Below, one piece after another: positions 1 through 64,000 of a stretch of 64,000 nt of DNA (its first letter is position 1; every line of letters starts with the position of its first letter). The position numbers were made by a program, and so were the translations under genes. The notes under the pieces are model-generated. The model was given only the letters and a program-made list of their open reading frames with translations, was not told the DNA's origin and searched no databases. This DNA comes from Noviherbaspirillum saxi (GTDB lineage: Bacteria; Pseudomonadota; Gammaproteobacteria; Burkholderiales; Burkholderiaceae_D). The stretch is from contig NZ_QYUO01000001.1 of the NCBI RefSeq assembly GCF_003591035.1, positions 1,488,001 through 1,552,000 on the forward strand. Reading direction: 5' to 3'.

Positions 1-1
1 C

Positions 2-349
<348 letters not shown>

Positions 350-407
350 TCTTCGCTTTTGGTATAAGTGGAAAACGAAGTCTGACGCGCGAGTGTAGCG
401 TGGAAGC

Positions 408-437
408 AAAAAATGGGAGCCGCGGCTCCCATTTTTT
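408..437 (+). terminator. Intrinsic terminator of eno
   Basis: Perfect 30-bp palindrome: a run of six A, then TGGGAGCCG, then its exact complement ending in six T. It gives a GC-rich stem with a U-tract on either strand. It lies 59 bp after the eno stop and just before the ftsB -10, so ftsB probably has its own promoter. Confidence 0.9.
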
Positions 438-450
438 ATAACGACCCCAC

Positions 451-456
451 TACAAT
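451..456 (+). promoter_or_regulatory. Putative -10 element of ftsB, leaderless type
   Basis: TACAAT ends 6 nt before the ftsB ATG, so transcription would begin at or next to the start codon. There is no Shine-Dalgarno sequence in between, and no good -35 is visible because the eno terminator occupies that position. One of five genes in the window with this arrangement. Confidence 0.45.
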
Positions 457-462
457 GTCGGC

Positions 463-774
463 ATGCGTTTAATCACCGTCAGTCTTGCGGCATTACTTAT
501 CCTGATCCAGATCCCTTTGTGGATGGGTAAGGGAGGGTGGTTGCGTGTATGGGATCTGGACAAGCAGGTTTCCGCGGCTCAGAAGAAGAACGAAGAACTC
601 AAGGCCCGTAACGCGAAGCTTAATTCCGAAGTCAAGGATCTGCGGGATGGCACCGGCGCCGTTGAAGAACGCGCCCGTTATGAGCTGGGCATGATCAAGG
701 ATGGCGAGATTTTTATCCAGATTCTGCAGCCGAATGGTGCTCAGCCTGCCCCGGCTAGAGCAGTTTCACCCTGA
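463..774 (+). CDS. ftsB: Cell division protein FtsB
   Basis: Small bitopic inner-membrane protein of the divisome, forming the FtsQ-FtsL-FtsB subcomplex. 103 residues: short cytoplasmic start, one membrane segment at about residues 5-22 ([18 protein letters not shown]), then a coiled coil at about 30-63 with heptad-like Lys/Glu/Leu content, then the conserved [16 protein letters not shown] region typical of FtsB. Position after eno supports the call. The last six or so residues (ARAVSP) and the stop codon are encoded by the left arm of a palindromic repeat element (755-916), so the C-terminus seems to have been replaced or extended by the repeat. No Shine-Dalgarno sequence is visible. Confidence 0.93.
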
Positions 775-916
775 CTTGCCAGGCGAGGCCGAGGCGATTT
801 GGCTGTGGAACAAGGCGCGGCGACGCGACATGGCTAGCCATGGCAAGGAGGCGTAACGCCGTGCCGCAGGCAAATCGTCCGGCATCGACGGCACAGTCAG
901 GGTGAAATTGCTCTAG
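755..916. repeat. 162-bp palindromic repeat element
   Basis: The two ends are inverted copies of a 22-bp sequence (left 755-776, containing GAGCAGTTTCACCCTGACT; right 895-916) with one mismatch. The centre is a perfect 14-bp palindrome, CATGGCTAGCCATG (829-842), exactly midway between the ends, and much of the intervening sequence is imperfectly self-complementary (for example GGCGATTTG against CAAATCGTCC). The whole element would fold into one long hairpin. It has no coding capacity. The left arm contains the ftsB stop codon. A solo copy of one terminus lies at 15871-15889, so this is a dispersed repeat, MITE-like or REP-like. Confidence 0.8.
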
Positions 917-985
917 CGTCGCCCCGGCCCCTCAAGCTGACTGAAATCAACTACTGCGTACGCTCACTAAGACCTCAGCCCGTCA

Positions 986-1921
986 TTAATGTTTTACATT
1001 GCCTGCCGGTTGAATTGCATCGCTGGTATGTTCCGTGGCGAACAACTGCGCACAATCCACCTTATCGAAGTCATAATGCTGGCCGCAAAAATCGCAGTCG
1101 ATTGCCAGTTTGCCCAAGTCCTCCAGAGCGGAATCGACCTCCGGCTTGCCCAGCATCTTGAGCATGTTGCCGACTTTCTCCCGATTGCAGCTGCAATAGA
1201 ATGAGGGATGGCGCGGCTCGAATACGCGTATCGTCTCTTCCCAGAACAGTCGATGCATCAAGGTGTTGATATCGGTCGCCAGCATTTCATCCCTGCGTAG
1301 CGTCGATGCAAGCATCACGGTGTGATGCCAGGCTTCCGCATCCTCGCTGCCCGGTGCGCCGATTCCGCCTTCCTTCGGCAGTTTCTGTAGCAGCAGGCCA
1401 CGCGAGACCGTCGCGTCCGCTGCCAGCCAAAGCTTGGTATCAAGCTGTTCGGAGCGCAGCATGTAGTTTTCGATCACGACCGCGACCGTATCGCCGTCCA
1501 GCGGTACGATGCCCTGGTAAGGCTGCTGGCCAGGCAGTTTTTCCTTCGGGTCCAGCGTGATGACGAAACGACCGTGGCCGTGAAGATTCACCAGTTCCGT
1601 CAGCGTAGCGTCATCGGCGATCACGACGTCGTCAGCCAGTTTTGCCGTCGCACGCAACTGCAGGTCCGAATCGCATTCCACGACCAGCAGACGTACCGGC
1701 CCATCACCATGCATCTGCATGATCAACATGCCGTTGAACTTGAGATTGGCCGACAGCAAAGCTGCCGCCGCTATCATCTCGCCCAGCAAGGTGCGGACAG
1801 CGGTGGGATAAGCTTTCCGCGCCTGCACTTGTTTCCAGGTTTCCGAGATTTCGACAAATTCACCGCGTACGGCGGCATTCTCGAAAATAAATCGTTGCAG
1901 CGTATCCATTGTTTCCATCAT
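986..1921 (-). CDS. hslO: Redox-regulated holdase chaperone Hsp33
   Basis: Cytoplasmic chaperone activated by oxidative unfolding. 311 residues from the first ATG. The N-terminal domain starts METMDTLQRFIFE; the C-terminal zinc switch has all four cysteines: C243 and C245 (FYCSCNREKVGNML) and C276 and C279 (CDFCGQHYDF). The open frame continues about 87 codons upstream into the next gene, but that part is a shadow. The ATG at 1921 overlaps the TAA of the upstream carbonic-anhydrase-like gene as TAATG, indicating translational coupling. ATGs at 1918 and 1909 are alternative starts. The two genes form one leftward operon. Confidence 0.95.
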   Translation of the reverse strand: MMETMDTLQRFIFENAAVRGEFVEISETWKQVQARKAYPTAVRTLLGEMIAAAALLSANLKFNGMLIMQMHGDGPVRLLVVECDSDLQLRATAKLADDVVIADDATLTELVNLHGHGRFVITLDPKEKLPGQQPYQGIVPLDGDTVAVVIENYMLRSEQLDTKLWLAADATVSRGLLLQKLPKEGGIGAPGSEDAEAWHHTVMLASTLRRDEMLATDINTLMHRLFWEETIRVFEPRHPSFYCSCNREKVGNMLKMLGKPEVDSALEDLGKLAIDCDFCGQHYDFDKVDCAQLFATEHTSDAIQPAGNVKH

Positions 1922-2445
1922 TACCCGATTCGTTTTAACTCTTGCTTGAACAGTTGGCCGCGCTTGACGTAATTGCCCGTGTTGCGATGCATGCGCGCTA
2001 TGTCTTCCTCGTTCAGCGTGCGAACCGCCTTGGCCGGCGAACCGATGATCAGGGAGTTGTCGGGAAACTCCTTGCCTTCGGTGACAAGGGCGCCAGCACC
2101 GACCAGGCAGTTCTTGCCGATTTTTGCACCGTTGAGGATGACGGCCTGGATGCCGACCAGCGAGCCTTCGCCTATCGTGCAACCATGCAGCATGGCTTGA
2201 TGGCCCACCGTGACGTTTTTGCCGACAGTCAACAGATAGCCGGGATCCGTGTGCAAGATGCAGCCTTCCTGGACATTGCTGTTTTCGCCGATGGTGATTA
2301 ATTCGTTGTCGCCCCGTATCGTGACGTCGAACCAGATGCTTGCGTTGGCTTCGACCTTCGCCTTGCCGATGATGTTCGCCGTATCGGCAATATATGCGGA
2401 TGGGTCAATATCGGGGACATGCTCGCCCAATTGGTAGATGGCCAT
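1921..2445 (-). CDS. Gamma-carbonic anhydrase family protein (YrdA/PaaY type)
   Basis: Left-handed beta-helix protein of 174 residues built from hexapeptide repeats (for example IGKAKVEANASIW, IGEGSLVGIQAVILNGAKIG). The three histidines expected to bind the catalytic metal are present at about H65, H82 and H87 (ILHTDPG, VGHQAMLHGC). Members have weak or unproven carbonic anhydrase activity and some are acyltransferase-like, so the reaction is uncertain. It is the first gene of an operon with hslO (overlap TAATG). Start ATG at 2445 is preceded by GGAAATAC, a weak ribosome-binding site. Confidence 0.88.
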   Translation of the reverse strand: MAIYQLGEHVPDIDPSAYIADTANIIGKAKVEANASIWFDVTIRGDNELITIGENSNVQEGCILHTDPGYLLTVGKNVTVGHQAMLHGCTIGEGSLVGIQAVILNGAKIGKNCLVGAGALVTEGKEFPDNSLIIGSPAKAVRTLNEEDIARMHRNTGNYVKRGQLFKQELKRIG

Positions 2446-2501
2446 GTATTTCCGTAGAATGAGGGGTTTGCTTCAAAAACCGACATTTTACCGCCGCTCG
2501 C

Positions 2502-3329
2502 ATGAACGCATCATCGTCCGACCACATCGTTGCCGCCAGGGATCTTCGAGAAGCGGCGCTCTACTGGCTCGAAGCCGGAGACCCCGCAACAAAAGTGGAG
2601 GGCGTCAATGCCTTGGCAAGAAATTGGGCCGCCGGACAATTGCATCTCGATGTCCGTACTGTCCTGCTGCCACGCCATGCAATACCAGGACGTCCGTCGC
2701 GTCCTGAGCTTGTGCCGCCCCGTGCGGTGAAGCACCGTTCAATGCGTACCGTGGAGGGAAGGGCCGCATTGGTGCATGCATTGGCGCATATCGAATTCAA
2801 TGCCATCAATCTGGCGCTTGATGCAATGTGGCGTTTTGCAGGCATGCCTGAAGCCTATTACACAGACTGGTTGAAAGTGGCTGACGAGGAAGCCCTGCAT
2901 TTTTCACTGCTCAACGCGCACCTGCGTACACTCGGCTACGCCTACGGAGATTTTCCCGCTCACAATAGTTTGTGGGACATGGCGGAAAAAACTTCTGGCG
3001 ATGTGCTCGCGCGTATCGCGCTGGTACCACGCACATTGGAAGCCCGCGGCCTTGACGCCTCACCTGGGGTGCGCGCAAAGCTGGCACAAGCCGGCGATCT
3101 GCCCGCGGCACAGATACTTGACATCATCCTGCGCGACGAGATCGGTCATGTGGCGGTCGGCAACCGTTGGTACGCATGGCTTTGCATGGAGCGCGGCCTG
3201 GATCCGGTTCGGGCATATGCAGAGCTTGCATTGCAATACAAGGCGCCGATATTGCGCGGACCATTCAATCTTGAAGCGCGAAAGGCGGCCGGTTTCAGCG
3301 ACGCCGAACTTGCGGCTTTGCAACTCTGA
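2502..3329 (+). CDS. DUF455 family ferritin-like protein
   Basis: 275-residue protein matching the DUF455 family, a predicted ferritin-like four-helix domain with a di-metal site. Likely ligands: H96 and E98 (HIEFNAI), E129/E130 and H133 (DEEALHF), E213 and H216 (RDEIGHVAVG). The N-terminal 80 residues carry the Pro/Arg-rich family lead-in (PGRPSRPELVPPRAVKHRS). The biochemical role is unknown; an oxidoreductase or iron-binding role is an inference from the fold. Divergent from the carbonic anhydrase-hslO operon with a 56-bp gap. No convincing Shine-Dalgarno sequence. Confidence 0.85.
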   Translation: MNASSSDHIVAARDLREAALYWLEAGDPATKVEGVNALARNWAAGQLHLDVRTVLLPRHAIPGRPSRPELVPPRAVKHRSMRTVEGRAALVHALAHIEFNAINLALDAMWRFAGMPEAYYTDWLKVADEEALHFSLLNAHLRTLGYAYGDFPAHNSLWDMAEKTSGDVLARIALVPRTLEARGLDASPGVRAKLAQAGDLPAAQILDIILRDEIGHVAVGNRWYAWLCMERGLDPVRAYAELALQYKAPILRGPFNLEARKAAGFSDAELAALQL

Positions 3330-3545
3330 CCTGTACTCGTTTTTTTTCGTTTGACTGAGGAATCACAAGTTTATTGCAGTGTTGCAAACGCTCAATGAAA
3401 CTTGCGCCACTTATGTGGGTCTTTGCATCTGAAAGGTCGTTATCCGGTATGTCGGCACAGTGCTCTTGGCATTCGCAAGGCATGTATCAGACCCGCAGCC
3501 GTTTCGACCGGATGTCATGTTCAGCAAACGCATAGGGGGTAAGCC

Positions 3546-3800
3546 ATGTCGAATCTCTCCAAATCAACACTTTCATTCATAACGGCCGCGTCGTTCATCG
3601 TCTTGTTGGGCGCATGCGAAAAACAGGATGTTGCATCGGGCGAAAAAGGCCCTGCCGAGCGAGCAGGTGCACAGCTTGATCAGGCTGCCAAGCGCGCCGG
3701 CGAGGAACTCAACAAGGTTGCTGAAAAGGCCGGCCAAGGTATGCAGCAAGCCGGCGAAAAGCTGGAAAACAAGGCGCAGGACGCACAGAAAAAAGAATAA
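3546..3800 (+). CDS. Small lipoprotein with helical Lys/Glu/Ala-rich body
   Basis: 84 residues. Signal peptide with lipobox LLGAC (Cys at about residue 24) followed by a hydrophilic, strongly helical stretch rich in Ala, Glu, Lys and Gln with an 11-residue-like periodicity (DQAAKRAGEELNKVAEK, QQAGEKLENKAQ). This resembles LEA-like or YtxH-like stress proteins. Probably anchored in the outer membrane facing the periplasm. A ribosome-binding site (GGGGGTAAGCC) precedes the ATG. The 216 bp upstream (3330-3545) hold no gene. Function not recognised. Confidence 0.75.
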   Translation: MSNLSKSTLSFITAASFIVLLGACEKQDVASGEKGPAERAGAQLDQAAKRAGEELNKVAEKAGQGMQQAGEKLENKAQDAQKKE

Positions 3801-3993
3801 GGCGCTCGCTGCGCCCAGCAATCCACAAGTCAATCTTCGCAGCGTAACGAAGCCTGCGAGTCATTCCGCTTCCCTCATTGAGGAGGCGTCCTTACGCCAT
3901 AAATCGCCAGGCGAGCCAACGCCGGCTCGTCGAAGCGATGGCAAGTAATAAACACTTTACGCCGAGTAAGGCGTACTACAGGAATAGGCAAAC

Positions 3994-5019
3994 ATGCACA
4001 GGAAGACCATTACCCTTGCCCTGCAGGGCGGGGGCTCCCATGGGGCATTCACTTGGGGAGTCCTGGACCGGCTGTTGCAGGATGAACGAATCGAGATAGA
4101 GGGCATTAGCGGCGCCAGCGCTGGCGCAATGAATGCCGTTGTCATGGCTTACGGGTTGGCGGCCGGCGGCCGCGAAGGCGGTCGCCAGGCACTGCGTGAT
4201 TTTTGGGAAAGCGTGAGTATGCGGGCACCGTTCAGCGTGGTACCCGACATGCTGAAAAATCGTTCGGGCCTTGCGATGAACTCCGCGCCGCCCGCAGGCA
4301 TCAGGCCCTTGCTGTCGCTGACCCGGTATTTTTCTCCGTACCAGTTGAATCCTTTCGACATCAATCCATTGCGCGACATATTGGCGCAGCAGGTGGATTT
4401 CGAATTGTTGCGCGCGAAAGGGAAGATTCGTCTCTTCATCGCCACCACGCAAGTCAGTACTGGGACTCTCAAACTCTTTCGCAACAAGCAGATCAATATT
4501 GACGTGCTGCTCGCATCGGCTTGTCTGCCGTTGCTGCACCGGGCGGTGGAAATCAATGGCGAAGCTTATTGGGATGGCGGACTGACGTCGAACCCGCCTT
4601 TGTTTCCGCTAGTGCAAAAGTGCTCTGCGCGCGACATGATGGTGGTGTTGCTGCATCCCGAGCCGCGCCTGAAGGTGCCGAAGACGGCGGATGAAATCTG
4701 GCATCGCCTGACCGAGATGGGATTCAGCTCCACTTTCTTTACCGAGTTGCAGGGGCTGATGCTGGCCCAGCGCGAGGCAAGGCACGGCTGGATCGCGTTC
4801 GGAAAGCTGGAACGACGGTTGCGGCAGTTGAATATGCACGTGGTCGAATCGCAAGCGTTGATGAGCCAGCTTAGCCAGCACAGCAAGATGAATGCACAGC
4901 CGGCCTTTATTCAGGGCTTGTACGAGGAAGGCCGCAAATGTGCCGGTATCTGGCTCCAGGATAATTTCCGGGAGCTTGGCGTGCGCTCATCGTTCCGGCT
5001 GGCCAGCCTGTTCGGTTAA
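3994..5019 (+). CDS. Patatin-like phospholipase
   Basis: 341-residue patatin-fold serine hydrolase. Oxyanion-hole motif GGGSHG at residues 12-17, nucleophile elbow GASAG with S42, and catalytic Asp in DGG at D194 (YWDGGLTSNPP). Expected to hydrolyse acyl esters of phospholipids or related lipids through a Ser-Asp dyad. No signal peptide, so presumably cytoplasmic or membrane-associated. The C-terminal third has the DUF3734-like region common in proteobacterial patatins. It stands alone, convergent with the acyl-CoA synthetase gene 16 bp away. The 193-bp upstream gap has only a short hairpin (TACGCC/GGCGTA near 3960). Confidence 0.9.
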   Translation: MHRKTITLALQGGGSHGAFTWGVLDRLLQDERIEIEGISGASAGAMNAVVMAYGLAAGGREGGRQALRDFWESVSMRAPFSVVPDMLKNRSGLAMNSAPPAGIRPLLSLTRYFSPYQLNPFDINPLRDILAQQVDFELLRAKGKIRLFIATTQVSTGTLKLFRNKQINIDVLLASACLPLLHRAVEINGEAYWDGGLTSNPPLFPLVQKCSARDMMVVLLHPEPRLKVPKTADEIWHRLTEMGFSSTFFTELQGLMLAQREARHGWIAFGKLERRLRQLNMHVVESQALMSQLSQHSKMNAQPAFIQGLYEEGRKCAGIWLQDNFRELGVRSSFRLASLFG

Positions 5020-5035
5020 TCGGCGCACCGTCTTA

Positions 5036-6715
5036 CTACGGTTTGGCTGCGCGCTCCTGTTCTAGAAGTCGGAGCACACGCCTCTGGACCTTTCCGGTCG
5101 TGGTCATCGGTAGCGCGTCGATAAACTCGATTTCTTTTGGATACTCGTAAGGCGCAAGCTTGCCGCGCACATGAGCCTGCAGTTCCGCAATCAATCGCTG
5201 ATCGCCCTCTGCGCCGCGCACGACATCGGGTGTCAGCACCACGAATGCCTTGACGATGTTGCCGCGCTCCGCGTCGGGTTTTGGCACCACCGCCACATTG
5301 GCGACCGCCGCATGCTTGACCAGGCAGTTCTCGATTTCCGACGGCCCGATCCGATAGCCGGCTGCCTTGAACATGTCGTCGGCGCGCCCCTGATACCAAA
5401 GATAGCCGTCTTCGTCGACCAAGGCGAGATCGCCGGTGCGGCACCAATCGCCGGTATATTTGTTGCGGGTCGCCTCCGGATTTTTCCAGTAGCCGATGAA
5501 GAAAATCGGGTCAGGGTATCCATGGATATCGGTCTTGTTCAAGGCGACTTCACCGGTCTCTCCCGGCTTGACCAGATTGCCTTCGTCATCGATCACGGCC
5601 ACTCTGTGTCCCGGATACGGTCGCCCCATGCTGCCGGGCTTGGCCGGCCATTGATGGATGCTGTTGCCGACGATGTAGTTCATTTCGGTCTGGCCGAACA
5701 TCTCGTTCGGCGGCACGCCAAGCGCTGTCTCGCACCAGTTGAAGACTGCATCGCCCACCGCTTCGCCGGCGCTCATGATGGCGCGCAGCTTGAGCGTATA
5801 CCGATCGCGCGGTGCGGGGACGGCCTTCATCATCATCTTGAGCGCGGTCGGAAACAGGAAGGTGTTCGTTATTCCGTACTTTTCGAGCAGATGGAACGCC
5901 GTCTCGGCAGAGAAGCGGCCGCGGTAGCCAAGAATGGGCATGCCGAAATACAACGACGGCAGCAAGGCATCCATCAGGCCGCCGGTCCAGGCCCAGTCTG
6001 CCGGAGACCAGAATACGTCCCCCTCTTGCGGAAACCAGTTCTGTGAAGCGACGAAGCCGGTCAGATTGCCGATGATGGCCGAATGCGGAATCAGCGCGCC
6101 TTTCGGCGCACCGGTGGTGCCACTGGTGTAAATCAGAACGGCAGGGTCGGTGGCAAGTGTAGTCACCGGATCGAAACTGTCGGCCGCGGCGGCGAGTTCC
6201 CGGTGCCAGTCGAGCATGTCGCCGGTTGCGCATTCCACTGCGATCACATGGCGCAGCGATGGGCAGTTTGCGCGCGTGTCCAGCAAATTCTGCAGTCCCG
6301 CCTGATCGACGACTGCGACGGTAGCTTCACTGTTTTGCAGACGATATTCGAGAGCGTCGGGGCCAAAGAGGATGGACAGCGGCATGGCCACCGCGCCAAG
6401 CCGGTAGCAGGCAATGTGCGCTACCGCGGTTTCCGGGCGCTGAGGCAGCACGATGGCGACGCGGTCGCCCTTGGATACCCCCAGCCCCTGCAGCACCGCT
6501 GCAAGCCGATTCGCCTGATGGTGCAGTTCGGAATAGGTGAAGGTGGCGGTCTTTCCTTCGTCGTCTTCGTAGTGGATCGCGATTCTCGACGGCGTGTCCG
6601 CCCAGCGTGCGCAACATACATCCGCGATGTTCAGTTGCTCGGGAACATGCCATTGGAAGTTTGTGTAAAGCTCCTGATAGCGATCAGGCTGCGACTGATG
6701 GGATGCAAAAGACAT
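5036..6715 (-). CDS. Acyl-CoA synthetase (AMP-forming, medium-chain/acetyl type)
   Basis: 559-residue ANL-superfamily ligase that activates a carboxylic acid through an acyl-adenylate to acyl-CoA. P-loop motif YTSGTTGAPKG at residues 196-206, adenine motif FGQTEMNYIVG, hinge region WYQGRADDMFKAAGYRIGP, and catalytic Lys in TTTGKVQRRVL near the C-terminus. The central region resembles the acetyl/medium-chain group rather than the long-chain FadD group; the substrate is not determined. Start chosen at the ATG preceded by GGAGAGGAC; the open frame extends 24 codons further without support. Divergent from an alpha/beta hydrolase. The promoter contains a likely TetR-family operator at 6737-6748. 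Confidence 0.9.
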   Translation of the reverse strand: MSFASHQSQPDRYQELYTNFQWHVPEQLNIADVCCARWADTPSRIAIHYEDDEGKTATFTYSELHHQANRLAAVLQGLGVSKGDRVAIVLPQRPETAVAHIACYRLGAVAMPLSILFGPDALEYRLQNSEATVAVVDQAGLQNLLDTRANCPSLRHVIAVECATGDMLDWHRELAAAADSFDPVTTLATDPAVLIYTSGTTGAPKGALIPHSAIIGNLTGFVASQNWFPQEGDVFWSPADWAWTGGLMDALLPSLYFGMPILGYRGRFSAETAFHLLEKYGITNTFLFPTALKMMMKAVPAPRDRYTLKLRAIMSAGEAVGDAVFNWCETALGVPPNEMFGQTEMNYIVGNSIHQWPAKPGSMGRPYPGHRVAVIDDEGNLVKPGETGEVALNKTDIHGYPDPIFFIGYWKNPEATRNKYTGDWCRTGDLALVDEDGYLWYQGRADDMFKAAGYRIGPSEIENCLVKHAAVANVAVVPKPDAERGNIVKAFVVLTPDVVRGAEGDQRLIAELQAHVRGKLAPYEYPKEIEFIDALPMTTTGKVQRRVLRLLEQERAAKP

Positions 6716-6730
6716 GTCCTCTCCGGTATA

Positions 6731-6778
6731 ATTATAGAACGGTCGTTCGTTTATTCTGCAAATCTGGCATGTTTGCAG
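6731..6778 (-). promoter_or_regulatory. Acyl-CoA synthetase promoter with TetR-like operator
   Basis: Read leftward: TTGCAG (6761-6756), 19-nt spacer, TATAAT (6736-6731). In the spacer and touching the -10 lies GAACGGTCGTTC (6737-6748), palindromic except for its two central bases, the form typical of TetR-family operators. A second inverted repeat, CTGCAAA-N9-TTTGCAG (6756-6778), overlaps the -35. Both sites would block RNA polymerase. No regulator gene is adjacent, so the protein would act in trans. Confidence 0.6.
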
Positions 6779-6826
6779 CCTTTCCATTATGCCGATTTAT
6801 CTGCAATCTACCATCAACCACCCCGC

Positions 6827-7711
6827 ATGCGCCTGCCGATGAAATCTTCCCGTTCCGAATACATTCCCGTTCGCGGCCTGCAATATCACGTGCGTCACTG
6901 GGGTGAAGAAGGCAATCCGAAAATATTCATGATGCATGGCTGGATGGATGTCTCCGCATCGTTCCAATTCGTAGTCGATTGCCTCAAGAAAGACTGGCAT
7001 GTCATCGCGCCCGACTGGCGCGGGTTTGGACTGACGGCAGTGCCGGGAGCGGATTGCTATTGGTTCCCCGATTACATGGGCGACCTGGATGCGATCCTTG
7101 CCCATTACTCGCCCGAGGAAGCGGTCAACCTGCTCGGACACAGCATGGGAGGCAACGTGTGCACGCTTTATGCCGGCGTTCGTCCCGCACGCATCCGCAA
7201 GCTGATCAATCTCGAAGGCTTCGGCATGCCGACAACCAAGCCTGACCAAGCCCCGGGGCGCTATGCAAAATGGCTCGATGAATTGCGCGAAGTGCCGACC
7301 ATGCGTGCATATGCAAGCCAGGCCGAGGTCGCGGCCCGTCTGCAAAAAACCAATCCACGCCTTACCGATGAACGTGCGGCTTTTCTTTCGGCGCATTGGT
7401 CTGCACACAACAAGCAGGGTGAATGGGAAATTCTCGGCGATCCTGCGCACAAGCTGATCAGTCCGATTCTATATCGCGTCGAAGAGGCGCTGGCTTGCTG
7501 GAAGTCGATCACGGCGTCGGTCTTGTGGGTGGAAGCCACCGACACCGAAGCCTGGCGCTGGATGGGCCCGAAAGAAAGCGCGCGCTTGGAAATCGACAGG
7601 CGCATAGGATTTTTTGCAAATGTCAGAACGGCAATGATCGAAAACGCCGGTCATATGCTGCACCACGACCAGCCGGAAGAGCTGGCAGGATTGATCGAAG
7701 ATTTCCTGTAG
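6827..7711 (+). CDS. Alpha/beta hydrolase
   Basis: 294-residue alpha/beta-hydrolase-fold protein. Oxyanion segment MMHGWMD near residues 35-41, nucleophile elbow GHSMGG with S106, and C-terminal catalytic His in ENAGHMLHHDQPE. No signal peptide. Substrate unknown; neighbouring acyl-CoA synthetase on the opposite strand hints at fatty or aromatic acid metabolism, which is only an inference. Start chosen at the ATG at 6827; an in-frame ATG at 6839 is equally possible and neither has a clear Shine-Dalgarno sequence. The longer open frame upstream is antisense to the synthetase. Confidence 0.85.
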   Translation: MRLPMKSSRSEYIPVRGLQYHVRHWGEEGNPKIFMMHGWMDVSASFQFVVDCLKKDWHVIAPDWRGFGLTAVPGADCYWFPDYMGDLDAILAHYSPEEAVNLLGHSMGGNVCTLYAGVRPARIRKLINLEGFGMPTTKPDQAPGRYAKWLDELREVPTMRAYASQAEVAARLQKTNPRLTDERAAFLSAHWSAHNKQGEWEILGDPAHKLISPILYRVEEALACWKSITASVLWVEATDTEAWRWMGPKESARLEIDRRIGFFANVRTAMIENAGHMLHHDQPEELAGLIEDFL

Positions 7712-7799
7712 CCGGACAAGCCAGGCCGTGGCCGGCGCGCCGTTTCGGACCGCGACTTCGGCGTACAATAAGGCTCATGTCCCTACTCAAGAAATTTCC

Positions 7800-8636
7800 A
7801 TGTTGAACGTCGACCTGCATTGCCATTCCAACGTTTCCGATGGTGCGCTGCCGCCAGGCGAGGTAGCCGCGCGCGCCAAGGCAAACGGTGTGGACGTGTG
7901 GGCATTGACCGATCACGACGAAGTCGACGGTATTCCGGAAGCCCGCGAAGCTGCGCATGCGCTGGGCATGCGTTATGTAACGGGCGTGGAAATTTCCGTT
8001 ACCTGGGCGTCCCAGACCATCCATATCGTCGGACTGCAATTCGACGAAAACAACGAAGACCTGAAACAGGGATTGATCCAGACCCGTTCCGGCCGCGAAA
8101 AGCGTGCGCACGCGATGGCCGCGCAGCTCGCCGAGGTCGGCATTCCGAATGCCTTCGAGGGGGCGCTCAAGTATGTCGGCAACCCGGACCTGATCTCGCG
8201 CACGCATTTTGCCCGCTATATCATCGAACTGGGCGTGTGCAAGGATATTCCTGAAGTGTTCAGCAATTACTTGATCGAAGGTAAGCCCGGCTACGTTCCG
8301 CACCGCTGGACCACCCTCAAGGATGCGGTTACATGGATTCGCGGGGCAGGGGGCATTGCGGTCATTGCCCATCCCGGTCGCTATGATCTGTACGATGTGG
8401 CGCTGGACGCGCTGCTCAACGAGTTCAAGCGCTACGGCGGTGCCGGAGTGGAAGTGATTACCGGTAGCCATACGCCAGACGAGTACGATGTGTACGCCAA
8501 TGTGGCGCGCAAGTACGGATTGCTGGCGTCGCGCGGTTCCGATTTCCATGCTCCCGGCGAATCGCATACAGAACTGGGCGCGTTGCCCAACCTCCCTCCA
8601 TCGGTGACCCCGGTCTGGCACGACTGGAAGCTGTAA
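7800..8636 (+). CDS. yciV: PHP-domain phosphoesterase (YciV/TrpH/RNase AM family)
   Basis: 278-residue PHP-domain metal-dependent phosphoesterase. Metal-site motifs are all present: HCHSNVSDG near the start, TDHDEVDG, GVEIS, AHPGRY and GSDFHAPGE. The E. coli relative is a 3',5'-nucleotide bisphosphate phosphatase and 5'-3' exoribonuclease acting on short RNAs and on 5' ends of rRNA. In E. coli yciV is next to yciO; here yciO follows after htpX, so the context agrees. Start ATG is set by the family N-terminus (MLNVDLHCHS); the ribosome-binding site is weak. Confidence 0.88.
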   Translation: MLNVDLHCHSNVSDGALPPGEVAARAKANGVDVWALTDHDEVDGIPEAREAAHALGMRYVTGVEISVTWASQTIHIVGLQFDENNEDLKQGLIQTRSGREKRAHAMAAQLAEVGIPNAFEGALKYVGNPDLISRTHFARYIIELGVCKDIPEVFSNYLIEGKPGYVPHRWTTLKDAVTWIRGAGGIAVIAHPGRYDLYDVALDALLNEFKRYGGAGVEVITGSHTPDEYDVYANVARKYGLLASRGSDFHAPGESHTELGALPNLPPSVTPVWHDWKL

Positions 8637-8751
8637 GCGCATGTATTCTCGTGGCTTTGACTCAGACGCTATGGCGATATGCCATATGAGGCCGCTTGAT
8701 TTCCAGTCATGCGGGCGCATTTAGATTCCGCTGTCTTCCTGGAGGCTCTTC

Positions 8752-9633
8752 ATGAAAAGAATATTCCTGTTTGTTGCCACTAATCTGGCTGTCATGCTGG
8801 TCATGTCCGTCGTGCTGTCGCTGCTGGGCGTCAATCGCTACCTCGGCGCCAACGGCTTGAACATGGGCAGCCTGATGGTGTATTCGCTCGTGGTCGGTTT
8901 CACTGGCGCCATATTCTCGTTATTGATCAGCAAACCGATGGCGAAGTGGTCAACCGGCGCGCGGGTGATCGATGCGCCATCCTCCTCGACCGAACTGTGG
9001 CTGGTTGACACTGTCAGGAAACTGGCCGACCGCGCCGGTATCGCGATGCCGGAAGTCGCGGTCTACGATGGCGAGCCGAATGCATTTGCGACCGGTGCTT
9101 TCAAGAATTCCGCCCTGGTCGCGGTATCGACCGGCCTGCTGCAAAGCATGACCAAGGATGAAGTCGAAGCCGTCCTCGGCCACGAGATCGCCCATGTCGC
9201 CAACGGCGACATGGTGACGCTGACCCTGATCCAGGGCGTCGTCAATACCTTCGTGATCTTTTTGGCCCGGGTGGTCGGCTACCTCATCGACAAGACGGTG
9301 TTTCGCAACAACGACGACCGCGGCCCGGGTATAGGCTATATGGTGACGGTGTTCGTTTGTGAGATCGTATTCGGCATTCTGGCGTCGATGATCGTTGCAT
9401 GGTTCTCGCGTTACCGTGAATTCCGTGCCGATGCCGGCTCGGCCAAGCTGCTTGGTACACCGCAGCCTATGGTCAAGGCCTTGGCCCGTCTCGGCGGGAT
9501 GGAAGCTCCAGAAAGCCTGCCGCAGAATTTCCGCTCGTTTGGCATCAACGGCGGCCGCTCGGGTTTTATGGCGCTGTTTTCCAGTCATCCGCCGATTGAA
9601 GAACGCATCGCCGCGCTGCAGGGCGCACATTAA
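8752..9633 (+). CDS. htpX: Membrane zinc metalloprotease HtpX
   Basis: 293 residues. Inner-membrane M48 peptidase that degrades misfolded membrane proteins together with FtsH. Two N-terminal membrane segments (about 5-25 and 40-60), zinc site HEIAH at 144-148 with a further Glu in [13 protein letters not shown], and two more hydrophobic segments between them (about 155-180 and 193-218). Length is normal for the family. A good ribosome-binding site (GGAGG) precedes the ATG. Flanked by yciV and yciO; a terminator hairpin follows. I see no heat-shock sigma promoter in the 115 bp upstream. Confidence 0.96.
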
Positions 9634-9650
9634 TTCTTAATCAGTACATT

Positions 9651-9684
9651 ACGGCGGCGGTCCAATTGGCCGCCGTTCTTTTTT
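9651..9684 (+). terminator. Hairpin with T-tract abutting the yciO start codon
   Basis: ACGGCGG (9651-9657) pairs with CCGCCGT (9670-9676), followed by TCTTTTTT ending at 9684. The next base is the A of the yciO ATG. It looks like an intrinsic terminator for htpX, but it also occupies the place where the yciO ribosome-binding site should be. Confidence 0.75.
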
Positions 9685-10308
9685 ATGAGCCAATTTTTTC
9701 AGATCCACCCGGATAATCCGCAGCTGCGCCTGATCAAGCAGGCAGCGCAGATCATTGATGGCGGTGGTATCGTTGCCTTGCCGACCGACTCCTGCTACGC
9801 GCTGGTTTGCCACCTTGATGACAAGGCAGCGGTCGACCGGCTGCGGCGCATACGCGGCGTGGATGAAAAGCATCATCTCACGCTGCTCTGTCGCGACCTG
9901 AGCGAGATTGCCCAATATGCACGTGTCGATAACCGGCAATACCGACTGCTCAAGGCCGCGACGCCGGGTCCGTACACCGTCATTCTGGAAGCGACCAAGG
10001 AGGTGCCGCGCCGCCTCAGCCACCCGTCACGCAAGACGATTGGCCTGCGCGTCCCCGAAAATCGCATTGCGCATGCCTTGCTGGAAGAGCTTGGCCAGCC
10101 CCTGCTCGGGACGACGTTGATCCTGCCCGGCGACGGCGATCCCTTGACCGATCCGGACGAGATTCGCGAACAGCTGGCGCGTCAGGTGGAGCTGGTGATA
10201 GACGGCGGCGCCTGCAGCCTCGATCCGACCACCGTGATCGACCTGACCGGAGACGTGCCAGAACTCGTCAGGCAGGGACGGGGCGATCCAGCCATATTCG
10301 GGTTGTAG
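9685..10308 (+). CDS. yciO: YciO, Sua5/YciO/YrdC family protein
   Basis: 207 residues with the YrdC-like fold that binds dsRNA/tRNA and nucleotides. Homologous to threonylcarbamoyl-AMP synthase (tRNA t6A pathway), but the YciO branch has low or distinct activity. Start MSQFFQIHPDNPQ matches the N-terminus of the E. coli protein, which fixes the ATG at 9685. Conserved segments include PTDSCYALVC, TLLCRDLSEIAQYA, PGPYTVILEATKEVPRR, KTIGLRVP and PTTVIDL. There is no Shine-Dalgarno sequence: the bases before the ATG are the T-tract of the preceding hairpin. Confidence 0.92.
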   Translation: MSQFFQIHPDNPQLRLIKQAAQIIDGGGIVALPTDSCYALVCHLDDKAAVDRLRRIRGVDEKHHLTLLCRDLSEIAQYARVDNRQYRLLKAATPGPYTVILEATKEVPRRLSHPSRKTIGLRVPENRIAHALLEELGQPLLGTTLILPGDGDPLTDPDEIREQLARQVELVIDGGACSLDPTTVIDLTGDVPELVRQGRGDPAIFGL

Positions 10309-10385
10309 CAGCATGCTCGGCTTGGATGGCGGGTGCATTCACGCCCGGCAAGCGCGTCCGTCCCGAAGTCTTTCGGCCCCTCTGA

Positions 10386-10391
10386 TAGAAT
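10386..10391 (+). promoter_or_regulatory. Putative -10 element of the M50 protease gene, leaderless type
   Basis: TAGAAT ends 6 nt before the ATG at 10398, with no Shine-Dalgarno sequence between. Same layout as ftsB, dnaB, moeA and greB. Confidence 0.4.
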
Positions 10392-10397
10392 CCCGCC

Positions 10398-11057
10398 ATG
10401 GATGACCTTATTCAAACGATTGCAGTGTATGCGCTGCCGGTATTGTTCGCGATTACGCTGCATGAAGCTTCGCATGCCTATGCGGCGCGCTACCTCGGTG
10501 ACTCGACCGCCTACCTGCAGGGGCGGATGAGCCTGAATCCGATCAAGCATATTGATCCGTTCGGGACTATCATTATTCCGATCCTGTTGTACGTCGCCAC
10601 TTCTGGCGCTTTCCTGTTCGGTTACGCCAAACCGGTCCCGGTGGATTTCGGCAACCTGAGAAAGCCCAAGCGCGACATGGCATGGGTCGCATTGGCGGGG
10701 CCCGCCGCCAATTTCGTCATGGCATTGCTTTGGATGATATTCGCTATCGGACTTGCGTTCGCCAGTGTGAATGAGCCGTTTTTCATGCGGATGGCACAGG
10801 CTGGCGTGCTGGCCAATCTTGTCATGTTCGCCTTCAACCTGTTTCCAATTCCGCCGCTGGACGGGGGTAGGGTGCTGACCAGCCTGCTGCCTAACCGTTA
10901 CGCCTACAAGTTTTCCCAGATCGAGCCCTATGGATTCTTTATCGTGATGGGGCTGGTACTGTTGAAGGTTCTCTACGTATGGATGGTGCCGGTGATGACC
11001 GCGGCGCATTCCGCATTGAAGTTGATCGTTTCCCCTCTTACCATTTTTCTGAGCTGA
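10398..11057 (+). CDS. Site-2 protease family (M50) membrane metalloprotease
   Basis: 219 residues, about five to six membrane segments. Zinc motif HEASH at residues 22-26 and third ligand D155 in NLFPIPPLDGG, the classic arrangement of M50 intramembrane proteases. It belongs to the short FPM41/YwhC-like group without PDZ domain. Substrate unknown. Sits between yciO and trpS, a neighbourhood widespread in beta- and gammaproteobacteria; the trpS ATG follows after 5 bp, so they are probably cotranscribed. Confidence 0.9.
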   Translation: MDDLIQTIAVYALPVLFAITLHEASHAYAARYLGDSTAYLQGRMSLNPIKHIDPFGTIIIPILLYVATSGAFLFGYAKPVPVDFGNLRKPKRDMAWVALAGPAANFVMALLWMIFAIGLAFASVNEPFFMRMAQAGVLANLVMFAFNLFPIPPLDGGRVLTSLLPNRYAYKFSQIEPYGFFIVMGLVLLKVLYVWMVPVMTAAHSALKLIVSPLTIFLS

Positions 11058-11062
11058 ACATT

Positions 11063-12271
11063 ATGTATCCCGACCGCGTTGTTTCCGGCATGCGTCCGAC
11101 TGGTGCGATGCACCTTGGCCACTATCACGGTGCTCTCAAGAATTGGGTCAAGATGCAATCCGAATTGCCTTGCCTGTTCTTCGTCGCCGACTGGCATGCG
11201 CTGACGACTCACTACGACGATCCCAGCATTATCGAAACCAGCACCTGGGATATGGTGGTCGACTGGCTGGCCGCAGGCATCGATCCGGCACAGGCGACTC
11301 TGTTTATCCAGTCGAGAGTGCCGGAGCATGCGGAACTGCATCTTCTGCTCTCGATGGCAACGCCGCTCGGCTGGCTCGAACGTGTGCCGACCTACAAGGA
11401 CCAGCAGGAAAAGCTCGCCGATCGCGACCTTGCGACTTATGGTTTCCTCGGTTATCCGCTATTGCAGGCCGCCGACGTGCTCATCTACCGCGCCAGCCTG
11501 GTGCCGGTCGGCGAGGACCAGATCCCGCATATCGAAATGATGCGCGAACTGGCTCGGCGTTTTAATCATCTGTACGGCAAGGAAAAGGGTTTCGAGGAAA
11601 AAGCGCAGGAAGCGATCAAGAAGCTGGGCAGCAAGCGCGCCCGCATGTACACCGAACTGCGCACCGAATTTCAGGAGCAGGGCAAGGCCGATGCACTGGA
11701 GCAGGCCAAGGCGATGCTCGATGAAGCACAGAACCTGTCGATGATCGACCGCGAACGCCTGTTCGGTTACCTCGAAGGCAGCCGCAAACTGATACTGGTC
11801 GAACCGCAGGTGCGCCTCACCGAAGCGTCGCGCCTCCCCGGCCTGGACGGACAAAAGATGTCGAAGAGCTATGGCAATTCGATTGCCCTGCGCGAGGACA
11901 AGGACACGGTCACCAAGAAAATCCGCACCATGCCGACCGATCCGGCGCGCGTGCGCCGCACCGACCCGGGCGAACCGGAAAAATGCCCGGTATGGCGCCT
12001 GCATCAGGTTTACTCGGATGACACCACCAAGGAATGGGTGCTCAAGGGATGCCGTTCTGCCGGCATCGGCTGCCTGGAGTGCAAGCAGCCTGTCGTCGAC
12101 GCGGTATTGAAAGAGCAGGAGCCGATGCGCGAACGCGCCCAGAAATATCTGGATGATCCTTCGCTGGTCAGGGCGATTGTTGCGGACGGTTGCGACAAGG
12201 CGCGCAAGCTGGCACAGGAAACCATGCGTGACGTTCGTGAGGCAATGGGCCTTGGTTACACCTCCGTCTGA
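11063..12271 (+). CDS. trpS: Tryptophanyl-tRNA synthetase
   Basis: 402-residue class Ic aminoacyl-tRNA synthetase charging tRNA-Trp. HIGH-type motif HLGH at 17-20 and KMSKS at 265-269. Compared with the roughly 335-residue E. coli enzyme there is an insertion of about 60-70 residues around positions 172-245 (from YGKEKGFEEK to GYLEGSRK), a variant known in many betaproteobacteria. C-terminal part has a CRSAGIGCLECK segment with three cysteines. Start ATG fixed by the N-terminus MYPDRVVSGMRPTG; it lies 5 bp after the protease gene. Confidence 0.96.
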   Translation: MYPDRVVSGMRPTGAMHLGHYHGALKNWVKMQSELPCLFFVADWHALTTHYDDPSIIETSTWDMVVDWLAAGIDPAQATLFIQSRVPEHAELHLLLSMATPLGWLERVPTYKDQQEKLADRDLATYGFLGYPLLQAADVLIYRASLVPVGEDQIPHIEMMRELARRFNHLYGKEKGFEEKAQEAIKKLGSKRARMYTELRTEFQEQGKADALEQAKAMLDEAQNLSMIDRERLFGYLEGSRKLILVEPQVRLTEASRLPGLDGQKMSKSYGNSIALREDKDTVTKKIRTMPTDPARVRRTDPGEPEKCPVWRLHQVYSDDTTKEWVLKGCRSAGIGCLECKQPVVDAVLKEQEPMRERAQKYLDDPSLVRAIVADGCDKARKLAQETMRDVREAMGLGYTSV

Positions 12272-12881
12272 TACTGCTGCAAAGCCGGTGCCCGTTCCCG
12301 GAAACGGGCATGCCGCCCAAGATGTCCCTTCACCCTGGGTAGAGCGCTTTGCGCAGTTGATTCCGCCGGGCGAGGTACTGGACCTTGCCTGCGGCGGTGG
12401 ACGTCATGCGCGCTTTTTGGCTGGACGTGGATATCGCGTTCTTGCGGTCGATCGCGATCCGGCGGCATTGGAGCGTGTCGCAGCGCCGCTTGTTACGCCA
12501 TTGCTTGCCGATCTGGAGGGCAGTTCCGATGCGCCCGCGAACTGGCCATTCGGAAGCGGGCGTTTTACGGGTGTCGTCGTCACCAATTACCTGCATCGCC
12601 CCTTGTTTTCGCATATCGTCGCCAGTCTCGCGGATGAAGGTGTACTCATTTACGAAACCTTTGCCCAGGGGAATGAGCAGTTTGGCAAGCCATCCAACCC
12701 GGCTTTCCTGCTGGAGCCGGGAGAGCTTCTTAGCCTGAAAAATGGTTCATCTACGCATCGGCTTCGCGTGATTGCCTTTGAAGACGGGTTCATCGCTTCG
12801 CCACGGCCAGCCATGGTGCAGCGTATTTGCCTGGTCAAAACCTCTTCCGTTCCGTCGAGCGAACGCCTGCGCCTATTTTGA
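12252..12881 (+). CDS. Class I SAM-dependent methyltransferase
   Basis: About 209 residues. SAM-binding motif I VLDLACGGGRHARFLA, motif II VLAVDRD, and a later NYLHRPLF segment typical of the YeaH/TehB-like methyltransferases found after trpS in betaproteobacteria. Substrate unknown. The start is uncertain: TTG at 12252, eight bases after a GAGG, overlaps the end of trpS by 20 nt; GTG at 12288 is an alternative. The ATG at 12153 would overlap trpS by about 120 nt and is unlikely. Likely cotranscribed with trpS. Confidence 0.8.
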   Translation: MVTPPSDTAAKPVPVPGNGHAAQDVPSPWVERFAQLIPPGEVLDLACGGGRHARFLAGRGYRVLAVDRDPAALERVAAPLVTPLLADLEGSSDAPANWPFGSGRFTGVVVTNYLHRPLFSHIVASLADEGVLIYETFAQGNEQFGKPSNPAFLLEPGELLSLKNGSSTHRLRVIAFEDGFIASPRPAMVQRICLVKTSSVPSSERLRLF

Positions 12882-12965
12882 GCCGCCATTGACGACCTGA
12901 TTGCCCCACGGGAGCAGGCTATCCGCTACAATCAAGCCTTTCTATTCTTACCCAACAACATCATC

Positions 12966-13844
12966 ATGATTCAGGGCAGCATAGTCGCAATCGTCACTCC
13001 AATGCATCCAGACGGCAGTCTTGACTTGCCGGGCCTGCGTAAACTGATCGACTGGCACATCGCCGAAGGCACCGACGGCATTGTGATCGTCGGTACCACC
13101 GGTGAATCGCCGACCGTGTCAGTGGAAGAGCACTGCGAACTGATCAAGATCGCCGTTGAGCATACGGCAAAGCGTATTCCCATCATCGCTGGTACCGGTG
13201 GAAATTCCACTACCGAAGCAATCGAACTGACGCGCTATGCCAAAAACGTGGGCGCGGACGCATCGCTGCTGGTGGTGCCGTACTACAATCGTCCGACGCA
13301 GGAAGGGATGTATCAGCATTTCCGCAAGATCGCCGAGTCGGTCGATTTACCAGCGATTCTTTACAATGTTCCCGGCCGCACCGTTGCAGATATGGCGAAT
13401 GAAACCATTCTGCGACTGGCGCAGGTGCCCGGTATCATCGGCGTCAAGGACGCGACCGGCAATATCGGCCGCGGCACCGATCTGATTCGACTCGCTCCCA
13501 AGTCTTTTGCCGTGTACTCGGGCGATGACCCGACCGCAATGGCGCTGATGTTCTGTGGCGGCAAGGGCAATATTTCGGTTACCGCCAACGTCGCGCCGCG
13601 CGCAATGCATGAATTATGTGTGGCTGCGATGCATGGCCGCGTCGCTGAGGCAGTCGCCATCAACAACAGGATGCTGCCCCTGCATAACAAGCTTTTCGTC
13701 GAGCCGAATCCGGTGCCGGTGAAATGGGTGCTGACGGAAATGGGCATGATGCCGTCCGGTATCCGTCTGCCCCTTGCGCCGCTCAATGCGGACTATCACG
13801 ACATCGTGCGCGCGGCCTTGCGCGAATCCGGTGTATTACAATAA
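12966..13844 (+). CDS. dapA: 4-hydroxy-tetrahydrodipicolinate synthase
   Basis: 292-residue (beta/alpha)8 aldolase of lysine and diaminopimelate biosynthesis; condenses pyruvate with aspartate semialdehyde. Schiff-base lysine K161 ([10 protein letters not shown]), catalytic Y133 and substrate-binding R138 (LYNVPGRTV), and threonines T44/T45 (VGTTGES) are all present. Length is normal. A TACAAT hexamer about 35 bp upstream may be its own -10. bamC follows 51 bp downstream, the same dapA-bamC order as in E. coli. Confidence 0.98.
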
Positions 13845-13895
13845 GCGCCGCGTCTTTCCCGGCAGATAAACACCACCACCTCATTCAGTACCGAC

Positions 13896-15044
13896 ATGAC
13901 TATTCGCAAGCACTCCAACATGGCCCAACGTGGACTTATCTATGCACTGGCGCTTGCCGGCCTCGCCGGCTGCAGCACAATCGGGTCCATCCTGGAGCCG
14001 GAACGCGTCGAGTACAAGAGCGCAGGAAAGGCCCCTACGCTTGAAGTGCCGCCGGATCTGACGCAGCTGCAGCGCGAAAATCGTTATGCAATTCCGGAAG
14101 CGAATCGCGGAACCGCGACGGCATCGGGATACACTTTGCAACAGAATACCCGTCCCGTTGCAGCAACCACGGTGGCGCCGGTGGTGACCAACGATATCCG
14201 TATCGACCGTGCCGGGAATCAGCGCTGGCTGGTAGTCAAGCAGACGCCTGAAGCTTTATGGCCTCAGATCAAGGACTTCTGGCAGGATTCCGGCTTCCTG
14301 CTTGTACAGGAAACGCCTCAGTCTGGCGTCATGGAAACCGACTGGGCAGAGAATCGCGCAAAGATTCCGCAAGATTTCATTCGCAGCACTATTGGGAAGG
14401 CGCTGGACTCTCTGTATTCGACGGGTGAACGTGACAAGTTCCGTACGCGACTGGAACGCGCTCCCGACGGCTCAACGGAAATCTACATCAGCCATCGCGG
14501 CATGCAGGAAGTCCTGGTTGGACAGCAGAAGGACAGCACGACCTGGACTCCGCGTGCTTCCGACGCGGAACTCGAAGCAGAATTCCTGTCTCGTTTAATG
14601 GCGCGCTTGGGCGTGGAGTCGACCCGGGCCAAGGCTACGGTCGCCAATGCGATCTCGCAACCGATTCGCTCCAAGCTGGTCAAAGGTGCGAACGGTGGTT
14701 ACGTCGAAGTCGATGAAGGATTTGATCGTGCGTGGCGCCGTGTCGGTCTGGCTCTGGACCGCGTAGGATTTACCGTTGAAGACCGTGATCGTACGCAGGG
14801 CATGTATTTCGTGCGTTATGTCGATCCTGACCTCGACCAGAAGAAGGGCGAAACAGGATTCTTCTCCAAACTGTTTTCGTTCGGCTCCAGCGACGACAAG
14901 GCACGTACCGCGCCTCGTTATCGGGTCTCGGTAAAAGGCTCCGGCAGCACCAGCCAGGTAGCGATCCTGAATAACGAGGGACGTCCGGAAACGTCGCAGA
15001 CAGCGGACAAGATTTTGTCCTTACTGAACGAGCAACTCAAGTAA
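13896..15044 (+). CDS. bamC: Outer membrane protein assembly factor BamC
   Basis: 382-residue lipoprotein of the BAM complex that folds beta-barrel proteins into the outer membrane. Signal peptide with lipobox LAGC (C26 counted from the ATG at 13896), then the unstructured BamD-binding lead (EYKSAGKAPTLEVPPDL), then two helix-grip domains. Starts at 13896 and 13920 (MAQRGLIYAL) are both possible; the second leaves a shorter, more typical signal peptide. Follows dapA as usual. Downstream hydrolase gene begins 12 bp later. Confidence 0.93.
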   Translation: MTIRKHSNMAQRGLIYALALAGLAGCSTIGSILEPERVEYKSAGKAPTLEVPPDLTQLQRENRYAIPEANRGTATASGYTLQQNTRPVAATTVAPVVTNDIRIDRAGNQRWLVVKQTPEALWPQIKDFWQDSGFLLVQETPQSGVMETDWAENRAKIPQDFIRSTIGKALDSLYSTGERDKFRTRLERAPDGSTEIYISHRGMQEVLVGQQKDSTTWTPRASDAELEAEFLSRLMARLGVESTRAKATVANAISQPIRSKLVKGANGGYVEVDEGFDRAWRRVGLALDRVGFTVEDRDRTQGMYFVRYVDPDLDQKKGETGFFSKLFSFGSSDDKARTAPRYRVSVKGSGSTSQVAILNNEGRPETSQTADKILSLLNEQLK

Positions 15045-15056
15045 TCAAGACCAGTA

Positions 15057-15863
15057 TTGAAATTTGCCAGTCTCGGAAGCGGTAGTGAAGGTAACGCACT
15101 GCTGATTTCAACCGCATCCGGCGCCGACCGTACAACGGTCATGCTGGATTGCGGATTCAATATCAAGGAAACCGAACGTCGCTTGCAGCGCCGCGGCATG
15201 GTCCCGGCTGACCTGTCCGGTATCGTGGTTACCCATGAACACCAGGATCATGTCGGCGGGGTCTTCAAATTCGCGCGACGTCATCACCTTCCGGTATGGC
15301 TGTCTTTCGGGACTTTCCACGCAGTGCGCAAGGATTGCGATGGTGTCCAATACCGTTTTTGCCGCGATGGCGAACCGCTATCGATTGGCCATCTTGAACT
15401 GATTCCCTATACCGTTCCGCATGATGCACGCGAACCGGTCCAGTACGTTGTGCGCGATGGGCGCTTCAAGCTCGGGGTCTTGACCGATGCCGGTCAAGCG
15501 ACGCAACATCTTACCCAGAGCCTGAGCGGATGCGATGCTTTGGTACTGGAATGTAATCACGATCGCGGGATGCTCGCGAATTCCAGTTATCCGCCATCGC
15601 TTCGCAGCCGTATTGGCGGCGCCTATGGTCATCTTTCCAATGACACGACCGCAGATATTCTTGCCGCACTCGATCGTTCCCGTTTGAAGATCGTCGTCGG
15701 GGCCCATTTAAGCCAGCAGAACAATACGCCGGAACTCGCAAGGGCGGCACTGTCGAGTGTTATCGATGGCGACACGGCGCGCATCATGATCGCTTGCCAG
15801 GAAGATGGTTTCGACTGGATTTCTCTGGACGCATTGGCCGATCAGGCAGGCGAAGACAGTTAG
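15057..15863 (+). CDS. MBL-fold metallo-hydrolase (YycJ/WalJ-like)
   Basis: 268-residue metallo-beta-lactamase-fold protein. Metal motif THEHQDH (H60, H62, D64, H65), later ligands in VPHDAREP, LTDAGQ and a C-terminal GAHLSQQNNT. N-terminus KFASLGSGSEGN is highly typical of the family, which fixes a TTG start codon at 15057. Relatives have been reported as double-strand DNA exonucleases; function here is not proven. Probably in the dapA-bamC operon (12-bp gap). A solo terminus of the palindromic repeat begins 8 bp after the stop. Confidence 0.88.
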   Translation: MKFASLGSGSEGNALLISTASGADRTTVMLDCGFNIKETERRLQRRGMVPADLSGIVVTHEHQDHVGGVFKFARRHHLPVWLSFGTFHAVRKDCDGVQYRFCRDGEPLSIGHLELIPYTVPHDAREPVQYVVRDGRFKLGVLTDAGQATQHLTQSLSGCDALVLECNHDRGMLANSSYPPSLRSRIGGAYGHLSNDTTADILAALDRSRLKIVVGAHLSQQNNTPELARAALSSVIDGDTARIMIACQEDGFDWISLDALADQAGEDS

Positions 15864-15870
15864 CTTGGAT

Positions 15871-15889
15871 TCAGGGTGAAACTGCTCTA
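15871..15889. repeat. Solo terminus of the palindromic repeat
   Basis: TCAGGGTGAAACTGCTCTA is a 19-bp exact match to the reverse complement of the left arm of the element at 755-916. No second arm and no internal part of the element is present nearby. Like the full copy it sits at the 3' end of a gene. Confidence 0.75.
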
Positions 15890-15951
15890 ACGCAGTAAGC
15901 CAATTGTCTCAATGAGCAGCTTGCATGAGACTTAATTTTTAAGGGCAATAA

Positions 15952-15977
15952 AAAAGCCGGCCCAAAGGCCGGCTTTT
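15952..15977. terminator. Bidirectional intrinsic terminator
   Basis: AAAAGCCGGCC (15952-15962), loop CAAA, GGCCGGCTTTT (15967-15977). An 11-bp perfect stem with A and T tracts on both sides, between the convergent hydrolase and lipoprotein genes. Confidence 0.9.
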
Positions 15978-15994
15978 CTGTCAGTAATCGAGGA

Positions 15995-16261
15995 TTACTT
16001 GGAGGCAGCTGGAGCGGCAGCAGCCGGTGCAGCAGCAGAGTCAGAAGCGGCCGGAGCAGCAGCAGCTGGTGCAGCCGGAGCGGCAGCAGCGTCAGAAGCA
16101 GCCGGAGCAGCAGCAGCTGGTGCTGCCGGTGTTGGTTCGGCAGCAGCCGGAGCAGCAGCAGCCGGTGCAGGTGCTGGTGCCGGAGCAGCAGCTTCTTCTT
16201 TCTTGCCGCATGCAGCCAGCGCAACGGCCAGCAGGGACGCGATCAACAGAGTCTTTTTCAT
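15995..16261 (-). CDS. Ala/Pro-rich small lipoprotein
   Basis: 88 residues. Signal peptide MKKTLLIASLLAVALAAC with lipobox ALAAC (C18), then GKKEE, then about 65 residues of almost only Ala and Pro with scattered Ser-Asp, including two near-identical repeats of PAAAAPAASD. The mature part is probably an extended, flexible linker-like chain on a membrane anchor. The repeat DNA is a GCAGC/GCTGC-rich low-complexity tract, which may vary in length between strains. Good ribosome-binding context (AAAGGGAAATCC). Such short lipoproteins are common in Oxalobacteraceae; function unknown. Confidence 0.75.
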   Translation of the reverse strand: MKKTLLIASLLAVALAACGKKEEAAAPAPAPAPAAAAPAAAEPTPAAPAAAAPAASDAAAAPAAPAAAAPAASDSAAAPAAAAPAASK

Positions 16262-16486
16262 GGATTTCCCTTTAAAAGATTATTATCAAAAATAGTGCGA
16301 TGAATAATTACCGGTAATTATCGCTCGGTAGGCGTTTTCACTGCTTCCCACAATGATGTTGCGTTGCACACATTGAAAACTTCCTAACTCGCAATTATAG
16401 CGGTTTTCTTGCAACAACACAGCCAAGACATGCCAATTAGTAAGGGTTTTGTAAGCATCTGTAAGCAAGCATCAGGCGGCTATAAA

Positions 16487-17608
16487 TCACGAAATGCTCA
16501 GCCAGCCATCGTCATGCCACATGTGAAAGGCTTCCAACACATCCTCGGAGGCCGAAGCGACAAGCTCGCCTGGCAGTGAGCGCATATCGGCCAGCATAAG
16601 CAGCAATTTTTTATCGGCAGCGCCTACCGCAAAGGATTCGCCATTGATGAAGATATGCCGTCCACGGTAAAGCATCCGTGTCTTGCGCGACAGGCGAACG
16701 CCGCGCTTTGCCGCGGTCTGAACGAATTTCGTTGGAGTCAGCGATTTCTCCGGGCTGTCGAAAAACACATTTGCTTTAGGCTCGGTCAGGTACTCGCCGA
16801 GAAAGATCGTCATGTCGTCGTCGGTGAACCGGATTTTTTTCAATTCCGCGCTCATTGTCGCAATCATCGCCTTACTGATTTCCGCCGGATGCTGCGTAAC
16901 CGCTAGATCCGGATCGGCATAACGGCCAGGCAGTTCTATCGAGTCGGCCATGAATTGCAGGAAGGCTTCGCCCAACTCCTGGAAGGGCGGTGCGCGAAAG
17001 CCGATCGAATAGGTCATGCATTCGCCTTCCGCAATGCCGTCATGCGCATAGTGCGGTGGCAGATACAGCATGTCGCCCGGCTCAAGAACGAATTCTTCTT
17101 CCGCCTGGAAATTCTTGAGAATCTTAAGCGGCATTCCTTCCACCAGGTTCAACTCCTGTTGAGCACTGATCTTCCATCGACGGCGTCCATGCGCCTGCAA
17201 CAAAAACACATCGTAGGAATCGAAGTGGGGACCGACGCCGCCCTGGTCGGTCGCATAACTGATCATCAGGTCGTCGAGTCTTGCATCAGGAATGAAACGG
17301 AAGCGCTGCAGCAATGCATCGGCCGCATCGTCATGAAGATTGACTCCCTGGACGAGCATCGTCCATTCTTTTTTTCGGAACGACGGCAGGCGTTGCATCG
17401 GCCCGCTTTGCATTTTCCATGTGCCGTCAAAGTGCGTGATCAATCGGGATTCGACATCATCACGTCCGGCGAGGGTGCATAGCGCTTCCCGGTCAAGTAA
17501 CGGTTTGAATCCTGGAATGGCTTGGCGGATCAATAGCGGCTGTTTGTGCCAGTAATCACGAAGGAATTTTTGCGGCGTCAGTTCGCCAAGAATGCTGAAA
17601 TTATCCAT
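16487..17608 (-). CDS. ycfD: Ribosomal oxygenase, JmjC-cupin (YcfD/RoxA family)
   Basis: 373-residue 2-oxoglutarate/Fe(II)-dependent oxygenase. In E. coli the homologue hydroxylates an Arg of ribosomal protein L16. Iron ligands: H128 and D130 in GVGPHFDSYDVF, and the distal His in PPHYAHDG (H189, or H186). Substrate-facing QLN-like basic patch RRRWKIS follows. C-terminal winged-helix-like region DKKLLLMLADMR. The start chosen is MDNFSILGELTPQKFL; the open frame runs 20 codons further. Divergent from slyD. Confidence 0.9.
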   Translation of the reverse strand: MDNFSILGELTPQKFLRDYWHKQPLLIRQAIPGFKPLLDREALCTLAGRDDVESRLITHFDGTWKMQSGPMQRLPSFRKKEWTMLVQGVNLHDDAADALLQRFRFIPDARLDDLMISYATDQGGVGPHFDSYDVFLLQAHGRRRWKISAQQELNLVEGMPLKILKNFQAEEEFVLEPGDMLYLPPHYAHDGIAEGECMTYSIGFRAPPFQELGEAFLQFMADSIELPGRYADPDLAVTQHPAEISKAMIATMSAELKKIRFTDDDMTIFLGEYLTEPKANVFFDSPEKSLTPTKFVQTAAKRGVRLSRKTRMLYRGRHIFINGESFAVGAADKKLLLMLADMRSLPGELVASASEDVLEAFHMWHDDGWLSIS

Positions 17609-17656
17609 GCCGGCATTATATAGGCATGCCATCGCAGGTCCGGCGACGTCAGCCGG

Positions 17657-17662
17657 TATAAT
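17657..17662 (+). promoter_or_regulatory. Putative -10 element of slyD
   Basis: TATAAT, 31 nt before the slyD ATG, which would give a leader of about 25 nt carrying the AAGGAAGAG ribosome-binding site. No good -35 is visible. Confidence 0.4.
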
Positions 17663-17693
17663 CCGCATGAATGTTCACATGAAAGGAAGAGTC

Positions 17694-18230
17694 ATGAAGA
17701 TTGCCAAGAATACCGTAGTGACGGTCCACTACAAACTGTCAGATGCTCAGGGCAATCTGATTGAGGAAAGCCAGGACCCGATGGTCTACCTGCACGGTGG
17801 ATATGAAAACACTTTGCCGAAGATTGAAGAAGCACTGGATGGCAAGGATGCCGGATTCGAGACCACGATTCAGGTCGAGCCGGAAGATGCATTCGGTGAG
17901 TACGACCCCGATCTGATCAAGATCGAACCACGCAATCGCTTACCCGAGCCAATCGAAGTCGGCATGCAGTTCGAGGGAACGCCGGACAGTACGGGCGGAG
18001 CGGAAGACTCGCTGATCTTTACCGTCACCGACATTGCCGACGACAAGGTTGTTCTCGACGGCAATCATCCGTTGGCGGGCATGGCGTTGCGTTTTACGTT
18101 GAATGTGGCAGAAGTCCGTGCCGCCAGTGATGAAGAAATCTCCCATGGACATGTGCATGGCCCGCACGGACATCACGACGAGATCGAGGGCGACGAAGAC
18201 GACCACTTCCGTAGTCACCCACTTCATTAA
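17694..18230 (+). CDS. slyD: FKBP-type peptidyl-prolyl isomerase SlyD
   Basis: 178 residues. Folding catalyst and chaperone with FKBP domain interrupted by the IF (insert-in-flap) domain, residues about 65-130. N-terminus MKIAKNTVVTVHYKLSDAQG, followed by SQDPMVYLHGG, is typical. The C-terminal tail is His/Asp-rich (HGHVHGPHGHHDEIEGDEDDH), as in SlyD proteins that bind nickel and help mature metalloenzymes, though it has no Cys. Start at the ATG after AAGGAAGAG; in-frame upstream ATGs are less well placed. A strong hairpin follows the gene. Confidence 0.93.
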   Translation: MKIAKNTVVTVHYKLSDAQGNLIEESQDPMVYLHGGYENTLPKIEEALDGKDAGFETTIQVEPEDAFGEYDPDLIKIEPRNRLPEPIEVGMQFEGTPDSTGGAEDSLIFTVTDIADDKVVLDGNHPLAGMALRFTLNVAEVRAASDEEISHGHVHGPHGHHDEIEGDEDDHFRSHPLH

Positions 18231-18243
18231 ATATATTTCTTAG

Positions 18244-18274
18244 GCACTGAATGGCACCTGCTGCCATTCAGTGC
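18244..18274. terminator. Strong hairpin between convergent genes
   Basis: GCACTGAATGGCA (18244-18256), loop CCTGC, TGCCATTCAGTGC (18262-18274): a perfect 13-bp stem. There is no T-tract on either side, so it may be a weak terminator or an mRNA-end stabiliser for slyD and the convergent gene. Confidence 0.6.
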
Positions 18275-18297
18275 AGCCGATTTGGTGTAGCGGATTC

Positions 18298-19236
18298 CTA
18301 TCGTGAACTGCCTGAAGCCTGCAGAGGATGGCTGGTCACGGAAAACAGATCGCCATGGGCTTGATTGACCGTCAGCTTGACCGATCCCGAACCCGCATCC
18401 AGTTCACCGATATTTTTTTGCCAGACGATGTCCGCTGGTGCGGCCGGCTGTGTCGAAGGTGCCGACTGGCTATGGATGATCAAGACCTTGCCGTCAAATT
18501 TTGACGCAAGCATTTTGATTTGCTTGCGGGTCTCGGCATAGCCGTCGCGCCGCACCGTTCCTGACTTCGGTACTGCCATGGGATTGCCGTCGCAGAACAG
18601 TACGATGCCGTCCAGCTTGCGGCGTGTCGCATACGTGAAAACCCGGTTTAACCAGTCACGGTTTGCGATCAGGCGATCTTCAAATTCGCTGTTTCTGCCA
18701 GCATCAAGAACGAAATGGTTGTTGTTGCGGGGAAGATTAAGTGTTGCGAACATCGTATTGCCCACTTCCCAACGGGCGTTCTCTGCGAAGTCGCGAAACT
18801 TGGCAATCGTGGACTGACGTACCACGGGAATTTTGCTGCCGCCAATCGAGAATTCATCCTGAAAAAACACATCGCGCAACAGCGTAAGTTTTCCCACCGC
18901 TGCGGATTTTCCGTTCGCCTGCTTGCATTCGGCCCAGTCGCTTGCGGTGAGTGACACGATCAAGCCGTTTTTCGCCTCCTGCAGCATTGCCTTGCGTCGA
19001 TTGTAGAGCATGTCGGTGCATGGCTCGGACACACTTTTTATGCCGTTGGCCACAACGAACGCAAGATTATCGGCGTCGCTGGTATCGATGGCGTCGCGCA
19101 GGGTGGCTTCGTCCGAGGGACTGCGGATGATGTGCGATAGAACAACGAAGCTGAAGCTTTCATCCTGTGCGGCAAGCATCGGACTTGACGCCAGTAGCGC
19201 GCATATCGCCAAGCCTTGGAAAATCTTCGTGATCAT
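18298..19236 (-). CDS. Secreted protein, probable degenerate metallophosphoesterase
   Basis: 312 residues with an N-terminal signal peptide (about 1-23, ending SSPMLAA). The layout resembles a calcineurin-like phosphoesterase family of betaproteobacteria as I know it: first strand SFVVLSH, then [12 protein letters not shown], then [34 protein letters not shown], and a late [10 protein letters not shown]. Where active members carry GD, GDNEW and HGDTH metal ligands, this protein has LSH, ASDW and HSQ, so the metal site seems lost. Probably a periplasmic pseudoenzyme. Its ATG overlaps the mutS stop as ATGA, so translation is coupled to mutS. The family match is from memory and needs a profile search. 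Confidence 0.6.
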
Positions 19237-21926
19237 TCTTTTTCTGCCAGGCGTTTCAAGCTGTAAAGCATGTCCAGCGCTTCGCGTGGCGACAAAGTAT
19301 CCGGATCGGCTTCATCGAGCGCTTCGAGTATTGCTGTGACTGCGGCAGTCCGTACAGGTTCGTCCGCAGTCTCTGCTTCTTCGTCAGGCGACATATTGTG
19401 GGCAAACAGGTCGAACTGCGGTGTTGCCTGCACCGAATGTGCTTCCAGTGCAGCAAGATGCTTGCGGGCTGCCTTGATGACCGGTTGCGGTACTCCGGCC
19501 AGTTGGGCCACCTGCAAGCCGTAGCTTTGCGAAGCGGGGCCGGGTTGGACCGCATGCAGAAATACAATGCTGTCCTTGTGTTCGACCGCTGAAAGATGCA
19601 CGTTCGCCGCGGAGGGGTGAGTATCCGGCAGTTGCGTGAGTTCGAAGTAATGCGTGGCAAACAGCGTAAAACTGCGGGTGCTGTCGATCAGGTGGCGCGC
19701 AATTGCCCATGCCAGCGCCAGCCCGTCGAAGGTCGAGGTGCCGCGCCCGACTTCATCCATCAGCACCAGCGAGTGTTCGGTCGCGTTATTCAGGATCGCA
19801 GCCGATTCTGTCATTTCAACCATGAAGGTCGAACGTCCGCCTGCCAGGTCGTCGGCCGCTCCAATACGAGTGAAAATGCGATCGATGGGTCCAATGACGG
19901 CATGATTCGCGGGAACAAAACTGCCGACATAGGCGAGCAGGGTGATCAGAGCGACCTGGCGCATGAAGGTCGATTTACCACCCATGTTGGGTCCGGTAAT
20001 CAGCAGCAGCTTGCGCTCATTGCTCAGCTCGCAATCGTTTGCGATAAAGCGTTCTATCTGGTTTTCGACGACGGGATGGCGTCCCTGTTCGATGAAGATG
20101 CGCGGCTCATCGATAAGTTGCGGAGCGCACCAGTTGTTGCGCATCGCATGGTCTGCGAGCGCGACCAGCACATCCAGCTGAGCCAGCGCATGGGCTATGG
20201 ATTGCAGCGTGCCGATATGCGGCGCCAGTTCATTGATCAGCTTCTCGTACAGATATTTCTCGCGTGCGAGCGCGCGTTCCTGCGCCGACAAGGCTTTATC
20301 CTCGAAGGCCTTCAACTCGGGAGTGATGTAGCGTTCCGCATTTTTGAGCGTCTGACGGCGACGATAATCGTCGGGCACCTTGTCGGTCTGGCCGTGCGTG
20401 ACTTCAATGTAAAAGCCGTGCACCTTGTTGTACTCGACCCGCAGGTTGCCGATGCCGGTTCGCGCTCGTTCCCGGGTTTCCAGATCCACCAGAAATTGGC
20501 CTGCGTTTTCCGACAGCGCCCGCAGTTCATCGAGTTCCGGATCATAGCCGCGTGCGATCACGCCGCCGTCACGCACCATTGCCGCCGGTTCCAGTGCAAT
20601 GCCGCGTTCGATCAGATCGAGACATTCGCTGGGCGTTGCCAGCGCCTCATGCACTGACTTCAGCAGGGGTGCATCGGCATCCTTGTTGCACATCGCCACA
20701 TAGGCGCGCAGCGACGGCAATTGCTGCAGGCCGCCGCGCATGCCGGCCAAGTCGCGAGGACGTGCCGACTGCAGCGCAATGCGGGTGGTAATGCGTTCGA
20801 TGTCCGGAACGGCTGCCAGTGTGGTCGACAAACCCGAGGCCGCGTCGGCGCGCATCAAGGCATTGAGCGCAGCGTGGCGTGCACGGGCAATTTCCTGATC
20901 GCGCCGCGCATGGTGCAGCCAGTGCCGGAGCAGCCGCGAGCCCATCGCGGTGCGGCAATGGTCCAACAGGGAAAACAAGGTAGGCGACATAGAATCGTCG
21001 GCGCCGCGCAGCGTCTCGGTCAGCTCCAGGTTGCGGCGGGTCGCTGCATCGAGTCCGATGAATTCATTTTCCGCTTCGACGGCCAGCGTGCGCACGTGCT
21101 GCAAACCTTTTCCCTGCGTCGATTGCGCGTAACGGAGCAAGGCTCCGGACGCGCCCACCGCCGCATGCAGGCCTTCAGCATTGAATCCGCTGAGTGTGGA
21201 AACGCCTAACTGTTCGCGCAGTGCCTTGCCGCCGCTTTCCGGATCGAAGTGCCATTGCGGCACCGAAGTGAATTTGCCGCTGCCCGCCTGCAGATGCATG
21301 AGACCTACGTCGTCGGCCAAAAGAATTTCTGCTGGCGATATGCGTTCGAGTTCCTGCTTCAGGCGGGCATCGAATCCGCGCGCGTCGCCGGCAAATTCCA
21401 TCAGCTTCAATGCGCCGCTGGCCATGGAAAGCCAGGCCAGACCGACGGTGATGGTCTTGCGTTGCGTAATCGTGCATATCGCCAGCAGAGGACGTTCCGA
21501 CTTTTCGGGAAGCAGGTCTGAATCTGTCAGGGTACCCGGTGTAATCACGCGGATAACCTTGCGCTCCACCGGCCCCTTGCTGGTTGCCGGATCGCCGATT
21601 TGCTCGCAAATGGCGACCGACTCACCCAACTTGATCAGTTTGGCGAGATACTGGTCCGCCGAATGAAATGGGACACCGGCCATCTTGATCGGATTGCCGT
21701 TCGACGCGCCGCGCTGAGTAAGTGTAATGCCGAGCATTCGCGCCGCTTTTTCCGCATCGTCGAAAAAAAGCTCGTAGAAATCTCCCATCCGGTAAAACAG
21801 CAGGGTGTTCGGATGGTCGGCCTTGATGCGCAAAAATTGCTGCATCATCGGCGTGTGTTTTTCCAGGGCGTCGTCAATACGGGACGACGCGTCAGCGTCT
21901 TTCCCGGTTGCGGATGCTAGTGCCAT
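19233..21926 (-). CDS. mutS: DNA mismatch repair protein MutS
   Basis: 897 residues. Recognises mispairs and small loops and starts methyl-directed repair with MutL. N-terminal mismatch-binding motif with the wedge Phe and Glu in [14 protein letters not shown], core and clamp domains, Walker [10 protein letters not shown], Walker B/signature [12 protein letters not shown], and the C-terminal HTH and tetramerisation tail including [16 protein letters not shown]. Length is slightly above the family norm because of a 25-residue N-terminal lead; a later start at the MMQQF methionines is possible. The 3' end is coupled (ATGA) to the secreted protein gene. Confidence 0.97.
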
Positions 21927-22168
21927 TCCAGACTTTCTTATTCAAAGGCAAACAGTGTCCGCCATTTTAATGCGCGGCAGGAATGGAATGAAGGCGTGTG
22001 CGATAAATCTTCGCGCTGCGCGCGCTCCGCCGCAAGCGAAGACCGGCGTGTACTACGAGCACACGCCGTAAAAGCGATGAATTCAGCTTGCGCGGCATGG
22101 CGAGGCCGGTCGCCGTGCCGAGGGAAATCCGCCTTGGCCTCGATTGAGGCGGTTAGACAAAATCCACT

Positions 22169-23554
22169 TTAGCGCCCGCGTCCGCCGCTGCGGTGCAATG
22201 CCGAGGTCTGACCGGTCAGCGATCTGCCGCCCGCCGGTTTGGCCGGAGCAGGTTTGTTTTGCGGGGGGCGAGATTGCGTCGGCTTTGCTGAACCCGACTT
22301 CGCTGCATTGGGGTCCGCCTTGCTGTTGCCTGACGACGGCTTTTGCTGACGCGGGGTGTTGCGCGAGGGTTGATTGCCGCTGCGAAGCTGGATCGGCTGC
22401 GGTCGCGCATTCGGATCAGGCTCGAAACCTGGAATGACTTCCTGCGGCAGAGTACGCTTGATCAGCTTTTCTATGCCTTTGAGCATGTCATGCTCATCCA
22501 CGCAGACCAGCGAAACGGCTTCGCCCGTTGCACCCGCGCGGCCGGTGCGGCCGATACGGTGGACATAGTCCTCGGGAACGTTCGGCAGGTCATAGTTGAC
22601 GACATGGGGCAATTGATCGATATCGATTCCGCGTGCGGCGATATCGGTGGCGACCAGCACTTGCAGGCTTCCATCCTTGAATTCTGCCAGCGCACGGGTC
22701 CGAGCGGACTGGCTCTTGTTGCCGTGAATCGCCATGCCGGAGATGCCGTCCTTGCCGAGTTGCTCGACCAGTTTGTTGGCGCCGTGCTTCGTGCGCGTAA
22801 AAACCAGCACCTGTATCCACTCATTGGTTTTGATCAAATAGCTGAGGAGCGGATGCTTGCGATTGCGGTCGACCGGGTGGATCTTTTGTGCAATGACTTC
22901 CACTGTCGAATTGCGGCGGGCCACCTCGATCATCGCCGGAGAATTCAGCAGGCCGTCGGCCAGTGCCTTGATGTCATCGGAGAAGGTCGCCGAGAACAAC
23001 AGGTTCTGACGTTGCTTGGGCAATGCGGCGAGCACCTTGCGAATGTCACGGATAAAGCCCATGTCAAGCATACGATCGGCTTCATCCAGGACCAGGATTT
23101 CAACATGCGACAAGTTGACGGTGCCTTGTTGCATATGGTCGAGCAGGCGTCCGGGTGTCGCGACGAGAATATCGACGCCATGATTCAACACTCTGATTTG
23201 CGGGTTGATATTGACGCCGCCGAAGATCACGGAGGAGGTGAGCTTGAGGTACTTGCCATACACACGGACACTTTCTTCCACCTGCGCAGCCAGTTCGCGC
23301 GTCGGGGTGAGGATAAGGGCACGAATCGGACGGCCGGTTTTGGCCTGTGTGCGTGGCTGCGCGTTCAGGCGCTGCAGGATGGGCAGCGTGAAGCCGGCGG
23401 TCTTTCCGGTGCCGGTTTGCGCGCCGGCGAGCAGGTCGCCGCCACATAACACTGCGGGGATCGCTTGCTTTTGAATCGGGGTCGGGCTGGTGTATCCCTG
23501 CTCGGTGACGGCACGGACAATTTCATCGGCAAGGCCGAGTTCGCTAAAAGACAT
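22169..23554 (-). CDS. rhlE: DEAD-box RNA helicase RhlE-type
   Basis: 461 residues. ATP-dependent RNA helicase linked to ribosome assembly and RNA decay. Q motif ([14 protein letters not shown]), Walker A AQTGTGKT at 45-52, [22 protein letters not shown] (LFSATFSDD), and [10 protein letters not shown]. The C-terminal 90 residues are disordered, rich in Gln, Pro, Ser and basic residues ([17 protein letters not shown]), as in RhlE proteins. The 242 bp between this gene and mutS contain a hairpin (CGGCGTGT/ACACGCCG, 22044-22068) without a T-tract and nothing else I recognise. Confidence 0.92.
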
Positions 23555-23723
23555 GAAGACTCATTAAAAATATCGGCCTGTCACCGATCGATCGGTGCCA
23601 GTCGCAGGCAAATAGGTGGGGAGAGGAGAGGTCGCGGGGACAGCGGCGCGAAGACTGGAGAGGCGCAGCGTGCGTAACTGCATGACGTCATGAAGTTACG
23701 CCTCGAAGAATCAGGGGGAAAAC

Positions 23724-24518
23724 CTATTTCGCGAATGGCGACAACAGGTGAACCATCTGGGCAAAGATCTTGGGGGATCCGGCAAGTACATTGCCTTTAT
23801 ACAGGTAATCGGACTCGCCGGCAAAGTTGCCGACGATGCCGCCGGCTTCGGTAATCAGCAATGATCCTGCAGCCATATCCCAGGTTTGCAGGCCTTTTTC
23901 AAAAAAACCATCGAGCCGGCCGGCAGCGACATACGCGAGGTCCAATGCGGCCGCACCGGGGCGGCGTAATCCGGCACATTTTTCCGTCATGATTTTGAAC
24001 ATCTGCATGTATTCGTCCAGACCTGCGCCCTCGCGGAATGGAAAGCCTGTGCCGATCAAGGCATCAGCCATCTTGTCACGACGACCGACGCGGATTCGCT
24101 TTTCATTGAGATAGGCACCGGCGCCTTTGCTAGCGGTGAACAGGTCGTTACGGTTAGGATCGTATACAACCGCCTGGGTGATCTGGCCGCGCTGCTGAAG
24201 CGCGATCGATACGCAGTATTGCGGAAAGCCGTGGATGAAGTTGGTGGTGCCGTCGATAGGATCGATGATCCAGACATTGTCGTTTTCGTCATGCAGGTTT
24301 TGTGACGGACCGGATTCCTCGGCAAGAATGGCGTGGTCGGGATAGGCGGTTTTTAACACCTCGATGATGGCCTGCTCGGCGGCTTGATCGACTTCCGTCA
24401 CGAAATCGTTATGGCCTTTCTCGGTGACCTTGATGCGGTCGATGTCGAAAGAGGCCCTGTTGATGATCGAAGCGGCGCGGCGGGCAGCCTTTACCGCCGT
24501 ATTGAGCATGGGATGCAT
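23724..24518 (-). CDS. suhB: Inositol monophosphatase family protein SuhB
   Basis: 264 residues. Mg-dependent, lithium-sensitive phosphatase fold; in E. coli SuhB also binds RNA polymerase and supports rRNA antitermination and ribosome maturation. Metal motifs: E67/E68 (LAEESG), D86-x-x-D89 ([10 protein letters not shown]), and the C-terminal WDMAAG. Start at [15 protein letters not shown], matching family length; the open frame extends 33 codons upstream without support. Divergent from trmJ, a conserved pairing in many proteobacteria. Confidence 0.94.
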
Positions 24519-24642
24519 AGAGGTTCCGTTAGAATTGCGGTACCGCCGCCTACCGCGTCCGGAACCACATTGAAGAATTAATGAGCGATGCGGTCGTTCG
24601 TGCATTGAAAAATTCACGCGCCGCGTAAGGTCGCTATTTTAA

Positions 24643-25410
24643 ATGAACCAGCCACAAACCAACACTTCTCTTTTCGGCCGCCTTCGTTTTGTACTGGTCG
24701 ATACCAGTCATCCTGGCAATATAGGTGCCGTCGCGCGCGCCATGAAAACCATGGGTTTTTCGCAACTTGTGCTGGTCAATCCGCGCTTTCCGGATGCCTT
24801 GCAACAGGAAGAAGCGATCGCCTTCGCCAGCGGTGCGCAAGATGTTCTTGCCGCAGCGAAAGTCGTTGATACAATTGAAGAAGCGCTACTAGGGTGTAAC
24901 TTCGCTGCTGCCTTGAGTGCGCGACTGCGCGAGTATTCGCCGCCGGTGATGACGCCACGGACATTGGCGTCTGCTTTGTACGGTGATGTGACACTCAACG
25001 CGGCATTGGTTTTTGGCAGCGAGCGCTATGGATTGCCGAATCAGATCATCGAGAAATGCAATGTCTTGATCAATATCCCCGCCAATCCTGATTATTCTTC
25101 CTTGAATCTTGCGCAGGCAGTACAAATTCTTGCATATGAGGCCAGGCAAGCACAGGGCGGCGACAATGTTGCCCAATCGGTAATCGGATTTCAAGGAGAT
25201 CCCGCCAGCATGGCGCAGATCGACGGCATGTACGCACACCTGGAAGAAGCCTTGGTGGCGGTTGAATTTCTCGATCCGACTAATCCAAAGAAGCTCATGT
25301 CTCGTCTGCGAAGGTTATTTTCGCGCACTCAACTCGAGACCGAGGAAGTGAATATCGTGAGAGGAATTGCACGTCACGTGCTCGCCAAGGTAACAAAGCT
25401 ATCTAAATAA
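24643..25410 (+). CDS. trmJ: tRNA (cytidine/uridine-2'-O)-methyltransferase TrmJ
   Basis: 255-residue SPOUT-class methyltransferase that 2'-O-methylates position 32 of several tRNAs. N-terminal VDTSHPGNIGAVARAMKTMGF, then FGSERYGLPNQ and the knot region NPDYSSLNLAQAVQILAYEA, which holds the SAM site. C-terminal helical extension (FSRTQLETEEVNIVRGIARH) typical of TrmJ dimers. No Shine-Dalgarno sequence is clear. Divergent from suhB; followed by a bidirectional hairpin against lexA. Confidence 0.94.
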   Translation: MNQPQTNTSLFGRLRFVLVDTSHPGNIGAVARAMKTMGFSQLVLVNPRFPDALQQEEAIAFASGAQDVLAAAKVVDTIEEALLGCNFAAALSARLREYSPPVMTPRTLASALYGDVTLNAALVFGSERYGLPNQIIEKCNVLINIPANPDYSSLNLAQAVQILAYEARQAQGGDNVAQSVIGFQGDPASMAQIDGMYAHLEEALVAVEFLDPTNPKKLMSRLRRLFSRTQLETEEVNIVRGIARHVLAKVTKLSK

Positions 25411-25468
25411 ATAACTTGCTAACCTGCGGACCCGACATGGGCCAAGAAGGCAAGGCATATTAAATTAA

Positions 25469-25502
25469 ATACCTGATGGCAACCTAAATTGCAATCAGGT
25501 AT
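25469..25502. terminator. Hairpin between convergent trmJ and lexA
   Basis: ATACCTGAT (25469-25477) pairs with ATCAGGTAT (25494-25502), extended inside by GCAA/TTGC around the loop CCTAAA. AT-rich flanks. It probably ends transcription from both sides. Confidence 0.6.
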
Positions 25503-25522
25503 AGTTCGCAATCATTGAATGT

Positions 25523-26185
25523 TCAAGCCCAAGCTCGGAGCAGGCCAACAGCCAAACCTTCCAAAGCAAAATTTTCCTGGCTGGAATCGACACGGATCGG
25601 TTCGAAATCCGGATTCTCGGGCAGCAGCTCAATGACGGAACCGCTTTTCTTGTAACGTTTAACCGTTACTTCATCGCCAAGGCGGGCCACCACAATTTGT
25701 CCATTTTTTGCGCTGTCGACTTTTTTCACCGCAAGTAGATCGCCGTCCATAATGCCGGCATCGCGCATGGACAAACCGCGTACTTTGAGCAGGAAATCCG
25801 GTTTGGCCGAAAACAGAGAAGGATCGACGCTGTAGCTTGCCTCGATATGCTCCTGAGCAAGTATAGGCGAACCTGCGGCCACGCGTCCGACCAGTGGAAG
25901 ACTAAGCTGCATCAGCGAGGGATGTGGAAGCGGCATTTGGCGTCCACCAAATAGGCTTGTCGTTTCTCCATGGATGTCCCGCAGGCGAATTCCCCGTGAG
26001 GTACCAGGCGAAATTTCTATTGCCCCCTTGCGTGCCAGCGCCTGTAGATGTTCCTCTGCAGCATTGGCGGATTTGAAGCCCAATTCAGTGGCAATTTCGG
26101 CTCGGGTAGGGGGGAAGCCGGTATTTTCGATCGCCTCCCTAATCAGGTTCAGGATCTGTTCCTGGCGTGCAGTGAGTTTAAGCAT
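25523..26185 (-). CDS. lexA: SOS repressor LexA
   Basis: 220 residues. Represses DNA-damage genes and self-cleaves on contact with RecA filaments. N-terminal winged helix ([12 protein letters not shown] ... [13 protein letters not shown]), cleavage site A104-G105 (RVAAGSP), catalytic S139 ([10 protein letters not shown]) and K155 (AVKKVDS). Start set at [10 protein letters not shown]; 12 more in-frame codons upstream are not conserved in the family. Two adjacent LexA boxes lie 83-115 bp upstream, so autorepression is expected. Divergent from the S6 ribosomal operon. Confidence 0.97.
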
Positions 26186-26267
26186 GTTCGCAATCGAGGA
26201 ATCTGGCAAAGAGAAAGGCATATTGACTGAAGATCATCTTTCAGCGTTAGCGCTTCCTTAAGCCATG

Positions 26268-26283
26268 CTGTTGATATAGACAG
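26268..26283 (-). promoter_or_regulatory. LexA box 1 of lexA
   Basis: CTGTTGATATAGACAG fits CTGT-N8-ACAG exactly. It is next to a second box. Confidence 0.88.
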
Positions 26284-26284
26284 G

Positions 26285-26300
26285 CTGTATTTTTATACAG
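26285..26300 (-). promoter_or_regulatory. LexA box 2 of lexA
   Basis: CTGTATTTTTATACAG fits CTGT-N8-ACAG exactly, with an extended palindrome. Its centre is 17 bp from that of box 1, so two dimers would bind close together with about a turn and a half between centres. Confidence 0.9.
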
Positions 26301-26376
26301 CCCTTAAATGATTGCAAGGGAAGTTTTGCGATTTTTACGCGCGCGCCAAGTGATCAGCATTAAGCGCTTGAAATGA

Positions 26377-26405
26377 TTGAGTTTTACCTGTTCGCAGGTT
26401 ATGAT
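26377..26405 (+). promoter_or_regulatory. Promoter of the rpsF operon
   Basis: TTGAGT (26377-26382), 17-nt spacer, TATGAT (26400-26405). A near-consensus sigma-70 promoter that predicts a leader of about 70 nt before rpsF. Confidence 0.75.
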
Positions 26406-26421
26406 AGCGGGCTTTCCTCTT

Positions 26422-26449
26422 CCCACACTCGTCTTGACGCCGAGGTGGG
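26422..26449 (+). promoter_or_regulatory. Possible S6:S18 autoregulatory leader hairpin
   Basis: In the rpsF leader, CCCAC (26422-26426) pairs with GTGGG (26445-26449) and, after a bulged A, CTCG pairs with CGAG around the loop TCTTGACGC. Bulged base, short stems and the GCCGAGGTG segment resemble the known mRNA motif bound by the S6:S18 complex, which mimics its 16S rRNA site. The assignment rests on position and pattern only. Confidence 0.5.
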
Positions 26450-26480
26450 CGATTTTTAAATCCGTCCAAAAGGAGATTAC

Positions 26481-26849
26481 ATGCGTCATTATGAAATCGT
26501 ATTTATTGTCCATCCCGATCAAAGCGAGCAGGTTCCTGCAATGATCGAACGTTACAAGGGCATCGTAACTGCTCGTAACGGCAAAGTGCACCGCGTTGAA
26601 GACTGGGGTCGTCGCCAGATGGCTTACATGATCCAGAAGTTGGCCAAGGCCCACTATGTCTGCATGAACATCGAGTGCGACAATGAAACTCTGGCTGAAA
26701 TCGAAACCGGCTTCAAGTTTAACGATGCTGTCCTGCGCCACCTGACTGTCAAGATGAAGAAGGCTGAAACTGCGCCGTCGCCGATGATGAAGGCTGTGCA
26801 GAAGGAAGATGCTGCGAAGACTCAGCGTTCCGAAGCAGCCGCTGCGTAA
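26481..26849 (+). CDS. rpsF: 30S ribosomal protein S6
   Basis: 122 residues. Start [18 protein letters not shown] is typical. Binds S18 on the 30S platform. The C-terminus is an acidic/Ala-rich tail ([14 protein letters not shown]) of the kind modified by glutamate ligation in E. coli, but here it lacks the terminal Glu pair. Strong ribosome-binding site AAGGAG. First gene of rpsF-priB-rpsR-rplI. Confidence 0.98.
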
Positions 26850-26867
26850 TTCTGTCAGTCGAGGAGA

Positions 26868-27170
26868 GTGAACCAGCTACGCCTGATAGCGGCCATTGCC
26901 GAGCGCGAAGTGTTGCGCTACACGCCGGCGGGCATACCGATCGTGTCGGCAAAATTGCTGCACGCCTCCGGACAGGTGGAAGCGGGTCTCCCGCGCCAGG
27001 TTGAGTTTGAAATTTCTGCGGTTGCCGCAGGTGAAATTTCAGGAAGGCTTAACAAGGCGGAGCTAGGTGAGACCATGGTATTCACTGGTTTCCTCGCACG
27101 TAAGAATCGCAATAGCAAAGGCCTCGTATTCCATATCACGGATTTCGAAGCTTATTCACCAGATCACTAG
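26868..27170 (+). CDS. priB: Primosomal replication protein PriB
   Basis: 100-residue OB-fold single-strand DNA-binding protein of the PriA-PriB-DnaT replication restart pathway. Start is a GTG preceded by GAGGAGA. Conserved beta-strand segments [12 protein letters not shown] and [15 protein letters not shown]. Encoded between rpsF and rpsR as in other beta- and gammaproteobacteria. Confidence 0.94.
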
Positions 27171-27190
27171 ATACAGTACAGGAGCCAAAC

Positions 27191-27475
27191 ATGGCATTCG
27201 GTAAAAAATTCGATAAAAGCAAACTCAAGAACAAGCGTCAGCAGCAGAATCCTCTGTTCAAGCGCAAGAAATTCTGCCGCTTCACCGCCGCCGGCGTTGA
27301 GCAAGTTGACTATAAGGACGTGGACACCCTGAAGGATTTCGTTCAGGAAAATGGCAAGATCATGCCGGCACGTCTGACCGGTACAAAAGCACACTACCAG
27401 CGTCAAGTTGACACTGCGATCAAGCGCGCACGCTATCTCGCGTTGCTGCCTTACACCGATCTGCACAACGCCTAA
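27191..27475 (+). CDS. rpsR: 30S ribosomal protein S18
   Basis: 94 residues, slightly longer than E. coli S18 because of a basic N-terminal lead. Core [16 protein letters not shown] and [27 protein letters not shown] are conserved. It partners with S6. Ribosome-binding site AGGAG precedes the ATG. Confidence 0.98.
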
Positions 27476-27502
27476 TTGACGACTGAAGAATAGGAGAAAA
27501 AC

Positions 27503-27955
27503 ATGCAAGTCATTCTGTTGGAAAAAGTCGTTAATCTCGGCAATATGGGTGAAGTCGTACGCGTGAAGGACGGTTACGCTCGTAACTTCCTGATTCCCCA
27601 GCGCAAGGCACGTCGTGCTACAGCTACTGCAGTTGCAGAATTTGAAGCAAAGCGTGCAGACCTGGAAAAAGCAGCTGGCGAAAAGCTGGCAGCAGCTCAG
27701 GCTCAAGGTGAAAAGCTGAACGGTACGACTGTTCGGATCGCTCAAAAGGCTGGCGTTGATGGCCGTCTGTTCGGTTCCGTAACCAATGCCGATATCGCTG
27801 CCGCGGTATCCAAGCAAGGTTTCCCGGTCGAGAAGGCGCAGATCCGCATGCCGCAAGGCCCACTGAAGGTCGTTGGCGATCACACTATCGCGGTCGCACT
27901 GCATACCGACGTCGTGGTCGACATCACGATTGCTGTGGTTGGCGAGCAAGCCTAA
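27503..27955 (+). CDS. rplI: 50S ribosomal protein L9
   Basis: 150 residues. N-terminal domain [19 protein letters not shown] with [10 protein letters not shown], long connecting helix (about 40-75) and C-terminal 23S rRNA-binding domain. Ribosome-binding site TAGGAG. Last gene of the operon, followed at once by a terminator. Confidence 0.98.
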
Positions 27956-27969
27956 GCAGTTTTGGCATT

Positions 27970-28005
27970 CAATAAAAAAGCCGGCGCAAGCCGGCTTTTT
28001 TATTG
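27970..28005 (+). terminator. Intrinsic terminator of the rpsF operon
   Basis: CAATAAAAAAGCCGGC (27970-27985), loop GCAA (a GNRA tetraloop), GCCGGCTTTTTTATTG (27990-28005). A perfect 16-bp stem with T-tract. Confidence 0.95.
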
Positions 28006-28138
28006 CGCTCGTCCTCTTCGGCGTGCACTGCGTATGGCGCAGTCTTTGATGGCGTTTTATTTCATGGCGTCTCAGTCTGATTTATCGAAGGTTTTATCGA
28101 ATAGGGGACTTATGCGTGCAGAGTTCGTCATGCGCTAA

Positions 28139-28558
28139 TCAGGCATTTGTGATCATACGACATAGAAAACCCTTGAACTGTGTAACCTCCGCGTCAGTGA
28201 ATCCTTTCAGGTGATGATTCAACGCATCAACGGTTACCTGAATCATCTGGTCTGCGATGTTCTTTCTCGGTCAAGGCGACATCAATCATGGGGCGGTCGA
28301 CGGTGCTGCGTGCACACTCGATAAAGCCCTTGTCTTCAAGCCGGTCAAATGAACGAGTCCATGCTCCGGTATCGGTTGCGAGTTCACGTGCAAGATCGGA
28401 TGCAGCGTTGGACTTTCCATATAGCAGTTTCATGAAGATGGCGACCTGGGCATGAGTAATATCGAATTCGGCCAGCCGACGATCTTTGGTCAACGACAGC
28501 TGCCCTCCCGCCCGTCAAGCAGATAGCCGATACTCTCGATCGATGAATGGGTTTCCAG
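28139..28558 (-). pseudogene. MarR-family regulator, frameshifted remnant
   Basis: Read in three frames this stretch reconstructs a whole MarR protein: N-terminal helix ETHSSIESIGYLLDGRE (up to about 28510), then after a frame change DRRLAEFDITHAQVAIFMKLLYGK with recognition helix SDLARELATDTGAWTRSFDRLEDKGFI and wing RSTVDRPMIDVALTEK, then after a second frame change near 28255 the C-terminal dimer helix ADQMIQVTVDALNHHLKG and FTDAEVTQFKGFL, ending at TGA 28139-28141. No ATG is found at the expected start; a CTG stands there. A 25-codon open frame starts divergently at 28586 and may be the remnant of the regulated gene. This fills most of the 738-bp gap between rplI and dnaB. Confidence 0.75.
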
Positions 28559-28730
28559 GCTATATCGTTGGTATATGATGTTGTTATGGAAACAAATAAT
28601 ATCGGCAATACAGGTGTCTCGGCAGTAAATGTCAAGGCAGTCGACGCTAAGCCAAGGAACTAGCGTCGCTAAAGTCGTCACACCACTGTAATATTCCCGG
28701 ACGGGCGCGCGTGGTGCACGGGCGAAAAGG

Positions 28731-28736
28731 TATAAT
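28731..28736 (+). promoter_or_regulatory. Putative -10 element of dnaB, leaderless type
   Basis: Consensus TATAAT ends 7 nt before the ATG at 28744, so the predicted start of transcription falls on or next to the start codon. No Shine-Dalgarno sequence between. No clear -35. Confidence 0.5.
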
Positions 28737-28743
28737 TCGCGCC

Positions 28744-30129
28744 ATGAATACACGCTCCGATCCTCAACTGGATGCGCTCCGCGTTCCTCCACATTCGATT
28801 GAAGCTGAACAGTCCGTATTGGGCGGTTTGCTGCTTGATAATGCGGCATGGGATCGCATTGCAGATTTCGTGCACGAAGATGATTTTTACCGGTATGACC
28901 ACCGCATCATCTTTCAGCACATCGTCAAACTGATCAATGCCACCAGACCGGCAGACGTCATTACGGTTTTCGAAGCATTGGGCGGCAGTGGCAAGGCCGA
29001 AGAAGTCGGCGGCCTGACCTATCTGAATGCGCTTGCCCAAAACACGCCATCGGCTGCAAATATTCGTCGCTATGCGGAAATTGTGCGTGATCGTGGCGTG
29101 CTGCGAAAACTCATCACCGTGTCCGATGAGATTTCCGGACAGGCCTTCAATCCGCAAGGCAAGGAAGTAAAGCAGCTTCTCGATGAGGCCGAATCGAAAA
29201 TCTTTGCGATCGCGGAAGAGGGTGCTCGCGGCGCGCAAGGGTTCCTGGAAATCCAGCCATTGCTGACCCAAGTGGTCGAACGTATCGACGAGCTGTACAA
29301 CCGCGACAATCAGAATGACATTACCGGCGTCCCGACCGGGTTCGTGGATCTCGACCGCATGACTTCCGGCCTGCAGCCGGGAGATCTGATCATCGTGGCA
29401 GGGCGCCCGTCGATGGGTAAGACCGCGTTCTCGATCAATATCGGCGAGAACGTCGCGATCGAAAGCGGCTTGCCGGTCGCCATATTTTCCATGGAAATGG
29501 GTGGGACGCAGCTCGCAATGCGTATGCTCGGCTCCGTCGGACGGCTCGACCAGCACCGCCTGCGCACGGGCCGTCTGAATGACGAGGATTGGCCGCGCCT
29601 TACACATGCGATTCAGAAGATGAATGAGGTGCAGATCTACATCGACGAAACGCCGGCCTTGAGTTCCATCGAGTTGCGTGCGCGCTCGCGCCGTCTCGCG
29701 CGCCAGTGCGGCAAGCTGGGCCTGATCATCATCGACTACCTGCAGCTGATGTCCGCAAGTTCTCCCGGTGAGAACCGCGCTACCGAAATTTCCGAAATTT
29801 CACGAAACCTCAAAGGGTTGGCGAAAGAACTCAATTGTCCGGTCATTGCCCTTTCTCAGCTCAACCGATCACTCGAACAGCGGCCGAACAAACGGCCCGT
29901 CATGTCGGATTTGCGCGAATCCGGTGCTATTGAACAGGATGCCGACGTCATTCTGTTCATCTACCGTGACCAGGTTTACAACCCTGATTCTCCCGACAAA
30001 GGAACTGCCGAAATCATCATCGGCAAGCAGCGTAATGGTCCGATCGGCTCCGTGCGTCTTACCTTCCTGGGCGAGTACACCAAATTCGATAACTTCACCG
30101 GCGGAAACGCGGTGTTCGACAACGAGTAA
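28744..30129 (+). CDS. dnaB: Replicative DNA helicase DnaB
   Basis: 461 residues. Hexameric 5'-3' helicase that drives the replication fork. N-terminal primase-interacting domain (PPHSIEAEQSVLGGLLLD), linker helix, RecA-like motor with Walker A GRPSMGKT at 220-227, Walker B LIIIDYLQLM, and arginine-finger region GKQRNGPIG. Start chosen at MNTRSDPQ; the open frame begins 11 codons earlier, before the predicted -10. Placement after rplI is conserved. No intein is present. Confidence 0.98.
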   Translation: MNTRSDPQLDALRVPPHSIEAEQSVLGGLLLDNAAWDRIADFVHEDDFYRYDHRIIFQHIVKLINATRPADVITVFEALGGSGKAEEVGGLTYLNALAQNTPSAANIRRYAEIVRDRGVLRKLITVSDEISGQAFNPQGKEVKQLLDEAESKIFAIAEEGARGAQGFLEIQPLLTQVVERIDELYNRDNQNDITGVPTGFVDLDRMTSGLQPGDLIIVAGRPSMGKTAFSINIGENVAIESGLPVAIFSMEMGGTQLAMRMLGSVGRLDQHRLRTGRLNDEDWPRLTHAIQKMNEVQIYIDETPALSSIELRARSRRLARQCGKLGLIIIDYLQLMSASSPGENRATEISEISRNLKGLAKELNCPVIALSQLNRSLEQRPNKRPVMSDLRESGAIEQDADVILFIYRDQVYNPDSPDKGTAEIIIGKQRNGPIGSVRLTFLGEYTKFDNFTGGNAVFDNE

Positions 30130-30198
30130 AGACATCGGGGGCTGTCCGAAGAGGGCAGCCGTGACGAATTAACCAATTTAACTTTTTGAGAGTGCATT

Positions 30199-30825
30199 AT
30201 GTTTGGTCGATTGATGCCCAATGAGGGCAAGTTCTTCGAGCTGTTTATCCAGCATGGCGAGTTGTGTGTGAAGGGCGCAAAAGAAATGGTTGCCCTGATG
30301 ACCAACTTCGATGACCTGGAAAACCGTGTGCACGCGATCGAGGGCATCGAGAAGCAGGCCGACAAGGTAACGCATCAGACGCTGGATATGCTGCACAAAA
30401 CCTTCATCACACCGCTCGATCGCGATGACATCCACAAGCTGATTACGCGCATGGACGATATTCTCGACCTGCTTGAAGACGCAGCTCAGACAATTTCCTT
30501 GTACGACATCAAGGCTATTACGCCGGAGGCAAAACGCCTGGCCGAACTCTGCCTTGCATGTACCGAAAAGGTGAAAGCAGCGGTAGGCTTGTTACATAAC
30601 ATGGACAATTCAACCCAGATTCTTGGAATCTGCGAGGAAATCGATCGCCTTGAATCGGACGCCGACCATGTGATGCGCGCCGCGATGTCCAAGTTGTTCC
30701 GCGATGAGCCGGACGTACGCAATCTGATCAAGTTGAAGGCAATTTACGAGATTCTTGAAACGGTGACCGACCGTTGCGAGGACGTCGCCAACATTATCGA
30801 AGGCATCATTGTCGAAAATGCCTGA
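30199..30825 (+). CDS. PhoU-like DUF47 phosphate transport regulator
   Basis: 208-residue all-helical PhoU-like protein (DUF47/YkaA type). Conserved pieces: FFELFIQHGELC, IEGIEKQADKVTHQTLDMLHKTFITPLDRDDIH with its acidic metal-binding residues, and EIDRLESDADHVMRAAMSKLF, then ETVTDRCEDVANIIEGI. Thought to regulate or cap the partner phosphate transporter encoded next. The 107-bp gap to pit and same strand suggest one operon. Ribosome-binding site GAGAG precedes the ATG. Confidence 0.92.
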   Translation: MFGRLMPNEGKFFELFIQHGELCVKGAKEMVALMTNFDDLENRVHAIEGIEKQADKVTHQTLDMLHKTFITPLDRDDIHKLITRMDDILDLLEDAAQTISLYDIKAITPEAKRLAELCLACTEKVKAAVGLLHNMDNSTQILGICEEIDRLESDADHVMRAAMSKLFRDEPDVRNLIKLKAIYEILETVTDRCEDVANIIEGIIVENA

Positions 30826-30931
30826 GGCAAAGCCATCGTGCAATGCAGTGCGGGCGGCTCCGTCAGGCCCTCCGCTTCTGCGAGCCGTTGATGTCTGTGC
30901 CCTGCGCGGGCTTACATAAAACAAGAATCTC

Positions 30932-31939
30932 ATGCAAACCCTTCATTTCAGTATATACACGCTTGCCTTTCTGATCGCCCTGGCGCTGCTGTTCGACTTC
31001 ATGAATGGCTTCCACGATGCGGCGAACGCAATCGCAACCGTGGTCTCGACCGGTGTGCTCAAGCCGCAGCACGCGGTGGCCATGGCGGCATTTTTCAATG
31101 TCATCGCAATTTTCTTTTTCCAACTGAAGGTGGCAACGACCGTCGGGAAGGGAACGATCGAACCGGTGGTCGTCGACCATTACGTCGTATTCGGCGCATT
31201 GGTCGGTGCGATTTTCTGGAACGTACTGACCTGGTACTACGGCATTCCTTCGTCGTCGTCGCATGCCTTGATCGGCGGCCTGGTGGGCGCCGCAGTCGCC
31301 AAGTCCGGTACAAGCGCGTTGATTTCCTCCGGCCTGATCAAAACCATTTCTTTCATCCTTCTGTCGCCATTGCTTGGCTTCGTGTTCGGATCGATCATGA
31401 TGGTGGCGGTGTCCTGGTTGTTCGTTCGCTCCACACCGCAGCGCGTAGACAAATGGTTCCGCCGCATGCAGCTGGTATCGGCTTCCATGTATAGCCTTGG
31501 CCATGGCGGCAATGATGCACAGAAAACCATGGGCATCATCTGGATGCTGTTGATCGCAGCAGGCTATTCGACCACGACTGATGAACTGCCAATGTGGGTA
31601 GTATTGAGCTGCTATGCCGCTATCGGGCTGGGAACCTTGTTCGGCGGCTGGCGTATCGTGAAAACCATGGGCCAGAAAATCACCAAGCTTAAACCGGTAG
31701 GCGGATTCTGCGCCGAAACCGGCGGAGCGATCACATTGTTCCTCGCAACCTCGCTTGGCATTCCGGTCTCGACCACGCATACCATTACCGGTGCGATCGT
31801 CGGTGTCGGATCGTCCAGAAAGATGTCGGCGGTACGTTGGGGTGTCGCGGGTAACATTGTATGGGCTTGGGTTTTTACGATACCTGCCTCTGCGTTTGTT
31901 GCGGCGGTTGCTTGGTGGATCGGGACGAAGATTCTGTAG
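30932..31939 (+). CDS. pit: Low-affinity inorganic phosphate transporter, Pit family
   Basis: 335 residues, about ten membrane segments. Carries the two Pit/PiT signatures: DFMNGFHDAANAIATVVST near residues 22-40 and LGHGGNDAQKTMGI near the middle, plus PVSTTHTITGAIVGVG. Imports metal-phosphate in symport with protons. Shorter than E. coli PitA because the large central loop is small, as in other DUF47-linked transporters. A perfect bidirectional terminator follows. Confidence 0.94.
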   Translation: MQTLHFSIYTLAFLIALALLFDFMNGFHDAANAIATVVSTGVLKPQHAVAMAAFFNVIAIFFFQLKVATTVGKGTIEPVVVDHYVVFGALVGAIFWNVLTWYYGIPSSSSHALIGGLVGAAVAKSGTSALISSGLIKTISFILLSPLLGFVFGSIMMVAVSWLFVRSTPQRVDKWFRRMQLVSASMYSLGHGGNDAQKTMGIIWMLLIAAGYSTTTDELPMWVVLSCYAAIGLGTLFGGWRIVKTMGQKITKLKPVGGFCAETGGAITLFLATSLGIPVSTTHTITGAIVGVGSSRKMSAVRWGVAGNIVWAWVFTIPASAFVAAVAWWIGTKIL

Positions 31940-31960
31940 TACGCAATTCGCTTCAATATA

Positions 31961-31990
31961 AAAAAAGCCTGCATGCATGCAGGCTTTTTT
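31961..31990. terminator. Bidirectional terminator between pit and phoH
   Basis: A perfect 30-bp palindrome: AAAAAAGCCTGCATG followed by CATGCAGGCTTTTTT. It serves the converging pit and phoH transcripts. Confidence 0.93.
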
Positions 31991-32016
31991 GTGCGCGAGA
32001 AAAACTATCGCGTCGA

Positions 32017-33675
32017 CTACAGGACGTCGCTTGCATGATCGGCCAGACGCGAGCGCTCCCCACGTGCCAGCGTGACATGTCCACTGTGCGACCAGCCCTT
32101 GAAGCGGTCGACCACGTAGGTCAGGCCGCTGGAACCTTCGGTCAGGTATGGCGTGTCGATCTGGGCGATATTGCCAAGGCAGATGATCTTGGTGCCGGGG
32201 CCGGCGCGGGTAACCAGTGTTTTGATCTGCTTCGGTGTCAGGTTCTGCGCCTCGTCGATGATCAGGAACTTGTTGACGAAGGTACGGCCGCGCATGAAGT
32301 TGAGCGACTTGATCTTGATGCGGGACCGGATCAGATCTTGCGTAGCGGCGCGTCCCCATTCTCCGGCGTCGTTGTCGGATTTGTTGAGCACCTCGAGGTT
32401 GTCGTCGAATGCTCCCATCCAGGGCGACATCTTTTCTTCCTCGGTACCAGGCAGGAAGCCGATGTCCTCGCCGACCGGCACTGTGACGCGGGTGACGATG
32501 ATCTCGTTGTACAGCTTGGTTTCAAGAACTTGCGCCAGGCCGGCTGCCAGGGCAAGCAGGGTCTTGCCGGTGCCGGCCTGACCCAGCAGCGTAACGAAAT
32601 CGCACTCCGGATTCATCAGCAGGTTGAGGGCAAAGTTCTGTTCACGATTGCGTGCGGTAACGCCCCACACGCCATTCTTGCCATGCGTGTAGTCGCGCAG
32701 GGTCTGAAGCACCGCGGTCTTGCCGTTGATCTGCTTGACCTGTCCGTAGAACGAGGCCTCGCCATTGTTTGGCTCAAGGAACGCGAACTGGTTGACCAGC
32801 AGCGAAGGCACCACCGGACCGGTCACGCGATAGAAGGTGTAGCCGGTTCCATGCTTGTTCTCCTGCCAGGATTCCATACCCTTGGCATGCCTGTTCCAGA
32901 AATCGTCCGGCAATTGCACGATGCCTGAATAGAGCAGGTCGGTATCTTCCAGTACGTGATCGTTCAGATACTCTTCAGCCGGCAAGCCCATGGCACGCGC
33001 CTTGATGCGCATGTTGATGTCCTTGGACACCAGCACCACCGGGCGGCCCGGATACTGTCCTTCAAGCGCACGAACGACGCCGAGAATCTGGTTGTCGGCC
33101 TTGCCGATAGGCAGACCTTCGGGGAGCTCGACGTTCTGCAGCTTAGTCTGGAAAAACAGGCGTCCCTTGGCATCCTTGTTGCCGAGTTTGGAGAGCACGA
33201 TGCCTTCCTCGATCTCGTGTTCTGCAACGCCGGCGACAAGCGCATCAAGCGAGCGCGAGACCTGGCGGGCATTGCGCGCGACTTCGGACATGCCTTTCTT
33301 GTGGTTGTCGAGTTCTTCCAGCGTCATCATCGGCAGATAGACATCATGTTCTTCAAAGCGGAACAACGATGTCGGGTCATGCATCAGGACGTTGGTGTCC
33401 AGGACGAACAACTTGGTGACTCCAGGCTTGTTGGCACTGCGATTGATGCTGGATTTCACCAGCGCATCGACGGTTTTGGACTTCGTGCTGCGAGTCTTGG
33501 CGGCGGGTGCCTTTTCCGTGGTTTTGGCGCGCGCCTCTGGAGGGGGTTCGACTACTTGTGGAGCGGATTCAACCAGCGTCATCACAGGTTTTACCGATTT
33601 GCCTTTCTCTGCCTTTGGGTATTCCTGGGGGGAGAGCATTGTTGCGGGTTTGGTCGGTAATTTGGGCAGTGGCAT
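32017..33675 (-). CDS. phoH: PIN-PhoH fusion ATPase (PhoH2-type)
   Basis: 552 residues. About 85 residues of low-complexity basic and Pro/Ala-rich N-terminus, then a PIN nuclease domain (about 88-235; acidic residues in FVLDTNVLMHD, LEELDNHKKG and VSKDINMRIKA), then a PhoH helicase-like ATPase with Walker A GQAGTGKT at 365-372 and Walker B FLIIDEAQNLTP. Related PhoH2 proteins are RNA helicases/RNases. Ribosome-binding site GAGG before the ATG. Despite the name and the neighbouring pit genes I see no Pho box. The 258-bp region upstream (33676-33933) holds only the bcp terminator. Confidence 0.92.
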   Translation of the reverse strand: MPLPKLPTKPATMLSPQEYPKAEKGKSVKPVMTLVESAPQVVEPPPEARAKTTEKAPAAKTRSTKSKTVDALVKSSINRSANKPGVTKLFVLDTNVLMHDPTSLFRFEEHDVYLPMMTLEELDNHKKGMSEVARNARQVSRSLDALVAGVAEHEIEEGIVLSKLGNKDAKGRLFFQTKLQNVELPEGLPIGKADNQILGVVRALEGQYPGRPVVLVSKDINMRIKARAMGLPAEEYLNDHVLEDTDLLYSGIVQLPDDFWNRHAKGMESWQENKHGTGYTFYRVTGPVVPSLLVNQFAFLEPNNGEASFYGQVKQINGKTAVLQTLRDYTHGKNGVWGVTARNREQNFALNLLMNPECDFVTLLGQAGTGKTLLALAAGLAQVLETKLYNEIIVTRVTVPVGEDIGFLPGTEEEKMSPWMGAFDDNLEVLNKSDNDAGEWGRAATQDLIRSRIKIKSLNFMRGRTFVNKFLIIDEAQNLTPKQIKTLVTRAGPGTKIICLGNIAQIDTPYLTEGSSGLTYVVDRFKGWSHSGHVTLARGERSRLADHASDVL

Positions 33676-33845
33676 CAGGACCTCAATCTAGAAATGTGTT
33701 GAATTGACGACTCGTCGGGGCCAAACGGTTGCGCAGTGGGTTGAGGGGTGGATGGGAGAACGACTTGGGTAAATGCGAAGGAAAGCAATTGAACGAACAA
33801 TGGAAGGAAGAAGCTGGGAACCGGATTCTTCTGAAAACGCAAAGT

Positions 33846-33892
33846 AAAAAAGCCGTTTGAGGGGGAGGCTTGGCGCCTCTTCCACAAACGGC
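33846..33892 (-). terminator. Terminator of bcp (leftward)
   Basis: Read leftward: GCCGTTTG (33892-33885), an inner stem-loop containing GAGGCGCC, then CAAACGGC (33859-33852) and a run of T. It follows the bcp stop by about 40 bp. Confidence 0.85.
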
Positions 33893-33933
33893 CTTCGAAA
33901 AGTAGTTGCTTTTAGATTCAATGGGTTCAGCAG

Positions 33934-34410
33934 TTATGCAAGAGCCTTCACGAACTCAAGTACTTCATCAACGTGCCCAGGCACTTTCACTCCACGCCAT
34001 TCTTTCACCAATTTCCCATCGGCGTCAATAATAAAAGTCGATCGCTCAACTCCCCGAACTTGTTTGCCGTACATGTTTTTCATTTTCATGACATTAAATA
34101 GGTTGCAGACCGTTTCGTCGGGATCGGAAACCAGCTCAAACGGCATTTCCAGCTTGCCCTTGAAACCTTCATGCGAACGAATGCTGTCGCGGCTGATCCC
34201 GAATATTTCGGTATTTGCCTGCTGAAATTCCGGATACAGGTCACGAAATTGCATGCTCTCGGTCGTGCAGCCGGGCGTATTGTCTTTCGGGTAAAAGTAC
34301 AACACCACGGTCTTGCCTTTGAAGTCGGACATGCGGAACGGCTGATTGCCGGTCATCTCTGCCGAAAAATCGGGAACGGTCATGTTGAGTGCGGACGGGC
34401 TTTCAGCCAC
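33934..34410 (-). CDS. bcp: Thioredoxin-dependent peroxiredoxin Bcp/PrxQ
   Basis: 158 residues. Reduces hydroperoxides. Peroxidatic Cys C48 in KDNTPGCTTES with the expected Thr/Pro around it. The resolving Cys found five residues later in E. coli Bcp is absent (MQ in that region); the only other Cys is in ETVCNLF, so this is a 1-Cys or atypical 2-Cys variant. Start chosen as GTG at 34410, with AGGAG at the right distance; the frame also has a TTG six codons earlier, lacking such a site. Confidence 0.93.
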   Translation of the reverse strand: MAESPSALNMTVPDFSAEMTGNQPFRMSDFKGKTVVLYFYPKDNTPGCTTESMQFRDLYPEFQQANTEIFGISRDSIRSHEGFKGKLEMPFELVSDPDETVCNLFNVMKMKNMYGKQVRGVERSTFIIDADGKLVKEWRGVKVPGHVDEVLEFVKALA

Positions 34411-34635
34411 ATTGGTCTCCTGGTCCAATTGTTTTGTCGTGGATGACGACGATCTGGGTGTCTGCGGAGGTATTGGTAATGCCGACCGCAGGCCCAGATG
34501 TTATCTAATGTCTATTCAATTTGAAATGCCGGACACGACAAAAATTAGACTTGGATCTGGGTCTGCCGTGCCTTGTCGATTCCATATTGGGACAGGTTTC
34601 CAGACTTCAAGTCCATCTGCTGTTTTGACAGACGG

Positions 34636-35016
34636 TCAGGCAGGCTTGTCGAAGATCAGTGCGAGCGCGACTTTGCGTCCTTCGCCCATCAGGATGTTGT
34701 AGGTGCGGCAGGCAGCGGCATTGTCCATGCATTCGACGCCGACACGGCGCGCCGTCAAAGCCTGCACCAGACGCGGATGAATGAAACGCTGGCGCGTGCC
34801 GGTACCAAGAATGACGACATCGGGCGAGAGCGCTTCGATGCATGAAAAATCTTCGGCGCTTAGGGAGTCGAATGCCGTTACCGGCCATGCTTCAGGCGCA
34901 GTCTCGGGCAATACGATCAGACTATGGGCAAAATGAACCGCGTTGATCTCCACGCCTTGGTCGTCATAGGCCGTGACGGTTTGATAGTGCTGGGTAGGGG
35001 TAGTATGCAGCTTCAT
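34636..35016 (-). CDS. Mth938-like domain protein (DUF498/NDUFAF3-like)
   Basis: 126-residue single-domain protein of the Mth938 family. Family hallmarks: ILGTGTRQRFIHPRLVQAL and GVECMDNAAACRTYNILMGEGRKVALALIF. The eukaryotic relative NDUFAF3 assists complex I assembly; the bacterial role is unknown. Divergent from alaA (195-bp gap). Confidence 0.85.
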   Translation of the reverse strand: MKLHTTPTQHYQTVTAYDDQGVEINAVHFAHSLIVLPETAPEAWPVTAFDSLSAEDFSCIEALSPDVVILGTGTRQRFIHPRLVQALTARRVGVECMDNAAACRTYNILMGEGRKVALALIFDKPA

Positions 35017-35211
35017 GAACTTATGAGCTTATGGCGGCGCGAAAATACGTAAATTTCCGGCAATAACAAGAAAAAGATAGGGCATTGTAGCCTTTCGCCG
35101 GTTAAAAGGTTCTGATACGCATTGATAAAACGGGTTGCTTTCGGCAAAATGGGTCTTTTGGCAGTGCAGCATTCCATGTTGTAACTGCGCTAACCACAAG
35201 GAATTGCCCGA

Positions 35212-36441
35212 GTGCGACCTATCCAGAAGTCCAGAAAACTGGCAGACGTCTGTTATGACATCCGCGGCCCTGTCTTGGAAAAAGCCAAGCAGATGGAAGA
35301 AGAGGGCCACAAGATCATCAAGCTGAATATCGGCAACCTGGCCGTATTCGGTTTCGACGCGCCCGATGAAATCGTGCACGACATGATCATCAACATGGGC
35401 AACGCGGCGGGCTATACCGACTCCAAAGGCATGTTTGCGCCCCGCAAGGCGATCATGCATTACACGCAGGAAAAGAAGATCAATGGCGTTACGATAGACG
35501 ATATCTATATCGGCAACGGCGCTTCCGAACTGATCGTGATGGGAATGAATGCGCTGCTCAACAGCGGCGACGAAGTCCTGGTGCCGGCGCCCGATTATCC
35601 ACTGTGGACTGCTGCCGTCAGTCTGTCCGGCGGCAAACCCGTGCACTATGTGTGCGACGAACAAACCGGCTGGCTTCCGGACATTGAAGATATCAAGAAA
35701 AAAATCAATGCCAATACCAGGGCGATAGTCGTCATTAATCCGAACAATCCGACCGGAGCGCTGTATCCGGTCGAGGTGCTCAAACAGATCGTCGAGGTGG
35801 CGCGCCAGCACCAGTTGATCGTCTTCGCCGACGAGATCTATGACAAGACCCTGTACGACGGCGCGGAGCATACCTCGATCGCATCGCTCGCCGACGACGT
35901 GTTGTTCATTACCCTCAACGGCCTCTCCAAAAATTACCGGTCCTGCGGATATCGCGCCGGCTGGATGGTCGTGTCGGGCGAAAAGAAGCATGCCAGGGAT
36001 TACATCGAAGGCTTGAACATGCTGGCGTCGATGCGGCTTTGCGCCAATGCGCCCGGGCAGTTTGCGATTCAGACGGCGCTAGGCGGGTACCAAAGCATCA
36101 ACGACCTGGTCGGTCCCGGCGGACGCTTGCTCAAGCAGCGCGACCTTGCTCACAAGTTGCTGACGGAAATCCCGGGCGTGACCTGCGTAAAACCCAAGTC
36201 CGCGCTGTACATGTTCCCCAAGCTCGATCCGAAGATTTATCCGATCGAAGATGACCAGAAGTTCGCTTATGAACTGCTGGCAGAAGAGAAAGTGCTGATC
36301 GTGCAAGGCACCGGCTTCAACTGGTTTACGCCCGATCACTTCCGCGTCGTGTTCCTGCCGAATTCCGATGACCTGACCGAGGCAATCGGGCGTATTGCCC
36401 GATTCCTGGATAGTTATCGCCGCCGGCATGGCACGGCCTGA
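35212..36441 (+). CDS. alaA: Alanine-type pyridoxal-phosphate aminotransferase AlaA
   Basis: 409 residues, fold-type I class I/II aminotransferase. Close to E. coli AlaA (glutamate-pyruvate aminotransferase), with N-terminal KSRKLADVCYDIRGPVLEKA, NPNNPTGA near 176-183, and PLP lysine K240 in LNGLSKNYRSCGYRAGW. Start is GTG at 35212 with AAGGAA upstream. It precedes hom, the usual Burkholderiales order alaA-hom-thrC. Confidence 0.92.
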   Translation: MRPIQKSRKLADVCYDIRGPVLEKAKQMEEEGHKIIKLNIGNLAVFGFDAPDEIVHDMIINMGNAAGYTDSKGMFAPRKAIMHYTQEKKINGVTIDDIYIGNGASELIVMGMNALLNSGDEVLVPAPDYPLWTAAVSLSGGKPVHYVCDEQTGWLPDIEDIKKKINANTRAIVVINPNNPTGALYPVEVLKQIVEVARQHQLIVFADEIYDKTLYDGAEHTSIASLADDVLFITLNGLSKNYRSCGYRAGWMVVSGEKKHARDYIEGLNMLASMRLCANAPGQFAIQTALGGYQSINDLVGPGGRLLKQRDLAHKLLTEIPGVTCVKPKSALYMFPKLDPKIYPIEDDQKFAYELLAEEKVLIVQGTGFNWFTPDHFRVVFLPNSDDLTEAIGRIARFLDSYRRRHGTA

Positions 36442-36597
36442 ACCCGAAAAGTCCGGCGCCGCCTCGCAGTAGCAAAGCGGCGTCGGCCACGACCATGTGA
36501 CTGCATCCATGGTCGAGCCCGTCCGGCACGGCCACAGGCCAAACCGGATCTCCCGCAGCTGCAATACCCATTGCATTCAACACAGACATCACTCGCT

Positions 36598-37908
36598 ATG
36601 AAACCCATCAAAGTAGGCTTGCTAGGCATCGGGACCGTCGGTTCCGGCACATTCAACGTATTGAAGCGCAATCAGGAAGAGATTACGCGCCGCGCCGGAC
36701 GCAGCATTCAGATTACGATGGTGGCCGACCTCAATACCGAGCGCGCAAAAGAGCTGACCAATGGCGAATGCGAAGTCGTCAATGACGCCAGCCTGATCGT
36801 CAATCATCCCGACATCGATATCGTTATCGAACTGATCGGCGGCTACGGCATCGCCAAGGATCTGGTGATGAAAGCAATCGCCAACGGCAAGCATGTGGTT
36901 ACCGCCAACAAGGCGCTGCTTGCCACGCATGGCAATGAAATCTTCAAGGCGGCGCAGGAAAAAGGCGTGATGGTTGCGTTCGAGGCGGCAGTCGCCGGTG
37001 GCATACCGATCATCAAATCGCTGCGCGAAGGTTTGACCGCCAACCGTATTCAATGGCTGGCCGGCATCATCAACGGCACGACCAACTTCATCCTGTCCGA
37101 AATGCGTGACAAGGGCCTGGATTTCGACGTGGTGCTGAAAGAGGCGCAGCGTCTGGGCTACGCCGAAGCCGATCCCACATTTGACATCGAAGGCGTCGAT
37201 GCCGCCCACAAGGCAACCATCATGTCCGCGATTGCCTTTGGCATTCCGGTGCAGTTCGACAAGGCATACGTCGAAGGCATCACTAAGTTGCAGGCTACCG
37301 ACATCCAGTACGCCGAACAGCTCGGTTACCGGATCAAGCTTCTCGGCATCGCCAAGCGCACACCCAAGGGTATTGAACTGCGCGTCCATCCGACCCTGAT
37401 CCCGGCCAAGCGCCTGATCGCCAATGTCGAGGGTGCGATGAACGCGGTGCTGGTACACGGCGATGCCGTTGGTGCAACGCTGTACTACGGCAAGGGCGCG
37501 GGCTCGGAACCGACCGCATCGGCCGTGATTGCAGACCTGGTGGATATCACTCGCCTTGCTACCGCTGATCCGGAGCATCGGGTGCCGCATCTGGCCTTCC
37601 AGCCCGATGCGATGAACGACACGCCCATTCTGCCGATGTCCGAAGTGACGACCAGCTACTATCTGCGCATGCAGGTTGCGGACCGTCCGGGCGTGCTCGC
37701 GGACATTACGCGCATCCTTGCGGATTCCACGATTTCCATCGATGCCATGCTGCAGAAAGAGCCGGCTGAAGGAGAAACCAAGGCGGATATCATCATGCTG
37801 ACGCACCAGACGCAGGAGAAGAACGTCGAAGCGGCGATCGCGAAAATAGAAGCTCTGCCGACTATCGTCGGTAACGTAACCAAGATCCGTCTTGAGCAGT
37901 TGAGCTGA
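36598..37908 (+). CDS. hom: Homoserine dehydrogenase
   Basis: 436 residues. NAD(P)H-dependent reduction of aspartate semialdehyde to homoserine. Rossmann motif GLLGIGTVGSGTF, catalytic lysine region FEAAVAGGIPIIKSLREGL, NGTTNFIL, and YAEADPTFDIEGVDAAHK. The C-terminal 85 residues form an ACT domain (YYLRMQVADRPGVLADITRIL), so feedback inhibition by threonine is likely. A terminator follows, and thrC is not adjacent but 3.2 kb downstream behind the kbl-tdh cassette. Confidence 0.97.
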   Translation: MKPIKVGLLGIGTVGSGTFNVLKRNQEEITRRAGRSIQITMVADLNTERAKELTNGECEVVNDASLIVNHPDIDIVIELIGGYGIAKDLVMKAIANGKHVVTANKALLATHGNEIFKAAQEKGVMVAFEAAVAGGIPIIKSLREGLTANRIQWLAGIINGTTNFILSEMRDKGLDFDVVLKEAQRLGYAEADPTFDIEGVDAAHKATIMSAIAFGIPVQFDKAYVEGITKLQATDIQYAEQLGYRIKLLGIAKRTPKGIELRVHPTLIPAKRLIANVEGAMNAVLVHGDAVGATLYYGKGAGSEPTASAVIADLVDITRLATADPEHRVPHLAFQPDAMNDTPILPMSEVTTSYYLRMQVADRPGVLADITRILADSTISIDAMLQKEPAEGETKADIIMLTHQTQEKNVEAAIAKIEALPTIVGNVTKIRLEQLS

Positions 37909-37942
37909 TCGGCGAACGCCGATACAGGAGTTTTTGCCTGGG

Positions 37943-37970
37943 AAGGGCGTCGCGAAGCGGCGCCCTTTTT
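37943..37970 (+). terminator. Terminator after hom
   Basis: AAGGGCG (37943-37949) pairs with CGCCCTT (37961-37967) around TCGCGAAGCGG, followed by TTT-G-TTTTT. It separates hom from the kbl-tdh cassette. Confidence 0.85.
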
Positions 37971-38035
37971 GTTTTTACCTTGTCGGTTTGTCCGATTGAT
38001 GATCAGTCATTCCGGAAAAGGTGGACCGGACAGCG

Positions 38036-38611
38036 TTAGCGATGAATGACAACCATCACCGCTTTCGCTTCCTCCATGCCCGTATTGCGAATCGCATGTG
38101 GCTTGTCCGCCGCATATCGGGCCGTGCCGCCCGTCTTCAGCGTCTTTACCACCCCGTCGACTTCCACCTCGAGATTTCCCGTTATTACGGTCAGATGTTC
38201 CATCGTCCCCGGATCGTGCGGGTTTGACTTCAGGGCGCCGTTCGCCGCCAGCGTCAATTCATACCATTCGAATTTGCCTGCAAGGTCCATGGGCCCGAGT
38301 ATGCGCAACACATAACCCGAGTGATGGCCGGGCAAGGTAGGTGTTTCGTGGGGTTCCAGCACATGGATCGCCTCGGCCTCATGGGCATTGGTGGCAAGCA
38401 ATTCCTCTATGCCAATTCCAAGCGCATTCGCGAGACGCCATGCGACTGCAATGGTGGGATTGGCTTTTTCCCTTTCTATTTGGGAAAGCATGGACTTGGA
38501 CACGCCTGCAGCACGCGACAGGTCATCCAATGTCAAACCTCTTTTGAGACGGATTTTTTGCAGCGTCGCTCCAACCTCAGGTGGGGCTCCGGGCGCGGCG
38601 ATATTTTTCAT
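38036..38611 (-). CDS. XRE-family regulator with cupin sensor domain
   Basis: 191 residues. N-terminal helix-turn-helix (about 14-70: IRLKRGLTLDDLSRAAGVSK with SMLSQIEREKANPTIAVAWR) and C-terminal cupin (about 110-188: MEHLTVITGNLEVEVDGV ... PHAIRNTG) that may sense a small molecule, possibly an amino acid. Divergent from kbl-tdh, with a 36-bp near-perfect palindrome 35 bp from its ATG in the shared region. It is the likely regulator of kbl-tdh and of itself; whether threonine is the ligand is an inference. Confidence 0.88.
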   Translation of the reverse strand: MKNIAAPGAPPEVGATLQKIRLKRGLTLDDLSRAAGVSKSMLSQIEREKANPTIAVAWRLANALGIGIEELLATNAHEAEAIHVLEPHETPTLPGHHSGYVLRILGPMDLAGKFEWYELTLAANGALKSNPHDPGTMEHLTVITGNLEVEVDGVVKTLKTGGTARYAADKPHAIRNTGMEEAKAVMVVIHR

Positions 38612-38646
38612 TGCATCTCTTGCGTTGTTAAATGGGCTTGGCTAAT

Positions 38647-38682
38647 ATTCGATATATTGAACTTATGTTCTAAATATCGAAT
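38647..38682. promoter_or_regulatory. 36-bp palindromic operator between XRE regulator and kbl
   Basis: Left arm ATTCGATATATTGAAC (38647-38662), four-base centre TTAT, right arm GTTCTAAATATCGAAT (38667-38682); 14 of 16 arm positions are complementary. Each arm also has TTC-N8-GAA symmetry, so the site could hold two dimers. AT-rich, so it may overlap the divergent promoters. Confidence 0.8.
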
Positions 38683-38784
38683 TTATGCTGTTACGGTGAA
38701 CTCCATCGTAGCAGAGGGATGGCGGCATTGATAGCGAAAATGTTGCCTGAATGATCAATTCTGGAACAAGACGAGGGGACTGGC

Positions 38785-39993
38785 ATGGCGGATGGCAAAG
38801 CACAAACGGATTTTTATGCAAGGCTGGCCCAAGGATTGGATACGTTGCGCGAGCAGGGTCTGTTCAAACCGGAACGCGTAATAGCATCCCGCCAGGGAGC
38901 GGAGGTGGTCTGCGACGACGGCCGCAGCCTGATCAATCTCTGTGCAAATAATTACCTGGGTTTATCCGGCGACGAAGCAATGGTGCGCGCTTCCATCGAA
39001 GCAACGGAAAAATACGGCTATGGCCTGTCTTCGGTGCGTTTTATCTGCGGCACGCAAACCGTGCACAAGCAGCTTGAGCAAGCCTTGTCCGCCTTCCTGG
39101 GAACCGAAGATACGATTCTCTATGCAGCAGCGTTCGATGCAAACGGCGGCGTCTTCGAACCCTTGTTCGACGAGAACGATGCCATCATTTCCGATTCCCT
39201 GAACCATGCTTCCATCATCGACGGCATACGCCTTTGCAAGGCCGCCCGCTATCGGTATCAGCACAACGACATGGCCGACCTGGAAGCGCAACTGCTTGCA
39301 GCTGCCGACAAGCGCCACCGGATCATCGTCACCGATGGCGTGTTTTCCATGGACGGCACTATCGCCCAGCTTGACAAAATCTGTGAGCTTGCCGAACGCC
39401 ATGATGCGCTGGTCATGATCGACGAATGCCATGCTTCCGGATTCATGGGCAAGACCGGGCGCGGCACGCATGAACATCACGGGGTGATGGGCAAGATCGA
39501 CATCATCACTGGCACCCTCGGAAAAGCGCTCGGCGGCGCGATGGGCGGTTTTACGTCAGGACGCAAGGAAGTGATCCAGACCCTGCGCCAGAAATCCCGT
39601 CCTTACCTGTTCTCCAACACGCTCGCGCCTTCCATTGCCGGCGCATCGCTGGCGGTGCTTGAACGCTTGTCTGCGTCGACCGAATTGCGCGACCGACTGC
39701 ACGAGAACACGGCGTACTTTCGCGCGGCCATCAGCGAACTTGGATTTACCGTCAAGCCGGGGACGCACCCGGTCGTGCCGGTCATGCTGTTCGACGCACC
39801 TCTGGCGCAGAAATTTGCTCAGCGCCTCTACGAACTCGGCGTGCTGGTCACCGGCTTCTTTTATCCGGTTGTACCCATGGGCCAGGCGCGGGTACGTGTG
39901 CAGCTTTCGGCCGCACATACACGCGAACAACTTGATCGTGCACTGGTTGCGTTCCGTCAGGCCGGTCAGGAACTCGGTATCTTGAAGAATTGA
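38785..39993 (+). CDS. kbl: Glycine C-acetyltransferase (2-amino-3-ketobutyrate CoA ligase)
   Basis: 402 residues, PLP-dependent alpha-oxoamine synthase. Second step of threonine breakdown: 2-amino-3-ketobutyrate plus CoA gives glycine and acetyl-CoA. PLP lysine K247 in TGTLGKALGGAMGG, aspartate in VMIDECHASGFMG, and NYLGLSGDEAM near 56-66. Ribosome-binding site GAGGGG. The tdh gene follows 12 bp later: one operon. Confidence 0.97.
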   Translation: MADGKAQTDFYARLAQGLDTLREQGLFKPERVIASRQGAEVVCDDGRSLINLCANNYLGLSGDEAMVRASIEATEKYGYGLSSVRFICGTQTVHKQLEQALSAFLGTEDTILYAAAFDANGGVFEPLFDENDAIISDSLNHASIIDGIRLCKAARYRYQHNDMADLEAQLLAAADKRHRIIVTDGVFSMDGTIAQLDKICELAERHDALVMIDECHASGFMGKTGRGTHEHHGVMGKIDIITGTLGKALGGAMGGFTSGRKEVIQTLRQKSRPYLFSNTLAPSIAGASLAVLERLSASTELRDRLHENTAYFRAAISELGFTVKPGTHPVVPVMLFDAPLAQKFAQRLYELGVLVTGFFYPVVPMGQARVRVQLSAAHTREQLDRALVAFRQAGQELGILKN

Positions 39994-40005
39994 AGGAGCA
40001 CGGCA

Positions 40006-40974
40006 ATGGAACGTATTCTCGTCATCGGCGCCAACGGGCAGATCGGCAGCGAACTGGTGGACGCGCTGTCGCTGCAGCATGGTGCAAAAAATGTGATCGC
40101 TGCCGATATCGGTCCGCGCAGCCTGTTCGGCGCCATGCAATATGAAACGGTCGATGTACTGGACGCCAGTCGCGTTGCCGCTGTCGTGGAAGCGCATGGG
40201 GTCACTCAGCTCTACCAACTGGCCGCATTGCTGTCGGTCACCGGCGAACAGGCGCCGCTCAAGGCATGGACCCTCAACATGAACGGCCTGCTCAATGTAC
40301 TGGAACTGGCACGCGAACGGGGAGCCGCCGGCAAACCGCTGAAGGTATTCTGGCCTTCGTCGATTGCCGCATTCGGCCCGCATACCCCCGCAATCGATAC
40401 GCCCCAGCTGGCCGTGATGGATCCGACAACGATCTACGGCATCAGCAAGCAGGCCGGCGAGCGCTTGTGCGAATACTATTTTTCCAGGTTTGGTGTCGAT
40501 GTGCGCAGCATTCGCTATCCCGGCATCATCAGCCACAAATCGCCGCCAGGCGGAGGGACTACCGACTACGCGATAGCAATCTTTCATGCGGCCCGGAGCG
40601 GTGAGCGCTATGTCTGTTACCTCGGTCCGGAGACCACGCTGCCGATGATTTACATGCCGGATGCAATCCGCTCCACGATCCAGTTGATGGACGCACCTGC
40701 GGCACAGGTTCGGATTCGGTCTTCGTATAACGTTGCGGGACTGAGCTTTAACCCGCATGAGCTCGCCGATGAAATCCGGCGACAGTTGCCCGGATTCCAG
40801 ATTGATTATCAACCTGATCATCGCCAGAGCATCGCGGATTCCTGGCCGCACAGTCTTGACGACAGCTATGCGCGCGCAGATTGGGGATGGAAAGCTGAAA
40901 TTGGGCTGAAGGAACTGGTCAACGACATGCTCACCCATGTGGAGGCGCCGGAAAAGCTGTATCACGTCGCCTGA
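40006..40974 (+). CDS. tdh: L-threonine 3-dehydrogenase, short-chain (NAD-epimerase-like) type
   Basis: 322 residues. Extended SDR fold rather than the zinc alcohol-dehydrogenase type of E. coli. NAD motif GANGQIGS at 8-15, catalytic Y144 and K148 (TIYGISKQAGE), upstream SS in WPSSIAAFGP, and RYPGIISHKSPPGGGTTDYA, which is diagnostic for SDR-type threonine dehydrogenases. It oxidises threonine to 2-amino-3-ketobutyrate, the Kbl substrate. Confidence 0.93.
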   Translation: MERILVIGANGQIGSELVDALSLQHGAKNVIAADIGPRSLFGAMQYETVDVLDASRVAAVVEAHGVTQLYQLAALLSVTGEQAPLKAWTLNMNGLLNVLELARERGAAGKPLKVFWPSSIAAFGPHTPAIDTPQLAVMDPTTIYGISKQAGERLCEYYFSRFGVDVRSIRYPGIISHKSPPGGGTTDYAIAIFHAARSGERYVCYLGPETTLPMIYMPDAIRSTIQLMDAPAAQVRIRSSYNVAGLSFNPHELADEIRRQLPGFQIDYQPDHRQSIADSWPHSLDDSYARADWGWKAEIGLKELVNDMLTHVEAPEKLYHVA

Positions 40975-41078
40975 CAGAAATGCGGCCAGGCGACGGACGG
41001 CAGTTATAATGGCGGGTGCAGGCGTGGTGCTGACACAAGTTGCGGCGCGCCATCCACTTACCAAACTTTCAACAGCTT

Positions 41079-42539
41079 ATGCACTACGTTTCCACCCGCG
41101 GTCAGTCGCCGGCGCAATCCTTTTCCCAAATCCTGCTTGGCGGCCTGGCGCCCGATGGCGGCCTTTATCTGCCGGCCGAGTATCCGAAAATCAGTGGAGC
41201 CGAACTCGATGCCTGGCGCAAACTGTCCTATGCCGACCTCGCATTCGAAGTGCTGAAAAAGTTTGCGACCGATATTCCCGAAGCCGATCTGAAGGCGCTC
41301 ACGCACAAAACCTACACTCCCGACGTGTACCGCAACGCGCGCGTGGGCGAAGACGCGGCTCAAATCACGCCCTTATGCACGCTCGAAGAAAAGAATGGCA
41401 GCAAGCTGATGTTGCAGGCGCTGTCCAACGGGCCGACGCTGGCGTTCAAGGATATGGCAATGCAATTGCTCGGCAATCTGTTCGAGTACACGCTGGCGCG
41501 ACAGGGTGCGGAGTTGAACATTTTCGGCGCGACCTCCGGCGATACCGGCAGTGCGGCCGAATATGCAATGCGCGGCAAGAAGGGCATCCGCGTTTTCATG
41601 CTATCGCCGCACAAGAAGATGAGCGCGTTCCAGACCGCACAGATGTTCAGCCTGCAAGATCCGAATATCTTCAATATTGCTGTCGAAGGCGTATTCGACG
41701 ATTGCCAGGACATGGTCAAGGCCGTGTCCAATGATCTGGAGTTCAAGGCCCGCCAAAAGATCGGCACGGTCAACTCGATCAACTGGGCGCGCGTGGTCGC
41801 GCAGGTGGTGTATTACATCCGTGGCTATCTCAGCGCAACGACAAGTAATAACCAGAAGGTGACGTTCACCGTCCCTTCAGGCAATTTCGGCAATATCTGC
41901 GCCGGCCATATCGCCCGCATGATGGGAGTCCCGATCGACAAACTGGTTGCCGCCACCAACGAGAACGACGTGCTCGACGAATTCTTCCGTACCGGCGTCT
42001 ATCGCGTGCGCAAGTCGTCCGAGACGTATCACACGACCAGTCCCAGCATGGACATCAGCAAGGCGTCCAACTTCGAGCGTTTCGTCTACGATCTGCTCGA
42101 CGGCGATGCCGATCGCGTGCGCGCCTTGTTCAAGAAGGTCGAGACCGATGGCGGCTTCGACCTGTCCGGCAAGCCCGGCAGCGATGGCAATGAATTCGAG
42201 AAGGTCGCGCGTTATGGCTTTCAGTCGGGCAAATCCGTGCACGACGACCGTGTCGCCACGATTCGCGATGTGCAGGAAAAGCATGGCGTCACCATCGACA
42301 CGCATACGGCTGACGGCGTCAAGGTGGCCCGCGAATATCTGACTCCGGGTATACCGATGATCGTGCTGGAGACAGCCTTGCCGGCCAAATTCAATGAGAC
42401 TATCCGTGAAGCACTAGGACGCGACGCCGAGCGTCCTGCCGGTTTTGAAAACATCGAGGCTTTGCCGCAGCGATTTGATGTCATGCCGGCCAACGTCGAG
42501 AAGATGAAAGCTTATATCGCCGAACGCACAGGCTTGTGA
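41079..42539 (+). CDS. thrC: Threonine synthase
   Basis: 486 residues, PLP-dependent, converts O-phosphohomoserine to threonine. N-terminus MHYVSTRGQSP, PLP lysine K124 (GPTLAFKDMAMQ), phosphate-binding GATSGDTGSAAEYA. TATAAT at 41005-41010 may be its own -10, needed because hom is cut off by a terminator and the kbl-tdh cassette. In many Burkholderiales thrC directly follows hom. The upstream in-frame TTG at 41040 is less likely. Confidence 0.96.
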   Translation: MHYVSTRGQSPAQSFSQILLGGLAPDGGLYLPAEYPKISGAELDAWRKLSYADLAFEVLKKFATDIPEADLKALTHKTYTPDVYRNARVGEDAAQITPLCTLEEKNGSKLMLQALSNGPTLAFKDMAMQLLGNLFEYTLARQGAELNIFGATSGDTGSAAEYAMRGKKGIRVFMLSPHKKMSAFQTAQMFSLQDPNIFNIAVEGVFDDCQDMVKAVSNDLEFKARQKIGTVNSINWARVVAQVVYYIRGYLSATTSNNQKVTFTVPSGNFGNICAGHIARMMGVPIDKLVAATNENDVLDEFFRTGVYRVRKSSETYHTTSPSMDISKASNFERFVYDLLDGDADRVRALFKKVETDGGFDLSGKPGSDGNEFEKVARYGFQSGKSVHDDRVATIRDVQEKHGVTIDTHTADGVKVAREYLTPGIPMIVLETALPAKFNETIREALGRDAERPAGFENIEALPQRFDVMPANVEKMKAYIAERTGL

Positions 42540-42577
42540 GCAAAGCTTCGCATTCGGTCCGGATGCGCTGGATAACC

Positions 42578-42583
42578 TAAAAT
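42578..42583 (+). promoter_or_regulatory. Putative -10 element of moeA, leaderless type
   Basis: TAAAAT ends 6 nt before the moeA ATG at 42590 with no Shine-Dalgarno sequence between. The gene lies only 50 bp after thrC, so read-through is also possible. Confidence 0.35.
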
Positions 42584-42589
42584 ACAAGC

Positions 42590-43828
42590 ATGACTGAAAA
42601 GAAACCCATGCTGAGCGCCGCCGAGGCGCTGGAATTCCTTCTTGCTGCCGCGCGTCCGATTCAGGACATCGAGACGCTGGGCACGCTGGAAGCCAACGGC
42701 CGTATTCTTGCGGCGCCCCAGACCTCTCAACTCAATGTCCCGCCGATGGACAACACGCAGATGGACGGCTACGCAGTCCGCAGCGCTGATTGTGCCGGCG
42801 GCCCTGCAACGCTGCGTGTTTCGCAACGGATCCCGGCCGGCCAGGTCGGTCAGCCATTGCAGCCAGGAACCGCCGCACGCATCTTTACCGGAGCGATGAT
42901 TCCGGAAGGCGCCGATGCGGTGGTCATGCAGGAACAATGCGAAGCGGTCTCCGGTACCGACATGGTGCAGGTGAATCATGCGCCCGAGCCAGGTGAATGG
43001 ATACGCCGCACCGGCGAAGATATCCAGGCCGGCAGTGTGATTCTTGCGGCAGGCACCAGGCTACGCGCGCAGGAACTCGGACTGGCGGCATCCGTGGGTC
43101 TCGCCACCGTTCCGGTGCTCCGCAAGCCGCGCGTTGCGGTCTTCTTTACCGGTGACGAATTGGCGATGCCGGGCGAACCGCTCAAGCCAGGCGCCATCTA
43201 TAACTCCAATCGTTTTACCCTGCGCGGGCTGCTTGAAAACCTGGGTTGTGATATCACCGATTACGGCATAGTCCCCGACTCACTGGAAGCTACTCGCGAT
43301 ACGCTGCGCAGGGCGGCGGCAGATCACGATCTGATCATCACGTCCGGTGGTGTGTCGGTGGGCGAGGAAGACCATATCAAGCCGGCCGTGGAAGCGGAAG
43401 GCCGGCTGAACATGTGGCAGATCGCCATCAAGCCGGGCAAACCGCTGGCATTTGGCGAAGTCAGGCGCGACACCGGCGGCACAGCATATTTTCTTGGGTT
43501 GCCGGGGAATCCGGTATCGAGCTTCGTCACCTTCCTGCTGTTCGTGCGGCCTTTCCTGCTGCGGCTCCAGGGCGTGGCCACTGTGACACCGCGTACCTTT
43601 TCCATGCGTGCCGATTTTGCATGGCCCAAGGCGGACCGTCGCAACGAGTTCTTGCGTGCCCGCATCAATGAGGCAGGCGGACTGGACCTGTTTCCGAATC
43701 AAAGTTCGGCAGTACTGACTTCTACGGTCTGGGGTGATGGCTTGATCGACAATCCGCCGGGCCAGACGATAGGCAAGGGTGATATCGTGCGCTTCATTCC
43801 TTTCAGCGAATTGCTCTACCAAGGTTGA
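42590..43828 (+). CDS. moeA: Molybdopterin molybdenumtransferase MoeA
   Basis: 412 residues. Inserts molybdate into adenylylated molybdopterin. Segments NVPPMDNTQMDGYAVRSAD, ARIFTGAMIPEGADAVVMQE, FFTGDEL, DLIITSGGVSVGEEDHIKP and FLGLPGNPVSSFVTF are all typical. moaD begins 7 bp after its stop, so moeA-moaD-moaE-crcB look like one transcript. Confidence 0.96.
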   Translation: MTEKKPMLSAAEALEFLLAAARPIQDIETLGTLEANGRILAAPQTSQLNVPPMDNTQMDGYAVRSADCAGGPATLRVSQRIPAGQVGQPLQPGTAARIFTGAMIPEGADAVVMQEQCEAVSGTDMVQVNHAPEPGEWIRRTGEDIQAGSVILAAGTRLRAQELGLAASVGLATVPVLRKPRVAVFFTGDELAMPGEPLKPGAIYNSNRFTLRGLLENLGCDITDYGIVPDSLEATRDTLRRAAADHDLIITSGGVSVGEEDHIKPAVEAEGRLNMWQIAIKPGKPLAFGEVRRDTGGTAYFLGLPGNPVSSFVTFLLFVRPFLLRLQGVATVTPRTFSMRADFAWPKADRRNEFLRARINEAGGLDLFPNQSSAVLTSTVWGDGLIDNPPGQTIGKGDIVRFIPFSELLYQG

Positions 43829-43835
43829 AACGAAG

Positions 43836-44093
43836 ATGAATATCGAGCTTAGATTTTTTGCCAGTGTCCGCGAGGCCGTGGGCAGCAGTCGCGAAACGCT
43901 CATCGTGCCGGCAGAAGTACAGACGGTGGGAGACGTCAGGGTATTGCTGCAGCAGCGCGGCGGAGCGTGGGCGGAAGCGCTGGCCGACAATCGCGCCTTG
44001 CGCATGGCGTTCAATCAGCAGATGACGGGGGCCGAGACCCGCATCAGCGAAGGCGGCGAAGTCGCCTTTTTCCCACCGGTCACGGGAGGCTAG
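43836..44093 (+). CDS. moaD: Molybdopterin synthase sulfur carrier subunit MoaD
   Basis: 85-residue ubiquitin-like protein ending in the obligatory VTGG, whose terminal Gly carries the thiocarboxylate used by MoaE. N-terminus MNIELRFFASVREAVG is typical. The open frame extends into moeA but the ATG at 43836 fits length and spacing. Confidence 0.95.
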   Translation: MNIELRFFASVREAVGSSRETLIVPAEVQTVGDVRVLLQQRGGAWAEALADNRALRMAFNQQMTGAETRISEGGEVAFFPPVTGG

Positions 44094-44100
44094 GAAAACC

Positions 44101-44580
44101 ATGTCGGTCCGTGTGCAAACCGAGGATTTCGACCTGTCGCATGAAGTCGCTGCACTGCGTGCGGGTCAGGCGCAGGTCGGTGCGGTCGTTTCGTTTGTCG
44201 GTACCGTACGCGACATGAACGACGGTTCCAATGTCAGCGAAATGGAACTCGAGCACTATCCGGGCATGACGGAAAAAGCGCTGGAAGACATCGTGGCGCA
44301 GGCGCGGAAGCGCTGGAACATCATGGATGCGCTGGTCATCCACCGCGTCGGCCCGCTCGAACCTCTGGAGCAGATCGTGCTGGTCGCAGTCACCTCGGCA
44401 CATCGTGGCGAAGCATTCGCCGCATGCGAATTCGTCATGGATTACCTCAAGACCGAAGCGCCGTTCTGGAAAAAGGAACAGACGCCGGACGGCGCGCGTT
44501 GGGTTGACGCCCGTGTCACCGATGATCGCGCGCTTGAAAAATGGGGTATTCGCTCCGGCAATGCGGGCAACACTGCATGA
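44101..44580 (+). CDS. moaE: Molybdopterin synthase catalytic subunit MoaE
   Basis: 159 residues. Converts precursor Z (cPMP) to molybdopterin with MoaD. VGAVVSFVGTVRDMNDG, LEHYPGMTEKALEDI, HRVG and KTEAPFWKKEQTPDG (catalytic lysines) present. Seven bp after moaD; its TGA overlaps the crcB ATG. Confidence 0.96.
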   Translation: MSVRVQTEDFDLSHEVAALRAGQAQVGAVVSFVGTVRDMNDGSNVSEMELEHYPGMTEKALEDIVAQARKRWNIMDALVIHRVGPLEPLEQIVLVAVTSAHRGEAFAACEFVMDYLKTEAPFWKKEQTPDGARWVDARVTDDRALEKWGIRSGNAGNTA

Positions 44581-44951
44581 GTTGGCTGGCGGTCGGACTG
44601 GGCGCGGCGATCGGCGCCTGGTTGCGATGGGGGGTCGGGTTGTGGCTCAATGCAAGTCATTCGCAATTGCCGTTTGGAACACTGGTGGCGAATCTGGGAG
44701 GTGGCTGCCTGATCGGTCTCGCAGTGGGTTTTTTCACCAGCAATCCGCATATTGCTCCCGAGTGGCGCTTGTTCGCGGTAACCGGATTTCTGGGTGGCCT
44801 GACAACCTTTTCCACCTTTTCCGCTGAATCGATGGCGCTACTGCAACGCGGTGACTATGGATGGGCACTCGGCCATACTGCGCTGCACCTTGTCGGCTCC
44901 GTTAGCTGTTGTATCGCTGGATTTGCCGCCTATCGCGGCATGACCAGTTAG
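44577..44951 (+). CDS. crcB: Fluoride ion exporter CrcB/Fluc
   Basis: 124 residues, four membrane segments, dual-topology fluoride channel. Signatures GAAIGAWLRWGVG, FGTLVANLGGGCLIG and GFLGGLTTFSTFSAE. Start ATG overlaps the moaE stop (ATGA), so it is translationally coupled to the molybdopterin operon. No fluoride riboswitch is visible, unlike many crcB genes. Its end overlaps the convergent next gene by 4 bp. Confidence 0.94.
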   Translation: MSWLAVGLGAAIGAWLRWGVGLWLNASHSQLPFGTLVANLGGGCLIGLAVGFFTSNPHIAPEWRLFAVTGFLGGLTTFSTFSAESMALLQRGDYGWALGHTALHLVGSVSCCIAGFAAYRGMTS

Positions 44952-45484
44952 TTAAATACCCGCGGCCCGGTATTGTCTTTCGCTTCGCCGGGCATCTCCA
45001 GCACCAAGTCCCATTCTGCGGTATTGACGGCATCCTTCAGCAAGGAGCAAAGCCCGTGCAGCACGACCAGCGTGAATGCCACTTCGAAACCAGTGCCGTT
45101 GGCGGGTGTCATGTTGATGCGGATAGGCTCGTCCGGTAACTGGGAAAAGTTGACGGTAGTAATCAGCAACGGCGTCTCTCCCAAGGGGTAGTCAGTAATG
45201 TCCGCTTCATAAGCATTATTAAAGCTGCCGCTGTCGCGAATATGCTCTACCGACACCTGGTGCTCCATCCCGACGATATCGGCGCTGGCGTGAGCCGCTT
45301 GCGGTTTGTCGAGTTTTACCTGGGTTTCCAACGCGTTTCGGATTGCCGGCCATAGCACTGTCAGAAGCCGGCGCGTGAGCCATGCGCGCAATTCATGCAA
45401 GCCGCTATCCGATTTGAACGAAGCCCGGAATAACAGGCGGTCTTCCTCAGCCTGATAAATTACCTGAAGTTGATGCAGATCCAT
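44948..45484 (-). CDS. Conserved hypothetical protein
   Basis: 178 residues, soluble, no signal peptide or membrane segment, no motif I recognise. Mixed alpha/beta composition with a helical N-terminal third (LHELRAWLTRRLLTVLWPAIRNAL) and a strand-rich centre (PLLITTVNFSQLPDEPIRIN). Only one Cys. It sits between crcB (convergent, 4-bp overlap) and clpB (divergent, 101 bp), so it shares a promoter region with clpB. Function not assigned. Confidence 0.7.
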   Translation of the reverse strand: MDLHQLQVIYQAEEDRLLFRASFKSDSGLHELRAWLTRRLLTVLWPAIRNALETQVKLDKPQAAHASADIVGMEHQVSVEHIRDSGSFNNAYEADITDYPLGETPLLITTVNFSQLPDEPIRINMTPANGTGFEVAFTLVVLHGLCSLLKDAVNTAEWDLVLEMPGEAKDNTGPRVFN

Positions 45485-45524
45485 TGCGTCCCGATCCCGA
45501 GCCGGCTGGGATCAAGAATCCTTT

Positions 45525-45550
45525 CTTGAAATGTGATGGCGCGCCCCTAT
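45525..45550 (+). promoter_or_regulatory. Heat-shock sigma-32 promoter of clpB
   Basis: CTTGAAA (45525-45531), 12-nt spacer, CCCCTAT (45544-45550), matching the sigma-32 pattern CTTGAA-N13-CCCCAT with one change. It lies about 36 bp before the clpB ATG, which has a GGAGAA ribosome-binding site. Confidence 0.8.
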
Positions 45551-45585
45551 GTTGTTAGCAGAGTGAATTTCTGGAGAACATTCTC

Positions 45586-48180
<2,595 letters not shown>

Positions 48181-48211
48181 GTGTTTATGTCGCCTCGATA
48201 TAGCGGATGAC

Positions 48212-48246
48212 AAAACCCGGATGCAGGAAACTGCTCCGGGTTTTTT
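48212..48246. terminator. Terminator of clpB, probably bidirectional
   Basis: AAAACCCGG (48212-48220) pairs with CCGGGTTTT (48236-48244); inside, GCAG/CTGC close a GAAA tetraloop. T-tract follows on the plus strand and A-run precedes, so it also suits the convergent araC-type gene. Confidence 0.9.
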
Positions 48247-49036
48247 ATTTCTCGACCTGAGCGAAGAAGGTGCTTGGCGATTCTCCAAACGTCTTGCGAA
48301 ACATCGCCGAAAACGCCGATTGGCTCGCATAGCCTAGTTCGGAAGCCACCTGCGATAGCGGCATGCCGCGCGCAATCAGTGGCGCTGCATGGGCCAGCCT
48401 GACCTGTTGTCGCCACTGTCCGAAGCGCATGCCCAGTTCGCGTTCGAACAGACGCGCCAGCGTACGGCTGGATGCGCCGACTTTGTGTGCCCAGTCCTCA
48501 AGGGTGAGTTGCGACGCCGGGTCGGCAATCAGGGTTTCGCACAACGCCTTGAGGCGTTTATCGTCCGGCAGGGCAACGCGGATCGGTTGCGTTGACAGCC
48601 GTGGCAGTTCATTAAGCATCAGTGCCGAAATCATCGCTTCCCGCTCGCTGTCTGCATCGGCCTGCGTCAGTGCAACCACCAGTTCACGCAGCAGGGATGA
48701 CACGGTCAGCACTTCGCATTCGTCGCCGCGAAACGGCGCCGATGCCGCGTCGACGTACAAGGCGCGCAGGCGCGCTTTTTCCAGCGTGGCGACTTCATGG
48801 ACTGCCGCGGGCGGTATCCATATCGCACGCTGCGGCGGTACGATCCAGGTGCTGTTGCCGACCGTGACGCGCACTACCCCGTCCAGCGCATAGGTCACCT
48901 GTCCCCAGGCATGCGAGTGCGCGGCAAGCAGTTCGGACGCATTGAGGTCGCGTGCCACCATGCGTACAGGTCGCGCCGGTGTGGGCGCAATTCCGGCCAG
49001 GTGCAGGCGAGTGTGGGTAATCGGCTGGATGGGCAT
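48245..49036 (-). CDS. AraC-family regulator with N-terminal cupin
   Basis: 263 residues. Cupin half (about 30-120: HSHAWGQVTYALDGVVRVTVG, PPQRAIWIPPAAVHEV) and C-terminal double helix-turn-helix (LEDWAHKVGASSRTLARLF, PLSQVASELGYASQSAFSAMFRK). Same architecture as E. coli NimR (YeaM), which controls a divergent efflux gene. Start set at the ATG preceded by GGGGGAATTCACC; the longer frame begins with a TTG inside the operator. It likely regulates the divergent MFS transporter. Confidence 0.88.
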   Translation of the reverse strand: MPIQPITHTRLHLAGIAPTPARPVRMVARDLNASELLAAHSHAWGQVTYALDGVVRVTVGNSTWIVPPQRAIWIPPAAVHEVATLEKARLRALYVDAASAPFRGDECEVLTVSSLLRELVVALTQADADSEREAMISALMLNELPRLSTQPIRVALPDDKRLKALCETLIADPASQLTLEDWAHKVGASSRTLARLFERELGMRFGQWRQQVRLAHAAPLIARGMPLSQVASELGYASQSAFSAMFRKTFGESPSTFFAQVEK

Positions 49037-49060
49037 GGTGAATTCCCCCAAAAAAACAGG

Positions 49061-49078
49061 TTGTCGGAATTTCGACAA
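49061..49078. promoter_or_regulatory. Palindrome between araC-type gene and MFS transporter
   Basis: TTGTCGGAATTTCGACAA, with 16 of 18 positions symmetric. Located 25 bp from the regulator ATG and 76 bp from the transporter ATG; a likely operator. Confidence 0.6.
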
Positions 49079-49154
49079 AGATTGTCCATTTATCTTAAAT
49101 CAGACGGGATGGATTTGCTTAAACTGTTTTTCATCTCGACATTGCGAATACGCC

Positions 49155-50396
49155 ATGACCTCCGCCACCGTTACACCCAGCCTGGGCCAGGATGCGCACG
49201 TCATCAGTCTTGAAGGCCTTGCCCATGGGGTATCGCATTTCTTTCATCTGATTCTCGTTCCCTTGTTTCCCTGGCTGAAAGAGGCCTTCGGGCTGTCCTA
49301 TGCCGAACTCGGCTTTCTGATGACAATGTTCTTTGTCATCTCGGGCATAGGGCAGGCCTTGTCAGGATTCGTGGTCGACAAGGCCGGAGCCCGCAGCGTG
49401 CTGTTTTTCGGCATCGGCTGTCTAGGCGTGTCGGCGATGGTGCTGGCAGCCGCCCCCAGCTATGCAGTGCTCATGATCGGCTCGATGCTCGCAGGGCTGG
49501 GTAACAGCGTATTCCATCCTGCATGTTTTACCTTGCTGAACAAGCGCGTGTCTCCGGCGCGCCTGGGCCATGCATTCTCGGTACATGGCGTGTGCGGCAA
49601 TCTGGGTTGGGTTGCCGCACCGGTATTTCTGATGCCATTGGCCGGCTGGTTCGGTTGGCGTACTGCGCTGGCAGCGGCAGCCTGTATTCCGTTTGCCGTC
49701 CTGGCGCTTCTGTTCTTCTATCGCGACTTGCTTGACACGGGCCGTCCGCAACCGGCTGCTCCATTGAATGACAAGCAGCCGGCAAAGGAGGGCAGTGCAT
49801 TGGGGTTCATGCGCCTGCCTGCTGTCTGGATGTGCTTTCTGTTCTTTTTCATTACCGCGATGGCGCTCGGCGGCGTGCAAAGTTTTTCAACCGCCAGTCT
49901 GCGCCAACTCTACGGCATGACGCTCGCATCCGCGACCGCCGGCTATACCGTGTTCATGCTCGCTTCTGCTGCTGGAATGGTATGGGGTGGCTTCCTTGCA
50001 GCAAGAACCAGCCGGCATGAGCGAACGATTGCAATGGGGTTTACCGCTTCCGGAGTGTTTGCGTTCGTCATTGCCAGCGGTGCCGTACCGCCCGCGGTTG
50101 CCGTGATACTGATGGGGGCGGTCGGTTTGGGTTCGGGTATCGCGGGACCGTCGCGCGATCTGCTGATTCGTGCCGCTGCACCAAAGAATGCGACCGGCCG
50201 TGTCTATGGCGTTGTCTATTCGGGCATTGACATCGGCTTGGCGCTGGCACCACTGCTGTTCGGCGCGATGATGGACGACTCCCATCCTGCCTGGGTGTTC
50301 ATTGGTATCGGCATATTCCAATGTCTGGCCCTCCTGACAGCTGTGCGCGTCGGGACCAGCACCGCAAGCAAAATTGCAGGCCAGGCGGCTGCATAG
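49155..50396 (+). CDS. MFS transporter, fosmidomycin-resistance (Fsr)-like
   Basis: 413 residues, twelve predicted membrane segments. Fsr-like N-terminus: SLEGLAHGVSHFFHLILVPLFPWL, then MTMFFVISGIGQALSGFVVDKAGAR containing the MFS loop-2 motif. Probably a drug or metabolite exporter. Divergent from an AraC-type regulator, as with nimR-nimT. Start at ATG 49155 (MTSATVTPSLGQ); the open frame extends back into the regulator. No good Shine-Dalgarno sequence. Confidence 0.87.
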   Translation: MTSATVTPSLGQDAHVISLEGLAHGVSHFFHLILVPLFPWLKEAFGLSYAELGFLMTMFFVISGIGQALSGFVVDKAGARSVLFFGIGCLGVSAMVLAAAPSYAVLMIGSMLAGLGNSVFHPACFTLLNKRVSPARLGHAFSVHGVCGNLGWVAAPVFLMPLAGWFGWRTALAAAACIPFAVLALLFFYRDLLDTGRPQPAAPLNDKQPAKEGSALGFMRLPAVWMCFLFFFITAMALGGVQSFSTASLRQLYGMTLASATAGYTVFMLASAAGMVWGGFLAARTSRHERTIAMGFTASGVFAFVIASGAVPPAVAVILMGAVGLGSGIAGPSRDLLIRAAAPKNATGRVYGVVYSGIDIGLALAPLLFGAMMDDSHPAWVFIGIGIFQCLALLTAVRVGTSTASKIAGQAAA

Positions 50397-50528
50397 TAGA
50401 TATGTGAGGATGTGCATCCGGACCGGATCCTGTCCGAAGGGCAGGCGGGTCTGCCGCTTGAGTCGGCTGTTTTAATCCTCGCTTACAATCGCATCCTGTT
50501 AGCTATTTTTTTATCGACAGGAGAGACA

Positions 50529-51023
50529 ATGACTTTTGCCACATGCGATATCTGCGACGCGAATGAAGACAAACTGGGGAACGGCACGCTGGCCGTGCTG
50601 CCTCCGATATTCCAGAAGTTCGGCATGCAACTGTCTTTTGCGGGACCGGCAACCACGCTTAAGGTATTTGAAGATAACGTACTGGTACGCTCGACACTGG
50701 AAACGCCGGGTAATGGTCATGTATTGGTAATCGATGGCGGCGGGAGTTTGCGTTGCGCGCTGGTCGGTGGCAACCTTGGCGTGCTGGCCGAAAAGAATGG
50801 ATGGGCCGGCATCATCGTGAACGGATGCATACGCGATTCGGAAGAGATCAATGCCTGTGACATCGGCGTACGCGCATTGGCCACGCATCCGCAGCGCAGC
50901 GTGCGCAAGGGGGTAGGTGATCGCGACCTGAGCGTATCGATCGCCGGTGTGGCTATCCATCCAGGTGACTGGATTTATGCGGATGCTGACGGCGTACTCG
51001 TTTCTAAGGAAAAACTCGACTAA
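50529..51023 (+). CDS. rraA: RraA-like protein / HMG-type aldolase
   Basis: 164 residues. Belongs to the RraA/4-hydroxy-4-methyl-2-oxoglutarate aldolase fold: [63 protein letters not shown] (with the metal-binding D after R) and [14 protein letters not shown]. Either an RNase E activity regulator or a short-chain aldolase; sequence alone does not decide. Ribosome-binding site AGGAGAG before ATG 50529. Confidence 0.88.
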
Positions 51024-51044
51024 GTAAGGCCGGCGTCGTCTCTT

Positions 51045-52106
51045 TTAGTGTGTGTGCCGGTGATGAATATCCGGAAAGTGCGGGTGAGCATGTTCCATCG
51101 GCTGATGGACATGCGAATGGGAATGCGGCTCTTTGCCGTCCCATGCGAAATCATGTGCATGCTGATGATGAGCGTCGTGGGTATGCGTGTGTGCGTGCTC
51201 CATATGGTCGTGCCGATGCAGATGGTCGTGCGACTCGGTGATATGCAACCATATGCCGCATCCCATCAGGGCTGCGGCGAACCAGAATATGCGGTCGGGT
51301 TGCTCTCCCAGCACAAGCAGTGAGACCGCTGCGCCGACGAAAGGCGCAGCAGAAAAATACGCTCCCGTACGTGCAGTCCCCAGATGGCGCAACGCCAGCA
51401 CAAACAACACGAGGCTGAGCCCATAGCCACCGAAGCCAAGTATTCCGGCGGATGCGACGCTCTTCCATGCGGGCACGGGAGCGCCCAGCCAGAGCAGCGC
51501 AAAGGACAGGTTTACCGCGCCGGACACCAAGCCCTTCAGCGCTGCGATCTGCACAGCGTCGCCGGTCGATACCTTTCGGGTCAGATTGTTATCGATTGCC
51601 CAGCAAAGGCATGCCGCCACCACGGCCAACGCGCCCCATGATTCATGAACTTGGCCGAGCATTGGGTCCGATTGCCAGGAAAGCAGCACACCGCCGGCAA
51701 TGATCAACATCATTCCGAGGAAGATGCGGCGATCGAATTGTTCACGAAACACAAACCACGCTAATAACGCGGTCAATACGCCTTCCATATTGAGCAGCAG
51801 GGATGACGAGGACGCGCTTGCATGGCTGAGACCGCTCATCATCAACACCGGAGCTAGTACGCCGCCCGACAGTATCGCGCCAGCCAACCAGGGAAAATCC
51901 GGAATGCCAAGCCGGGAGACGGAATTGCCCGGCTTCGCAATGGCCTTGCGCAATACCAGCCAGGCAGACAAGCCGATTCCACTCCCCGCATACAACAGGC
52001 CTGCGAGCAGCACCGGTTCATATTCTCCGGCAAGTACTTTGGCGAACGGTGTACTGATGCCGAATAGTACGGCTGCCAGAAGTGCATAGGTAATTCCTTT
52101 GTTCAC
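51045..52106 (-). CDS. EamA/DMT-family transporter with His-rich C-terminal tail
   Basis: 353 residues, ten membrane segments in two EamA repeats (first from NKGITYALLAAVLFGISTPF, second from WGALAVVAACLCWAIDNNLT). After the last segment comes a hydrophilic tail of about 62 residues containing 24 histidines, with HxH clusters (SHDHLHRHDH, HAHTHTHDAHHQH, HSHSHVH, HHRHTH). Such a tail is a metal-binding hallmark and suggests nickel, cobalt or zinc transport or sensing, which is unusual for DMT proteins. Start chosen as GTG at 52106 (family-like NKGITYALL); a TTG 16 codons upstream is the alternative. Convergent with the rraA-like gene. Confidence 0.85.
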   Translation of the reverse strand: MNKGITYALLAAVLFGISTPFAKVLAGEYEPVLLAGLLYAGSGIGLSAWLVLRKAIAKPGNSVSRLGIPDFPWLAGAILSGGVLAPVLMMSGLSHASASSSSLLLNMEGVLTALLAWFVFREQFDRRIFLGMMLIIAGGVLLSWQSDPMLGQVHESWGALAVVAACLCWAIDNNLTRKVSTGDAVQIAALKGLVSGAVNLSFALLWLGAPVPAWKSVASAGILGFGGYGLSLVLFVLALRHLGTARTGAYFSAAPFVGAAVSLLVLGEQPDRIFWFAAALMGCGIWLHITESHDHLHRHDHMEHAHTHTHDAHHQHAHDFAWDGKEPHSHSHVHQPMEHAHPHFPDIHHRHTH

Positions 52107-52445
52107 GGCGGCTAAGCTCTCATCAATCTCTAATGATTCGTACCGTTCTGACAAAGCGGATCGGCTTGACGTTCACAAAGCTTGTTGCGTGAAAGCTTGG
52201 TCGGACTGAGCAAAGATGCATTTTTCCCGCAATTTCTTGAACACTTGCGAGCCAATGCGGTCGCAGCGTGCAGGAATGAAGAGCGCTATTTAACGAATTT
52301 TTCATCATTCGAAAAGTATATTTTGTATTGTGAAAAATCACGACGCGAAGCATCAATATAATTTTTCATTCTAAGAAAAAATGTTTCACATCGCAAAATG
52401 AAGAAATTAAGTAATTGAAAAATAAAAGAATTTATTTGGTTATAT

Positions 52446-52489
52446 GTCTTATATAAGACCTTGTTGCCCCGCAAAAAAGCGCCTATTAT
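52446..52489 (+). promoter_or_regulatory. aceA promoter and adjacent palindromic operator
   Basis: TTGTTG (52461-52466), 17-nt spacer, TATTAT (52484-52489). Directly upstream, GTCTTATATAAGAC (52446-52459) is a perfect 14-bp palindrome of the kind bound by GntR-family regulators; its centre is about 43 bp before the predicted start, an activator-like position. The rest of the 436-bp gap (52107-52542) is strikingly AT-rich and holds no gene I can support. Confidence 0.65.
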
Positions 52490-52542
52490 TTCCCCATTGA
52501 GTTTTCTTTTCTTTTTACCCCGCATCACACAGGAGAATGACC

Positions 52543-53853
52543 ATGGCATCTCGCGAACAGCAAATTCAAGCATTGGAAAAAGATTGGGCTGAGAACCCGC
52601 GCTGGAAAGGCGTTACGCGCAACTACACGGCGGAAGACGTAGTCCGTCTGCGTGGCTCGCAGCATATCGAACATACCCTGGCAAAGAACGGTGCTGAGAA
52701 GCTGTGGGCGAAAATCAACGGCGGCGCAAAGAAAGGCTATGTCAACGCCTTCGGCGCGATCACTGCCGGACAAGCGATGCAGCAGGCCAAAGCCGGCCTC
52801 GAAGCCGTGTACCTGTCAGGCTGGCAAGTCGCCGCCGACGGCAACACTTCCGAAACCATGTACCCCGACCAGTCGCTGTATGCATACGACTCGGTGCCGA
52901 CCATGGTTCGCCGCATCAACAACACATTCAAGCGCGCCGACGAGATCCAGTGGTCGCGCGGCATCAACCCGGGCGATGAAGGTTTCGTCGACTTTTTCCT
53001 GCCTATCGTTGCTGACGCTGAAGCCGGTTTCGGCGGCGTGCTGAATGCCTTCGAACTGATGAAGAACATGATCGCTTCCGGCGCTGCCGGCGTTCACTTT
53101 GAAGACCAGCTGGCCGCGGTGAAGAAGTGCGGCCACATGGGCGGCAAGGTGCTGGTTCCGACACAGGAAGCAATCGAGAAGCTGACCGCTGCCCGCTTCG
53201 CTGCAGACGTCATGGGTGTGCCGACCATCGTGCTGGCTCGTACCGATGCAGAAGCAGCCAACCTGATCACTTCCGATCACGACGCCAACGACAAGCCTTT
53301 CCTGACCGGCGAGCGTACAAACGAAGGCTTCTATCGCGTCAAGAACGGCCTGGAACAGGCTATCAGCCGCGGCGTCGCTTACGCTCCGTTCGCTGACCTG
53401 GTATGGTGCGAAACCGGCACGCCGGACCTCGGCTTTGCCCGTGAATTCGCTCAGGCTGTCCACGCCAAGTGCCCTGGCAAGCTGTTGTCGTACAACTGCT
53501 CGCCGTCGTTCAACTGGAAGAAGAACCTCGACGACAAGTCCATCGCCGAATTCCAGGAAAAGCTGTCCGAACTCGGCTACAAGTATCAGTTCATCACACT
53601 GGCCGGCATCCATATCAACTGGTTCAACACCTTCCAGTTCGCACACGCTTACGCACGCGGCGAAGGCATGAAGCACTACGTGAACATGGTGCAGGAGCAG
53701 GAGTTTGCTGCGCGCGATAAGGGCTACACCTTCGTGTCGCACCAGCAGGAAGTCGGCGCCGGCTACTTCGACGAAGTCACTACCGTGATCCAGGGCGGCA
53801 CATCTTCCGTCAAGGCTCTGACCGGTTCGACCGAAGAAGAGCAGTTCCACTGA
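52543..53853 (+). CDS. aceA: Isocitrate lyase
   Basis: 436 residues. First enzyme of the glyoxylate shunt, splitting isocitrate to succinate and glyoxylate. Catalytic motif KKCGHMGGK at 194-202 (C196), [16 protein letters not shown], and [16 protein letters not shown]. Two ATGs are close: the one at 52537 is only 1 nt from the GGAG, while the one at 52543 (MASREQQ) has a 7-nt spacing and is chosen. Codon use is strongly biased, as for a highly expressed gene. A terminator follows. Confidence 0.97.
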
Positions 53854-53887
53854 TAAGCAGGGATATGCGCGTGTAATACGCTGCATA

Positions 53888-53917
53888 AAAAAGCCGCACC
53901 TTCGGGTGCGGCTTTTT
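53888..53917 (+). terminator. Terminator of aceA
   Basis: AAAAAGCCGCACC (53888-53900), loop TTCG, GGTGCGGCTTTTT (53905-53917): a very stable UUCG-capped stem with T-tract. Confidence 0.95.
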
Positions 53918-53919
53918 AT

Positions 53920-54146
53920 TTTGGAAGTACGGTCTTCATGAGAGTGGCCATGATGATGCATCGGTGTCCGGGCCACGGCCAGTTCTTCGCGAGCGTGGCG
54001 CGTCACTGAAACGCCTGCATTCAGTGCGAGCACACCCATCAAGCCCGCTACCAGCCAGTCCGGCCAGCCGCTATTGGTGCCGAACACACCTGCGGCTGCC
54101 AGCATGGCCGCCACATTGCCGAACGCATATATGACGGGATTCCTCC
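53920..54146 (-). pseudogene. Cation diffusion facilitator (CzcD-like) remnant, N-terminus deleted
   Basis: Leftward open frame encoding only the end of a CDF heavy-metal efflux protein: FGNVAAMLAAAGVFGTNSGWPDWLVAG, then LMGVLALNAGVSVTRHAREEL, then a His-rich MHHHGHSHED. This corresponds to the last two membrane segments. A good leader (GGAGGAAT at about 54145) precedes, but no start codon in frame; the ATG at 54130 is out of frame and hits a stop. A deletion seems to have joined the promoter and leader to the 3' third of the gene. The frame has no clear stop before the aceA terminator. Confidence 0.7.
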
Positions 54147-54166
54147 AAATAGGTTTGCCTATTAAT

Positions 54167-54189
54167 GACCCTATAGCTACTATAGGGTC
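54167..54189. promoter_or_regulatory. MerR/CadR-type operator
   Basis: GACCCTATAG, three bases, CTATAGGGTC: a perfect 23-bp inverted repeat matching the cadR/pbrR/zntR operator form. Read leftward it lies between TTGACC (54191-54186) and ATTAAT with a 19-bp spacer, the long spacer expected for MerR-activated promoters, and this promoter points at the damaged efflux gene. Confidence 0.9.
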
Positions 54190-54211
54190 AAGATGTGATG
54201 TGGAGAAAATG

Positions 54212-54652
54212 ATGAAGATTGGCGAACTGGCAAAACGCACCGACTGTGAGGTTGAAACTATCCGCTACTACGAGCGCGAAGGCCTATTGCCGACGCCTCC
54301 GCGCAGTGAAGGCAATTATCGTCAGTACGGCGAGCAGGACGCCGAGCGCTTGTTGTTTATCAGGCATTGCCGTTCGCTGGGCATGTCGCTCGACGATATT
54401 CGTACGCTGCAGCACTTTCAGGCCAAACCGGAACTGGCGTGTGATGACATCAATGCTATGCTGGATCGGCATTTGCAACAGACCGCGCTCCAGATTGCCT
54501 CATTGCAGCGTCTCCAGAAACAGTTGCAGACGCTGCGCAATGCATGCCATACCCACATGAGCGCGAAGCAATGCGGCATTCTGCAAAATCTGCAAAGCGC
54601 GGCGGCCAGCAGCGACTGTATCTGTCACCATGACGATTCCAAGGCTTTATAA
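54212..54652 (+). CDS. cadR: MerR-family Cd(II)/Pb(II)-responsive regulator (CadR/PbrR-like)
   Basis: 146 residues. N-terminal winged helix MKIGELAKRTDCEVETIRYYEREGLLP in the family form, dimer helix, and metal-binding cysteines C77 (LACDDIN), C112 and C121 (NACHTHMSAKQCGIL). A CxC plus His tail (DCICHHDD, C136 and C138) matches CadR proteins. It should bind the 54167-54189 operator. Start at the second of two adjacent ATGs, giving a better spacing to GGAG. Its regulated efflux gene is broken in this window. Confidence 0.92.
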   Translation: MKIGELAKRTDCEVETIRYYEREGLLPTPPRSEGNYRQYGEQDAERLLFIRHCRSLGMSLDDIRTLQHFQAKPELACDDINAMLDRHLQQTALQIASLQRLQKQLQTLRNACHTHMSAKQCGILQNLQSAAASSDCICHHDDSKAL

Positions 54653-54704
54653 CGCGCTACTGTAAAATGTCGACCCTTTCCCATCCTCACCGCAGGAATC
54701 TCCC

Positions 54705-55622
54705 ATGCTGAGTTATCGCCACGCCTTTCACGCGGGCAATCATGCGGACGTGCTGAAACACGTCGTGCTCATCCAGTTGCTGCGCTATCTCGGCCAGAAA
54801 GACACGCCTTACATGTATGTGGACACGCATGCCGGTGCAGGCGTCTATGCTCTTGATACCGGCTACGCCGCCAAGAATGTCGAATACGAAACCGGCATCA
54901 GCCGGCTCTGGGACCGCAAGGATTTGCCGGAACCGTTGGCCGATTACGTCGGCATCATCAAAGCCATGAATCCGAGCGGAAAAATGCGCTACTACCCCGG
55001 TTCGCCATATTGCGCCGACAAGGTCGCACGCGAACAGGACAGGCTGCGCTTGTTCGAATTGCATCCGAGCGACAGCAAGATCCTTGAAGAAAACTTCCGC
55101 AAGGTCGAATCCCATGCCGCCGCGCAGGGACAGCGCAGCACTGTGCGCGGCAAGCGCGTCATGATTCAGAAAAGTGACGGATTCGGCGGATTGAAGTCCA
55201 TACTGCCGCCGCCGTCGCGCCGCGGGCTGGTGCTGATCGATCCGCCTTATGAAGTCAAGGAAGACTATCGTAAGGTGAAAGATACACTTGCCGACGCGCT
55301 AGTGCGGTTTGCGACAGGGACTTATGCGGTCTGGTACCCGGTCTTGCAGCGAATGGAAGCACGCCAAATGCCGGACAAACTCAAGCGCCTGCCCTGCAAT
55401 AACTGGCTGAATGTAACCCTGTCGGTCAGCGCACCGACGCCGGATGGTTTCGGGCTGCATAGCAGCGGCATGTTTGTCCTGAATCCGCCGTGGACTCTTG
55501 AACCGATGTTGCGAGACCTGATGCCATTTCTGGTCAAGGTGCTGGGAAGCGACGAAGGCGCAACGTTCACACTTGAGACGGGTACGCCGGTCGCGGTACA
55601 CACCGGTACACGCAAGGTATAA
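54705..55622 (+). CDS. rlmJ: 23S rRNA (adenine(2030)-N6)-methyltransferase RlmJ
   Basis: 305 residues. N-terminus MLSYRHAFHAGNHADVLKH is diagnostic. SAM site YVDTHAGAGVY and catalytic LVLIDPPYEVKEDY (DPPY for N6-adenine methylation). Slightly longer than the 280-residue E. coli protein, with an insert SHAAAQGQRSTVRGKRV. Ribosome-binding site CAGGAATC precedes the ATG. Confidence 0.94.
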   Translation: MLSYRHAFHAGNHADVLKHVVLIQLLRYLGQKDTPYMYVDTHAGAGVYALDTGYAAKNVEYETGISRLWDRKDLPEPLADYVGIIKAMNPSGKMRYYPGSPYCADKVAREQDRLRLFELHPSDSKILEENFRKVESHAAAQGQRSTVRGKRVMIQKSDGFGGLKSILPPPSRRGLVLIDPPYEVKEDYRKVKDTLADALVRFATGTYAVWYPVLQRMEARQMPDKLKRLPCNNWLNVTLSVSAPTPDGFGLHSSGMFVLNPPWTLEPMLRDLMPFLVKVLGSDEGATFTLETGTPVAVHTGTRKV

Positions 55623-55706
55623 GTTTCAGGCCTGATGTTTGCGTGGTTTATCCAAACGGGGGCGGTCCTGGCGACTGCCCGCAGATCCAACGTCGGATAA
55701 ATTTCC

Positions 55707-56360
55707 ATGTCGAACCAAGCCCAACTTATTTCCAGCGATACCGCTTACCAATCCTTACCAATCCACGATTTTTTTCTTGGCCGACAGCCGATACTGAGCC
55801 GCGACAATCAATTGGTCGCCTACGAGCTATTGTTCCGCGATGCCGACACCGGGACTGCCAATGTCACCGATAATGTCGCCGCGACCGCGTCGGTGATAGC
55901 GCACACGGCGCAGCTTGGACTGAGTAATGTGATCGGAAGCCAGCTTGGTTTCATTAACGTCGATGCTGACCTGCTCAACAGTGATGTCATCCATTTTCTT
56001 CCTAAAAACAAAGTCGTTCTGGAAATCCTGGAAACGGTGCTAGCGACAAAATCGTTGTTAGCCCGTGTCGAAGAGCTGGCCGAGGCCGGCTACCGCTTCG
56101 CACTGGACGATGTCGTCGAATATTCGGATGCGGTGCAAAAACTGCTGCCGCTGATACCGGTCGTCAAGGTCGATATCAGCAACATGGAAGACGAGCACTT
56201 GTCACGATTGACTCGCCTGTTCAAAACAAGCGGCAAGACGCTGCTGGCGGAAAAAGTCGAGACGCTGGAGCAGTTCGAGCGGTGCATGCAGCTTGGTTTC
56301 GACTACTTTCAGGGATACTACTTTGCTCGACCCACTGTGCTGACCGGCAAAAAAGCTTGA
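55707..56360 (+). CDS. Short EAL-domain protein lacking the HDOD half
   Basis: 217 residues. Matches the degenerate EAL half of EAL-HDOD (YuxH-type) signalling proteins: FFLGRQPILSRDNQLVAYELLFRDAD, GFINVDADLL, VVLEILE, YRFALDDVVEYSD, VVKVDIS, LAEKVET, GFDYFQGYYFARP. Such proteins bind cyclic-di-GMP or partners rather than hydrolyse it. It ends at VLTGKKA, right where the HDOD domain usually begins; the stop follows a run of six A, and no HDOD-like sequence follows in any frame. Probably a truncated but possibly functional gene. Confidence 0.8.
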   Translation: MSNQAQLISSDTAYQSLPIHDFFLGRQPILSRDNQLVAYELLFRDADTGTANVTDNVAATASVIAHTAQLGLSNVIGSQLGFINVDADLLNSDVIHFLPKNKVVLEILETVLATKSLLARVEELAEAGYRFALDDVVEYSDAVQKLLPLIPVVKVDISNMEDEHLSRLTRLFKTSGKTLLAEKVETLEQFERCMQLGFDYFQGYYFARPTVLTGKKA

Positions 56361-56457
56361 ACTGATCGCCGCCGATACTCGTCAGAGCGACCAGGCATTC
56401 GGCTGGAGTGAACAGGTTTCGACACGCGACGGTGTCGAAACATAGCCGCCGGGCGGC

Positions 56458-56463
56458 TACAAT
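56458..56463 (+). promoter_or_regulatory. Putative -10 element of greB, leaderless type
   Basis: TACAAT ends 7 nt before the ATG at 56471, without a Shine-Dalgarno sequence between. Confidence 0.45.
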
Positions 56464-56470
56464 AAGCTGT

Positions 56471-57022
56471 ATGAATAAAGCATTTGTCAAAGAAACCGAC
56501 GACGAAGACGACCTCGACGTCGCGACGCCGGCAATACCCGCCGGTACCAAAAATTACATGACGCCCGAAGGACACCGGCGCATGAAGGAAGAGTTGTTGC
56601 GGCTGATCGATGTGGACCGCCCGGAGGTGGTGCGCATCGTTTCATGGGCCGCATCCAACGGCGACCGCTCCGAAAATGGCGATTACATCTACGGCAAGCG
56701 CCGTCTGAGGGAGATCGACCGCCGTATCCGCTTTCTTACCAAACGCCTCGATATTGCCGAAGTAGTGAATCCTGGCGTGCACCATGGCAGTGATCAGATT
56801 TTCTTCGGCGCGACGGTCACCTACGAAAATCACGCGGGCGAAGAACACACGGTCACCATTGTGGGAATCGACGAGCTCGACCCGCTTAACGGACGGATCA
56901 GCTGGATTTCGCCGGTTGCTCGTGCGCTCACCAAGGCGAGGGAAGGGGACAGCGTGACGTTAAGGACGCCCTCAGGCATCGATGAACTGACCATCCTGGC
57001 GGTCAGTTATCCTCTGCCCTGA
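56471..57022 (+). CDS. greB: Transcription elongation factor GreB
   Basis: 183 residues. Rescues backtracked RNA polymerase by stimulating transcript cleavage. N-terminal coiled coil with the catalytic acidic tip (NGDRSENGDYIYGKRRLREID) and C-terminal FKBP-like domain (GATVTYENHAGEEHTVTIVG, WISPVARALTKAREGDSV). An acidic 25-residue N-terminal lead (ETDDEDDLD) precedes. Near spoT-rpoZ, as in many betaproteobacteria, but on the opposite strand. Confidence 0.95.
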   Translation: MNKAFVKETDDEDDLDVATPAIPAGTKNYMTPEGHRRMKEELLRLIDVDRPEVVRIVSWAASNGDRSENGDYIYGKRRLREIDRRIRFLTKRLDIAEVVNPGVHHGSDQIFFGATVTYENHAGEEHTVTIVGIDELDPLNGRISWISPVARALTKAREGDSVTLRTPSGIDELTILAVSYPLP

Positions 57023-57160
57023 TCGTATCGTTCTGCCTGCAGGCGCGCGGCCTGCGACCGGTGCGCATGGCGCAAAGTGACGGGACATGGGATGATGTTT
57101 CGCTTCCGGTATAAAAATTGCTCCAAACAAACAATTATCTTCATTAAAAATCTTCCAACG

Positions 57161-58507
57161 ATGACCATTTTGTTTTCCAGCCTGAACCATAGGTCAAGGG
57201 TGCCGCTGGCCGCTGAAATTCATTCGCGCCCGTTTCTTCGCCTGGAGGCCCCGGAGGTATTGACCCATCTTGCTGTTTATGACCGCAATCCGGCGGAGAC
57301 TGCCGCATCCAATAGCGCCTTGCAGCATGCGACGCTGATCGCGCTGTGCGCGCACTTCGGCGTGACGGCACCCGGCGCGGAGGCGAAGTATTTCTTTCAT
57401 GATTTCGGCCGCTTCCGGCTGAAATGGGAATGCCATACCGAATTTGCCACCTATACCTTCGCAGAGCGTCATCATCATCATGCGCCGTCTCTTTCCGAGG
57501 CGTTCGACTGCGCACCGCTGAAGCATATTCCCCAGCAATGGCTCGCCGGGCTGCAAGGCAAGGTCATGGTCGCCGCGCATGTGGTTCTGGACAAGACGCG
57601 CGGGCCGTCGGATACCTTCGCTGCCGGTTTGCGGCACGTGTTCGAAGGCAATATGCTGGTCGGCAGCCACGTACTGCAGGGCGGGGAAATCTGGACCGAT
57701 TTCCTTATTCAGTCCGATGGCTTCAGCCGCTTTGTGGTGCGTGACGTCGGCTTGCATGAACAGCAGGCGGGACGACTGGTACAACGCCTGCTCGAAATTG
57801 AAACATACCGGATGATGGCGCTGCTGGGATTGCCCCACGCTCACCATGCGACGCCGGTCCTGAATGCGATCGAAGGCGAGCTTGCGAGCCTGACGGCCGC
57901 CATGGTGGACACCCACCGCATCAATGGCAATCAGTTGTCGGACACGGATCACGAACAGGCATTGTTAAGCAACATTACCGGTCTTGCCGCGCGTATCGAA
58001 AAGCTTTCTCTCGACAACAGCTATCGTTTTTCGGCATCGCAGGCTTACTTCAGCCTGGTGAATGCGCGTATCGACGAATTGCGCGAGATCCGGATTGAAG
58101 GGAGCCCGACCATCGGGGAATTCATGGACCGTCGCCTGATGCCGGCCATGAACACCTGCCAGGCCATTGCGCGCCGCCAGGAAGCGCTGGCCGAACGCAT
58201 CGCTCATACCAACGATCTTTTGCGTACCCGCGTCGGCATCGTGCAAGAGCGCCAGAATCGACAGATCCTGCAGTCTATGAATACGCGGGCGGCACAGCAG
58301 CTGCGCCTGCAGCAAGCAGTGGAAGGACTGTCAGTGGTGGCGATTTCATACTACATGGTGGGCTTGCTAAGTTATGCCGGCAAGGCTGCGAAAGCCGCCG
58401 GCTTCCCGGTCAATCCCGAGGTCGCGACCGGATTGCTGGTGCCGCTGGTCGCGGCAGGTGTATGGCTGGGATTGCGGCGCATGCACAAGAGCATACATAC
58501 CGCCTGA
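57161..58507 (+). CDS. DUF3422 family membrane-anchored protein
   Basis: 448 residues. Belongs to the DUF3422 family: N-terminal AAEIHSRPFLRLEAP and HFGRFRLKWE-like core (FFHDFGRFRLKWECHTEFATYTF), then a coiled-coil-like region, and two C-terminal membrane segments (about 385-405 and 415-440) separated by a short loop. The His cluster ERHHHHAPS is in the cytoplasmic part. Function unknown; similarity in layout to ACT/magnesium-transport-like proteins is only structural. Start ATG 57161; the open frame extends 28 codons upstream. Convergent with spoT. Confidence 0.88.
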   Translation: MTILFSSLNHRSRVPLAAEIHSRPFLRLEAPEVLTHLAVYDRNPAETAASNSALQHATLIALCAHFGVTAPGAEAKYFFHDFGRFRLKWECHTEFATYTFAERHHHHAPSLSEAFDCAPLKHIPQQWLAGLQGKVMVAAHVVLDKTRGPSDTFAAGLRHVFEGNMLVGSHVLQGGEIWTDFLIQSDGFSRFVVRDVGLHEQQAGRLVQRLLEIETYRMMALLGLPHAHHATPVLNAIEGELASLTAAMVDTHRINGNQLSDTDHEQALLSNITGLAARIEKLSLDNSYRFSASQAYFSLVNARIDELREIRIEGSPTIGEFMDRRLMPAMNTCQAIARRQEALAERIAHTNDLLRTRVGIVQERQNRQILQSMNTRAAQQLRLQQAVEGLSVVAISYYMVGLLSYAGKAAKAAGFPVNPEVATGLLVPLVAAGVWLGLRRMHKSIHTA

Positions 58508-58586
58508 TAACCGGGACCTGCAACTGTCCGAGCAAACTTGGACAGGTGCGCTGCGCGAAGGCGCGGTCAAGGGCGTATCAGGCGCC

Positions 58587-60884
58587 TTATGCGCGTTCGC
58601 GGACGATTCTTGCCACCCCGGGAATGCGTCGGACATTGCGTATCAGGCGTGCAAGGTGGATGCGGTCTTCGACCTGAATCGTGAAGCGCAGTTGCTTCAT
58701 CAAATGGTCGCGGTCATCGTCCATGCCGACATAGGTAATGTTGGCATCCGACTCGCCGATTTCTGCGGCCACGCGGGCCAGCACGCCTTTTTCATTATCG
58801 ACCAGAATCTTGATGCGGCAGTCGAAGCGGCGGCTCAGCTCGGCACCCCAATCCAGTTCGATCCAGCGGTCTGGTTCTTTGGTTTGCTGACGCTTCGCCG
58901 TATCGCAATCGGTGCTATGCACGGTGATGCCCTGATCGCGCTTGAGCTGACCGGCAATGCCGTCGCCAGGAATCGGCAAACAGCATTGAGCCAGATGCAC
59001 TGCAGCACCTTCGTTGCCATAGATAACAACCGGATCGAGCTTACCGGAGCCGTTTTCCGTGGCGAGCGGCGGGAGCGGCGAAGTGGCATCGCTTTCCATC
59101 ATCCCGCGTATATGGCGGGCAACCAGTGTCGCCATCCGCTTGCCTACACCGATGTCGGCATACAGCTCTTCAAGCGAGCGTGCGCTGGATTCATTGAGCA
59201 GCTTCTCGATCAGCCCATTGGGTAACAAGGGGTCGATATCGATTGCGCTCAGGGCCTGCGCCAGCAGGCGTCGCCCCAGTTCAGTGGATTCGGCCAGGTT
59301 GATTGTACGCAGATGGTGCCGGATCGCCGAGCGCGCCTTGCCGGTACGGACAAAGGTTAGCCAGTTCGGACTCGGTCGCGATGATGGCGCGGTGACGATC
59401 TCGACGATGTCGCCATTACGCAATTCGGCGCGCAAGGCAGCATGCTCATGGTTGACGCGGGCGGCAATCGCCTGGTCGCCAATAGCTGTATGAATGGTGT
59501 ACGCGAAGTCGAGGACGGTGGCGCCGCGCGGCAGGGCGATGATCTTGGATTTCGGCGTGAATACATAGACTGAATCGGGAAACAGGTCGACCTTGACGTG
59601 TTCCAGAAATTCGGCGGAGTCGCCGGTCTGTTTCTGTATGTCGAGCAAGGACTGCAGCCAGGCATGCGTTCTCTGCTGCAGGTCGGTCAGACTGGCTTCG
59701 TCATCCTTGTACAGCCAATGTGCGGCAACGCCTGCTTCCGCGACGCGATGCATTTCTCCGGTGCGAATCTGGAATTCGACCGGGGTGCCGTAGGGGCCGA
59801 TCAGCGTGGTATGCAGGGATTGATAGCCATTGAGCTTGGGAATGGCGATGTAGTCCTTGAACTTGCCCGGCATCGGCTTGTACAGCGCATGCAATGTTCC
59901 CAAGGCAACGTAACAATTGGCAAAGCTGTCAACAACGATACGGAAACCGTAGACATCGAGCACTTGGGAGAACGACAGATGCTTGTTGCGCATCTTGCGA
60001 TAGATGCCGTAAAGCGTCTTTTCGCGGCCGTAGACTTGGGCATGAATGCCGGTGGCTGCCAGTGTATTCTTGACCGAATCCAGGATCTTGCTGACGACCT
60101 CACGGCGGTTGCCGCGTGCGGCCTTGACCGCCTTGGACAAGGTTTTGTAACGCACCGGGTACAGGTGCGAGAACGCCAGGTCCTGCAATTCGCGGTAAAT
60201 ATTGTTCAGGCCGAGACGATGGGCAATCGGCACGTAGACTTCCATCGTCTCGCGGGCAATCCGGCGCTTTTTTTCCGGCGCCATGAAGCCAAGCGTGCGC
60301 ATGTTGTGCAGGCGGTCGGCCAGCTTGACCAGAATGACGCGCACGTCGCGGGCCATGGCCAGCAGCATCTTTCGGAAGTTTTCCGCCTGAGCTTCGATCT
60401 GGCTCTGGAATTCGATCTTGTCGAGTTTGGACAATCCGTCGACCAGCGTGGCGACGGGAGCGCCGAAACGCTCGATCAACTCCTCTTTCTTGACGTCCTG
60501 GTCTTCCATGACGTCGTGCAAGAGAGCCGCCATGATGGCCTGCGCGTCAAGCTTCCAGTCGGCACAGATTTCGGCTACCGCAATCGGATGAGAGATATAA
60601 GGTTCGCCGGATTTGCGGATCTGCCCGAGATGCATTTCGTCGGAGAAGCGGTAGGCTTCCTTCACCTTCTTCATTTCGGAAGGGGTGAGGTATTCGGTCA
60701 GCTTGTTATTGAGCAGGGTAACGGAAGCAACGCCCGCCGGGACGGCATTCGATGCGCCGGCCGCATGGGCGGCACCGGAATCGGATTTCGGGGTGGATTC
60801 GGAATTCTTTGCGGCCGGGCGCTCGGATGTCGCCCGGCTTGATGGAGCAATTGATAGTGTTGAATCTGCAGGTATCAGGTTCAT
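58587..60884 (-). CDS. spoT: Bifunctional (p)ppGpp synthetase/hydrolase SpoT
   Basis: 765 residues. HD hydrolase domain is intact (YISHPIAVAEI, ALLHDVMED, KLADRLHNMRTL), followed by the synthetase domain (YGREKTLYGIYRKM, DVYGFRIVV, KDYIAIPKLNGYQSLHT), TGS domain (VYVFTPKSKIIALPRGATVLDFAY) and C-terminal ACT domain. Intact HD separates it from RelA. A Ser/Ala-rich 45-residue N-terminal lead is unusual and may be disordered. Downstream of rpoZ with a 110-bp gap, as in the E. coli gmk-rpoZ-spoT operon. Confidence 0.95.
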   Translation of the reverse strand: MNLIPADSTLSIAPSSRATSERPAAKNSESTPKSDSGAAHAAGASNAVPAGVASVTLLNNKLTEYLTPSEMKKVKEAYRFSDEMHLGQIRKSGEPYISHPIAVAEICADWKLDAQAIMAALLHDVMEDQDVKKEELIERFGAPVATLVDGLSKLDKIEFQSQIEAQAENFRKMLLAMARDVRVILVKLADRLHNMRTLGFMAPEKKRRIARETMEVYVPIAHRLGLNNIYRELQDLAFSHLYPVRYKTLSKAVKAARGNRREVVSKILDSVKNTLAATGIHAQVYGREKTLYGIYRKMRNKHLSFSQVLDVYGFRIVVDSFANCYVALGTLHALYKPMPGKFKDYIAIPKLNGYQSLHTTLIGPYGTPVEFQIRTGEMHRVAEAGVAAHWLYKDDEASLTDLQQRTHAWLQSLLDIQKQTGDSAEFLEHVKVDLFPDSVYVFTPKSKIIALPRGATVLDFAYTIHTAIGDQAIAARVNHEHAALRAELRNGDIVEIVTAPSSRPSPNWLTFVRTGKARSAIRHHLRTINLAESTELGRRLLAQALSAIDIDPLLPNGLIEKLLNESSARSLEELYADIGVGKRMATLVARHIRGMMESDATSPLPPLATENGSGKLDPVVIYGNEGAAVHLAQCCLPIPGDGIAGQLKRDQGITVHSTDCDTAKRQQTKEPDRWIELDWGAELSRRFDCRIKILVDNEKGVLARVAAEIGESDANITYVGMDDDRDHLMKQLRFTIQVEDRIHLARLIRNVRRIPGVARIVRERA

Positions 60885-60994
60885 ACGTTAAGGATATCAG
60901 CCGCATCGCATTGCTGCATCCCCAAACGCCGTGAATCTGGCGAAAATCTTTCGCTTGGGGTGGCTCGCGACGCTATTCGTGGCTGCCGTATGCC

Positions 60995-61198
60995 TTAGCT
61001 CGGTACCTTCTTCAGCATTTCAATGCCGACCTTGCCGGCGGCGATTTCACGAAGTGCAACGACGGTCGGCTTATCCTTGGCATCGACCTTGGGGGTATGT
61101 CCCTGCAGGAGCTGACGGGCACGATAAGTGGCGGACAGCGTGAGCTGGAAACGGTTGGGGATCTGTTTGAGGCAATCTTCGATGGTAATACGGGCCAT
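60995..61198 (-). CDS. rpoZ: RNA polymerase omega subunit
   Basis: 67 residues. [30 protein letters not shown] is the conserved core start; [18 protein letters not shown] follows. Shorter than the 91-residue E. coli protein, as usual in betaproteobacteria. In some species it forms the ppGpp site of RNA polymerase, and it is encoded just before spoT. Ribosome-binding site AGGAGC. Confidence 0.96.
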
Positions 61199-61220
61199 GC
61201 TTGCTCCTAAAAACGCGATA

Positions 61221-61865
61221 TCAGGTGGGATTTGCGTGAATGCCCAGTTGGGCGAACAGGTCTGTGTAGCGTGCGGCTTGTTGTGCAAACCGGCAGCGGG
61301 TTGCTTTGACGATCGATGTCAATTCCGACAAAGCTGTTGCAAACTCTTGATTAATAATAACATATTCGAACTCCGGGGCGTGCGCGATTTCGCCGCCGGC
61401 GGCCAGAATGCGCCTCGTAATCACGTGCGAATCATCCTGTCCGCGCTTGGTAAGGCGTTCTTCCAGCGCTGCAATTGACGGCGGTAAAATGAAGATGCCT
61501 ACCGCTTCGGGGAACTGCTTCTTGACCTGCTGCGCTCCCTGCCAGTCGATTTCAAGCAGCACGTCGGTTCCGGCCTTGATCTGGTCCTCGATCAGCAGCC
61601 GTGATGTTCCATAGTAATTACCGTGGACTTCGGCCGATTCCAAAAATTCCCCGCCTTCGCGCCTTTTCAGGAAATCCTCGACGGATGTGAAGTAATATTC
61701 GCGCCCGTGTTGCTCCGCCGGACGGGGCTGTCGCGTCGTGTACGATATCGACAGCTTGATGGCGGGTTCCTGGGCCAGCAAGGCATTGACCAGCGTGGAT
61801 TTGCCGGCGCCGGACGGGGCGACCACCATGAACACGCTGCCGGAAGATGGTTTGGGTTCTATCAT
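61221..61865 (-). CDS. gmk: Guanylate kinase
   Basis: 214 residues. Phosphorylates GMP to GDP with ATP. P-loop [12 protein letters not shown]-binding [21 protein letters not shown], and [13 protein letters not shown]. Start at [12 protein letters not shown]; the in-frame ORF continues 31 codons upstream into the yicC end without support. Operon yicC-gmk-rpoZ-spoT. Confidence 0.96.
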
Positions 61866-61920
61866 GGAATTCTCGATGTAGTAGAGCTTCGGAGTCTGGA
61901 AAAGCTTGCAATATTGCTGC

Positions 61921-62835
61921 TTACTCAAGATTCTGGACTTGTTCCCGCATCTGTTCAATCAGCAGCTTCATGCTCATCGACCCATCCGACAATTCTTTCA
62001 GTGCGGCTTTCGAGCCGACGGTGTTGGCTTCGCGGTTGAGTTCCTGCATCATGAAATCGAGCCGTTTGCCGACCTGGCCGCCTTTTTTGAGGATATGGCG
62101 GGTTTCCGACAGGTGAGTGGACAGGCGGGACAATTCTTCAGCTACGTCGATTCGGATACCGTACAGCGTGACTTCCTGCCGGATGCGCTCCAGCGCTTCC
62201 TCGCGCGACAATGTGGCCGGCATGGCCGCGCCGTTCTGGGTTGCCAGGCCGAGCGCTTCCATCATGCGGTCGATCGCTTTTTGCTGGAATTGTGCGATTG
62301 CCTGCGGAATCATCGGTGTGAGCCGCGCCACAATCGCTTCCAGGTCATTGATGCGTGATATCAGCATGGCTTGCAGCGCGGCGCCTTCGCGCGCACGGCT
62401 TTCGATAAATGCGTCGAGTGCCGCCGACACTACGGCCTGCACGTCGGCCTGCAAGGCGTCGTGGACGATTTCGCCATCCTCGATCACGCCTGGCCAGCGC
62501 AGGAGTTCATTGACGGTAAGCGCGGGTGCATCGGCGAACCGGTTTTTGATTTCCGATTGCATTTTTGCTAATGATTCGAGTACGCTTGCGTTCAGGTTCT
62601 GTGGCGTACCGGCCGCGGATTTGCGTCCGAAGCTCACACGGCATTCGACCTTGCCGCGGCTGATGCGGGCCATGATGGCCTCACGCAATGCAGGTTCGAC
62701 TGCGCGCAGATCGTCGTTGATGCGAAATTGCAGATCAAGAAAACGCGAATTGACGCTCTTGAGTTCGACGGTCAGTGTTCCGGCGCTACTTTCGCGTGTG
62801 GCGACCGCGTATCCGGTCATGCTCGAAATAGTCAA
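61921..62835 (-). CDS. yicC: YicC family endoribonuclease
   Basis: 304 residues. N-terminal YicC-like ([34 protein letters not shown]) and C-terminal DUF1732 ([34 protein letters not shown]). E. coli YicC is an RNase that acts on small RNAs. Start chosen as TTG at 62835 because AAGGG lies 7 nt upstream; an ATG five codons later (MTGYAVA) is possible but lacks such a site. First gene of the yicC-gmk-rpoZ-spoT run and divergent from the kinase gene. Confidence 0.94.
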
Positions 62836-62905
62836 GGTTCAGCCCTTATGCTTTACAAAACAGTGATTTATCAAGACAATCCCAAGTACATTCTGTAAGG
62901 ACGAC

Positions 62906-63910
62906 ATGGCTTCGCAAAACAACGCTCCGCTGCCAGATGGGCTGGAAATTGCTGGATATCGCATTGTAAAGAAGATTGCGTCCGGCGGGTTCAGTATCGT
63001 TTACCTGGCATACGACGAAGACGGCAATGCCGTCGCCATCAAGGAGTACTTGCCTAGCTCTCTGGCGCTGCGTCAGCCGGGCGAACTGGTACCCGCCATC
63101 TCAGCCGACAACCTTCCTGTGTTTCGCATCGGCCTCAAGTGCTTTTTCGAAGAGGGGCGCGCGCTCGCGCGCATTTCGCATCCCAATGTCGTCAGCGTCG
63201 TCAATTTTTTCCGGGCCAACGATACAGTCTACATGGTGATGGCATATGAATCCGGGCGTTCGCTGCAGGATCACATCCTGCGCCGTCGCGAAAAAGGCGA
63301 GCGGCCGCTGGTATCGGAACGTTTCATCCGCAAGATGTTCAATCAGGTGATGAACGGTTTGCGCGAGGTACATGCGAACAAGCTGCTGCACCTCGATCTC
63401 AAGCCCGCCAATATTTATCTGCGCATGGACGGCACACCCATCCTGCTCGATTTCGGCGCGGCGCGGCAAACGCTCAAGACCGATCTTCCCAAGCTGTATC
63501 CGATGTACACGCCTGGCTTTGCGCCACCCGAGCTCTATGCCAAGAGCGCCAACCTCGGACCCTGGACCGACATCTATAGCATCGGTGCTTCCATCTTCGC
63601 ATGCATGGTGGGAGCGCCGCCGCAGCCGGCTGACCAGCGCAAGGTCAACGACAAGATGGAAGACCATTTCCGCAAGCTGGAAAGCATTTATTCGCGCGAG
63701 CTGATACAGGTCATCCGCTGGAGTTTGCGCATCGATCCGCTGGAACGGCCGCAAAGCGTGTTCGCCCTGCAGAAGGCGCTGCGCGAACCGGTGCCCGAGC
63801 AGAAGGAAGCGGACTTCGTCGAAAAGGTCTCCGCCAGACTGCGCGGATTCTTCAGCGGCTTCGGCAAAACCACCCAGGTCGGCAACACCACGACCCAGAA
63901 CACGCAATAG
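62906..63910 (+). CDS. Hanks-type serine/threonine protein kinase
   Basis: 334 residues. Gly-rich loop IASGGFSIVYLA (24-35), ATP-binding K46 (AIKEYLP), catalytic loop HLDLKPAN with D164, where HRD is replaced by HLD so it is a non-RD kinase, and DFGAARQT at 182-189 with APPELY. The C-terminus is a short basic tail ending in Thr/Gln-rich GNTTTQNTQ, with no membrane segment or PASTA domains. A PP2C phosphatase gene begins 9 bp later: kinase/phosphatase pair. Confidence 0.92.
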   Translation: MASQNNAPLPDGLEIAGYRIVKKIASGGFSIVYLAYDEDGNAVAIKEYLPSSLALRQPGELVPAISADNLPVFRIGLKCFFEEGRALARISHPNVVSVVNFFRANDTVYMVMAYESGRSLQDHILRRREKGERPLVSERFIRKMFNQVMNGLREVHANKLLHLDLKPANIYLRMDGTPILLDFGAARQTLKTDLPKLYPMYTPGFAPPELYAKSANLGPWTDIYSIGASIFACMVGAPPQPADQRKVNDKMEDHFRKLESIYSRELIQVIRWSLRIDPLERPQSVFALQKALREPVPEQKEADFVEKVSARLRGFFSGFGKTTQVGNTTTQNTQ

Positions 63911-63919
63911 GCGGCCAGC

Positions 63920-64000
63920 ATGCGATTCTCCGTATACCAGGAAAGCCATATCGGCGGCCGCCGCAACAACCAGGATCGGATGGGGTACAGCTTTACCCGC
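63920..64000 (+). CDS. PP2C-type protein phosphatase, N-terminal part (runs off window)
   Basis: First 27 codons only: MRFSVYQESHIGGRRNNQDR, the start of a PPM/PP2C phosphatase with the NQDR motif that contains a metal-binding Asp. No stop within the window. Probably cotranscribed with the kinase and its antagonist. Confidence 0.8.
   Translation, partial: MRFSVYQESHIGGRRNNQDRMGYSFTR

Follow-up and report, generated by a model that had tools for sequence, protein, structure and literature searches.

A short non-coding repeat at the 3′ end of ftsB in Noviherbaspirillum saxi: probable IS630-type MITE with a Correia-like hairpin core

The division gene ftsB of Noviherbaspirillum saxi ends inside a palindromic repeat, which raises the questions of what kind of element this is, how it came to lie there and what it carries at its center. 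The locus is part of a 64,000-bp stretch of one contig (here called the window) in a genome of 6.5 Mb in three contigs. The element is very probably (about 0.92) a non-autonomous MITE whose TAGAGCAnTTTCACCCTGAC ends are used by an IS630-type enzyme and which entered the 3′ part of ftsB through a CTAG site. In this mechanism, a transposase would recognize the TAGAGCAnTTTCACCCTGAC ends, insert the element at CTAR and duplicate the TA. One copy would have used such a CTAG close to the 3′ end of the gene; the reading frame now continues into the left arm, from which ftsB takes five residues and its stop codon.

The element at the end of ftsB

As first drawn, the copy at ftsB covers positions 755..916 (162 bp). 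The left terminal inverted repeat (755..776, + strand) contains a TAG and, in a different reading frame, a TGA, and it matches the right terminal inverted repeat (895..916, − strand) over 22 bp with one mismatch, just as the initial annotation had it. The 14-bp palindrome CATGGCTAGCCATG (829..842), which had been placed at the exact center of the element, does lie there; it is the longest perfect palindrome and forms the apical stem-loop of a hairpin core. This core (811..861, + strand; CAAGGCG...GCAAGGAGnnGnAACGCCG) is about 51 bp long and of the Correia kind, as judged by pattern scan, alignment and a covariance model (52 bits). The mobile unit is best bounded at 756–915 (160 bp, TA-GAGC...GCTC-TA) with TA as the duplicated target; the flanking C at 755 and G at 916 are then bases of the target site and not of the element. 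The left TA (756..757) and the right TA (914..915) would be the two halves of the target duplication at ftsB, as suggested by a filled/empty pair of another copy and by flank tallies.

The inverted arms reach 38 nt at 82% identity, and as RNA the element is predicted to fold into one long hairpin (−106 kcal/mol; shuffle mean −58.7, z −11.3, none of 200 shuffles as low). The DNA fold of the element strand gave −65 (z −12.0). The element is short and lacks coding capacity, as had been noted; near-full copies measure 162–184 bp. The element region has no match in Rfam (E up to 1) and none in plasmid records, and no terminator or promoter consensus was found at the ftsB copy when window positions 600–1100 were scanned. 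A conserved GCAAGGAGG at 843–851 includes a Shine–Dalgarno-like AAGGAGG.

The gene itself (463..774, + strand) has 103 codons and is matched in 37 of 40 genomes, the own genome included. Its last five codons and its stop lie within the element: the frame ends ...ARAVSP* on a TGA (772..774, + strand) in the left arm, which bears out the proposal that this arm encodes the end of ftsB. When the element and one TA are removed, the frame runs to 107 residues and ends SVAPAPQAD; FtsB proteins of 107 residues also occur in the genomes G002 (same genus), G009 and G010. The insertion would so have exchanged nine residues (SVAPAPQAD) for RAVSP, and the C-terminus can be regarded as replaced, as had been suspected. 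C-terminal FtsB tails vary across the 29 non-window loci (30 loci were read), so the exchange affects a part of the protein that differs among relatives anyway, and nothing points to harm. The comparison with relatives that had been called for places the element at ftsB in the window alone: BLAST found it at none of the 29 other loci, with at most 1.5 kb covered on either side, and the window's own locus was the sole match. The convergent neighbor (986..2182, − strand) is a mechanical open reading frame whose true start probably lies within it, and which we take to be Hsp33/HslO. Elsewhere in the window, an end-motif search found a lone element end, TAGAGCAGTTTCACCCTGAA, at 15870..15889 (− strand), just after a TAG; it seems to be what is left of a copy that was deleted, and the nearby TAG may be the stop codon of another gene.

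Copies, target site and stop codons

A search of the own genome, which had been proposed as a check, returned 34 near-full copies, 77–100% identical to the query and spread across the three contigs, together with partial copies. With these copies and with the other ftsB loci free of the element, neither of the outcomes named beforehand as refuting was seen. Their lengths fall into classes of 162–163 bp (20 copies) and 176–178 bp (12 copies), with single copies of 167 and 184 bp. Element-end motifs with up to three mismatches number 76, against two for the reversed control pattern, and the multi-copy status of the element exceeds chance. Some match to the element is present in 13 of 60 genomes searched, the own genome included. 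Full-length copies occur in four genomes of the same genus (G008–G011) and weaker copies in two other genera (G029 and G031), whereas the matches in G002, G004, G005, G007, G021 and G032 comprise the central 50 bp only, accompanied in G002 by 27 bp of one end.

A longer subfamily (L016, L018–L026, L029–L031 and L034) carries about 15 extra bases near GGCCTCGGCGGCCCC on the 3′ side of the core. These bases interrupt the core in 14 of the 34 own copies (all those of 176–178 bp and the single ones of 167 and 184 bp), which score at most 32 bits with the covariance model or are missed, whereas the other 20 score above 47 bits. The core of the ftsB copy is uninterrupted. Thus, the element family tolerates an interrupted core. 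In L001–L034, the left and right ends of one copy are more alike (20.1 of 22 bases identical) than ends of different copies (18.7; 0 of 10,000 permutations), a likeness that subfamilies or arm-to-arm correction could explain. In G010, one copy (L072:2959–3242) is apparently split by an unrelated palindromic repeat, GGCTGTGTTTGG...CACAGCC, as in a nested insertion.

A C precedes the left TA in 33/34 own copies and in 23/24 copies from relatives, and a purine (A or G) follows the right TA in 32/34 and 23/24, respectively; these flanks define the target as CTAR. For one copy the duplication can be read directly. The filled site in G008 and the empty sites in G009 and G010 lie between the same two convergent genes and are 88% identical over 520 bp, and the alignment sets C-TA-element-TA-A against a single CTAA, so that the filled site exceeds the empty ones by the element and a second TA. 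Both overlapping stop codons of the two genes are retained at the filled site. The target-site duplication for which a check had been advised is therefore seen in G008; at ftsB itself, the TA duplication is inferred.

The target also bears on the position of the element at a stop codon. In 11 of the 34 copies (L003, L004, L005, L010, L011, L012, L018, L020, L022, L024 and L033) a credible coding frame ends on the first TAG of the element, and ftsB is the sole accepted case of a stop in another frame of the element (TGA). The frames listed number 22, apart from five others: L014L, L033R and L034L were excluded as likely shadows of genes on the opposite strand, and no verdict was given on L068R and L070R. 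At two of the 11 loci, comparison with relatives agrees with the TAG having replaced a native stop. The product of L018, presumably a cardiolipin-synthase-like protein, has an end (...YWL*) common to 13/14 relatives; at L022, which we take to encode IspH, the proteins of relatives stop only a few residues away. CTAR bears a stop codon on one or both strands. Because it contains TAA or TAG and because both element ends begin with TAG, a stop codon is remade at insertion. The CTAR/YTAG sites of the window, with those inside genes set aside, comprise 10 at stop codons and 34 other intergenic ones, which gives an expectation of 23% (P 0.23 for at least 10/34 copies, P 0.13 for at least 11/34). A preference for stop codons beyond the target motif was rejected on these values. 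The pattern is attributable to the CTAR target and to the loss of insertions inside genes, with no excess. A CTAR target combined with ends that start with TAG thus gives a simple account of elements that sit on stop codons.

A candidate IS630-family partner

A candidate source of the enzyme is present in the same genus. An IS of 1057 bp occurs five times in the genome G002, and no copy departs from a chosen reference copy by more than two bases (0–2). It is bounded by TAGAGC...GCTCTA and encodes HTH_33 and DDE_3 domains in two frames, as in the IS630 family. The two ends of this IS are unlike each other. Its right end matches the left end of the MITE at 24 of 28 bases, compared with 16–20 of 28 for the other three combinations of ends; the best match of the MITE right end is 19/28. 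Related IS copies occur in G008, G009 and G010, and in G009 one IS has its insertion point precisely at the TA that ends a short MITE. The own genome has a decayed relative only, frame-broken and with an unrecognizable left end. This was the sole close match to the transposase query there, and no intact partner IS was found in that genome, so its copies of the MITE may be relics. An IS630-family IS would have supplied the transposase, and movement would have occurred in trans. The covariance model detected no core in 15 IS loci tested; the MITE is therefore not a simple deletion of the G002 IS. The idea that the core is a leftover of the IS was likewise rejected.

The element thus combines the marks of a MITE: it is short, non-coding and multi-copy, it has terminal inverted repeats, it shows a TA duplication (at one copy other than ftsB) and its ends match an autonomous IS. 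With the IS630 family it shares one end and the target of the 1057-bp member from a sister species, but it has no gene, and the tested IS loci have no core. The closest precedent in logic is RUP of Streptococcus pneumoniae, described as a non-coding MITE with ends like those of IS630-Spn1 and insertion at TA (PMC2229807, PMC3049150). Both are short elements with IS630-type ends, a TA target and a DDE_3 partner (intact here only in sister species). RUP is 107 bp long and AT-rich, and the comparison with it covers the ends and the target.

Two other readings of the repeat have to be set against transposition by an IS630-type enzyme. The initial annotation had left the choice between a MITE-like and a REP-like element, and only the first part stands, carried by the TA duplication, the terminal inverted repeats and the IS630 end match. 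A REP/BIME-type repeat spread by a RAYT (IS200/IS605-like) enzyme, instead of a transposon with terminal inverted repeats, would likewise be palindromic, non-coding, mostly intergenic and present in many copies; REP/BIME units, however, are much shorter, depend on other enzymes and have no TIR/TA transposon structure, whereas the present element has defined length classes, long terminal inverted repeats and a TA duplication. A RAYT-spread repeat is accordingly very improbable. It is also unlikely, if less remote, that the repeat is primarily a terminator or mRNA 3′-end hairpin that serves the host, is selected at gene ends and spreads only incidentally. The very stable hairpin, the copies that end a gene frame on TAG, the 13 of 37 regions with convergent gene calls and the reported cutting of Correia RNA by RNase III (PMC2649163, PMC10969869) would all suit such a role. 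Yet the share of copies at stop codons stays within the CTAR expectation, the ftsB copy lacks a terminator or promoter consensus match and the ftsB loci of relatives do without the element.

The hairpin core across lineages

MITEs are often regarded as IS ends around an arbitrary filling. Here the filling is the conserved part, for a similar core is present with different ends in many lineages. A pattern for 811–861, with lengths of 44–74 bp allowed, was run over 84,980 species genomes and found at least 119 stretches, with 124 matches among those listed. Among the matches listed, the core occurs in Neisseria (N. gonorrhoeae, N. sicca, N. bergeri, N. viridiae, N. polysaccharea, N. dentiae and another), in Vogesella, Aquitalea, Chromobacterium, Janthinobacterium, Massilia, Herbaspirillum and Noviherbaspirillum, in Pseudomonas, Cardiobacterium, Azoarcus, Polaromonas and Hydrogenophaga, and in MAGs titled Gallionellaceae, Acidimicrobiales and others, whose contigs may be misbinned. 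Four of the 119 loci (L192, L213, L231 and L278) were judged by eye to be chance hits and dropped. The covariance model recovered the core in 13/114 genomes of the class, the own genome included. At the gathering threshold, Rfam returned only a tRNA and a tmRNA for 16 of the 119 core loci.

Except in N. dentiae, the Neisseria elements among the matches listed have TATAGTGGATTAA ends; they are AACAAAAA or AAATTTAAA variants, and their core edges are TCAGGACAA and CCGGTACGG (or CCAGTACGG). The same variants and core edges are given for Correia elements in one account (PMC2649163), which also names lengths of 104–108 and 153–157 bp as the most common and presents the mover as undetermined; IS1106 was once suggested (PMC3898611). 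Like the Correia (CREE/NEMIS) elements of Neisseria, the family of the ftsB element has a TA duplication, long inverted ends, a hairpin and the same kind of core. The two differ in that Correia ends are 26 bp and of the TATAGTGGATTAA type, whereas those of the ftsB element begin CTAGAGC (CTAGAGCAnTTTCACCCTGAC), and the ftsB family is mostly 162–163 or 176–178 bp long. RNase III processing and IHF binding are further Correia traits. No link between the Correia core and other genera was found in the titles and abstracts covered, and a literature search for printed core strings gave only an unrelated match. Other groups among the matches listed have ends such as CTAGTGTCGCAAACC, CTAGTGGTGTGTC, CTAGTGGCCTGTG, CTAGAAACCGC and further types, and at some of these core loci no clear transposon-like end was seen.

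The likeness between these cores might in principle reflect convergence, or a pattern that fixes both sides of the hairpin. The pattern does fix many bases, four of the listed loci look like chance and the strict match occurs in only 4 of 249 genomes of the phylum, the own genome included; the reversed pattern, however, occurs in none of the 249, and 121 of the 124 listed matches are 50–55 bp long where 44–74 was allowed, many of them between long inverted arms. The stem was examined in 61 cores, namely the window's and those of 60 of the 119 loci picked by hand at about one per organism label (the remaining loci were the four chance hits and loci from organisms already represented). The modelled core has GCG paired with CGC, a three-base bulge and then four pairs; seven pairs only were modelled because no single register fits the apical stem of all families. 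Two of the pairs vary: both are standard in 22/61 cores and form a tandem G.A in 16/61, so 38/61 fall into one of these two classes, whereas 10,000 shuffles averaged 12.4 and never exceeded 23 (26/47, mean 8.1 and maximum 18 after near-identical cores were merged). The other 23/61 belong to neither class, and at these two pairs a partner shifted by +2 yields more paired cells (65) than the true register does (55), but over all seven pairs the true register is 81% paired and the slid versions at most 49%. An alignment that took 38 of the 61 cores, with two Neisseria rows off by one column (alignment A1), gave a covariation score of 0.122 versus 0.064 (0/500 shuffles), and all slid versions scored lower. 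Pairs changed on both sides gave no covariation support (444/500 shuffles as high) and further pair types no significant support (27/500), and the relatedness of the sequences can inflate covariation counts. Convergence or artefact is an unlikely explanation. Families found later in the own genome have CAAA/TTTG and CGAA/TTCG at the variable positions.

Within the own genome, the core is present with five end-types, four of them besides that of the ftsB element. Of these four, TAGAGCCTGTTATGAAC ends enclose 271 bp and TTAGAGCGGATTGCGG ends about 280 bp, while TTAAGGCTACGCTGAATAAG ends occur on three copies of about 165 bp and TAGTGGGTTACTTGGC ends on an element of 164 bp. Four loci there from core-bearing MITE families with other ends (L345, L347, L348 and L349) read GCGAGGAT in the core in place of GCAAGGAG, with matching changes on the partner strand. 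One of the two large own forms (L346), as well as L071 in G005, is about 270–280 bp long and holds two cores in opposite orientation.

Ends were also compared with local IS630-type elements elsewhere. A DDE_3 search of the 13 genomes behind 14 core loci found a match in six (five over the cut-off) and none in seven. In Cardiobacterium valvarum, the ends of the core-bearing element agree at 23/28 bases with those of an IS present there in many copies, and P. lopnurensis has three IS loci, one of which agrees with the ends of the core element at 22/28. The Correia end of N. sicca matches a gonococcal IS end at 21/27, N. sicca itself having no DDE_3 match; for the Correia end seen in the gonococcus, the gonococcal IS end scores only 15, and the Cardiobacterium IS does equally well (15–17). 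Cross-pairings among the Noviherbaspirillum, Cardiobacterium and Pseudomonas ends score 8–12, and Cardiobacterium versus Neisseria IS ends score 16–18. No end match turned up at two Gallionellaceae IS loci, at one from Acidimicrobiales, at the other two P. lopnurensis loci or in a fragment from N. viridiae. The view that the ends follow the IS630-type element of the same genome or genus would rest on three good pairs (Noviherbaspirillum, Cardiobacterium and Pseudomonas), the Neisseria pair being weak.

The core would be a retained module, most likely either an RNA hairpin that is processed or protected or a DNA hairpin that aids movement, and cutting by RNase III, as reported for Correia RNA, is the first candidate for its role. 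A broader proposal is held tentatively, at clearly less than even odds: the core may be an ancient, portable and selected module of a MITE superfamily whose ends change to suit the IS630-family transposase of each host, with IS630-family enzymes as the missing movers of Correia elements. The superfamily would then span the Correia elements of Neisseria, the Oxalobacteraceae, Pseudomonas, Cardiobacterium and some actinobacterial MAGs. The odds are lowered by the 14/34 own copies with interrupted cores and by the 7/13 core-bearing genomes that lack a DDE_3 match. If the proposal were true, the hairpin, as RNA or as DNA, would be a device that helps gene-less elements to spread or to be tolerated. 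A conserved core makes it testable which enzyme moves Correia elements and what the core of a MITE does. In Neisseria viridiae (L307), a TA within a Correia element marks the start of an IS630-like element whose end resembles Correia ends.
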